The position numbers were made by a program, and so were the translations under genes. Below, one piece after another: positions 1 through 35,872 of a DNA stretch of 35,872 bases. Each line of letters opens with the position of its first letter. Position 1 is the stretch's first letter. The notes beneath the pieces are model-generated. The model worked only from the letters and a program-made list of their open reading frames with translations, was not told where the DNA came from and ran no database searches. Origin of the DNA: an uncultured Lachnospiraceae bacterium (GTDB lineage: Bacteria > Bacillota > Clostridia > Lachnospirales > Lachnospiraceae); the NCBI GenBank assembly GCA_902793845.1, contig CADBFE010000023.1, positions 1 through 35,872 on the forward strand, written 5' to 3'.

Positions 1-1170
1 CCTGCCGACATACCACTCACGAAACTCATTCATGTACTTATCGTCAATGACTGTCAGTTCATCGCTCCTGACTGACTTCTCTTTATCCGTCAGCTGATCA
101 GGCATTTTATCGGCCACAGTTCCCTTACGCCTCGAGTACTTAAATATATGAATCTTTGAAAATCTGATCCTCTCTGCAAACCCTTTACACTCAGCAAAAT
201 CTTCCTCTGTCTCTCCGGGGAATCCGACTATGATATCTGTCGTAATGGCTGGATGCTCAAAATATTTTCTGATTATCTCTACTCCCCCGGCATACTGATC
301 TGAATTATAATGCCTGTTCATACGCTCAAGAGTCCTGTCACATCCGCTCTGGAGCGAGAGATGGAAATGACCGCAAACTTTTTCCATATCGGACAGCCTC
401 TTGATAAAGTCGTCCGTCACTATCCGGGGTTCAAGAGAACCCAGCCTGATACGGTATACGCCCTCGATATTATTTATCCTATCAAGGAGATCAAGGAGTG
501 CATCAGGGTTAAACTGATCAGCCTTTGATCTTTCATATATGAAATCTGCTCCGTATGAGCTGATATGGATTCCGTTTATTACAAACTCCCTGTAACCCCG
601 GATAACGAGTCCCTTTATCTCATCAATAATATCCTCAGGCTTTCTGCTCCTTGCCCTGCCCCTGGCATACGGGATGATACAGTAGCTGCAAAACTGATTA
701 CAGCCATCCTGGATCTTGATAAATGCCCGGCTGTGCTCTGCCGATTCACTGATATGGAGAGTCTCATACAGAGTATCCTTATCATCTGCCTTTACCACAT
801 CGCAGTTTTTATCAGTACGATCGGCAAGATACTCCTCGAGTATGCTCACTATCTTTCCTTTACGGTTATTGCCGATGCAGAGGTTTATACCTTCTGTCTT
901 TAGCTTTTCCTCATCACATGTATCAACATAGCATCCGACAGCTACTATGACAGCATCAGGATTTTTATGTCTGGCGCGGCTCAGCATTTGGCGGCTCTTT
1001 CTATCAGCAATATTAGTGACACTGCATGTATTTACGATATAGATATCCGCCATATCATCAAAAGAAACCATTTCGTATCCCTTATTTACAAGGAGTTCCG
1101 TCATGGCATCCAGTTCATATGAATTTACTTTACATCCCAGATTGTGAAATGCTACTTTTTTGTTGTTCAT
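1..1170 (-). CDS. mtaB: MtaB-type tRNA (t6A37) methylthiotransferase, 3' end outside window
   Basis: Radical SAM methylthiotransferase expected to convert t6A37 to ms2t6A37 in ANN-decoding tRNAs. The 390 codons inside the window are open to the left edge, so the C-terminal TRAM region is missing. The N-terminal UPF0004 domain shows its three cluster cysteines (C13 in LGCKVNSYE, C49 in NTCSVTN, C80 in VGCY). The radical SAM triad is C157, C161 and C164 in CNQFCSYC, followed by IIPYARG. The LGCKVN and ARGRARSRKPE signatures fit MtaB/YqeV better than MiaB. The start ATG at 1170 has AAGGA about 8 nt upstream. It diverges from the HPr-like gene across a 78-bp promoter region. Family call is secure; the choice of MtaB over other MiaB-like enzymes is from motif recollection. 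Confidence 0.93.
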   Translation of the reverse strand, partial: MNNKKVAFHNLGCKVNSYELDAMTELLVNKGYEMVSFDDMADIYIVNTCSVTNIADRKSRQMLSRARHKNPDAVIVAVGCYVDTCDEEKLKTEGINLCIGNNRKGKIVSILEEYLADRTDKNCDVVKADDKDTLYETLHISESAEHSRAFIKIQDGCNQFCSYCIIPYARGRARSRKPEDIIDEIKGLVIRGYREFVINGIHISSYGADFIYERSKADQFNPDALLDLLDRINNIEGVYRIRLGSLEPRIVTDDFIKRLSDMEKVCGHFHLSLQSGCDRTLERMNRHYNSDQYAGGVEIIRKYFEHPAITTDIIVGFPGETEEDFAECKGFAERIRFSKIHIFKYSRRKGTVADKMPDQLTDKEKSVRSDELTVIDDKYMNEFREWYVGR

Positions 1171-1184
1171 TTTTTGTTCCTTTA

Positions 1185-1213
1185 TTGACTAAAACCTTTC
1201 ATTGCACTAATAT
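1185..1213 (+). promoter_or_regulatory. Promoter of the HPr-like gene, overlapping a divergent promoter
   Basis: On the plus strand TTGACT (1185-1190) is separated by 17 nt from TAATAT (1208-1213), a good sigma-A-like pair. On the minus strand TATAAT (plus-strand ATTATA at 1212-1217) could be the -10 for mtaB. The two -10 elements overlap, so the two genes may compete for polymerase. The HPr-like gene has a strong GGAGG at 1235-1239, 9 nt before its ATG. Confidence 0.6.
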
Positions 1214-1248
1214 TATAAGCAAGGTTACACTTACGGAGGTATAAAAGA

Positions 1249-1527
1249 ATGCAGACAGTCAGTATTTCATTAAATTCAATCGATAAGGTTAAATCATTTG
1301 TAAACGAGATCTCAAAATATGATTTCGATTTCGATCTCATCTCAGGAAGATATGTCATCGACGCAAAGTCAATCATGGGTATCTTCTCACTTGATCTCTC
1401 AAAGCCCATTCAGCTCAACATCCACGATGAGGAAGGTACATCAAATGTAATGGATGTCCTCGCTCCCTACATCGTAGATCCTCGCTCCCTACATCGTAGA
1501 ATAAAGATCACAATTAACCTGATTTGA
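1249..1527 (+). CDS. HPr/Crh-like protein without the phospho-histidine, C-terminus altered
   Basis: Small HPr-fold protein of 92 residues. The regulatory serine segment is clear (AKSIMGIFSL, Ser41 equivalent to HPr Ser46), but the region that should carry the PTS histidine reads NSIDKVKSF, with no His. It is therefore unlikely to carry phosphate in PTS transport. As in Crh, it might act through a serine-phosphorylated form on catabolite control; that role is inference. The C-terminus is abnormal: a perfect 22-bp tandem duplication (1457-1500) shifts the frame after residue 76 and adds a basic tail ending KITINLI. Without it the protein would end LAPYIVE at a TAA at 1502-1504, giving 77 residues, the normal size. 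It is the only plus-strand gene in the window and has its own promoter and terminator. Confidence 0.85.
   Translation: MQTVSISLNSIDKVKSFVNEISKYDFDFDLISGRYVIDAKSIMGIFSLDLSKPIQLNIHDEEGTSNVMDVLAPYIVDPRSLHRRIKITINLI
1457..1500. repeat. Perfect 22-bp tandem duplication at the end of the HPr-like gene
   Basis: Positions 1457-1478 and 1479-1500 are identical 22-mers that begin TCCTCGCTCC and end CATCGTAGA. The unit length is not a multiple of three, so the second copy shifts the reading frame of the HPr-like gene. Deleting one copy restores GTA-GAA-TAA directly. This looks like a recent slippage event or an assembly error. Confidence 0.95.
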
Positions 1528-1546
1528 AACATTATACTTTAAACAC

Positions 1547-1574
1547 AAAGAGTTCCGAGATTTCGGAACTCTTT
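1547..1574 (+). terminator. Intrinsic terminator, probably bidirectional
   Basis: A perfect 12-bp stem (1547-1558 with 1563-1574) closes a 4-nt GATT loop and is followed by a T-rich tract (TTTTATTTAT). On the plus strand it ends the HPr-like gene. On the minus strand the same stem lies about 45 nt beyond the thiI stop and can also end that operon, although its T-tract in that direction is shorter. Confidence 0.9.
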
Positions 1575-1617
1575 TATTTATATGCCCGGTCCAAAGACTC
1601 CGTTTGATATATAAGTA

Positions 1618-2799
1618 CTACTTCTTGATCTCTATTATCTCCCTGGTCTCAAGAGCCCTTGCCACCATCTCATCGATATGCTCTGAGAGATTTTTCTCAT
1701 GACGGCGGATCACATTTACATTAGGCTTGGTGACGGGATGCTCCGCAACCCAGATGGTACAGCAGTCCTCATACGGCAGTATGGATGTCTCATATGCACC
1801 AATCTTTTCTGATATGTCTACGATATCCTGCTTGTCAAATGCGATGAGTGGTCTGTATACAGGTATCTCGCATACATCGTTGGTGCAGAGGAGTGACTGC
1901 ATGGTCTGGGATGCCACCTGGCCGATCGACTCACCTGTTACGAGTCCGAGGCAGCCATTCTCAACTGCTATGGCCTGGGCTATCCTCATCATGTAGCGAC
2001 GCATGATTATGGTGAGTTCGTCCTTGGGACATGCATCATATATATATTTCTGGATCTCTGTAAAGTTGATGACATGAAGCTTTATGTCACCGCAGTATGC
2101 GGAGATGATCGTGGCGAGATCTGCTACTTTCTGCTTTGCTCTCTCGCTTGTATACGGAGGAGCGTGGAAATAGACAGCCTCTATTACGACACCTCTTTTT
2201 GCAACCATATATCCTGCTACAGGTGAATCGATACCGCCGGATAATAGTAGCATCGCTTTTCCACCTGTACCGATGGGCATACCGGCTGCGCCTTTTATCT
2301 CTTTTGAGTAAAGGTATATCTTTTCCCTGATCTCAACATTTATAAACACATCGGGCTTATGTACATCGACCTTCATCTCCGGATATGCGTCAAGGAGTGC
2401 CTCTCCGATCTTTGCACATATCTCCATGGACTCAAGGGGATAGTTTTTTCTGGCACGTCTTGCGAGGACCTTAAATGTAAAGTTTTTATCGGGATACTCC
2501 TCGCCGACATATTCGACTACTCTCTTTTTAAGGACTTCAAATCCTTCATCGTCAAGGACGATGGTGGGACAGAATGCGGTGATGCCAAATACTTTCTTAA
2601 GAGCATCTACGGTCTCGTCATAGTCATACTCACCGTCACACTCCACATGGATACGGCCCTGGGTTTTGTACACATTAAAAGAACCGTCTGCATGTTTAAG
2701 AGCTCTCTGGGTCTGTCTCACCAGAGCATCCTCAAACATAAAACGATTCTTCCCCTTCATTGCTATCTCGGCGTATTTAATTAAAAATGCCTGAAACAC
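1618..2799 (-). CDS. thiI: tRNA 4-thiouridine synthetase ThiI (no rhodanese domain)
   Basis: Sulfurtransferase that adenylates U8 of tRNA and inserts sulfur (s4U8); it can also feed thiazole synthesis. The 393 residues contain an N-terminal ferredoxin-like region plus THUMP domain (about 1-165) and a PP-loop ATP pyrophosphatase domain with SGGIDSP at 187-193. The Cys pair in YEDCCTIWVAEHP is typical. No C-terminal rhodanese domain is present, as in many Firmicutes that use a dedicated NifS partner; the desulfurase at 5715-6905 is a natural sulfur donor. The start is a GTG, and its GAGG ribosome binding site overlaps the last codons of the response regulator upstream, only 6 nt away, so translation is probably coupled. 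It is the last gene of the group before the terminator at 1547-1574. Confidence 0.96.
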   Translation of the reverse strand: MFQAFLIKYAEIAMKGKNRFMFEDALVRQTQRALKHADGSFNVYKTQGRIHVECDGEYDYDETVDALKKVFGITAFCPTIVLDDEGFEVLKKRVVEYVGEEYPDKNFTFKVLARRARKNYPLESMEICAKIGEALLDAYPEMKVDVHKPDVFINVEIREKIYLYSKEIKGAAGMPIGTGGKAMLLLSGGIDSPVAGYMVAKRGVVIEAVYFHAPPYTSERAKQKVADLATIISAYCGDIKLHVINFTEIQKYIYDACPKDELTIIMRRYMMRIAQAIAVENGCLGLVTGESIGQVASQTMQSLLCTNDVCEIPVYRPLIAFDKQDIVDISEKIGAYETSILPYEDCCTIWVAEHPVTKPNVNVIRRHEKNLSEHIDEMVARALETREIIEIKK

Positions 2800-2805
2800 C
2801 TGATT

Positions 2806-3540
2806 TTATTCCTCACTTTTTAGTTTTTGTTTATCCCGGTATTCCTTGATCTTGTTTCTGGTCTCAAGGAACATCTGCTGGCTGACCAGGATCTTCTCAC
2901 CGTTTACGAGGGTGATCTCATATCTCTCGATGGATTTAACCTTGGCAAGGTTGACCACGTACGCGCGATGGCATCTGTAGAACTGATCCTCAGGGAGGAG
3001 CTTCTCCATATCGGATATCTTTTCATGAGTGGTCAGCATGTTGTCACCTGTGGATATATTTACATCCCTTGTGGCACTCTCCACGTAGAATATATCCGAA
3101 TACTGAAGAGTCACATCTCGCAAATCTACCATGATATGAATGCATCCTGTATTTTCGTGATGCTTCACTGACAATAAAACTGCTTCCCTCAGTTTCTCGA
3201 TATCTATTGGCTTTTTTAGATAGCGAAGTGCCTGAACCGCATAGCCGTCCAGGGCATATTCTGCGGTAGAAGAGATAAATATGATGTCAAGCTGATCGCC
3301 AAGGAGTCTTATCTGCCTTGCCGCATCGATACCGTTCATCTCATTTGTCAGAATATCGCACAGGAGCAGGTCAAAACCTTTCTCATTTCTGCGCTCCTCC
3401 ATGACATTTAACAGCTCGTTCATACTGGTAAATGTCTCTATGGCGAACTCTGTCCTGTTATCTGTCAAGATCTTTTCGGTCAGACCTTTATTAAGTACGA
3501 GCGAAGTCTGCTCATCATCACAAATTGCAACCCTAAACAT
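2806..3540 (-). CDS. LytTR-family response regulator
   Basis: DNA-binding response regulator of the AlgR/AgrA/LytR type, 244 residues. The receiver domain (about 1-125) has the acidic pair D8-D9, phosphoacceptor D62 in LLLCDIL and K110 in YLKKP. The LytTR DNA-binding domain covers about 135-237, with the typical YRCHRAYVVNL segment. It follows the hybrid kinase by 56 nt and precedes thiI by 6 nt. The kinase-regulator gap is AT-rich and has TATAAT-like hexamers on this strand, so it may hold a secondary promoter. LytTR regulators usually pair with HPK10 kinases. Here the neighbour is a HisKA hybrid ending in HPt, so a His-Asp-His-Asp relay to this regulator is a reasonable inference. Confidence 0.93.
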   Translation of the reverse strand: MFRVAICDDEQTSLVLNKGLTEKILTDNRTEFAIETFTSMNELLNVMEERRNEKGFDLLLCDILTNEMNGIDAARQIRLLGDQLDIIFISSTAEYALDGYAVQALRYLKKPIDIEKLREAVLLSVKHHENTGCIHIMVDLRDVTLQYSDIFYVESATRDVNISTGDNMLTTHEKISDMEKLLPEDQFYRCHRAYVVNLAKVKSIERYEITLVNGEKILVSQQMFLETRNKIKEYRDKQKLKSEE

Positions 3541-3596
3541 AATTAACCCCGTATTTTTTATTTTTTACCTTAACATTATAATTATATCAAATAATG

Positions 3597-5714
3597 CTAT
3601 ATATTGCCAAAGAAAACTTGCTTTAACAGTTTCAGCATGGCTCTGTACTCATCGACGAAATCCTGATGATTGTCCCAGATATAATTGATATCTCCCCGTT
3701 TTGCCGCTCTCTCAAGGGCATACGCCTTTTCGGCCAGATCCGTTGCGGCTATATTGTTGCTGGCTCCCTTGATGGAATGGGCCGTGATGCCATAGTTTTC
3801 AAGGTCCTCCTTCTCAAAGAAATCATCGAGGATATTGGCGAGATTTGAGTTTGCATACGTCTGGAGGAGCTCGATAAACATACTCTTGCTGCCGGCACAG
3901 TTTCTGATGCCGCCCCTGATATCGATACCCTCAAGGCATCCCAGTTTCTCATCAATAGTCATGTTGTCAAAGTCAGCAGATTTACGCTCTATCTCCGCCA
4001 TCTCCGTATCTACCGGGAACTGCTTTTTCTCAGGGATCCACTTTTTAAGTATTTCCGCCAGCTGCTCTATCCTGATGGGCTTTGACAGGTAATCGTTCAT
4101 ACCGGCTTCTAAGAAAGTCTTTTCAATACCCTTTATCGCATTAGCCGTGAGGGCTACGATGGGCACGTTTTTGGCATAATCGCCGCCAAGCTCCCTGATA
4201 TGCTTGGTCGCCTCCACACCGTCCATGAAAGGCATCATGTGGTCCATAAATATCAGATCATATGACACAAGATTTTTATCGACTTTATTGATTGCTTCCT
4301 CACCGCTCTCGCAGAGGTTTGCCTCAAATCCAAACAGTTTCATGAGCTCTCTTGCCACGATACGGTTTACTTTATTATCATCGACTATGAGTACTCTGGC
4401 CTTTGGTGCAATAAACGGTACCTCAAATGATGATTCATTTGAACTCTTATAGATCTCATCATTATCAGGTGCAAATCTTGAAGGCGTATCGTCATAAACC
4501 TTTTGCTGGATATGTACCGTAAAGCAGCTGCCTTCCCTTAACTTTGACGTAACGGATATATCGCCGTGCATGAGTGTTGCCAGATTTTTACAGATGGCCA
4601 GGCCAAGTCCGGTACCTTCAACGTTTCTGTTTTTCTTTGTATCAAGCTGGCCAAACGCGGTAAAGAGCTTATCAAGGTCCTCCTTGGAAATACCGATTCC
4701 GGTATCCTTTACCTTTATACTCATGAGTCCTGATTTATCATTGTACGGTTCCCAGTCTATCTCAAGGGTTATGAGACCGCGGTTTGTAAATTTAACAGCA
4801 TTATTTAAGAGGTTGATCAGGATCTGCCTTACACGAATCTCGTCTCCGATCAGTTCCTTGGGAACCTCCTGGTCGACTTTGATGTCAAACATTACATTCT
4901 TTTCACGGAGTCTGAATCTGATGATGGAGATGACATCGGAGAGCATATTGTTAAAGTCGTAAGGGTGCTCATCGATACGCATCTTACCTGAATCAACTTT
5001 TGAAAAGTCCAGGATCTCGTTTATGATGGAGAGCAGGTTCTCGGAAGAATTTTTGATGGTCGCGATATATTCCTTTTCAATGCGGCCAAACTCCCTCTCC
5101 TCAAGGAGCTCTGCCATACCGTAGATAGCGTTCATGGGAGTACGGATCTCATGGGACATATTTGCGAGGAAGTTACTCTTGGCCTCGAGAGCTTCATTTG
5201 CCTCCTCGTTTTTCTCCTCCATCTCTATACGGTACTGCTCGACACCGATGATGATAAAGAGCAGTGCCACCGCAGAGAATGCATACATCATCATATATAC
5301 GATAAACAGTGAAAACTCCATATTGCTGCCAAGGACCTTGGCCTGGGCAATGATGACAAATACCAGAGTGACAATGGTGACTAACAGATATTCAAGAAGC
5401 ATCCTGGGCTTTACAAACAGTGAGATCGATACAGCCATTGCCAGAAACATAAATGGCAGTATGGCCTGATTACCGATGACAAAGCTCATAAAGAGGAATG
5501 TAAATACAGATGAAATATAAAGGCACCTGATGATTGCGTTTTCACTCTCGACCTTTACGGCGATGAGCATCATGAAAAGTGCCGGCAGAAAACCAAGGGA
5601 CACAAGGCCGGCCAGGCTGGTCCCAAATGTGGAAATTGCGTAAATGGTCTGGAGCAAAACTGCGCAGACAAATTCGATTATGAAGATTTTAATGTTGGTC
5701 TTAAAAGGTAGCAT
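3597..5714 (-). CDS. Membrane hybrid sensor histidine kinase with REC and HPt domains
   Basis: Hybrid kinase of 705 residues. About six hydrophobic segments lie between residues 9 and 158 and leave almost no extracellular loop, so the sensor may read a membrane or intramembrane signal. HisKA follows with H188 in FLANMSHEIRTP. HATPase_c has an N box (NLLNNAVKF), a G1 box (KDTGIGIS) and a G2 box (GTGLGLA, about 367-373). The receiver domain has D491 in FMDHMMPFMDG and K546 in YLSKPI. The C-terminal HPt domain has H646 in AHSIKGAS. All phosphorelay residues are intact. Its ATG follows the TAA of the cysteine desulfurase with no intervening base, implying translational coupling. The signal is unknown. 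Confidence 0.95.
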   Translation of the reverse strand: MLPFKTNIKIFIIEFVCAVLLQTIYAISTFGTSLAGLVSLGFLPALFMMLIAVKVESENAIIRCLYISSVFTFLFMSFVIGNQAILPFMFLAMAVSISLFVKPRMLLEYLLVTIVTLVFVIIAQAKVLGSNMEFSLFIVYMMMYAFSAVALLFIIIGVEQYRIEMEEKNEEANEALEAKSNFLANMSHEIRTPMNAIYGMAELLEEREFGRIEKEYIATIKNSSENLLSIINEILDFSKVDSGKMRIDEHPYDFNNMLSDVISIIRFRLREKNVMFDIKVDQEVPKELIGDEIRVRQILINLLNNAVKFTNRGLITLEIDWEPYNDKSGLMSIKVKDTGIGISKEDLDKLFTAFGQLDTKKNRNVEGTGLGLAICKNLATLMHGDISVTSKLREGSCFTVHIQQKVYDDTPSRFAPDNDEIYKSSNESSFEVPFIAPKARVLIVDDNKVNRIVARELMKLFGFEANLCESGEEAINKVDKNLVSYDLIFMDHMMPFMDGVEATKHIRELGGDYAKNVPIVALTANAIKGIEKTFLEAGMNDYLSKPIRIEQLAEILKKWIPEKKQFPVDTEMAEIERKSADFDNMTIDEKLGCLEGIDIRGGIRNCAGSKSMFIELLQTYANSNLANILDDFFEKEDLENYGITAHSIKGASNNIAATDLAEKAYALERAAKRGDINYIWDNHQDFVDEYRAMLKLLKQVFFGNI

Positions 5715-6905
5715 TTATCTTCTCGTATATTTCCTGAGATCAGGTATGATCTCTTTAATCTCTCTTACAAAGGTCTCCACTTCCTCCATGGTAGTGAATA
5801 CTGACATACTGATCCTGATAGTTGACTCATCATATTCCTTAGGAAGCTTTATGGCAGAGAGTGTATCCGACACACCTGCCTTGCTCTTATTTGATGCGCA
5901 TGCACTTCCTGATGAGATATATATACCTCTTGATGCCAGCTCATTTAAGAGGACTTCCGCCCTTATACTCTTTACGGAAAAGCTGACTATATGGGGACAT
6001 GTATTTAATACTGCCTCGTGGAGAGAATCTTTACCTAAATTTATTCCGTTGATTCTCGTATCTTCTATATCCTTAAGATTTGAGATGAGGTATTCCTTCA
6101 TATCATAGAGTCTCTGTCTCTCGGTATCAAGATTATCATATATCTCTTCCGATGCAAGGGCGAGGCCTGCGATAGCCGGGACATTCTCAGTCCCTGAGCG
6201 CATACCTTTTTGCTGGCCGCCTCCCAGCATATACGGGAGGATGCGGACGCCTTCCCTTACATAAAGAAATCCTATACCCTTAGGGCCGTGAATCTTATGA
6301 CCGCTGACGCTCATCATATCTATATTCATTTTCCTTGGGATAATCCTGTATTTACCAAAGCCCTGGACAGCATCTACATGAAAGAGGATATCTTTGTTGT
6401 ATGCTTTAACGATTTTTCCGATATCTTCTACCGGCTGGACACTGCCTATCTCATTATTTGTATGCATTACAGATACAACCAAGGTCTCTGGCCTGAGTGC
6501 ATCCTTAAGAGCCTGCGTATTTACTATACCATATTCATCTACCGGGAGATATGTGATATCAAAGCCCTGTTTCTCCAGGTATTTTGTGGTTTCAAGGATA
6601 GCGGGGTGTTCGATGGATGTGGTGATGATATGATTTCCCCTTCTCCTGCCTGCCATGGCTGCGCCGATCAGTGCTGTATTATCGCTCTCGGTACCGCCGG
6701 AGGTAAACAATATCTCATCGGGTTTTGCTTTCAGGATACCGGCGATGATGTCCTTTGATTTTTTTACATGATCCTCAGCGTCCATGCCCTTATTATGACG
6801 GCTTGACGGGTTGCCGTAGTCCTCGAGGGCGATGCGGGACATGGTGTTTATCACATCGTCAAAGGGTTTGGTGGTGGCTGAGTTATCGAGGTATATTTCG
6901 TTCAT
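5715..6905 (-). CDS. Cysteine desulfurase (NifS/IscS-like, ThiI partner type)
   Basis: PLP enzyme that removes sulfur from cysteine, forming alanine and a persulfide. With start ATG at 6905 it has 396 residues and opens MNEIYLDNSATTKP. H100 (SIEHPAIL), the PLP lysine K204 (SGHKIHGPKG) and the persulfide cysteine C336 (SSGSACASNK) are in place. I preferred 6905 over an open frame reaching 6959 because AAGGA lies 8 nt upstream, family members start here, and the extra codons fall in a GC-rich hairpin element. It heads the group with the hybrid kinase, regulator and ThiI, and probably supplies sulfur to ThiI. A long structured leader lies directly upstream. IscS and NifS types cannot be separated by eye. 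Confidence 0.94.
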   Translation of the reverse strand: MNEIYLDNSATTKPFDDVINTMSRIALEDYGNPSSRHNKGMDAEDHVKKSKDIIAGILKAKPDEILFTSGGTESDNTALIGAAMAGRRRGNHIITTSIEHPAILETTKYLEKQGFDITYLPVDEYGIVNTQALKDALRPETLVVSVMHTNNEIGSVQPVEDIGKIVKAYNKDILFHVDAVQGFGKYRIIPRKMNIDMMSVSGHKIHGPKGIGFLYVREGVRILPYMLGGGQQKGMRSGTENVPAIAGLALASEEIYDNLDTERQRLYDMKEYLISNLKDIEDTRINGINLGKDSLHEAVLNTCPHIVSFSVKSIRAEVLLNELASRGIYISSGSACASNKSKAGVSDTLSAIKLPKEYDESTIRISMSVFTTMEEVETFVREIKEIIPDLRKYTRR

Positions 6906-6926
6906 ATTGTTTCCTTTATGTGTGTT

Positions 6927-6964
6927 CGCAGGCCGACCGGTATCGGCTGTCGCTGACACCTGCG
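6927..6964 (-). promoter_or_regulatory. Perfect three-way-junction hairpin just 5' of the desulfurase ribosome binding site
   Basis: The outer stem CGCAGG (6927-6932) pairs with CCTGCG (6959-6964). Inside it are two adjacent hairpins: CCGA/TCGG (6933-6936 with 6943-6946, 6-nt loop) and TGTC/GACA (6948-6951 with 6955-6958, 3-nt loop). Only one base is left unpaired at the junction. On the minus strand it ends about 9 nt before the AAGGA of the desulfurase, so it could affect translation. It is more GC-rich than the surroundings. No known riboswitch is recognised. Confidence 0.5.
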
Positions 6965-6970
6965 GGGTTG

Positions 6971-7138
6971 CGGATTCTAAGCAAATGTTTTGTAGTTTTT
7001 ATATAGCTGACGGAACCGGGGCAAATTCGGCATCCATGTCTCAGTTGCCCCTGATTTTTCCATCACGGAAAAATCTTCCTGTGGGCGAACATTTGCCAAG
7101 AACCGCTAACCCCTTGGTTAATGCGACATACAAATCCG
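6971..7138 (-). ncRNA. Candidate structured leader RNA or small RNA with nested stems
   Basis: Nested perfect inverted repeats define a compact fold. P1 is CGGATT/AATCCG (6971-6976 with 7133-7138). P2 is GCAAATGTT/AACATTTGC (6981-6989 with 7088-7096). P3 is GGGGCAA/TTGCCCC (7018-7024 with 7045-7051). P4 is GATTTTTCC/GGAAAAATC (7053-7061 with 7067-7075, 5-nt loop). P5 is a small hairpin TAACC/GGTTA (7107-7111 with 7116-7120). P3 and P4 are adjacent inside P2, giving a multibranched shape. The strand is inferred from its place in the leader of the minus-strand desulfurase; the fold is possible on either strand. It does not match T-box, SAM or other riboswitch consensus sequences that I can recall. 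A stand-alone small RNA or a dispersed intergenic repeat are alternatives. Confidence 0.5.
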
Positions 7139-7392
7139 AACTGCCTGTATAAACAATTATCAAGTATTAAGTATAGAATTATTAATCTGTCACAGGTTTA
7201 AAAAAATATATTGTCTAAAAAAAGAATTATGCGTGATAACACAAATCAAATTTTCACGAAATTTAATTCTTATCAGAATGCTATAAAAAACTAGCAAATT
7301 AAATATACTAAATTCATCTATCTTAATTCCGAATAAAGTATGCTAATTACTCTCAATAAACGTAAGATTGGAATATTCCCGTCTTTTCATAT
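7139..7392. other. AT-rich spacer between rsmE and the structured leader
   Basis: About 250 nt of very AT-rich sequence between the rsmE stop and the structured element. It holds several short A/T palindromes, for example ATTCT/AGAAT (7266-7270 with 7275-7279) and GGAATATTCC near 7370. No GC-rich terminator and no gene is visible. A minus-strand TATACA just before the structured element (plus-strand TGTATA near 7147) could be a -10, but no good -35 accompanies it. Confidence 0.4.
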
Positions 7393-8196
7393 TTATTCAT
7401 GCATGATTTCCAACTCATACATGAGTATAGACATGACCGTCATGCCGGCTGTTTCGGTACGAAGGATCCGCTTGCCAAGGGATATGGGTGTAACGCCGGC
7501 ATTCCTGGCATACTCGACTTCCTCTTCGGTAAAGCCTCCCTCAGGTCCGATGAATATTGCGACTGATGGTTTTGTGGCAGGTTCTGATGAAGCGTCATTG
7601 GATGCAGTAATGTACTCGACTGCCGACTTCTTCACGGCATCTATCCAACTCTTTGTATCCTTCATGCCCTCCGCGAGTTCATATGGAATTGATTTTGCTT
7701 CAAATCCTGACGCAAGGTTAACCGCTTCCTTGAAAGACATGACAGGCTTAATCTCGGGGATTACTCCACGCTGGCTCTGCTTTGCGGCTGCCTCTGCGAT
7801 GCCCTGCCATCTGGCAATCCTGCTTTTCTCTTTCTTGGGATCAAGCTTCATAACACATCGTTTTGTATTTACAGGAACAACAGAATATATGCCGAGCTCC
7901 GTACACTTCTGAATAATCGTCTCCATCTTGTCGCCTTTGGGAAGTCCCTGGAACAGTGTGACATTTACAGGAAGCTCCACTCCTGATTCCTTGACGAACA
8001 TGAGGGTACATACAACTCTGTCATCTTCTATTGAAGATATCTCACAGCGATACTCTTTCATGTCCTCACCGTTGCTGACAGAGATTTCCTCACCTGGTTT
8101 CATGCGAAGGACGTTCTTAATATGATTTACATCATCGCCTGTAATTATTATTTCTTTATCATGTATATTTTCCACTGATGTGAAAAAATGCTGCAT
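7393..8196 (-). CDS. rsmE: 16S rRNA (uracil-1498-N3) methyltransferase RsmE
   Basis: SPOUT-class methyltransferase of 267 residues that methylates U1498 of 16S rRNA using SAM. It has an N-terminal PUA-like RNA-binding part (about 1-72) and a C-terminal knotted SPOUT domain. The SAM-binding knot is clear as IGPEGGFTEEE (216-226) and LGKRILRTETA (240-250). The segment LPKGDKMETIIQKCTELG (about 85-102) is also diagnostic. The ATG at 8196 has GAGG 8 nt upstream. It lies 140 nt behind prmA on the same strand, a common pairing in Firmicutes. One oddity is a Ser/Ala-rich insertion near residues 195-210 (TASNDASSEPATKP), probably a loop. Confident by motif and neighbourhood. Confidence 0.96.
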   Translation of the reverse strand: MQHFFTSVENIHDKEIIITGDDVNHIKNVLRMKPGEEISVSNGEDMKEYRCEISSIEDDRVVCTLMFVKESGVELPVNVTLFQGLPKGDKMETIIQKCTELGIYSVVPVNTKRCVMKLDPKKEKSRIARWQGIAEAAAKQSQRGVIPEIKPVMSFKEAVNLASGFEAKSIPYELAEGMKDTKSWIDAVKKSAVEYITASNDASSEPATKPSVAIFIGPEGGFTEEEVEYARNAGVTPISLGKRILRTETAGMTVMSILMYELEIMHE

Positions 8197-8336
8197 TTAT
8201 TCATCCTCATATTTTTCTGTTGATACGCTCAAATCCCAAATGCAAAACAAAAATTTACAGATTGATTATTTGGCACAGGTTTTAGATTCACTGACTGCAT
8301 TTTAATGCGCCATGTTTACTTCTTTTGGGATATTAA

Positions 8337-9317
8337 TCAGTTTTTTCTGGCTACTATTCCGACCCACTCGCCCTGATGATTTACTTCAAGGACTTCAAGG
8401 CCTGCATCTTCGATTGCTTTCTTAACTACTTCTTCCTTCATGTCTATGATACCGGAGGTAATATAGATGCCGCCCTTTTTCATCTGATTGATGATGACAG
8501 GGGTCAGGGGGATGAGTACATCTGCCAGGATATTTGCTGCCACGATATCGTACTTATCATATCCAACTTCATCCTGAACAGCTTTATCATCGATGATGTT
8601 TCCGATAATGAGTTTGAATTTATCCTTATCGATATTGTTATGTTCGATATTATCAGCTACAGCCTCCACTGCGCATGGATCGAGATCTGTGCCAATAACA
8701 TATTTGCCGCCAAACATAAGTGAAAGAATTCCAAGGATACCACTTCCCGTACCTACATCAAGCAATACTGTATCTTCGTTTACGTATTTCTTAAGGGCTC
8801 TGATGCAGAGCTGGGTAGTCTCATGCATACCTGTTCCGAATGCAGTACCCGGATCGATATGGAGGATCATCTTGTCTTTATCCTCTTCCTTTACTTCTTC
8901 CCATGAAGGGATTACAAGGAGATCATCCACGTAGAACTGATGGAAAAATTCCTTCCAGTTATTTATCCAGTCCTTATCCTCTGTCTCACGGATTTCAATT
9001 GTACCGTCACCTATCTCCATATATGACCGGATATCTTCAAGAACAGCTTTTGCATTTTCCATGATTTCCTTTACACGGTTATCATGGTCTGCCTCTGTCT
9101 CATCTTCTTCCTGCTGGATGAAGAAATTCAAATATGCCACTCCGTCATCGTCAGGTACGTCAGGCATGATGTCTACAAACATCTGCTCTTTTTCTCTTGC
9201 AGTGAGAGGCACTTTATCTTCTATCTGGGCGCCTTCAAGGCCTATATCATAGAGCTCTGAAATAATCATGTCCTCTGCGTCGCTTATAGTCTTTATTCTG
9301 AGCTGTGTCCATTTCAT
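8337..9317 (-). CDS. prmA: Ribosomal protein L11 methyltransferase PrmA
   Basis: Class I SAM methyltransferase of 326 residues expected to methylate lysines and the N-terminus of ribosomal protein L11. The N-terminal substrate-recognition part (about 1-120) begins MKWTQLRIKT, typical of the family. The signature DPGTAFGTGMHETT begins at residue 155, SAM motif I is LLDVGTGSGILG (about 185-196), and NILADVL lies further on. An acidic insertion near residues 68-80 (QQEEDETEADHD) is commonly seen in clostridial members. The ATG at 9317 has a very good ribosome binding site (AAAGGAGA). A minus-strand TATACT (9394-9399) is the likely -10. The 140-nt gap to rsmE has a distant ATCCCAAA/TTTGGGAT repeat but no clear terminator, so the two are probably co-transcribed. 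Confidence 0.96.
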   Translation of the reverse strand: MKWTQLRIKTISDAEDMIISELYDIGLEGAQIEDKVPLTAREKEQMFVDIMPDVPDDDGVAYLNFFIQQEEDETEADHDNRVKEIMENAKAVLEDIRSYMEIGDGTIEIRETEDKDWINNWKEFFHQFYVDDLLVIPSWEEVKEEDKDKMILHIDPGTAFGTGMHETTQLCIRALKKYVNEDTVLLDVGTGSGILGILSLMFGGKYVIGTDLDPCAVEAVADNIEHNNIDKDKFKLIIGNIIDDKAVQDEVGYDKYDIVAANILADVLIPLTPVIINQMKKGGIYITSGIIDMKEEVVKKAIEDAGLEVLEVNHQGEWVGIVARKN

Positions 9318-9393
9318 ATTTATCCTGTCTCCTTTACTTATTCAAAATCCTTGCCACAGGAAATGGTAATAAAACATATCAATACCATATTCT

Positions 9394-9399
9394 AGTATA
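9394..9399 (-). promoter_or_regulatory. Probable -10 element of the prmA-rsmE promoter
   Basis: TATACT on the minus strand lies about 80 nt before prmA in the 134-nt gap that separates it from the glycan locus. No convincing -35 is visible at 16-18 nt. A weak AAGTC/GACTT hairpin (9418-9422 with 9430-9434) sits between this site and the end of the SMR-like gene and may be what ends the long operon. Confidence 0.35.
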
Positions 9400-9451
9400 A
9401 TCGTATTAATTAATAATAAGTCTTTAATCGACTTTTAAACTAAGAACCTTT

Positions 9452-9799
9452 CTAGATATTGATATTAAATACAATAATTCCCACAATAATAACAATCAAT
9501 CCCAGCAATTTCTTCCTGCTGACCTTCTCCTTAAGAATCAAATATCCAAGCAGTGTCACCCAGATATACCCGGTTGCTTCCAGTACAGGACCAAGGGAAA
9601 GGTCCACGTATTTATATGCAAGAACCGTGACAACTGTTGATAAAAAGAACAGACCGTATGCAATGATAACAGGGGCATTGAGGTATTCTTTTATCTTGCT
9701 ATCGTATGTTTTCCCTGCGCTTATCTTAAGCAGTATCTGTGACACTGATGAGACAAAAACCGATATTAAAAATATTCCGATATAAAGATAATTATTCAT
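9452..9799 (-). CDS. SMR/EamA-type small four-helix transporter subunit (second of a pair)
   Basis: Integral membrane protein of 115 residues with four predicted helices (about 5-25, 43-62, 68-88 and 96-113). The fold is that of the small multidrug resistance/DMT superfamily, close to ArnE/ArnF-type half flippases. The last helix ends KLLGLIVIIVGIIVFNINI and a GPVLEATGYIWVTLLGYLILKE segment marks helix 3. It overlaps the upstream SMR-like gene by 8 nt, which suggests a heterodimer. At the end of a surface glycan operon, a role in moving a lipid-linked sugar or sugar phosphate across the membrane is plausible. A general drug exporter cannot be excluded. Confidence 0.8.
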   Translation of the reverse strand: MNNYLYIGIFLISVFVSSVSQILLKISAGKTYDSKIKEYLNAPVIIAYGLFFLSTVVTVLAYKYVDLSLGPVLEATGYIWVTLLGYLILKEKVSRKKLLGLIVIIVGIIVFNINI

Positions 9800-10157
9800 C
9801 GCCTGTCACCACCAGATAAACGCCTGCCATAATGATGACGGCTCCCACAATATTAAATACAGTTATGGTCTCATTAAATATGAGCAGTCCCCACACAAGT
9901 CCCCAGATTACTGTGACTGCCTTGTTTGCATATGCCGTAACTATCGGCAGACCTTTTATTATCTGCTGCCACACTACTGCATACATTACCAAGATAAACA
10001 TAAGCAGTCCGTAAAACAGACAGAACTTAAATGAGAGAAAAATTTCTCCTGATGCCTTTTTTGAACACACACTGCCAAGAGAAAAAATCAGCAGCATAAT
10101 GTGAAGAGCTATAAAATATTTAATTTTTGAAGTTTTATTATTAACGGAATTATTCAT
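9792..10157 (-). CDS. SMR/EamA-type small four-helix transporter subunit (first of a pair)
   Basis: Membrane protein of 121 residues with four helices (about 13-31, 42-62, 72-92 and 98-117). Helix 3 and its surroundings read KGLPIVTAYANKAVTVIWGL and helix 4 contains FNIVGAVIIMAGVYLVVTGDE, both typical of the EamA/SMR fold. It overlaps the next gene by 8 nt; the two differ in sequence and are likely to form a heterodimer with opposite membrane orientation. It begins 22 nt after the stop of the broken GDPD gene with no obvious ribosome binding site, so translation may depend on coupling. ArnE/F-like flipping of a lipid-linked amino sugar is an inference from the neighbours. Confidence 0.78.
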   Translation of the reverse strand: MNNSVNNKTSKIKYFIALHIMLLIFSLGSVCSKKASGEIFLSFKFCLFYGLLMFILVMYAVVWQQIIKGLPIVTAYANKAVTVIWGLVWGLLIFNETITVFNIVGAVIIMAGVYLVVTGDE

Positions 10158-10179
10158 TTATTTTAATTTAAAGCCTTAT

Positions 10180-12706
10180 TTATTTCAGTATCCATATCCG
10201 GTCGCTGGGCACCCTCACATCACTCCTGTACGGTCTTGCGGATGAGTGGAATATCAGATACAGACCTTCATCCGACAAAAACGGCTGTTCCACGCCTTCA
10301 GGCAGGATGTAGCAAAGTGCATTTTCCTCTGCATATGAAACTATCTGGTCACTGTATCCGAATATCAGCAGCTTTGAATCTTCATTGCCGTAGCTCTGGG
10401 TCATGATTATCTTGTTTCGGTTATTTGAGTCATGCCTAAATGTGATACCCTGGATATGCTCCGGGATAGAAATGATATTTAGGAGATGCTCACTCGTAGG
10501 ATATGTGATGTCATACACCTTAATCTGGCCGTCTACTCCGTCCATGTTGGCTCCGACATACAGTTTGTCATCATCTACTGTAAGGAATGATACGACTACA
10601 TCACCGTTCTGATTATAAAAACCTGCAGAGAAACTGTATACCGGCTCAGTATTACCTGCGATGAGTCCCGACCAGTCAAATGCATATACATATCCGTCAG
10701 ATCCAGTTATCCATAAAAGGTTATTCAGGCTGTCATATCCGATACCTGCGCCGTGACATTTCATGCCTGTATCAATGATTCCCACCAGGTCTCCCTTTTT
10801 ACCAAGCTCATACAGAACCGTATTTCCATGAGACGAAATATCATAAGCAGAGATAAGCAGCTTGTCTCCGACTTTAGTCATGCCCTGCATCACGTAATTG
10901 CTGTATGATTCCTGAAGTACATAATCGTAAAGAACCGGAACCTCATATGATTTTACATAATAATCATAGAGAAATGAATACTCATCATGAATCACAACCT
11001 TTGCTATACCGGGATAATTGGTAACTATACCGTCAGCACCTATATCAACAGCCTTTCTGATAGACTCGGCATCATTAAGCGTCCATGCATAAAACTTGAC
11101 GCCCGCCGCGTGGAGTTTTTCAGGGGCATCCTCCTCGATACCCGAAAGTTTTAAATTATAATAATCCGCCGGATAATTGGTGAGGAGGTCGTCTGCATTG
11201 GCTGTGTCAGAAATAAATTCGACCTTAAGTTCCTCGTCAATCGCCTTTATCTCTTTTAAGTAAGTATAGTTATATGATGAAAAGATAACCCGGTCTTCCA
11301 TGTTGTAATCTTTTACGATCTCAACAACATTTTCCGTAAAGCCCTGGACATTTCCGATATTCTTCAGTTCAAGATTAATACCTACTCCCGTATCCTGCAG
11401 CATCTCGCATACATCGCTGAGCTTTGGTATCTTTTCGTCACCGAATGTACCGTTGTAGCTGCCGGCTACATTGTCATACCAGCTGCCTGCATCGAGCATG
11501 CATATCCTTGCCGGAGTGGCCTGTAATACGGCTTAAGGTATTGTCATGAAATACGAGGATTACTCCATCTTTTGTCATCTGTACATCAAGTTCTATCTGG
11601 TCAGCACCGATATCAACAGCCCTCTTAAATGCAGCTATGGTATTTTCCGGTGCGATACCGCTGTATCCCCTGTGGGCTATTATCTCTATACCAAGGTCCT
11701 CTTCCTTAACCGTATCCTCCCCTGTCTCCTTCCAGAATATCTCATCACCGTCGATGATAAATCTCGCCATCTCGATGACATCAGCCGTGCTACGGTTTGT
11801 ATAGGTGGCGATACCGATGATTATCATACCTGTCAGGATTATGACAGAGCATATACCCGTAACGATGGCCTTGCCGATCTTACGGCTCTTTTCCGATATG
11901 GTTTTGCTCTCCCATATAGTAAATACAACAGGATAGATATAAGCGATAAAAAATGAGATAAAGAGACTTTGGATAAAATCACTGCATTTTGCAGGGAGCA
12001 CCAAAACAGAGAGGTCATCTCCAAATGAACAGAATAGTGATATCAGTATGGCTCCCGGGATATAGCGAAGTATCTTTGTGATCAGATCGCCGCCTGTCCT
12101 AAATCTGATGGAGTAATTATCAAGGAGTGCTCCAACCGTAAATCCGATAAAGAGGCCAAGGCCTGACGACAGTCCCGATCTCACTACAGCAATAAGGACA
12201 AACACAAAAATGATCAGTGTCAGAATTATTTTTGACCTTTTCGGGTTTGTATCATCTCTAATGACATGTTTAAAGATAAGCCTGATGATAAACATCACGA
12301 ATATCGTAAATCCAAATGATAACAATACATGCTTTAGGGAATAGACGCCGAGATAGCATCTTGAGATCATTATGAGTGAGAGCAGAAATAAAGATTCTGC
12401 TGCGAGAATCTTTTCATGTAATGAGCTTTTACATTTTTTACAGCCAATACCGAGACTCCCCCAGACAGAGGATCCGCGGATAGTTGTGGTACAGGGAAAT
12501 ACACTGCTGCCGGCAGTTAATGTAAGAGATGATGACATTGTACTGCTCATTAAGATGCCGGTCTTTTTATCAATACACCAGTATACAAAAGAAAGGACCA
12601 GAAATATCTCAAGGGGTCTGCCAAGGTTTGACAGCTGGAGCATAAATGCATCAAATATACCGCCTGTGGCGTTTCTGATATTTTGAAGGAACAGGACAAA
12701 ACTCAT
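10180..12706 (-). pseudogene. PAP2-like/GDPD/propeller fusion gene, frameshifted inside the GDPD domain
   Basis: Two overlapping frames make up one former gene of about 850 codons. The first (11474-12706, 410 codons) has membrane helices with a PAP2-like start (FVYWCIDKK), and then the first third of a glycerophosphodiester phosphodiesterase barrel: AHRGYSGIAPENT with the catalytic His near residue 345, then QIELDVQMTKDG and FHDNTLSRITGHSGK. The second (10180-11499, 439 codons) resumes at LDAGSW, carries INLELK and ends the barrel with GADGIVTNYP. A C-terminal region of about 270 residues follows and looks like a beta-propeller. Family members have about 11-12 residues between GK and LDAG; here 10 nt remain, so roughly 23-26 nt are missing. 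The PAP2 motifs are also degenerate: SGH is absent and SRCYLGVYSLKH lacks the usual His and Asp. AAGGA before the ATG at 11499 could restart translation, but it would yield half a barrel. Confidence 0.8.
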
Positions 12707-13893
12707 CGGTAATAATCAGCGACCTTCCTGACTGCTTCTATGACATCTGATACATCATCATCTGTCATTTTAGGATAAAGAGGTATACTCATGATACCCT
12801 CATATATTTTCTCTGCGTTGGGGCAGAGACCTTTCTCATAACCGAGATGCCTGTAAAACGGGAAGTAGTAAACAGGTACATAATGAACCTGGCACTGTAC
12901 ATTCTCTGCGCTCATGGCATCGAAAAACTCCCGTCTCGTACACTTAAGTACATCAAAATCAAGACGGATGATATAAAGATGACGGCATGTATCCGACTCT
13001 GGAATTTCCTCCTGAATGATGATGCCGGGTACATCCTTAAATGCTTCATTATATCTTGCAACTATCTCTTTACGTCTGGCTGCAAATTTATCAAGTTTTG
13101 TCAGCTGGCTCTCAATGAGGGCTGCCTGAAAATCAGTGAGACGATAGTTAAATCCCATTGATATCTGCTCATAATACCATGGGCCCTCGTGGGGTGCTTC
13201 CTCCATAAGTGTTTCATCATGGGTGATACCGTGGGTATGAGCAAGGACAAGTTTTGTATGATACTCATCATCATTTGTGAGGATGGCTCCGCCCTCTCCG
13301 CCTGTAACAGTCTTGACAGGATGGAAGCTGAATGTAGTCATATCGGCAAGGGAGCCTACCTGCTTGCCATTATATTTAGTTCCTATAGAATGGGCAGCAT
13401 CCTCGATAAATACAAGGCCGTTGTCATGACAAATTTTATTAATCTCTTCAACCTTAACAGCCTGCCCCGTAAAGTCTACAGCTACCACAGCTTTGGTCTT
13501 ATCAGTGATATGGGCTTTAATCGACTCAGGGTCAATGTTGTATGTCTTCATATCAACGTCCGCAAATACGGGCTTTGCTCCACAGTAGATGGCACAGTTT
13601 GCACTGGCTGCAAATGTAAGTGGCGTGGTGATAACCTCGTCGCCTTCCTTTACACCTGCTGCAAGACATGCGCAGTGAAGAGCCGCCGTGCCGTTTGATA
13701 CTACAGATGCATGCTTTGCTCCAGTATATTCACAAAGTTTGTTTTCAAGGCTTACTACATGTGGGCCGCATGTGATATAGTCTCCCCGGAGTACGTCGCT
13801 GACTGCCTTTATATCGTCCTCATCGATCCACTGACGACCGTAATATATTTTGTTTTCTCTGACAGGCTTACCGCCTTTGATTGCTAGAGTCAT
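12703..13893 (-). CDS. PseC-like nucleotide-sugar 4-aminotransferase (DegT/DnrJ/EryC1 family)
   Basis: PLP-dependent sugar aminotransferase of 396 residues. It resembles PseC, which converts UDP-4-keto-6-deoxy-beta-L-AltNAc to the 4-amino sugar in pseudaminic acid synthesis. Visible features are SNGTAALHCA (66-75), FIEDAAHSIG (162-171) and the PLP lysine K194 in SFHPVKTVTGGEGG; NYRLTDFQAALIESQL is typical. The ATG at 13893 has GAGGA 7 nt upstream. Its end overlaps the PAP2-GDPD gene by 4 nt (ATGA). No PseB dehydratase is in the window, so its substrate must be made elsewhere or it acts on a different 4-keto sugar. The ketoisomerase fusion upstream may instead feed it a 3-keto sugar. Family certain, exact substrate not. 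Confidence 0.85.
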   Translation of the reverse strand: MTLAIKGGKPVRENKIYYGRQWIDEDDIKAVSDVLRGDYITCGPHVVSLENKLCEYTGAKHASVVSNGTAALHCACLAAGVKEGDEVITTPLTFAASANCAIYCGAKPVFADVDMKTYNIDPESIKAHITDKTKAVVAVDFTGQAVKVEEINKICHDNGLVFIEDAAHSIGTKYNGKQVGSLADMTTFSFHPVKTVTGGEGGAILTNDDEYHTKLVLAHTHGITHDETLMEEAPHEGPWYYEQISMGFNYRLTDFQAALIESQLTKLDKFAARRKEIVARYNEAFKDVPGIIIQEEIPESDTCRHLYIIRLDFDVLKCTRREFFDAMSAENVQCQVHYVPVYYFPFYRHLGYEKGLCPNAEKIYEGIMSIPLYPKMTDDDVSDVIEAVRKVADYYR

Positions 13894-13910
13894 GGTTAGT
13901 CCTCGTTTAT

Positions 13911-14825
13911 TTATGCATTAATATATTTCTTAAACTCATCATAATCCCTGATGTAATCAGTCTCATCGTAAAATTCCGATGCTGCCACGCATAGTACGGA
14001 ATCTTTCTGTATCCATAGCATCTCCCGCCATGTGCATTCCTCAATGACTACTCCGATACTCGGGTCCGAGAGTTCTATCTCCTCCCGTCCATCCCTGTTT
14101 TCAAGGACGAGCTGGATACGGCCGTAGGGGCAAAAAAGGAGCTGCTTTAACTTTCTGTGGGCATGATACCCTCTCCTGGATCCTTCCGGTACTTTGGAGA
14201 TGTAATAGATACGTTTTATATCAAATGGAACGTCATGGGTTCCCTCAAAAAATGAAAGCTCACCGGCATTTACTGTCGGGATAGTCTTAAGATGTATTAC
14301 TCTGCATCCTGCAACTTTATCCCTGACATTTATCTCATCACCCTTTAGTACAGAGTACCACTTAAGATTCTCTATACCATTATATCTCTCAAGGATGTTC
14401 CCCGGTATATCCAGGGTCTCATGGAAATTGTGCTTGTCGTAAAACCTGACTGCCCTCACATTTTCCCTTGATACGCACCAGTAGACACATTCGAGATTCA
14501 GCTCATTAAATGCTTTATCAAGAATACGCTCCATGCCAAACCATGAGTATCCATGGGTCATGGCTTTGTTGCGGACGATAATGGCAAACTCCGCACTTCC
14601 GTTTTCAACATATTTAAGGCTCACTGTCCCCATGTACTCGTCTTCATCTGAGACAATCGCCATATTGATATTATCTTTATCGTCCCAGCTTGATTCGATG
14701 AAGTGTTCTGCATCCTGAAGTGTCTTTGATGAAAAGTCCGTACGGAGCTTTCCGACCACACTTATATCATGCATCCACTCAAGCATAAGGGGCGCATCCG
14801 ATTTTTTCAGTTTACGAATATCCAT
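13911..14825 (-). CDS. Bifunctional GNAT acetyltransferase and dTDP-sugar 3,4-ketoisomerase (FdtA/WxcM-like)
   Basis: Fusion of two domains in 304 residues. Residues 1-160 are a RimJ/RimL-type GNAT N-acetyltransferase opening MDIRKLKKSDAPLMLEWMHD, with CVSRENVRAVRFYDKHNF (117-134) as the typical late motif. Residues about 170-304 are a cupin-fold 3,4-ketoisomerase of the FdtA/QdtA/WxcM kind: VPFDIKRIYYISKVPEGSRR, then G-Y-H-A-H with H221 and H223, WREMLW and YDETDYIRDYDEF. The combination suggests isomerisation of dTDP-4-keto-6-deoxyglucose to the 3-keto sugar, then N-acetylation after an aminotransferase acts. WxcM/FdtD fusions that I know use a left-handed beta-helix acetyltransferase, so a GNAT partner is unusual. 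It lies between acyltransferase 3 and the PseC-like gene with gaps of 5 and 17 nt. Confidence 0.88.
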   Translation of the reverse strand: MDIRKLKKSDAPLMLEWMHDISVVGKLRTDFSSKTLQDAEHFIESSWDDKDNINMAIVSDEDEYMGTVSLKYVENGSAEFAIIVRNKAMTHGYSWFGMERILDKAFNELNLECVYWCVSRENVRAVRFYDKHNFHETLDIPGNILERYNGIENLKWYSVLKGDEINVRDKVAGCRVIHLKTIPTVNAGELSFFEGTHDVPFDIKRIYYISKVPEGSRRGYHAHRKLKQLLFCPYGRIQLVLENRDGREEIELSDPSIGVVIEECTWREMLWIQKDSVLCVAASEFYDETDYIRDYDEFKKYINA

Positions 14826-14830
14826 AAGTA

Positions 14831-15973
14831 TTACCTATCTGATAAATCTTTTTTATTCTTCATTTTATATTTGATTATCGTGATAAACCACGCCGCTACA
14901 GTACTCACAATCAGTACAGGAGGAAACAGATAATATGAACCGGCGTCTCCGTGGGTGATATAGTTCAGCCCGTCCTTTATAAACATACCCACATATATCT
15001 GAAAAAAATAAACCAGCATGGTTATGTTTCTTATGTAATATGATCTTTTTTTATATAATGCATACTGCTCATCTGTATATGAATCGGGCAGCTTATATGA
15101 TGATGCCAGTTTAAATATAAACCAGCAGATAAGAGGTGTCATTATATAAAAGTCTGCTTCTCTGGCAAGTCCAAATCTGTTTACCAGTTCAACTTCTGCG
15201 ATATTTATAATCAACAAAATAATTATTGCGATGATATATTTAAACCGTAATGAACTAAGATAACCTTCTTTACGATTTTCATCTGAGTTAAATAAACCGT
15301 CTTCTGCTTTCTGTTCACTCAGTATCAAACCAAGTGACACAAACAGTGTCGCTTCAAACAGACCGTTTCTTGTCGTAGTAAAAATCTTAAAATATGTTTC
15401 AGATAATGAAGCAAACCAGGAAACATTCTCTCGTACTCCCGCCAATACTCCAAAATATGACTGACCAAGGAGTCCGATCATATAAAGTATTATCGAGATC
15501 ACAAATATTTTCTTTGATGACAGTCCCGACTTATATAGAAATGAAACAACTATCAACCCTGTAATAAGCGCCGGCATAAACCAGAGATGGAAATAGCTTC
15601 CGCCAAAAAAGAAATCTCTGATTAGCTCCGCTATAGTCTCCCTGCCGTGAGTATAATTCTTGATGATCATAAAGAGATAAATAACTGTCCAGAGCAGGTA
15701 CTGCTTAAAATACAAAAAGCACTTTAACATACTCTCTTTCATATCGATCCGACCATCATTAATCACTCTCTTAAAGAAAAAAAATGATGACATCATAAAG
15801 AAAAGAGGAACTGCATCCCTTGAAAAGTACTGTACGAACCTGTAGTTTAAAGGCTGCACCGATTCCCACGGACCAAAAGGCGCAAAGTGAATCGTCACAA
15901 CAAGGACAGCACATATTATACGCAGTACATCAAGTCCAGGATATTCTTTTTTCTTTATGTCAGTAGTACTCAT
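14831..15973 (-). CDS. Acyltransferase 3 family membrane protein (OafA/WecH type)
   Basis: Integral membrane O-acyltransferase of 380 residues expected to acetylate or otherwise acylate a surface sugar. It starts YPGLDVLRIICAVLVVTIHFAPF; the conserved active-site His lies in helix 1 (TIHF), and RYFSRDAVPLFFMMSSFF-type segments follow (here QYFSRDAVPLFFMMSS). About ten hydrophobic helices are visible. I chose ATG 15973, one base after the TAA of the preceding gene with GGAA just upstream, rather than an ATG at 16012 that lies inside the upstream gene and has no ribosome binding site. The closest functional names are OafA, WecH and NeuO-like; the acceptor sugar is unknown but a nonulosonate or amino sugar from this locus is likely. 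Confidence 0.9.
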   Translation of the reverse strand: MSTTDIKKKEYPGLDVLRIICAVLVVTIHFAPFGPWESVQPLNYRFVQYFSRDAVPLFFMMSSFFFFKRVINDGRIDMKESMLKCFLYFKQYLLWTVIYLFMIIKNYTHGRETIAELIRDFFFGGSYFHLWFMPALITGLIVVSFLYKSGLSSKKIFVISIILYMIGLLGQSYFGVLAGVRENVSWFASLSETYFKIFTTTRNGLFEATLFVSLGLILSEQKAEDGLFNSDENRKEGYLSSLRFKYIIAIIILLIINIAEVELVNRFGLAREADFYIMTPLICWFIFKLASSYKLPDSYTDEQYALYKKRSYYIRNITMLVYFFQIYVGMFIKDGLNYITHGDAGSYYLFPPVLIVSTVAAWFITIIKYKMKNKKDLSDR

Positions 15974-15974
15974 T

Positions 15975-16937
15975 TTATTTCCAGTACGGTCCGTACTCGA
16001 CCTTGTCGGCATCGGCAGGCTTTTCCTCTATGGGATAAATCCAGTCATCGTTATAATACTTTGCTACGTCCGCTCTCATTTTTCCGTCAGAACCGGGCCG
16101 CGTACCGTCCCATCGCTTGCCCATGATACCAAACATCAGCTGGATGGTACCGCCCATGTGGACTGCCTGTCTGCCGCCTCTCTTAATCTCTGCTGCGAGA
16201 GGGTATCCGTATGCACCGCATCCAAGCAAAGCGATATCAAAATCAATGTTCAGAATCTCTTCAGCCATAAAATAAAGTGCCTCAAACCAGTTATCAAACC
16301 GGTCATCTTTAAGATTCCCTACTGTCATCAGAGGCTTGTATGTCTTTAAATCAAATTCCGGCAAAATATCTGTACCTAAAAAGAGTTTCTCCCTCTTTTC
16401 ATACTGGACCTTTACACTATCAGGAAATGATGTCACAACGAGGACCTTTTTACCTTTAAGGGCTTTTGTCCATGAATCGTTTCCAAGTTTGCATACTTCA
16501 AAGAGATTAAAGCTGTCACATACAACAGCCTCCTTTGGCAGATAATGATCTATAAAATAATTTTCTATGACATTCGTATTTGCCGCCTGAATATCCATAA
16601 CAGACATGGCATCTTTCATGCAATCGTTGAATTCATAACCGTAAGAAATATCATTAGGAAAGAATCCTGCGCAATTATAAATATTGTTCATGACGAGACT
16701 GTACTTTTTCTTTATGCCAAACTCATACATACGCATGGCAGCCAGTTCAAAGAGTCCGAGGCGTCCCACTGCAAACGGTTCTCCTCCCCGGATCATATCA
16801 GAAAGGGCTCCGGATGCCCCATACATATCAAGGACTTCTCTTTTGCAGTATTTCTTATTTTTCTGATATACGGGAAACTTCTGACGCAGTACATAATCTG
16901 CTGCATACAAAAGCCATGTCAATCTGCTTTTTGTCAT
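15975..16937 (-). CDS. GT-D fold glycosyltransferase (DUF1792-like)
   Basis: Protein of 320 residues with the hallmarks of the GT-D glycosyltransferase fold. The N-terminal part has EPFAVGRLGLFELAAMRM (53-70), equivalent to the R-x-G-x-x-E signature (R59, G61, E64). The C-terminal part has IALLGCGAYGYPLAAEIK followed by VHMGGTIQLMFGIMGKRW, the other conserved block. Enzymes of this fold were described as the third sugar transferase of streptococcal serine-rich adhesin glycosylation; the substrate here is unknown. It sits 14 nt after the ABC exporter and one base before acyltransferase 3. Cytoplasmic, with no membrane segment. Assignment rests on two motif blocks, so family confidence is good and substrate is open. 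Confidence 0.8.
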   Translation of the reverse strand: MTKSRLTWLLYAADYVLRQKFPVYQKNKKYCKREVLDMYGASGALSDMIRGGEPFAVGRLGLFELAAMRMYEFGIKKKYSLVMNNIYNCAGFFPNDISYGYEFNDCMKDAMSVMDIQAANTNVIENYFIDHYLPKEAVVCDSFNLFEVCKLGNDSWTKALKGKKVLVVTSFPDSVKVQYEKREKLFLGTDILPEFDLKTYKPLMTVGNLKDDRFDNWFEALYFMAEEILNIDFDIALLGCGAYGYPLAAEIKRGGRQAVHMGGTIQLMFGIMGKRWDGTRPGSDGKMRADVAKYYNDDWIYPIEEKPADADKVEYGPYWK

Positions 16938-16951
16938 ACCAATTATTTATC

Positions 16952-18727
16952 TTACGGATTTTCGCTTTTAAAGAGCTCGTCGTGTGATATCTGCTCTACT
17001 TTGCCATTCTCAACCCTGAATATGATATCGCACTTCTCAACAGTCGTTAATCTGTGGGCAATCATAATCATGGTCCTGGTGCCCTGAAGAGATTCGATGG
17101 CTTTCATTACTTCTTTTTCTGTATCATTATCAAGGGCCGATGTGGCTTCATCAAATACAAGCACCTGGGGATTTCGATAAAGTGCCCTCGCTATACCGAG
17201 ACGCTGACGCTGACCACCTGATATACGGGTACCCCGTTCACCTACATCCATCTCGAGACCTTTTTCTGATTCTCTTACGAAATCGGCTATCTGTGCATCT
17301 GCAAGAGCCTGCCATACTTTATTTTCATCGGCCGAGGATTCGTTTACACCCCATGCCACGTTGTTTTTTAAGGAGTCATCGATAAGATAAATATTCTGAG
17401 GGATATATCCGATCTGCTTTCTCCAGCCCTCAATATTTTCGATAATATCCTTTCCATCAACCAGCACTTTTCCTTCTGTGGGACGGAGGAGTCCGATTAT
17501 CATATCCGCAAGAGTAGTCTTGCCTCCGCCTGACGGACCAACAAAAGCTACCGATTTACCTTTTGGAATCGTGATGCTGACATCATTAAGGACAAGCTTT
17601 TCTGAATTGTCGTAGTGGAAGGTTACATGGTCGAGGGTGATATCTGAATCGAAAGAAACAGGAACGGTTTCCCCACTATCATCATTCTCTTTTACAAGCA
17701 GTTCATTTGCTTCCCTGACATCATTGTATACAAGGTCAATTGATGCCCTGTGATAAATAATCGTATTCAAATAATTATAAATTGCATTAACAGCCGGCAA
17801 TAACTTATAGGCTGCAGCAACAAATACTGCTATACCCGGAACCAGTTCCATATAATTTGGATTAAATATAATCTCAAGTCCAAGATATACGAGTATGCCA
17901 CACATGCTAACTGCTTCTATAAGATTCTTTGGTATTACATTTGAAAGACCGAATCGTCTGTATACATCTGTGCTTTCTTTATACTGACCTACGTACCTCT
18001 TTATAAAGAAATTCTCACTGTGCATTATCTTGAGTTCTTTAATACCCTCAAACATCTGCTGGAGAGTCTGGTAAAGAGCTCCGTTTAATTCCTGATTACG
18101 CTTGCCATAATATCTTGACTTCTTCTTTATAAAAATCATGATGATAGCGGCGCATACTCCGAGAAGTCCGGCAACAACCGTTGTCATTACGATATTTGTC
18201 ACAGCCAGTGTTATCAGCAGGAATATCACAGTCAATGCATTGGATGCAACCTGGAAAACATTGAGGATTACTTCATATAACTGGGCTGTATCATTGCTAA
18301 CAGACCTGATTAACTCTGCCGTGTTTCGCGATAAGAAAAATGAATACGGCTGTCTCATGTATGCCTTCATAAGCTTAACTGCCATATTTTCTTTAATGGT
18401 AGCTGACATCTTATAAAGCTGGCCATACATCCACGACAAATACAGACTCTTAAATACATATACGAGCATAGCTGCTCCGATGATGATAATCATGACCGGC
18501 TCTCTCTCAGCGATTCCGGTGATATTCATCACGGCCTTACACCATATATTCTCCGCATAATTTTCATCCATTATCAGATTTACAATAGGATAAATAACTG
18601 CTACGCCAAGGAGTTCTACGAAAGAACCAAAGAAAATCAACGCAAAAAGAAAGATCACTTTGATTTTGATCTTTCTTTCCATTAAATAATTTAATTTATA
18701 AATTACACTCTGCTTTTTGTCATTCAT
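16952..18727 (-). CDS. PglK/MsbA-like ABC exporter, probable lipid-linked glycan flippase
   Basis: Half-transporter of 591 residues with a six-helix membrane domain (about 20-325) fused to an ATPase. The Walker A motif is GPSGGGKTT (397-405), the Q-loop lies in YIPQN, the signature is ISGGQRQRLG (502-511), Walker B is VLVFDEATS (522-530) and the switch His is H558. All ATPase residues are intact. In glycan loci such proteins flip undecaprenyl-diphosphate-linked oligosaccharides, as Campylobacter PglK does; the context of glycosyltransferases and nonulosonate enzymes fits this. The ATG at 18727 follows an AT-rich 30-nt gap without a clear ribosome binding site. No Wzx or Wzy was found, so this is the best candidate for the flipping step. 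Confidence 0.88.
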   Translation of the reverse strand: MNDKKQSVIYKLNYLMERKIKIKVIFLFALIFFGSFVELLGVAVIYPIVNLIMDENYAENIWCKAVMNITGIAEREPVMIIIIGAAMLVYVFKSLYLSWMYGQLYKMSATIKENMAVKLMKAYMRQPYSFFLSRNTAELIRSVSNDTAQLYEVILNVFQVASNALTVIFLLITLAVTNIVMTTVVAGLLGVCAAIIMIFIKKKSRYYGKRNQELNGALYQTLQQMFEGIKELKIMHSENFFIKRYVGQYKESTDVYRRFGLSNVIPKNLIEAVSMCGILVYLGLEIIFNPNYMELVPGIAVFVAAAYKLLPAVNAIYNYLNTIIYHRASIDLVYNDVREANELLVKENDDSGETVPVSFDSDITLDHVTFHYDNSEKLVLNDVSITIPKGKSVAFVGPSGGGKTTLADMIIGLLRPTEGKVLVDGKDIIENIEGWRKQIGYIPQNIYLIDDSLKNNVAWGVNESSADENKVWQALADAQIADFVRESEKGLEMDVGERGTRISGGQRQRLGIARALYRNPQVLVFDEATSALDNDTEKEVMKAIESLQGTRTMIMIAHRLTTVEKCDIIFRVENGKVEQISHDELFKSENP

Positions 18728-18757
18728 AATTAATTATTATAATTATCTCTGCCTTTA

Positions 18758-19351
18758 TTACGCAAAAATAATGTTATCGGTGATTTCCCTTATTACTCCT
18801 TCTCCACCCTTTGCCTTTGTTACATACTTAGCCGCTTTTTTCACTTCATTTATGGCATCAGCAGGAGTGCATCCATATCCTACCATCTCAAGGACTCCGA
18901 GGTCATTTATGTCATCACCAACATAAAGAACATTATTTATATCTATGTTTCTCTCTGAACATATTTTCTTTATACATGCCACTTTATCCGTACAGCCCGG
19001 TTCGTAAATATCGAGTTTCAACTTCTCAACGCGTCGCCTGTTTAACTCAACATTTTCTCCGGTAACAATGCCTGTAAGGATACCATGCTCTCGAAGAAGC
19101 TTAAATGCCATACCGTCTTTTGTATTAAACTTCTTAAGCTCATCACCATTCTCAGAGTAGTACATTCCACCATCAGTGAGACAACCGTCACAATCGGTCA
19201 GTACCATTTTGATTTCCGGTATTTTCGGTAAATTATTTTTCAAGTTATCACATTCAGTATTAATGAATGTCAGAAAATTACCTGTTACAACATCATTTTG
19301 TTTTAATGAATCTGCCTGATTATCATCTACAGATACTAATGCAATCTTCAT
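18758..19351 (-). CDS. KdsC-like HAD phosphatase (nonulosonate-phosphate type)
   Basis: HAD-superfamily C0-type phosphatase of 197 residues resembling Kdo-8-phosphate phosphatase and the C-terminal phosphatase of some NeuA proteins. The nucleophile and acid are D53 and D55 in LTDCDGCLTDGG. VTGEN marks motif II, the K-containing CTDKVACIKK follows, and YVGDDINDLG is motif IV. Residues 1-48 form an extra N-terminal segment of unknown function; the usual enzyme would begin near M49. The ATG at 19351 with AGGA upstream argues that the extension is translated. With a NeuB and a CMP-sugar synthetase nearby, removal of phosphate from a C9 (or C8) sugar acid phosphate, as in Kdn-9-phosphate phosphatases, is the likely role. 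Confidence 0.85.
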   Translation of the reverse strand: MKIALVSVDDNQADSLKQNDVVTGNFLTFINTECDNLKNNLPKIPEIKMVLTDCDGCLTDGGMYYSENGDELKKFNTKDGMAFKLLREHGILTGIVTGENVELNRRRVEKLKLDIYEPGCTDKVACIKKICSERNIDINNVLYVGDDINDLGVLEMVGYGCTPADAINEVKKAAKYVTKAKGGEGVIREITDNIIFA

Positions 19352-19385
19352 AAAAATTATTTCCTATATCAAAGTACGATAACAG

Positions 19386-20228
19386 TTACCAGCTTGTCCT
19401 GCCACCATCAAGAACGACTGTTGAGCCTGTCATATATGTGGCTGCGTCCGAAATCATATAGAGAATTGTACAAACATATTCATCCGGATCACTCATCCTA
19501 CCAAGAGGTATGAGATTGCTGATCTTGGCTACAAATTCTTCGTCCTGACCATTAGAGAGGGAGGCCGGGCATAATGTATTTACCCTGATCCCCTTATCAG
19601 CCCAATAAATTGCCAGATACTTGGTAAGTCCTATCATTCCATGCTTTACTACGGAATATGATACAGGCTTTACTGTCTGCTGGTCCTCGGGAACGCCTTC
19701 TTTTCTGTATATTCTCTGATCGGGGGCAATTAATCCATAATCAGAAGAAATATTAAGTACGATTCCCTTGCCCTGCTTTTCCATTGCTTCTCCGAATACC
19801 TGAGCACAGAGCATAGCTCCGGTAAGTCCGACTGCTATATCCTGGTTCCACATATCCACAGGGAAATTAGTAAAGCGAATTGCTCCGAGATTTTTGGAGC
19901 CTCCTTCTACCTTGGGATTATTTGCAGCATTATTAATCAGGACATCTACATGACCGTATTTTTTAATAAGGTTATCCCTTACTTCGCACAGTTTCTCTCT
20001 GGAAGTAATATCAGTAATGATGCATTCACATCTTACGTCTTCGCCATACTCTTCCATCAGGATTTTCTTATTTCTCTCCATTCCGGCGTCGACTATATCA
20101 AGTAATACAGGGATTCCGCCACCCTCAGTAACGGCTTCCGCATGCTTAAGTCCAAGTAGACCTCCTCCACCTGTAATCACGCAGACACGGTCTGTTATAT
20201 CCATTTTGTTTAAATACTTATGATTCAT
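19386..20228 (-). CDS. PtmA-like short-chain dehydrogenase/reductase
   Basis: NAD(P)-dependent SDR of 280 residues. The nucleotide-binding glycine motif is ITGGGGLLG (18-26), NNAA is at 99-102 and the catalytic set is S161, Y191 and K195 (SYSVVKHGM). The ending STVVLDGGRTSW is characteristic. It closely resembles the flagellin-modification oxidoreductases called PtmA, found beside CMP-legionaminic acid synthetase (PtmB) in Campylobacter and here beside the same neighbour. Its reaction in these loci is not settled; a role in supplying or trimming the sugar precursor is assumed. GGAGG lies 8 nt before the ATG, the best ribosome binding site in the locus. Confidence 0.88.
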   Translation of the reverse strand: MNHKYLNKMDITDRVCVITGGGGLLGLKHAEAVTEGGGIPVLLDIVDAGMERNKKILMEEYGEDVRCECIITDITSREKLCEVRDNLIKKYGHVDVLINNAANNPKVEGGSKNLGAIRFTNFPVDMWNQDIAVGLTGAMLCAQVFGEAMEKQGKGIVLNISSDYGLIAPDQRIYRKEGVPEDQQTVKPVSYSVVKHGMIGLTKYLAIYWADKGIRVNTLCPASLSNGQDEEFVAKISNLIPLGRMSDPDEYVCTILYMISDAATYMTGSTVVLDGGRTSW

Positions 20229-20255
20229 TATCTCACCCTCCGGGATAATTAATTA

Positions 20256-21053
20256 TTAATCCTCTTTGACACCTGATTCATCCAATGGCTTGTAATTATT
20301 CATGAGATACTCCAACACAGGGTTTGAATGATCTGTGACATAATATTCAAGAAATGCCATATCCTGCTTGGCATCAACATCTATACCACCGGGTACTACA
20401 TAACCAATCATCCTGTCTCCGTGCATCAAGTCATTGTTTATAATGAATTCCGTACGAAGCATATCAACATAACCGTCAGGAACGTATACATCGGGAAAAG
20501 CCTGTCTTGGGTTATTGGCTTCATCAAGAGTCAAGCCTTCTTTAACACTCTTATAGTATCCGTCTTCCCTCATGTTAAACCACTTATATGGTGTATTTGA
20601 TGCCAGATGAGCAGACCTTAAGCTCGTTGCTGTGCTGTCATTTTTCATCCTGACAGCAGCTTCACCTACTACCTTAGGATCCCTTAACGGATATGTGGGT
20701 CTCATATGCATGAAGTACTCGGGGATTTCTCCCTCGTTCTCTGCAAGCCATGTTATGACATGCTGCATAAATTCTATATCTGTTGATTTGTCACCGGAGA
20801 TTTCAGCAGGTCTTAAGAACGGTGCTTCTGCTCCATAATACTCACCAATCTTTGCGTAGTAAGGAGAATCAGTGGATATCAACACTCGGGATACTTCTCC
20901 ACTAAGCTTTGATGCTGCTATAGAAAATGCTAACAAGGGATATCCTTTCAGACATCTGATATTCTTGTTCTTTACACCCTTGCTTCCCGATCTTGCCGGA
21001 ATAATTGAATATACACTGTCTTTTTTAATTAAATCAAGATATTTCTTATCCAT
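20256..21053 (-). CDS. CMP-nonulosonate cytidylyltransferase (NeuA/PtmB type)
   Basis: Activates a nonulosonic acid (sialic, legionaminic, Kdn-like) with CTP. It has 265 residues, with the signature IIPARSGSKGVKNKN (17-31) binding CTP. Conserved segments ISTDSPYYAKIGEYYGAE and RPTYPLRDPKVV fit acylneuraminate cytidylyltransferases of the PtmB/LegF group. There is no fused phosphatase domain; that job appears to be done by the separate HAD gene at 18758-19351. AGGA precedes the ATG at 21053. It lies between the Gfo/Idh oxidoreductase and the PtmA-like SDR with gaps of 20 and 27 nt, so the module is clearly an operon part. The exact sugar cannot be told. Confidence 0.92.
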   Translation of the reverse strand: MDKKYLDLIKKDSVYSIIPARSGSKGVKNKNIRCLKGYPLLAFSIAASKLSGEVSRVLISTDSPYYAKIGEYYGAEAPFLRPAEISGDKSTDIEFMQHVITWLAENEGEIPEYFMHMRPTYPLRDPKVVGEAAVRMKNDSTATSLRSAHLASNTPYKWFNMREDGYYKSVKEGLTLDEANNPRQAFPDVYVPDGYVDMLRTEFIINNDLMHGDRMIGYVVPGGIDVDAKQDMAFLEYYVTDHSNPVLEYLMNNYKPLDESGVKED

Positions 21054-21073
21054 CGCATCGTCCTAATTAATAA

Positions 21074-22102
21074 TTATAATTTCACAACCTGACCTTTTTC
21101 CATGGACTCTTTTGCAGCCAATGCTATCTTAAGACTCGACATGCCTTCCCTGACAGGAATCATTGTCTCCTTATGCTCTCTTAATGCGTCAAGAAATGAT
21201 TTCATTTCATCGTAAAACATATTGTTTCTGTCGAAATCAAATGTTTCATCTCTTGTGATCTCACCTGATCTGTTATAAACCTGCAGATTATTCTTAAGCA
21301 AGTCAAAACAGATCATTCCATCTGTTCCGACTATCTTGCAATGTCTGGTTGCCGGTCTCTGAACAAAATCCTCATGAACATGAACAGGTATCATGAATCC
21401 GTCACACGAAACCTTCATAAGAATATCTGCCGTATCCTCAACATCAATCTCAAAATCTGCAAGCTTTCCACCTGCTGCATATACACTTTCAGGCATTCCG
21501 AAAAATGAATAAAGATAATCAAGCTCATGAATCTGAGTCATTATGACTCCACCACCAAGACTCTTTTTAGCTGTATATGAATCACGATAATCCTCATACT
21601 TATGCATGCCTGAAACATCTTCACCAAGCTCTGCAAAAACAGATGTCACTCTGCCTATTTCGTGGGAATCAAGTATTTCTTTTGCAGCCTTAACACAAGG
21701 GTGAAATCTCTGCTGATATCCAGCAAAATTTACAAGTCCCTTGTCTTCTATCTCTTTAATCAGTTCCTCAAGTCCGTCCGATGAAGATGATATTGGCTTC
21801 TCACAGAAAATATTAACACCTGTATCAGCTGCGGATTTCATCACATCATAATGGCATGCAGACGGATTGCAGATAAATACTGCATCTATTTTCTTGCTCC
21901 ATGCTTCTTCGAGTGAAGGAACATATTCTATTCCATACCGTTCTTCAAGATCATCGCCTATTACATTTAATTTATTATCAAGGACTCTGTTATTTCTTAA
22001 TACCCTGTAAGCGTATATATGATCTTCTGGTGCTTTTAGTTCATACAGATTTCTTAAATGTCGCTGACCTATTGAACCAAGTCCTGTAAAAAGATAATTC
22101 AT
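21074..22102 (-). CDS. Gfo/Idh/MocA-family sugar oxidoreductase (PtmF-like context)
   Basis: NAD(P)-dependent oxidoreductase of 342 residues with an N-terminal Rossmann domain (GLGSIGQRH at 7-15) and the family motif EKPIS (101-105), followed by the C-terminal alpha/beta dehydrogenase domain. H-x-x-E/D-type active-site region IHELDYLYSFFG lies near residue 187. RBS AGAGGA is formed by the last codons of the neuB-like gene; the two genes are 4 nt apart. In nonulosonate clusters related oxidoreductases act with PtmA in precursor supply, and this gene may do the same. The substrate is unknown; it could alternatively oxidise a nucleotide sugar of the amino-sugar branch. Confidence 0.88.
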   Translation of the reverse strand: MNYLFTGLGSIGQRHLRNLYELKAPEDHIYAYRVLRNNRVLDNKLNVIGDDLEERYGIEYVPSLEEAWSKKIDAVFICNPSACHYDVMKSAADTGVNIFCEKPISSSSDGLEELIKEIEDKGLVNFAGYQQRFHPCVKAAKEILDSHEIGRVTSVFAELGEDVSGMHKYEDYRDSYTAKKSLGGGVIMTQIHELDYLYSFFGMPESVYAAGGKLADFEIDVEDTADILMKVSCDGFMIPVHVHEDFVQRPATRHCKIVGTDGMICFDLLKNNLQVYNRSGEITRDETFDFDRNNMFYDEMKSFLDALREHKETMIPVREGMSSLKIALAAKESMEKGQVVKL

Positions 22103-22106
22103 ATTA

Positions 22107-22985
22107 TTATCCTCTGAGTTCTTTTCTCTTTTTTAATTCTGTATCATAGAGACGCTTTTCACCGTCTCCAAGTGTCTCAAGGGCTGAGACAATACGCTTT
22201 TTCAAAAGGGACATTGCCTGCACCTCAAGGGACGCTTTCTGGTCTGAACCCCACATATCATGGGAAAGCGTAACATGACGCTCTATCACGCATGCTCCAA
22301 GTACCGCTGCAATTACAGAAGGTTCAAGATTTGATTCATGTCCACTGTATCCTACAAGACAGTTATATCGCTCCCTAATAGTATTGATTAATCTTAAATT
22401 GAGTTCGTTGTTAGGGCTGGGGTAACTGCTGTTTGTATGGCAGATAATGTAATCACCGTTTGAATAATCCTCAAGCCAGCTGACTGTTTCATCCATTTCC
22501 TTAAGCTCTGACATTCCCTCGGAAACTATAACGGGTTTGCCTGACTCGCAAGCCTTTTTAATCATCTCTTTGTTTGTATTTAATGCTGACGGAATCTTGA
22601 TGAAAGGCACATCATACTGAAGCAGAAACTCAAGACTCGGAATATCCCAGGGGCTAGCACTCCAGTCCATAGGTTTTAATTTACAGTATTCATCTATTGT
22701 ATTGTATTCATCTGTTTCAAATTCTATCTTTTTCTTGTAATCAATATAGGGCATGGTTCCCCATGGAGTCTCCCTAAGTACAGACTTCTGGGCTTCAGGG
22801 ACAGCTATATCAGGCGTTCGTTTCTGATATTTAACACAGTCCCACTCACAAGCGAATGCAGCGTCCATGAGCTTCTTCGCTATCTGTATGTCCCCGTTAT
22901 GATTAATGCCGATCTCAGCTATCATGTACGGAGCACTATTTTCATTTACAATATAATTTCCCAGTTTAATGGTTTTGTTTGCCAT
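22107..22985 (-). CDS. NeuB-family nonulosonate synthase lacking the SAF domain
   Basis: Condenses phosphoenolpyruvate with an N-acyl hexosamine or hexose (or its 6-phosphate) to a nine-carbon acid. The TIM-barrel signature MIAEIGINHNGD (21-32) and VKYQKRTPD are present, as are KIPSALNTN, VSEGMSELKEMDE, GYSGHE and IERHVTL. The protein has 292 residues and stops soon after the barrel. Standard NeuB/PseI/LegI proteins are about 335-360 residues with a C-terminal antifreeze-like SAF domain that completes the partner active site; it is absent here with no sign of a frameshift. AAGGA lies 8 nt before the ATG. It follows a 96-nt gap with a hairpin and may start a second transcript. Confidence 0.88.
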   Translation of the reverse strand: MANKTIKLGNYIVNENSAPYMIAEIGINHNGDIQIAKKLMDAAFACEWDCVKYQKRTPDIAVPEAQKSVLRETPWGTMPYIDYKKKIEFETDEYNTIDEYCKLKPMDWSASPWDIPSLEFLLQYDVPFIKIPSALNTNKEMIKKACESGKPVIVSEGMSELKEMDETVSWLEDYSNGDYIICHTNSSYPSPNNELNLRLINTIRERYNCLVGYSGHESNLEPSVIAAVLGACVIERHVTLSHDMWGSDQKASLEVQAMSLLKKRIVSALETLGDGEKRLYDTELKKRKELRG

Positions 22986-23051
22986 TGTTTTATTCCTTAT
23001 TGTTTGCTAATACTTTTACAAAAAACGCTAATCTATATTTTAACATAAATA

Positions 23052-23081
23052 AACAGCAGCTACCATAAGATAACTACTGTT
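23052..23081 (-). terminator. Weak terminator-like hairpin inside the glycan locus
   Basis: AACAGCAG (23052-23059) pairs with CTACTGTT (23074-23081) apart from one internal mismatch, with a 14-nt loop. On the minus strand it starts right after the stop of the fucosyltransferase-like gene and is followed by TTTATTTATG. The stem is AT-rich and the T tract is interrupted, so partial termination is more likely than complete. The same gap holds TAAAAT-like hexamers that could be a promoter for the nonulosonate module. Confidence 0.4.
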
Positions 23082-24158
23082 TTATATATTTAAATCAAAT
23101 GTTTTATCTATTGTTTCGTTCACCACAATCCACTTTTTATCATTCGGATATCCATGCCAAAAACCGGTTGGGCAAATCCTTACTCCGTCCGAAAGCAAAG
23201 CCGGAACATACGAAAACGAACTTTTGCTAAGTACCAGATAATCAGCTCTAGTCATATGCAGAAATGAATCCATTGCTGACATATCAAAACAAAATGTTAC
23301 CTCTCCATACTTTTCAAAACTGCGATATTCATCTGCCTTTCCCTCTGAAAACAGATATATACGATAGTTTTTCTCCGGATACTTAGATTTTATCTGCTCT
23401 GTAAGTCTGCTTACGACGTTTTCATAATAATCCATATCAAGCCATCTTTTTGTAAGGGTTTTCTGACCTGTCGTCTGACCACTCACTATATCTCCACGAC
23501 GAATATGGACCGCTATATTAATCTGATCTTTGTCAAAAATCAGTTTATCTGCCTCCCTTGCCTCAGCTGATTCAAATCGGCTTTTTATATATTCAATTTC
23601 CTCATACTGATTTCTGTATGATTGATCAAGATAAACTGAAAAAATAATCTTTTGTCCGGCATACGACTTAATGATTTTTTTTATTATCTCTAAAGTTTCA
23701 TTTTTTGATTGTGAATATTTTTTTCCGTCGTTATTATCTGTCAATACATCATTGTCTGATAATACATCTGTGTTAAAACAAGGTAACATTTTTATTTTGT
23801 AACCTTGTTTCTTTAATTCCTGAACAGATATACTGTTTTGATTTACTCCCAGAAAGGATTCCCAGCTCTCTTTTCCCTTTAATCCCGGGTACGCATATTT
23901 CATCCCAAGAGTGCGAGCAATATGTATTCCACCCAAAATATTTGACATCTGATGGCCTATACCTGCTCCATCGTTTGGAATCTGTGTAATATATAAACTG
24001 TTTAAATCTTCTGTTTTCGGAATATGTTTTCTATGTCTATAAGCAGGATACAAAAAATTATTAATCCACGGACTTGTTTTATCTTTCAAATTCATGTCAA
24101 AATAATAATGTATTTTTCTGAATATCTTGCTTTTTATACCAGATTTATTTTTACCCAT
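23082..24158 (-). CDS. Fucosyltransferase-like glycosyltransferase (HIRRGD motif)
   Basis: Protein of 358 residues with the motif AVHIRRGDIV (HIRRGD at 218-223), which marks the GDP-fucose-binding loop of GT11, GT23 and O-FucT-like enzymes. A second conserved block near the C-terminus reads DYLVLSKSSFSYVPALLS and fits the same superfamily. GAGIGHQMSNILGGIHIARTLG (about 64-85) resembles the N-terminal G-x-G-N-Q region of GT11 enzymes. It is cytoplasmic with a basic N-terminus. Its ATG overlaps the stop of the DUF6625-like gene by one base (TAATG). Base composition is more AT-rich than in the housekeeping part. The donor could be another GDP-sugar; fucosyl transfer is a family-level guess. Confidence 0.75.
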   Translation of the reverse strand: MGKNKSGIKSKIFRKIHYYFDMNLKDKTSPWINNFLYPAYRHRKHIPKTEDLNSLYITQIPNDGAGIGHQMSNILGGIHIARTLGMKYAYPGLKGKESWESFLGVNQNSISVQELKKQGYKIKMLPCFNTDVLSDNDVLTDNNDGKKYSQSKNETLEIIKKIIKSYAGQKIIFSVYLDQSYRNQYEEIEYIKSRFESAEAREADKLIFDKDQINIAVHIRRGDIVSGQTTGQKTLTKRWLDMDYYENVVSRLTEQIKSKYPEKNYRIYLFSEGKADEYRSFEKYGEVTFCFDMSAMDSFLHMTRADYLVLSKSSFSYVPALLSDGVRICPTGFWHGYPNDKKWIVVNETIDKTFDLNI

Positions 24159-25147
24159 TACATTTCCCAGTTTTCTTTACCTTTTAGATGCGTTAACTTC
24201 CACCCTGTCCAGATAATGATTTTCTTTGTCATTAATCTAATATAATCCATTCCAGTATAGCTATCCCAAAGTGATACTTCATTTTTTATATCAGAATTAA
24301 CCGTTATATATATTTTATCCTGATTATCATATTTTACCGGTTTCATTTTCCTTTCAGTAAAATGAATAAACAGTTTGGGGTATTTCTTTTTTGTAATCAT
24401 ATCAATATGATACAAACCATCTTTAGTCCATTCCCATGCCTGAAAAAGCTTATTTACAGGATCATTTTTATCCATTAATTTTTTATACATTTTTTTGCCT
24501 TTTTTTACTTCCTGGTAAATATTGGCTCCAAACTTTCTTTCCCATAAAATTGGTTTTCCATTTTCTCTGCAAAGCTGTGGCACTCCGCTTCCTTCATCAT
24601 ATCCGCAATACGTTTCTGTAGTTTTTACTTTCTCCCAATTTCGATTATCAAATTGTTGATTATTATATTTTGATTTCTCAGGTCTCGGTAATTCATAATA
24701 ATGATTTACCTCATATGTATTTTTCGATAACTGGATTTGTGCAAAGACCATAAATTTATCATATTTATCCAGAACATCATCAGGAAAAAATGATCTGATA
24801 TCTCCAAATATCAAATCACAATCACAGGATCCCCAATAGTCATAGTCTTTTATCCACTCTTCGAAAATCACTGCATATGCCGGTTTGTAATCACATAGTT
24901 TATATGGATTAGTAAGAACTGCTCCTTCAAGCTTATCACTCACTCTTTTCTGACATTCCTCAAAGGACATGTAAACAATATTAATATTAGATACTTTTTC
25001 CCATCTTGAAACACTGTGATCATCTGTAAAGATATAAAAATCAATGGTTTTATTTGCAGCACATGATGCAAAAAACCAATCAATATAATTGGGCCAATGA
25101 CCAGTTCCTCTTGTAAAATACGGATGAATGATTGCCAATGAATGCAA
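24158..25147 (-). CDS. DUF6625-like putative glycosyltransferase, TTG start
   Basis: Protein of 329 residues resembling a family of uncharacterised sugar transferases (DUF6625 by recollection). It opens HSLAIIHPYFTRGTGHWPNY and carries the block KLCDYKPAYAVIFEEW (83-98), then YWGSCDCDLIFGDIRSF. The D-C-D at 109-111 looks like a GT-A type DxD metal motif. I place the start at TTG 25147 because GGAGG (plus-strand CCTCC at 25156-25160) lies exactly 8 nt upstream. A frame beginning at TTG 25162 would put this ribosome binding site inside the gene. It lies between the VioA-like aminotransferase and the fucosyltransferase-like gene. Substrate unknown. Confidence 0.72.
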   Translation of the reverse strand: MHSLAIIHPYFTRGTGHWPNYIDWFFASCAANKTIDFYIFTDDHSVSRWEKVSNINIVYMSFEECQKRVSDKLEGAVLTNPYKLCDYKPAYAVIFEEWIKDYDYWGSCDCDLIFGDIRSFFPDDVLDKYDKFMVFAQIQLSKNTYEVNHYYELPRPEKSKYNNQQFDNRNWEKVKTTETYCGYDEGSGVPQLCRENGKPILWERKFGANIYQEVKKGKKMYKKLMDKNDPVNKLFQAWEWTKDGLYHIDMITKKKYPKLFIHFTERKMKPVKYDNQDKIYITVNSDIKNEVSLWDSYTGMDYIRLMTKKIIIWTGWKLTHLKGKENWEM

Positions 25148-25180
25148 TGATCGAACCTCCAAAGCTAAATAAAAAAATAA

Positions 25181-26296
25181 TTATTTCAATCCTTTAATTA
25201 ATTCACATACCTCATCAACCACATCGAGTGGTAATTCGGCATAAATCGGCAGCGTGAGAACCCTCGATGATATTTTATCAGCTACAGGTGTATCGCCATG
25301 AGAAAATCTGTCTCTGTAGCACTCATAATCACTGATAAGGGGATAAAAATATTTACGGCAGATGATATTCTCTTTCTTTAATCTGTCAAAAATATCGTCC
25401 CTTGTCTTACCAAAGACCTCCGGATCAACTACTATAGGGAAGTATGCATAATTAGGTTTTATACCCTCCCTGTATCTCAACAGTTTTATTCCGTCAATTG
25501 ATTCAAGGCGGGATATGTATCTTTCATATATCTGTTTTCTCTTTGCAATCTTTTCATCAAGATAACGGAGATTGCAGAGTCCCATTGCTGCCTGAAATTC
25601 ATTCATCTTGGCATTGGCTCCGACATCCGGTACAGAGTCTACATCCTGTATGCCAAAGTTTTTGAGATAATAAAGTTTATCCTTTAATTCCCTGCTCTTT
25701 GAAGTAATCGCTCCGCCCTCTATCGTATGGAATACTTTGGTGGCATGAAAACTAAACATTGATGCATCGCCATAGTTTCCTACACCGATACCATCTATCT
25801 CTTCTCCAAATGTATGGGCTGCGTCATATATTACTTTCAGGTTATGCTTTTTTGCTATCTGCTCTATTGCTTCAACATTGCAGATCTGACCATATACATG
25901 AACCGGCAATATGGCAGATGTCTTTGAAGTAATCAATTTTTCTATCTTTGTCTCATCGATAGTATAATCGTCTTCCTTAATATCACAGAAAACCGGAGTC
26001 AAACCGTTCCTAACTATAGCATGAGTCGTCGATGCAAACGAAAAAGGTGTGGTGATCACTTCTCCTTTTAAATCCATAGCCTGCAAAAGGAGTTCAAGGG
26101 CTGCATGACCATGGGAAAAAAGTGTGACATTATCAACTTTTAAATAGTCCTTAATCTCACTTTCCAGACGGATATGTTTCTCACCCATATTTGTGAGCCA
26201 TCTGGTATCCCAGAGAGAACTGATTTCACTAATAAATTCCTCCATGGGAGGCATATCAGATCTTGTTACATTTATTATTTCATCTTCTTTTCTCAT
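25181..26296 (-). CDS. VioA-like sugar aminotransferase (DegT/DnrJ/EryC1 family)
   Basis: PLP-dependent aminotransferase of 371 residues. The N-terminal block DMPPMEEFISEISSLWDTRW followed by LTNMG matches the VioA group, which makes dTDP-4-amino-4,6-dideoxyglucose (viosamine). PLP-binding features are SHGHAALELL (61-70), IYDAAHTFG (156-164) and the lysine K187 in SFHATKVFHTIEGG. NAKMNEFQAAMGLCNL is the usual dimer/active-site segment. AAGGA precedes the ATG at 26296. It is distinct from the PseC-like enzyme at 12703-13893, so the glycan may contain two different amino-deoxysugars. The 3-amino (FdtB-like) alternative is possible given the ketoisomerase in the locus, but the sequence looks more VioA-like. 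Confidence 0.85.
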   Translation of the reverse strand: MRKEDEIINVTRSDMPPMEEFISEISSLWDTRWLTNMGEKHIRLESEIKDYLKVDNVTLFSHGHAALELLLQAMDLKGEVITTPFSFASTTHAIVRNGLTPVFCDIKEDDYTIDETKIEKLITSKTSAILPVHVYGQICNVEAIEQIAKKHNLKVIYDAAHTFGEEIDGIGVGNYGDASMFSFHATKVFHTIEGGAITSKSRELKDKLYYLKNFGIQDVDSVPDVGANAKMNEFQAAMGLCNLRYLDEKIAKRKQIYERYISRLESIDGIKLLRYREGIKPNYAYFPIVVDPEVFGKTRDDIFDRLKKENIICRKYFYPLISDYECYRDRFSHGDTPVADKISSRVLTLPIYAELPLDVVDEVCELIKGLK

Positions 26297-26307
26297 ATTG
26301 TTCCTTA

Positions 26308-27264
26308 TTACAGTTTTAAAGTCATCAGCAGTAGTTTTATCTGCTCTTTTAAACTGACTGAATCTTTATCATCAAAAAAATGTTTTAATGTATCCGCATC
26401 GTTTTTATCAGGTAACATGGCATCGCTTATTTCATACGAGTCCTTCTCGTCAATCTTCTGATAATCAAATGCGTCTCCGCCAACAGTATCGCAGTTTTCT
26501 CCTGTGCCGTCGTGTCCCATATTTCTTACTTTTGACAGGTACGGTATTATCGTCTTTTTACCTGTGATAAACAGATAGACTGCTATGATAAAATCAGAGT
26601 CTCTAAGTTCTTTTTCTTCAGAATTCGTTCTGTATACCGGGAGGTAATATTTATCACTTGCAATATAGAGTGCGTTTTTATATACATGATATGACCACTC
26701 TTTCATTACCCTGCGGTTATTCTTATCTTTCAGATAATTTGCTATATCCTCTCTTCTGAATTTAGCAAACTCTTCCAGCCTGTCTTTCCACAGTCCGCAG
26801 CCCCATGCACTGAAAAATCCCGTCTTAAATACTCCGTCTTTTTTCGTTAATTCTACCGGCCACAAATATCCGTTTATGGCAAATATCTCCCTGGCATTCT
26901 CATATTTATCAAGCATACTGTTCATATACTCAAGATAGTTGGGAGAAAATATATTGTCATCTTCCGTATATATCAGTCTGTCTGTCTTTTCCCAGACTTT
27001 ATCATACAGAAACCTGCCGTTCTCACTGGGTCCCATATTTTCTTCCTGGATAAAGACATATACATTTCTGAAACCCCCTATAGTACCATTAACATATTCA
27101 AGTACTTTTTTGTATCCTTCCTCATATTTTGGTGTAGGAGGATAGTCAACAGAAATATATAAATCTGTATCTATGGCATATTTATTTGCTGCCAGAGATT
27201 CTATGCAGTTTCTCAAGTGCTCATACCTGTTAAGAGTAGGTATGACAACAGGTGCTGTCTTCAT
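26308..27264 (-). CDS. GT2/GT-A-type glycosyltransferase
   Basis: Cytoplasmic glycosyltransferase of 318 residues. It begins TAPVVIPTLNRYEHLRNCIE, a GT-A nucleotide-sugar-binding start. The DxD-like motif is TEDDN at 100-104, in the context RLIYTEDDNIFSPNYLEYMN. The segment AINGYLWPVE and a WGCGLWKDR block follow; these also occur in GT13-like (GlcNAc-transferase I) enzymes, so the family could be GT2 or closer to GT13. It starts 3 nt after the stop of the ATP-grasp gene without an obvious ribosome binding site, suggesting coupling. Acceptor and donor are unknown. Confidence 0.82.
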   Translation of the reverse strand: MKTAPVVIPTLNRYEHLRNCIESLAANKYAIDTDLYISVDYPPTPKYEEGYKKVLEYVNGTIGGFRNVYVFIQEENMGPSENGRFLYDKVWEKTDRLIYTEDDNIFSPNYLEYMNSMLDKYENAREIFAINGYLWPVELTKKDGVFKTGFFSAWGCGLWKDRLEEFAKFRREDIANYLKDKNNRRVMKEWSYHVYKNALYIASDKYYLPVYRTNSEEKELRDSDFIIAVYLFITGKKTIIPYLSKVRNMGHDGTGENCDTVGGDAFDYQKIDEKDSYEISDAMLPDKNDADTLKHFFDDKDSVSLKEQIKLLLMTLKL

Positions 27265-27267
27265 ATA

Positions 27268-28287
27268 TTATAATGTCGTTATTTCTATTTCTTTCTGGGC
27301 GAGTATTCCCGTTTTCGCAGTCAGAAGATTAATATCAATACTTTCACCACTTAACCATGAAACGATTGCCTTAGGTAAATCAACGCCTGCAATGTGGCTG
27401 AAGGGATATCCTCCACCAAATCTTGCATTCATTTCAAGTACATAAATATCATTCTCTGTTACAAATATATCTGTATCCAGATTTGCAATATGCCTTAAAT
27501 TACGTGATATCTTTTCACCAAGCTTTTTTATGCGTTCATCATCAACAGTCACAGCGCAGTCTGTCTCACCGGACCTCATTCCCATCTTCTTTTTTACTAT
27601 AGTGTTGATGTAATTGCCGTCTAAATCGTTAATAATATCGAGGCCGTATTCCTGACCTTTTATCTTTTCCTGGATCAGTACGCATTTATCGAAATCATAT
27701 TCCGCCTCATATTTAAGGTATGAGTTTTTGATTTCTTTTTTTGATTTTTCATAAAAGATTTTCAGCTCTTCTTCATTATCTGCTTCAAAGATTGCCAGGG
27801 ATCCCATCCCCCATCTCGGCTTTATCATAACCGGATATGAAATGATACCCTGTGCCAGGTCATTTATTGCAGCTGATAAATCAATATATGTCAGTGGTGC
27901 TTTAAGCCCAATCTCATTCAGGTAATTATATGTATGCCATTTATCATTGCATTTATCTATCACTTCTGTATCTGAAACGATGACCTTAACTCCGATTTCT
28001 TCAAACCTGTCTCGGTTTTTTGCCAGCACCATCAAATCAATGTCAAAGAGAGAGATGATAGCAGTAATATCCCATTTTTTACAACATTCCAGTAAAAAAG
28101 GAATATATTCTTCACTGTAAATCAATGGCGATACAGCATGATCATCAACGTATTTAAAAGCTATTGAATGCTCAATACTGTTTGTGGCATAGATTTTGCC
28201 CATCCCGCCAAGAGCTTCTCTAAAGTATTTAATTAAATAACTTCTTCTTCCTACTGAAGTAAATAGAATATTAATATCTTTTGACAT
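27268..28287 (-). CDS. ATP-grasp family ligase
   Basis: Protein of 339 residues with the CarB-like ATP-grasp layout. The N-terminal pre-ATP-grasp domain (about 1-115) begins NILFTSVGRRSYLIKYFREA. The nucleotide-binding region has VMIKPRWGMGSLAIF (about 153-167), and the metal-binding end is VLEMNARFGGGYPFSHIAG. These enzymes form amide or ester bonds through an acyl-phosphate. In a glycan locus with two sugar aminotransferases, joining an amino acid or other carboxylate to a sugar amine is the most attractive role; this is inference. Its start overlaps the GT4 gene by 17 nt. Close homologues in polysaccharide loci are often listed as carbamoyl-phosphate-synthase-like and lack experimental assignment. 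Confidence 0.85.
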   Translation of the reverse strand: MSKDINILFTSVGRRSYLIKYFREALGGMGKIYATNSIEHSIAFKYVDDHAVSPLIYSEEYIPFLLECCKKWDITAIISLFDIDLMVLAKNRDRFEEIGVKVIVSDTEVIDKCNDKWHTYNYLNEIGLKAPLTYIDLSAAINDLAQGIISYPVMIKPRWGMGSLAIFEADNEEELKIFYEKSKKEIKNSYLKYEAEYDFDKCVLIQEKIKGQEYGLDIINDLDGNYINTIVKKKMGMRSGETDCAVTVDDERIKKLGEKISRNLRHIANLDTDIFVTENDIYVLEMNARFGGGYPFSHIAGVDLPKAIVSWLSGESIDINLLTAKTGILAQKEIEITTL

Positions 28288-29434
28288 TTTTTTCTCTTAA
28301 TGAATCCTTAAACACTTTATACATCTCATCTGTATTTCTCTCTAAAGAGAAATCCCTGTATACTTTTTCATATGCTTTCCTGCCCATGGTTTCGAGGGCA
28401 TCTCTGTTATTTATAAAATATAATATTTTATCAGCCAGAGCATTGCTATCTCCGAGAGTATATAAGAATCCAGTCTCATTATCATCTATTATCTCTGTGG
28501 TTCCGCCTGCAGCTGCGCCTATAACAGGCAGGGAACTTTCCATATATTCACAGGTTACCCGTCCGAATCCTTCTGATTTCGAGCAAATAATTCCTAAATC
28601 CATATCATCAAGAAGCTCCCGGGCATCATCCCTGTAACCCATGAAATGTATATGCTCTTCTATTCCCTGATCTTTTACATAGGCTTTCAAGTTCTCTTTA
28701 TATTCGTTTCCATCGCCTATAAGGTATACTTCAAAATCTTTCTCTCCTTTACCAATAAGCAATGATGCTGCCATCAGGAGTTCTATCTGATTTTTACCGG
28801 GCTGTAATGCTCCGGAGTATACGATCTTTATCGGTTTATCTTTATTAAAATCCTGCTTTAACGGTTTGTATAAAGAAATGCCGTTATATATCCTTTTTAT
28901 TTCAGCTCCGGGACAAAGTTCTTTCTCTGCATATTTTTTGATGGCATCAGAAATAGCTATGACAGCTGATGCTTTTCTAAAATATCCTATTCTCTTTTTC
29001 TCAGGATATGAAAAATCTATATCATAATCCCTACGGCCAAATTCCCTGACATGCCATACATGAGGAACATTCAGTTTCTCTGACAAAAGAGCTCCATATT
29101 GAACAGTTGAATTGTTTGTATATATCAGGTCAAAGCGTTTGCCTTTAATTTGTTTTAATATACTATTATTAAGTATGACGCTCTTAATAACTGACGAGAC
29201 AGAACGGAATTTTTTCAGGCTTGCCGATACCGGCATCACCCACATCTTCATGGGAGCAACTATATATGGAATATTTTCTGATATAAGGACCTGTTCCAGA
29301 TCTCCATCTATAACAGATGGCATAAGCACCGTAAAACTGACAGAGTATCTGTCTCTCATATCCTTTATCATAGCAACCATGGAGCGGTTGGCACCGAGCA
29401 TGGCTCTGCAGTATGTGATTGCCAGAACTTCCAT
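28271..29434 (-). CDS. GT4-family (GT-B fold) glycosyltransferase
   Basis: Glycosyltransferase of 387 residues with the GT-B fold. The N-terminal acceptor domain has MLGANRSMVAMIKDMRDRY, and the C-terminal donor domain has KIVYSGALQPGKNQIELL (203-220), the start of the GT4 Pfam domain. The E-x7-E donor-binding motif is present as E288 and E296 in SEGFGRVTCEYME, followed by LPVIGAAAGGTTEII. It is cytoplasmic. The ATG at 29434 has AGGG upstream and lies 52 nt after the membrane transferase. Its 3' end overlaps the ATP-grasp gene by 17 nt. Sugar specificity cannot be read from the sequence. Confidence 0.9.
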   Translation of the reverse strand: MEVLAITYCRAMLGANRSMVAMIKDMRDRYSVSFTVLMPSVIDGDLEQVLISENIPYIVAPMKMWVMPVSASLKKFRSVSSVIKSVILNNSILKQIKGKRFDLIYTNNSTVQYGALLSEKLNVPHVWHVREFGRRDYDIDFSYPEKKRIGYFRKASAVIAISDAIKKYAEKELCPGAEIKRIYNGISLYKPLKQDFNKDKPIKIVYSGALQPGKNQIELLMAASLLIGKGEKDFEVYLIGDGNEYKENLKAYVKDQGIEEHIHFMGYRDDARELLDDMDLGIICSKSEGFGRVTCEYMESSLPVIGAAAGGTTEIIDDNETGFLYTLGDSNALADKILYFINNRDALETMGRKAYEKVYRDFSLERNTDEMYKVFKDSLREKNVKRY

Positions 29435-29486
29435 ATTTTTAACCCTGATTAGTTATACCCTAACTATCTATTATACAGTATTATTG

Positions 29487-31058
29487 TCATTTAATCTTGT
29501 AAACCCACACAGGCCAGCCTCCAACATGGGTTTCTTTTGAAAAAATATATCCTATAGAATATATTATATTGGATGTTGCCATAAATTTCTGGTCATAATT
29601 GCCATCAGGCTCTATATAGTATACAAGGGGAAATGAAGCATCTATAGCCTCATAAAACTCCGCAGGCTTAGTTCTCGATCTCACAAAATACTCCGGTACG
29701 GAATCAGGATCCTTTACAGTCGCCACTCCATTTTCATCTATATCAAATTCTCCGTAGTAAGTTGTACCCCACCATGTACAGAACGGCGTCTCCCATTCCG
29801 AAATAGAATTACCCGCATTTATACCCATACTCTCAAGATCATTGAGCCCTGCGTAGCAGACATTCGGAAGAGACAGATATTTTGTCATGCATATTCCGGA
29901 GAGCAAAATATTGATTATCAATACTCCGGTCACAAGAACATAACAAATCTTTAATACTTTCTTTTTGTTTAATAATTCAAATCCGTATGATATACCGACG
30001 CCGACAAGCAAAATATAAAACAGATAAATAGGTGTTCCCCATCTGATCCACTGAACAGGGATGATACTGATGATAAACCAGTAGAGGAGTCCAACCATAA
30101 ATACAAGGGATCGTCTGTCTCTCTTTTTGAATAAAGAAATCAGTCCGAGTGCAAATGGAATCAAAGAAACGCATCCCAAGTTTAGGACAGACGTCTTAAA
30201 GTAAAAATAAAAATTTTGGAAAAACATGGAAAGCCTGGTACCCCCTACATTACGAGGCTTTGACTCCTCATGCATATACTGCATGATAACAGGGAAATCG
30301 CTGATAATATTAGGCATGATAATAAAACATGTCAGAAATACTGTTATTACAGATATTATCCCGTGAATGAAAATGTTCCTGTACTTCTTTTCTTTTACAG
30401 AGCGGTATATGACCATAAGTGCTATACCAAAGCACAAAAACAGTCCTGGCCATTTTATCATCGCACATATTCCTACTATAACAGCAGAGATGATAAGAGA
30501 TGATACTTTGCCATCCTCAAGATATCTGATAAAGAATAAACAAAAAAGCATGACCATACATGCAAGAGGTACATCAGGTGTCATATACCCCGAGTGCTGG
30601 ATATATATGGGAAAGAAGCAAAATATAAACGCTGTTATAATCTGAGTCTTTATCTTGTTGATAGAAAGAATATCAGACATCTTTCCCGCAAATATAACGG
30701 AAACAGGTATCATCGCAACGCCAAAACATGTAGTGAAAAACCTGCCCATTACATGTAGAGCAATGGGGTGGCTGTCAAATATCGCATTTGGATCAGCGTG
30801 CCATAATATTTTTGAGGCAACAGACAGAATCAGTGCGACACACTTTATCTCAACCTGATCAGGACGATTAACTACATGACAGATATATGTATGATTCTTG
30901 ATTAGATCCAGTGCAGGCAGCATGATAAACTGCTCATCAATATTAAGAATCTGAGGATCTCCCCAATAACATGCAACTATACGCATGGCAAGGGCTATTA
31001 TCATCAGTAATCCTATAAAACAAAACAGTATTAATTTATTTTTATTTTTGCTTTTCAT
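29487..31058 (-). CDS. GT-C membrane glycosyltransferase (ArnT/GT39 PMT_2-like)
   Basis: Polytopic membrane protein of 523 residues with about 11-12 hydrophobic segments followed by a soluble C-terminal part of about 120 residues. The first outward loop carries YWGDPQILNIDEQF, placing an acidic pair (D-E) where GT-C enzymes of the PMT/ArnT group keep the catalytic Asp. Such enzymes use lipid-phosphate sugars on the outer face of the membrane. The DPM1/GtrB-like GT2 upstream (33760-34727) would make that lipid-phosphate sugar, so the two form a logical pair; the GT2 frame is broken in this sequence. Its ATG overlaps the stop of the YidC-sulfatase gene by one base (TAATG). Confidence 0.85.
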   Translation of the reverse strand: MKSKNKNKLILFCFIGLLMIIALAMRIVACYWGDPQILNIDEQFIMLPALDLIKNHTYICHVVNRPDQVEIKCVALILSVASKILWHADPNAIFDSHPIALHVMGRFFTTCFGVAMIPVSVIFAGKMSDILSINKIKTQIITAFIFCFFPIYIQHSGYMTPDVPLACMVMLFCLFFIRYLEDGKVSSLIISAVIVGICAMIKWPGLFLCFGIALMVIYRSVKEKKYRNIFIHGIISVITVFLTCFIIMPNIISDFPVIMQYMHEESKPRNVGGTRLSMFFQNFYFYFKTSVLNLGCVSLIPFALGLISLFKKRDRRSLVFMVGLLYWFIISIIPVQWIRWGTPIYLFYILLVGVGISYGFELLNKKKVLKICYVLVTGVLIINILLSGICMTKYLSLPNVCYAGLNDLESMGINAGNSISEWETPFCTWWGTTYYGEFDIDENGVATVKDPDSVPEYFVRSRTKPAEFYEAIDASFPLVYYIEPDGNYDQKFMATSNIIYSIGYIFSKETHVGGWPVWVYKIK

Positions 31059-33760
31059 TATTTATCCAGTAATTCCCAATTATTTAATTCAAAAATATTT
31101 TCTTCAACATGATACCATGGTGCATTATTATAGTTAAACTGATTTCTCTCGAGGGATATATCATGATCTCCGCTTGTTACCACATTTATACCATTAATCT
31201 TGCCATCCATATTTACCGGATTACACGTATAAGGATTTACAGGATTCAGTATTATTCCCTCCATAGCAATAGCTGGAGTATCAGCATTTGTCATAAAAGT
31301 ATAATCATATGAAAAACCTGAACTGTCAAAATCCTTTACCATGAACAAAGGATTAAACCACATGACCTCTTCGCCTGTAGGAAGTCTGTAATCTGGGAAC
31401 TGACCTAATCCTCTTCCATGATCTGCTACGATAATGATTCTTGTATTATCATATACGCCCTGCTCTCGCATCCAGTCAAAATAATCTGCAAGTATCAGCA
31501 TCGCCGCCATATTGCAATGATAATGGCCAACACTTATATCAGGTTCATCTCCAAGAGCCATTGTCATGCCATTACTTTCTCTAACCTGATATAAGTCATA
31601 ATCTGAATTATCTATATTATCAACTGCAGTATAATTAGGAAGCTGTAAGATGCATGGCTCATGGGTAATATTGTTATCATACATAAATAATGTATCCTGA
31701 TCAGACTCTTCAATAACCGATAATTCTTTTAAACTCTCCAATGAAGCATATGACTGGTAAAACAATACCGGAACATCAAGTGTCTTGCTTGCTACAGCTG
31801 ACATATAATTACCGGCATCATAAATATCATCCTGAATTATTGTCGGCGCCGTTCTCAAAATGCTGTAAAAACAGAAATTCCTCTTCATTACATCCCATTC
31901 TGTTTCCACATCCCTTCCACCTCTCATAGTCTTTTCAAGATGAAAAGCATTGAGATTATCTATATCATCAAATATGGAATAATCTGAAAAATCATTATAT
32001 CCAGCATAGGGTACATCACATACTGTTATCTTTGCATTATCCTCTTTAAACAATAATGGCATTAATCTAAGTGCTTCATCATGTTTATCTGCCAGCAGTT
32101 CTGTACTTCTTCCATCGATTGCTTCCGGTGTATAATCATATCCACCAAACAATGCCGGTGAACCCATATTTGTATATGCGGCAAATGAAGCTGTATTAGG
32201 GTAATAAACAAAACCATCTAACTTTTCTTTTAACTCAGGTTTTTCATCAAGAATAAATGGCAGGTACGCGCCAATAGCTCTGTCCAACATAATTACCATT
32301 ACATTTTTTCCGTCTGTGCTTAATGGTATTACTCTTTCTTCTCCATCATAGAAATCGCTTACTTCAATGCTTTCTAATTCTTTCGCTGTCATTATATATT
32401 GTTTTGCGGAAACAAAAGTCATGCTGAGAAGTAAAAGTACAGACAATACTCTCACTACCTTTTTTATTTTTGCCCATAAAATAAATATTATTACTGGCAC
32501 AAAAATGATGATTACCAGATTAATCAGCTTCATCACTTTATCAAATCTTGGGTATGTATCAAATACAAGTTCAGAAGTAAGACTGCCAACCTTTGCCTGA
32601 AAGAAGAAATAATTTATCAGAGATAGTATAAATGCTGAGCAAAAAATCTTTACACATGTTTCTTTCTCTTTTTTGCCACAAACCCAGTATATAATACCTC
32701 CCCATAACAGGAATAATCCTGAGAAAATGCATATGCTTGTCCATTCGAAATATAGGGGAGATTTGTATTCAATCAAATCGACAAATTCCATGGGAGAAGC
32801 ACTTATAACAGATAATGGTATCATTACACCAAATAATGCTGTCAATGACAAAAGAAATACAACGGCATCCTTTGTTGAATCATATTTATCTATTAATTCT
32901 TCAACTTCTTTATTTTTCTTTTTACCAAGTAATAATGATAATAATGGAATATAGAAAATACAGTAAACTAATCCAAATATTAATAATGTCTCATAATCCT
33001 TGGTCACAAGAATATAAGAAATCTTTCCCATCACAAACGAAAAGATAATGAATCCATTTCCTGCTGCCAACGAAATAATAGCAAGCAGTTTCTTTGGATT
33101 TTTGACGTATTTCATTACAAAATTCTTTACTAGAGAAAAGATATTGTTGAGTGTCCAGTAGAGTACGAGTCCTGAAGGACTTCTGTAAAGCAAAACCAGA
33201 AACAAGAGTGCCAGAAGATAAGGCTGGAGCTTATCCTTAAATGATAAATCTTTAGTGTATATTGCTGAAGAAACATAATTAATCGCCGTCATCAGCACAG
33301 GCAAAACATTAATATGAATTCCCGCTATTACAAGGAGTCCGTCTTCTGCACCAAGATCTGACAGAGGGCCAAAAGAATATCCCTTCAAAAGAGATAAATT
33401 AAAAAGAAAATGATATGCTGCAATAAAAAAGGGAACCTGAAGAAGTAATGGGAATATACCCTGGATACTCTGAAGCTGATGATAGTTCTGCTGCCTGTAA
33501 TACGTTGACAGCATCATAAATCTCTCATCACCTTTAAATGTCTTTTTAATATGGTCGACCCACTTTTTTATTTTCTTTTCTTTCTCCCGCTGTTGCTCCT
33601 GAATGGCATCAGCTCTCATATATAAGGGAAGTGTCAGAAAACTGACTCCGAAACTAACACCAAAAATCGCCCAACCGGCATTACCGATAAAGCGATACAT
33701 GATGGCGAAAATGATTTCCAGTAAATATTCAATTGGCTGAATTACTATATTGTATAACAT
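31058..33760 (-). CDS. YidC/Oxa1-like domain fused to a sulfatase/alkaline-phosphatase superfamily domain
   Basis: A 900-residue fusion. Residues about 1-220 look like a YidC/Oxa1/Alb3 insertase: a first helix leading to LTLPLYMRADAIQEQQREKE, a charged cytoplasmic hairpin (about 52-95), then SIQGIFPLLLQVPFFIAAYHFL and SGLVLYWTLNNIFSLVKNF near 196-214. No lipoprotein signal precedes it, and the hydrophilic-groove Arg of SpoIIIJ-type YidC aligns by eye with Ser40. Residues 225-455 add several more helices. The outer domain (about 480-900) belongs to the sulfatase/alkaline phosphatase superfamily: VMVIMLDRAIG (D493), AYTNMGSPALFGG (candidate nucleophile T530) and IIVADHGRGLG (D780, H781). This suggests transfer of a phospho-group or a hydrolase acting on a lipid or glycan. 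The ATG overlaps the GT2 stop by one base. Function unknown. Confidence 0.88.
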   Translation of the reverse strand: MLYNIVIQPIEYLLEIIFAIMYRFIGNAGWAIFGVSFGVSFLTLPLYMRADAIQEQQREKEKKIKKWVDHIKKTFKGDERFMMLSTYYRQQNYHQLQSIQGIFPLLLQVPFFIAAYHFLFNLSLLKGYSFGPLSDLGAEDGLLVIAGIHINVLPVLMTAINYVSSAIYTKDLSFKDKLQPYLLALLFLVLLYRSPSGLVLYWTLNNIFSLVKNFVMKYVKNPKKLLAIISLAAGNGFIIFSFVMGKISYILVTKDYETLLIFGLVYCIFYIPLLSLLLGKKKNKEVEELIDKYDSTKDAVVFLLSLTALFGVMIPLSVISASPMEFVDLIEYKSPLYFEWTSICIFSGLFLLWGGIIYWVCGKKEKETCVKIFCSAFILSLINYFFFQAKVGSLTSELVFDTYPRFDKVMKLINLVIIIFVPVIIFILWAKIKKVVRVLSVLLLLSMTFVSAKQYIMTAKELESIEVSDFYDGEERVIPLSTDGKNVMVIMLDRAIGAYLPFILDEKPELKEKLDGFVYYPNTASFAAYTNMGSPALFGGYDYTPEAIDGRSTELLADKHDEALRLMPLLFKEDNAKITVCDVPYAGYNDFSDYSIFDDIDNLNAFHLEKTMRGGRDVETEWDVMKRNFCFYSILRTAPTIIQDDIYDAGNYMSAVASKTLDVPVLFYQSYASLESLKELSVIEESDQDTLFMYDNNITHEPCILQLPNYTAVDNIDNSDYDLYQVRESNGMTMALGDEPDISVGHYHCNMAAMLILADYFDWMREQGVYDNTRIIIVADHGRGLGQFPDYRLPTGEEVMWFNPLFMVKDFDSSGFSYDYTFMTNADTPAIAMEGIILNPVNPYTCNPVNMDGKINGINVVTSGDHDISLERNQFNYNNAPWYHVEENIFELNNWELLDK

Positions 33761-34727
33761 TATTTATTTTGCTCTTCAGAAACCGTGGCCACTTCGCCCG
33801 GTTCCTTAATATTCGTCTCTCTCGCCAGATATATTGGTCTGTTTTTAACCTCCATATATATTCTGGCCATATATTCTCCTATCATTCCAAGGATAGTAAT
33901 AATTACTCCGCCAAGCAGAAGCATAACAATAAGGAGGGTGGCATAACCGTTCCTATCTGCAGTAGGAGAATTAATAGATGTAATGAATGTAAATATCGCA
34001 AAAGCTATGGCTCCTATCGTAACAAGTGAACCTAAATATACTACTCCCCTAAGCGGTGTAGTAGCAAATGCCATAAAGCCCTGAAGTGCATATCTAACGA
34101 GGCCTCTGAAACTCCATGTAGTCTCACCGGCCACTCTCTCGACGTCCTTATATTCTATCCATTTATTTTTAAAGCCTATCCAGCTGTATATACCTTTTGT
34201 AAATCTCTCAGATTCCGGCATGGAAACTATCGCCTCGGCAACCTTACGCTTCATGAGACGATAATCTGTTCCACCCTGAACCAGATCCATACCTGTCAGA
34301 TTATTAATAATTCCAAAGAATAGCTTTGAAAATAACTTTCTGAATACAGGCTCGCCATGACGAGCTACTCTCCTTGCGGACGCACAATCGTATCCTTCTT
34401 TCTCTATGGCATCAAGCATCTGTTCTATAAGCTCCGGGGGATGCTGGAGATCTGCATCAAGTATTCTTTTCCAAAGTTTCTGGACAGGGAAATATATTGG
34501 ATCCTGCCTTTTTTCATCGTACCCGACGATAAGAATTTATCATGTATTTCAACCGTCTTTTTAATTTCATCTAATGTATTATCTTTACTGCCGTCATCTA
34601 TATAAGTAATCGTAAAATCATAATTAAAAAGCCTATCTGACGAGAAAACCTCGCAGATACGCTTATAAAATAAATCTATACATTTTTCTTCGTTATAACA
34701 TGGAACTATCAGTTCAATCGTATACAT
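33760..34727 (-). pseudogene. DPM1/GtrB-like GT2 glycosyltransferase, frameshifted
   Basis: First gene of the glycan locus and apparently broken. The 5' part (34425-34727) encodes MYTIELIVPCYNEEKCIDLF to LSRNFGKE, the standard start of a polyprenyl-phosphate sugar synthase. After GKE the frame changes near 34462 and ends in a short wrong-frame tail. The rest continues in another frame with LDADLQHPPELIEQMLDAIE, then TDYRLMKRK and two C-terminal helices (about 135-205 of the second part) to a stop at 33760. Family members have about 18 residues between GKE and DADLQ; here 5 nt remain, so about 49 nt are missing, including the helix before the DxD. The longest ATG frame of the second part starts at 34419. 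The intact enzyme would load a sugar onto undecaprenyl phosphate for the GT-C enzyme. Confidence 0.85.
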
Positions 34728-34774
34728 ACAAATATCTCAAATAAAGGTTCTATCCTTTTTACCACAACACCTCT

Positions 34775-34780
34775 ATTATA
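34775..34780 (-). promoter_or_regulatory. Probable -10 of the glycan-locus promoter
   Basis: A perfect minus-strand TATAAT lies 48 nt before the first gene of the locus, in the 87-nt gap after the ferredoxin/GNAT gene. The -35 region at 16-18 nt is weak. Between the -10 and the ATG is a small AAAGG/CCTTT hairpin. This is the only good promoter seen for the whole 25-kb run, apart from a possible internal one near 23040. Confidence 0.5.
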
Positions 34781-34814
34781 CGATAAATCGACTAAAAACT
34801 CACTATTTATCCCT

Positions 34815-35270
34815 TTATTCTTCAATAACCTTCCGTGCGTACGAACATGTTGCCTCTAAGCGAACCATATTACGCTCAGATTCTTCAATAAGCCTAAAAA
34901 CAAGCCTCTTTGCTATGCCTTTTCCCTCATACTCAGGCAATACCTCTGTATGATATATGTTCCATACACCATCAGATTCCTCATAATCACACTCACCAAC
35001 CTGCTTGTCTCCGTCATATGCCACACTTCGGCGGTTCTCAATATCTGCTTTTACATCAATATTGTGCCTATACAAACAACGAAGTGCCCCTGAAGGACAC
35101 TTTTCAATTGCCTGCCAGACCTCTTTATTATCAGCTTCATCAAGATTAATCCACGGTTTTCTGTTTATATTAAAGGTCTTAGGACTCCCTGTCACACATT
35201 TCTTAGCATGAAAGCACTTCTCAGAATTCCAGAAAACCACCAAATCTTCATTTTCATATATTCGATGCAT
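34815..35270 (-). CDS. Ferredoxin-like (Fer4_19) domain fused to a small GNAT domain
   Basis: Protein of 151 residues with two parts. Residues 1-68 form an iron-sulfur-binding domain with C19 and C25 (EKCFHAKKC), C58 in IEKCPSGALR and possibly C65. The region fits the Fer4_19 type. Residues about 75-151 are a YjdJ-like GNAT fold with HTEVLPEYEGKGIAKRLVFR and EATCSYARKVIEE at the end. I chose ATG 35270 because GGGAG lies 9 nt upstream; a frame from 35363 would run through the toxin gene. It lies between the toxin-antitoxin pair and the glycan locus, and belongs functionally to neither as far as can be seen. Substrate unknown. Confidence 0.85.
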   Translation of the reverse strand: MHRIYENEDLVVFWNSEKCFHAKKCVTGSPKTFNINRKPWINLDEADNKEVWQAIEKCPSGALRCLYRHNIDVKADIENRRSVAYDGDKQVGECDYEESDGVWNIYHTEVLPEYEGKGIAKRLVFRLIEESERNMVRLEATCSYARKVIEE

Positions 35271-35304
35271 AAAATACTCCCGTTTTATACTTTTTATACT
35301 TTTA

Positions 35305-35631
35305 TCAATCCGAATGCCGACTCTGTAGCCTCTTGTGTATATCTGACGCACCATAAAGAACATCGGTAACTGTTACAACCCCTAGATCAATCACATAACA
35401 GACAAGATAATTATCTACAATCATCCTGTGAATTCCCATCGAATGCTCCGGTTCACATTCAAATAAACCATATCTATCAGGAAAAGAATCCAAAGATAAG
35501 ATTGCATCAGCTATACGATTATATTGTCCCATAGTATTTTGAGGGGCCTGCAGTTTTACCGAAATATACTGATATAAGGCTTCCATATCAGAAAGAGCAT
35601 CTTCTGTGATGTTAACAATATATTTCTCCAT
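35305..35631 (-). CDS. RelE/ParE-family toxin
   Basis: Small protein of 108 residues with the RelE/ParE toxin layout: a first strand MEKYIVNITEDALSDMEALY, a helical hairpin with Q-N-T-M-G-Q-Y-N-R-I-A-D-A-I, then SLDSFPDRYGLF and the C-terminal strands HRMIVDNYLVCYVID and VVTVTDVLYGASDI. Such toxins are either mRNA interferases in the ribosome or gyrase poisons; the two cannot be told apart here. The ATG at 35631 overlaps the antitoxin stop by one base (TGATG), a standard coupling. The gene order, antitoxin first, fits type II systems. Confidence 0.88.
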   Translation of the reverse strand: MEKYIVNITEDALSDMEALYQYISVKLQAPQNTMGQYNRIADAILSLDSFPDRYGLFECEPEHSMGIHRMIVDNYLVCYVIDLGVVTVTDVLYGASDIHKRLQSRHSD

Positions 35632-35872
35632 CAACTGTGGCTCTCCCGAAATTTATCAAATGCTGATGCTGCGTTCTGAGTTCTACCAGTCTTATATGAT
35701 TCATATCCATTTTGTATTTTTGCATGTATCTGCTCTTCAGTCATTTTTGTGGCATCAATACTTTCGGGAGCATTCGGTAGTGTCACTGCAAACGGAATTC
35801 CTCCTACAAGTACTATCTGATTTAAAAACATATCAACTGCAGTGGACATCGGAATACCAAGACGTCCCAATA
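35631..35872 (-). CDS. RelB/DinJ-family antitoxin, 5' end outside window
   Basis: The frame is open to the right edge, so the start lies beyond the window. The visible 80 codons begin in the ribbon-helix-helix domain with LGIPMSTAVDMFLNQIVLVG, typical of RelB/DinJ, then GGIPFAVTLP. The toxin-binding C-terminal tail follows and ends KFRESHS. It is coupled to the toxin gene by a one-base stop/start overlap. It probably represses its own operon and neutralises the toxin by binding. Confidence 0.88.
   Translation of the reverse strand, partial: LGRLGIPMSTAVDMFLNQIVLVGGIPFAVTLPNAPESIDATKMTEEQIHAKIQNGYESYKTGRTQNAASAFDKFRESHS

Follow-up and report, generated by a model that had tools for sequence, protein, structure and literature searches.

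Why should a membrane domain resembling the protein insertase YidC be carried in one chain with an outer domain of the alkaline-phosphatase/sulfatase fold? The question arises from a gene in a 35,872-nucleotide stretch of DNA (positions 1-35,872 of contig CADBFE010000023.1, GenBank assembly GCA_902793845.1) from an uncultured Lachnospiraceae bacterium; the whole stretch is referred to here as the window.

Architecture of the fusion gene

On the minus strand, positions 31058-33760 form a single open frame of 900 amino acids, and frame 1 of the plus strand over the same interval holds many stops. The original prediction had given these coordinates correctly and had left out the strand, which is minus; its claim that one uninterrupted 900-codon gene joins the two domains is borne out, the frame being open and both halves matched. 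The gene encodes, in order, a YidC/Oxa1 module with core helices and a cytoplasmic helical hairpin (residues 1-225, positions 33086-33760), a linker with two predicted membrane helices (residues ~222-295, positions 32876-33097; helices 222-243 and 256-277), a five-helix membrane anchor placed from model helices and from alignment with stand-alone 5TM-sulfatase proteins (residues ~296-470, positions 32351-32875), and an alkaline-phosphatase/sulfatase-fold domain identified by profile, model, Foldseek and hhalign (residues 478-900, positions 31061-32329). Structure prediction of the whole fusion gave a pLDDT of 90.5 and a pTM of 0.84. Extra helices had been expected between the two domains; in the model they appear as the two linker helices and the five-helix anchor, the latter belonging to the transferase half.

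Open reading frames with both halves number 103 and come from 74 of the 76 named loci, which are the best-scoring matches and not a random sample (L063 and L083 lacked such an ORF). The fusion of YidC module and transferase is therefore real, and not an assembly artefact of a single contig. In an alignment of 99 full-length rows (98 ORFs plus P0001, with five of the 103 ORFs dropped as shorter than 840 amino acids), majority identity is highest in the YidC module (0.70), followed by the outer domain (0.595) and the anchor (0.45), and is lowest in the linker (residues 226-300; 0.30).

Over residues 1-225 the protein is a true YidC/Oxa1 module. This part scores 86.8 bits against TIGR03592 (cut-off 84.3), and residues 29-217 match PF02096 (E = 3e-22; 79.7 bits, cut-off 35); TIGR03592 was matched at E<=0.001 by all 35 family modules scanned. 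When residues 1-235 alone were submitted to Foldseek, the eight matches at E<=1e-3 were all YidC or OXA1L, with a target TM score of 0.72 to 3wo6 for the module model (pLDDT 89), in which the YidC helices and the cytoplasmic hairpin are kept. The N-terminal identity that had been proposed is thus upheld by HMM and structure comparison. Because the TIGR03592 cut-off is passed, profile-based annotation would label the fusion an insertase.

The second half of the chain (residues ~300-900) aligns with complete stand-alone proteins made of a 5TM part and an alkaline-phosphatase-fold domain (hhalign E = 2.6e-30). Four catalytic-site residues had been named in the original prediction, and all four are found at their positions, identical in 99/99 rows: D493 (codon 32282-32284, following strand 486-492), T530 (32171-32173, at the start of helix 530-539), and D780 and H781 (31418-31423, following strand 773-778). 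From the alkaline-phosphatase superfamily, we take D493, D780 and H781 to be metal ligands and T530 to be the nucleophile. H700 (31661-31663), a putative active-site histidine, is likewise identical in all 99 rows and aligns with an invariant His of nine stand-alone relatives, in which the equivalents of D493, T530, D780 and H781 are also invariant.

Foldseek comparison of the fusion model with LtaS, EptA and sulfatases, which had been put forward as a check of the outer fold, matched all three: the 50 matches listed include sulfatases, full-length MCR-1 and EptA, LtaS domains and PbgA, with E values from 2e-7 to 2e-5 and identities of 10-15%. A profile of 21 relatives run against PDB sequences scored phosphonate monoester hydrolase (E = 7e-6) and sulfatases (from 5e-5) above LtaS (0.009), and among the Foldseek matches listed sulfatases and phosphonate monoester hydrolases rank level with LtaS and EptA. 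Both results would suit an outer domain that acts as a hydrolase, be it sulfatase or phosphodiesterase, and trims a glycan. S1 sulfatases use a Cys or Ser nucleophile that is converted to formylglycine, whereas the nucleophile position here is Thr in every row, and the membrane anchor and the head-group genes described below suit transfer better; we regard hydrolysis as hardly probable. Membership of the S1 sulfatases themselves was rejected on the Thr and on the Pfam Sulfatase profile PF00884, which matches weakly and below its cut-off of 25 (residues 759-791, E = 0.02, 14.7 bits). On sequence and fold, the outer domain is probably a phospho-group transferase of the EptA/LtaS type, adding phosphate-linked groups to sugars or lipids of the cell surface; its features are consistent with a glycan, lipid-linked or at the surface, as acceptor of the phospho-group.

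Recurrence in relatives and gene neighbors

A scan with the single protein matched 30 stretches, none of which was confirmed, and an alignment search then recovered the family. In a draw of genomes from the phylum, 3 of 398 matched at E<=1e-40, the window's own genome among them. A draw from the family gave 61 of 397 genomes at E<=0.001 and 18 at E<=1e-50, including the own genome and the divergent G052; this draw and the survey of named loci are not independent, since they have some contigs in common (L066, for example, is G049:C10). Carriers whose records are not labelled as metagenome bins are Schwartzia succinivorans DSM 10502 and Lachnospiraceae AB2028 and XBD2001. The fusion family recurs in rumen and gut bacteria.

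The survey that had been suggested found the same fusion in relatives, and its commonest neighbor is a CDP-glycerol-glycerophosphotransferase-like enzyme (PF04464; 56/76 loci). The PF04464 profile matched 59/59 members scanned of this neighbor cluster, two of its 61 ORFs (<=300 amino acids) having been dropped before the scan. The enzyme is missing from L057-L060, each longer than 19 kb and at the top of the locus ranking, whereas L062, which belongs to the same YidC subclade, does have it. Choline, phosphonate or cytidylyltransferase genes occur in 24/76 of the loci with the YidC-transferase fusion and in none of nine controls; the other 52 contain none of the head-group genes sought.

The surroundings in the window are different. 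Downstream on the minus strand lies a GT-C-type membrane glycosyltransferase with PMT_2/GT87 matches (29487-31058), which has one base in common with the fusion ORF. Upstream, also on the minus strand, a PgfS-like GT2 gene (33760-34727) is broken into two ORFs (34425-34727 and 33760-34419) that match separate segments of the PgfS model and leave its positions 76-110 uncovered; the second overlaps the fusion ORF by one base. The GT2/GT-C pair that had been described beside the fusion is thus there as a GT-C and an adjoining but split GT2. With the fusion they bring side by side the three kinds of enzyme looked for in a GacH/SccH-type cluster (GT2, GT-C and an outer glycerol-phosphate transferase), but the GT2 is broken, and relatives of the window's GT2 and GT-C were found in only 2 and 0 of the 76 loci, respectively (blastp, E<=1e-6; other glycosyltransferase families uncounted). 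These loci do not support the pair as a general partner of the fusion. Nor is it the usual setting, which in the 76 loci is instead the PF04464 enzyme, often with head-group activation genes. PF04464 has no match in the window's genome (94.9% complete) and the gene lies between GT2 and GT-C, so that arguments from the PF04464 partner reach the window's copy only through the family.

In a second architecture, PF04464 is fused directly behind the YidC module. These loci carry head-group genes of the same kinds in 15/22 cases, the profile that listed them (A7) having itself been built from nine of the 22 genes. A separate 5TM transferase is found nearby in 12/22, against 0/9 control stretches. 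Six of the 12 (L025, L027, L029, L032, L033 and L034) match by construction, as the transferase profile A6 was made from nine proteins of loci L025-L034; the positives from outside its building set are L030, L155, L160, L162, L163 and L165. The remaining ten show no 5TM transferase in the stretch covered, and 3/22 stretches end at a contig edge. Each fusion type forms a single clade in a 56-row tree (supports 100/100 for 28 rows and 100/99 for 8 rows), although bootstrapping had not settled and two rows sit on long branches. YidC module, 5TM transferase and PF04464 are therefore associated in relatives, and this association, like the two domains of the fusion, their folds and their fixed residues, is a computed result.

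The second architecture also bears on a conduit, in which the YidC module would form part of a passage through which the PF04464 enzyme's product, a lengthening polymer of glycerophosphate type or of phosphonate, is exported. PF04464 takes its name from a polyglycerophosphate-forming transferase, and its position directly behind YidC would fit such a passage. The YidC groove, however, is not known to form a closed channel. It lies in the inner leaflet, according to PMC8920935, and the window's genome has no PF04464 match to supply a polymer; this explanation is very improbable.

Possible roles of the YidC module

The reading that we favor, to which we give about an even chance, is a membrane phospho-group transferase served at the membrane by its fused YidC module; transfer chemistry, donor, acceptor, topology and the module's transporting or presenting role are inferred as follows. 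The enzyme, a phospho-group transferase embedded in the membrane and belonging to the alkaline-phosphatase superfamily, would follow the logic of EptA, LtaS and SccH: its outer domain would remove a phosphoryl head group from a membrane lipid, carry it as an intermediate on Thr530 and transfer it to a glycan or glycolipid of the surface. For a donor or acceptor that is lipid-linked and synthesized on the cytoplasmic side, the YidC module might offer a hydrophilic path to the outer face or, alternatively, keep such a molecule at the outer face for the outer domain. In the many relatives with PF04464, the substrate could come from that enzyme, using groups of the choline, ethanolamine or aminoethylphosphonate type that CTP has activated; for the window's copy it could be an ordinary phospholipid or a lipid from the glycan locus itself. 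Two small EamA-like proteins in the window (9452-10157), of which one passes the Pfam cut-off and the other does not, could be an ordinary sugar-lipid flippase, which would count against this reading.

Could the module instead be a structural platform, enlarging the membrane domain so that a lipid substrate can dock there, or else a partner enzyme, either PF04464 or a glycosyltransferase, with no transbilayer movement? Full-length MCR-1 and EptA, which are among the matches to the fusion model, function with small helical anchors, and fusion to either partner in different lineages suits docking equally with transport. The module is, however, the most conserved part of the chain, which makes an idle anchor unlikely, and its helices, its hairpin and the aromatic pair Y201/W202 (99/99 rows) are kept beyond what an anchor would seem to need. 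We consider a platform rather unlikely.

Protein insertion is the established role of the YidC/Oxa1 family, to which the module belongs by sequence and fold, and the one-base overlap with the GT-C ORF would also suit a true insertase or chaperone dedicated to one client, such as the GT-C, the transferase domain in the same chain or the membrane part of a PF04464 partner. Yet the window's genome already has a separate housekeeping YidC, among dnaA, rnpA, yidD, jag and mnmE, and in relatives the fused module accompanies phospho-head-group genes. We also know of no private insertase required by EptA/LtaS-type enzymes elsewhere. The fixed polar residues differ as well: each of N161, N205, S209 and K212 is kept by 97-99 of the 99 fusion rows and occurs in 0/19 housekeeping-type YidCs of the family (a set without the fusion L146 and the divergent L147, and a label verified through gene neighbors only for the window genome's own YidC). 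Fusion modules further have four extra residues close to where the cytoplasmic hairpin begins. At T158, Thr is absent from the 17 of these 19 YidCs listed, and the position is not counted as fusion-specific. The groove position of E. coli R366 is N in 79, S in 19 and Q in one of the 99 fusion rows and is never basic, but it does not discriminate, since no basic residue stands there in 13/20 housekeeping-type YidCs either (a set without L146); the missing groove arginine was accordingly rejected as proof that insertase function has been lost. A dedicated insertase is, in our view, distinctly unlikely.

Returning to a transferase served by its module, the pattern suggests that a YidC fold has found a second use in the handling of building blocks carried on lipids. 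In a stronger and more tentative form, for which the chances are clearly below even, the fold would have left protein insertion to become a flippase or scramblase dedicated to one enzyme, a coupling built twice, by fusion with the outer transferase and with the cytoplasmic PF04464 enzyme. Lipid-linked phospho-head-group or sugar intermediates would then reach the outer face and be used there by the fused transferase. Lipid scrambling in vitro is described for E. coli YidC, yeast Oxa1 and Get1 (PMC10491306); in ordinary YidC this activity may be incidental.

Relation to known systems and significance

EptA/MCR- and LtaS-type transferases (the latter including streptococcal SccH/GacH) share with the fusion a membrane anchor and an outer alkaline-phosphatase-fold domain; to our knowledge none of them has a YidC module, and identity stays within the low range given above for the matches listed. 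YidC/Oxa1 insertases share profile and fold with residues 1-225, whereas the fusion has an enzyme attached, is not a housekeeping gene and has its own polar residues and hairpin insert. PF04464 CDP-glycerol glycerophosphotransferases with lic-type or phosphonate genes correspond to the commonest neighbor of the fusion; in loci with the YidC-transferase fusion the PF04464 enzyme is a separate protein. MprF is a flippase joined to a lipid head-group enzyme, and resembles the proposed reading of the fusion in the idea of coupling lipid transport and head-group chemistry in one chain; its folds, as far as we know, are others. Flippase domains joined to AglD glycosyltransferases are described in PMC5898192. 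Titles and abstracts of the open literature searched yielded no description of a YidC fusion of either kind, a search for phosphocholine or licC in Lachnospiraceae returned nothing, and 'YidC' is absent from the main text of PMC13059722.

In PMC11754754, SccH works with GT2 and GT-C enzymes, taking glycerol phosphate off phosphatidylglycerol and adding it to a wall glycan, and the flippase for the undecaprenyl-phosphate sugar donor of the S. mutans wall-glycan pathway is marked as unidentified. If our reading is right, the fusion would offer a flippase in one chain with the enzyme consuming its product, and so open to direct test. It would also provide a concrete genetic case of an Oxa1-type groove moving lipids instead of proteins, which the in vitro scrambling by YidC (PMC10491306) suggests and does not show. 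Since the fusion family is often found near choline or phosphonate genes, in bacteria of the rumen and gut, it may shape zwitterionic surface glycans.

The fusion gene and its two halves

The gene at 31058-33760 (minus strand) is a single open frame of 900 amino acids, and its ORF overlaps each flanking ORF, all on the same strand, by one base. Downstream lies a GT-C-type membrane glycosyltransferase (29487-31058, minus strand; PMT_2 and GT87 matches), and directly upstream a PgfS-like GT2 gene (minus strand) in two ORFs, the first (34425-34727) matching positions 3-75 of the PgfS model and the second (33760-34419) positions 111-308. Since the intervening DNA cannot accommodate the missing internal part of the match, the GT2 gene is broken in this contig, by either decay or an assembly error. 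The GT2/GT-C pair of the original prediction thus does adjoin the fusion, but its GT2 member is not intact here.

Profile and structural searches agree that the N-terminal part is an Oxa1/YidC domain, as had been proposed. PF02096 matches residues 29-217 (E 3e-22), the TIGR03592 score of the module is above cut-off, and the fusion-family profile reaches solved YidC chains (E 1e-11). When residues 1-235 were modelled alone (35 sequences, pLDDT 89), all eight Foldseek matches at E<=1e-3 were E. coli YidC, Bacillus halodurans YidC and human OXA1L, and TIGR03592 matched 35 of 35 members of the alignment at E<=0.001. A housekeeping YidC is encoded separately in the same genome, on another contig, among dnaA, rnpA, yidD, jag and mnmE.

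The YidC module is the best-conserved segment of the fusion (majority identity 0.70, versus 0.595 for the outer domain), and N161, N205, S209 and K212, invariant in 97-99 of 99 fusion rows, are missing from all 19 housekeeping-type YidCs of the family. Because of this conservation and these fixed polar residues of its own, the module looks, from its sequence, specialised and not idle. None of the 99 fusion rows has a basic residue at the groove position equivalent to E. coli R366; we rejected this as a functional argument, since 13 of 20 housekeeping-type YidCs (loci L133-L145, L147-L152 and L056) also lack a basic residue, carrying Tyr or Asn. An excerpt of PMC8920935 describes the positive groove residue as strictly conserved in all homologues.

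In the full-length model (71 sequences; pLDDT 90.5, pTM 0.84), the YidC helices are followed by two linker helices, five further long helices and an alpha/beta domain. The 50 Foldseek matches listed (E 2e-7 to 2e-5) include sulfatases, full-length MCR-1, LtaS, EptA, phosphonate monoester hydrolases and PbgA, bearing out the predicted alkaline-phosphatase/sulfatase fold. Residues 300-900 align over their full span with nine stand-alone five-helix plus sulfatase-fold proteins (probability 99.8, E 2.6e-30); the fusion therefore consists of a YidC module plus an entire membrane protein of a kind that also exists on its own. D493, T530, D780 and H781, which had been read as in place, are, together with H700, invariant across all 99 full-length rows. 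In the model, D493 and the D780-H781 pair each come after a strand, and T530 opens a helix, as in the alkaline-phosphatase superfamily. The assignment of the outer domain is thus strong by fold and residues, and we infer that it transfers rather than hydrolyses.

Spread of the fusion and a second architecture

A scan of named genomes confirmed at least 562 relatives, of which the best-matching 76 loci were analysed; going by their titles, these loci come from Lachnospiraceae, Oscillospiraceae, Coriobacteriales, Eggerthellaceae, Schwartzia and bins from the rumen labelled Treponema. Both halves are carried by 103 ORFs in 74 of these 76 loci, with two to five copies in 20 of the 74. Matches were found in 18 of 397 genomes of the family draw (E<=1e-50) and in 3 of 398 of the phylum draw (E<=1e-40), the window's own genome counted. 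The original observation of both domains in one gene is correct; the fusion itself is conserved and looks functional. No description of a YidC-transferase fusion was found in the open-licence papers searched. One copy (L082:15056-17820) is spread over two overlapping ORFs, one for YidC (354 aa) and one for the transferase (579 aa), by a frameshift or a true split.

The commonest neighbour of the fusion is a PF04464 (CDP-glycerol-glycerophosphotransferase-like) enzyme with an N-terminal hydrophobic stretch, forming a cluster of 61 ORFs spread over 56 of the 76 loci; all 59 members scanned match PF04464. Of the 99 fusions having an upstream ORF, 49 have this gene immediately upstream on the same strand, with a gap of -4 to +13 bases in 45 of the 49; it is the next gene downstream in 17 of 94. 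These partners, for example L100:8702-9985, share the N-terminal stretch LYIDPGTGSMLFTILIG, most positions of which are at least 90% conserved among 59 members.

Among weaker matches of the family-draw genomes a second architecture surfaced, YidC and PF04464 in one chain (22 genes in 20 of 394 genomes; loci L024, L025, L027, L029, L030, L032-L037 and L155-L165). A stand-alone transferase of five membrane helices and a sulfatase fold lies on the same strand in 12 of these 22 loci, six of the 12 being independent of the profile used, versus none of nine control stretches from the same genomes. A further protein, L055, combines a YidC module with a divergent transferase domain and is encoded about 0.5 kb downstream of a PF04464 gene. 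A tree of 56 YidC domains places the transferase fusions in a single clade (28 rows, 100/100) and the PF04464 fusions in a separate one (8 rows, 100/99). That three modules are joined in two different ways argues, from gene architecture, that they would serve one process.

Gene setting and proposed role of the YidC module

The window's copy is unlike most of the 76 loci in its gene setting: its genome holds no PF04464 match and no second protein matching the five-helix transferase profile, and the locus contains NeuB, a cytidylyltransferase, an ABC transporter, DegT aminotransferases and several glycosyltransferases. In L057 (Lachnospiraceae AB2028) and L058 (a metagenome bin), fusion genes stand among homologues of these genes, namely the GT2 at 26308 (52% and 54%, respectively), the GT-D-like gene at 15975 (53% and 52%), the ABC transporter at 16952 (40% and 50%), an ATP-grasp gene (68%, L058) and a GT4 (53%, L057). 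A glycerophosphodiester phosphodiesterase (10180-12706, minus strand) is divided between two overlapping ORFs, with profile positions 1-55 in one and 74-243 in the other. Two adjacent small EamA-like proteins (115 and 121 aa; 9452-10157, minus strand), each an EamA half-match, call to mind the ArnE/ArnF pair of sugar-lipid flippase proteins and may be an ordinary flippase, which weakens the case for the YidC module as sole membrane route in the window.

CTP-activated head-group genes (blastp E<=1e-20 over at least 70% of the query) occur in 24 of 76 fusion loci, 15 of 22 YidC-PF04464 loci and none of nine controls. They include cytidylyltransferase-like and choline-kinase genes with an EamA transporter (L086, L089, L103) and a nucleotidyltransferase joined to an aminotransferase-fold domain (fusion loci L066 and L100, YidC-PF04464 loci L033 and L036). 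In Schwartzia succinivorans DSM 10502 (L117:12811-19613), the interval from the fusion gene to a PF04464 gene contains a PEP mutase with a cytidylyltransferase domain, a TPP decarboxylase, a class-V aminotransferase and a nucleotidyltransferase. In the 15 positive YidC-PF04464 loci, the nearby genes of this kind are phosphonate genes (PEP mutase, decarboxylase, aminotransferase) or cytidylyltransferase-like ones. To judge from these genes, many family members probably work with phosphocholine, phosphoethanolamine or aminoethylphosphonate groups.

According to an excerpt of PMC10491306, E. coli YidC as well as Oxa1 and Get1 can scramble lipids in vitro. In S. mutans, as described in part of PMC11754754, GT2 and GT-C enzymes build the wall-glycan side chains, SccH transfers glycerol phosphate to them from phosphatidylglycerol, and the flippase of the pathway is unidentified. 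On the basis of this scrambling, the SccH pathway with its unassigned flippase and the head-group genes, we infer a lipid-handling role, in which the YidC module would bring or present a lipid-linked substrate.
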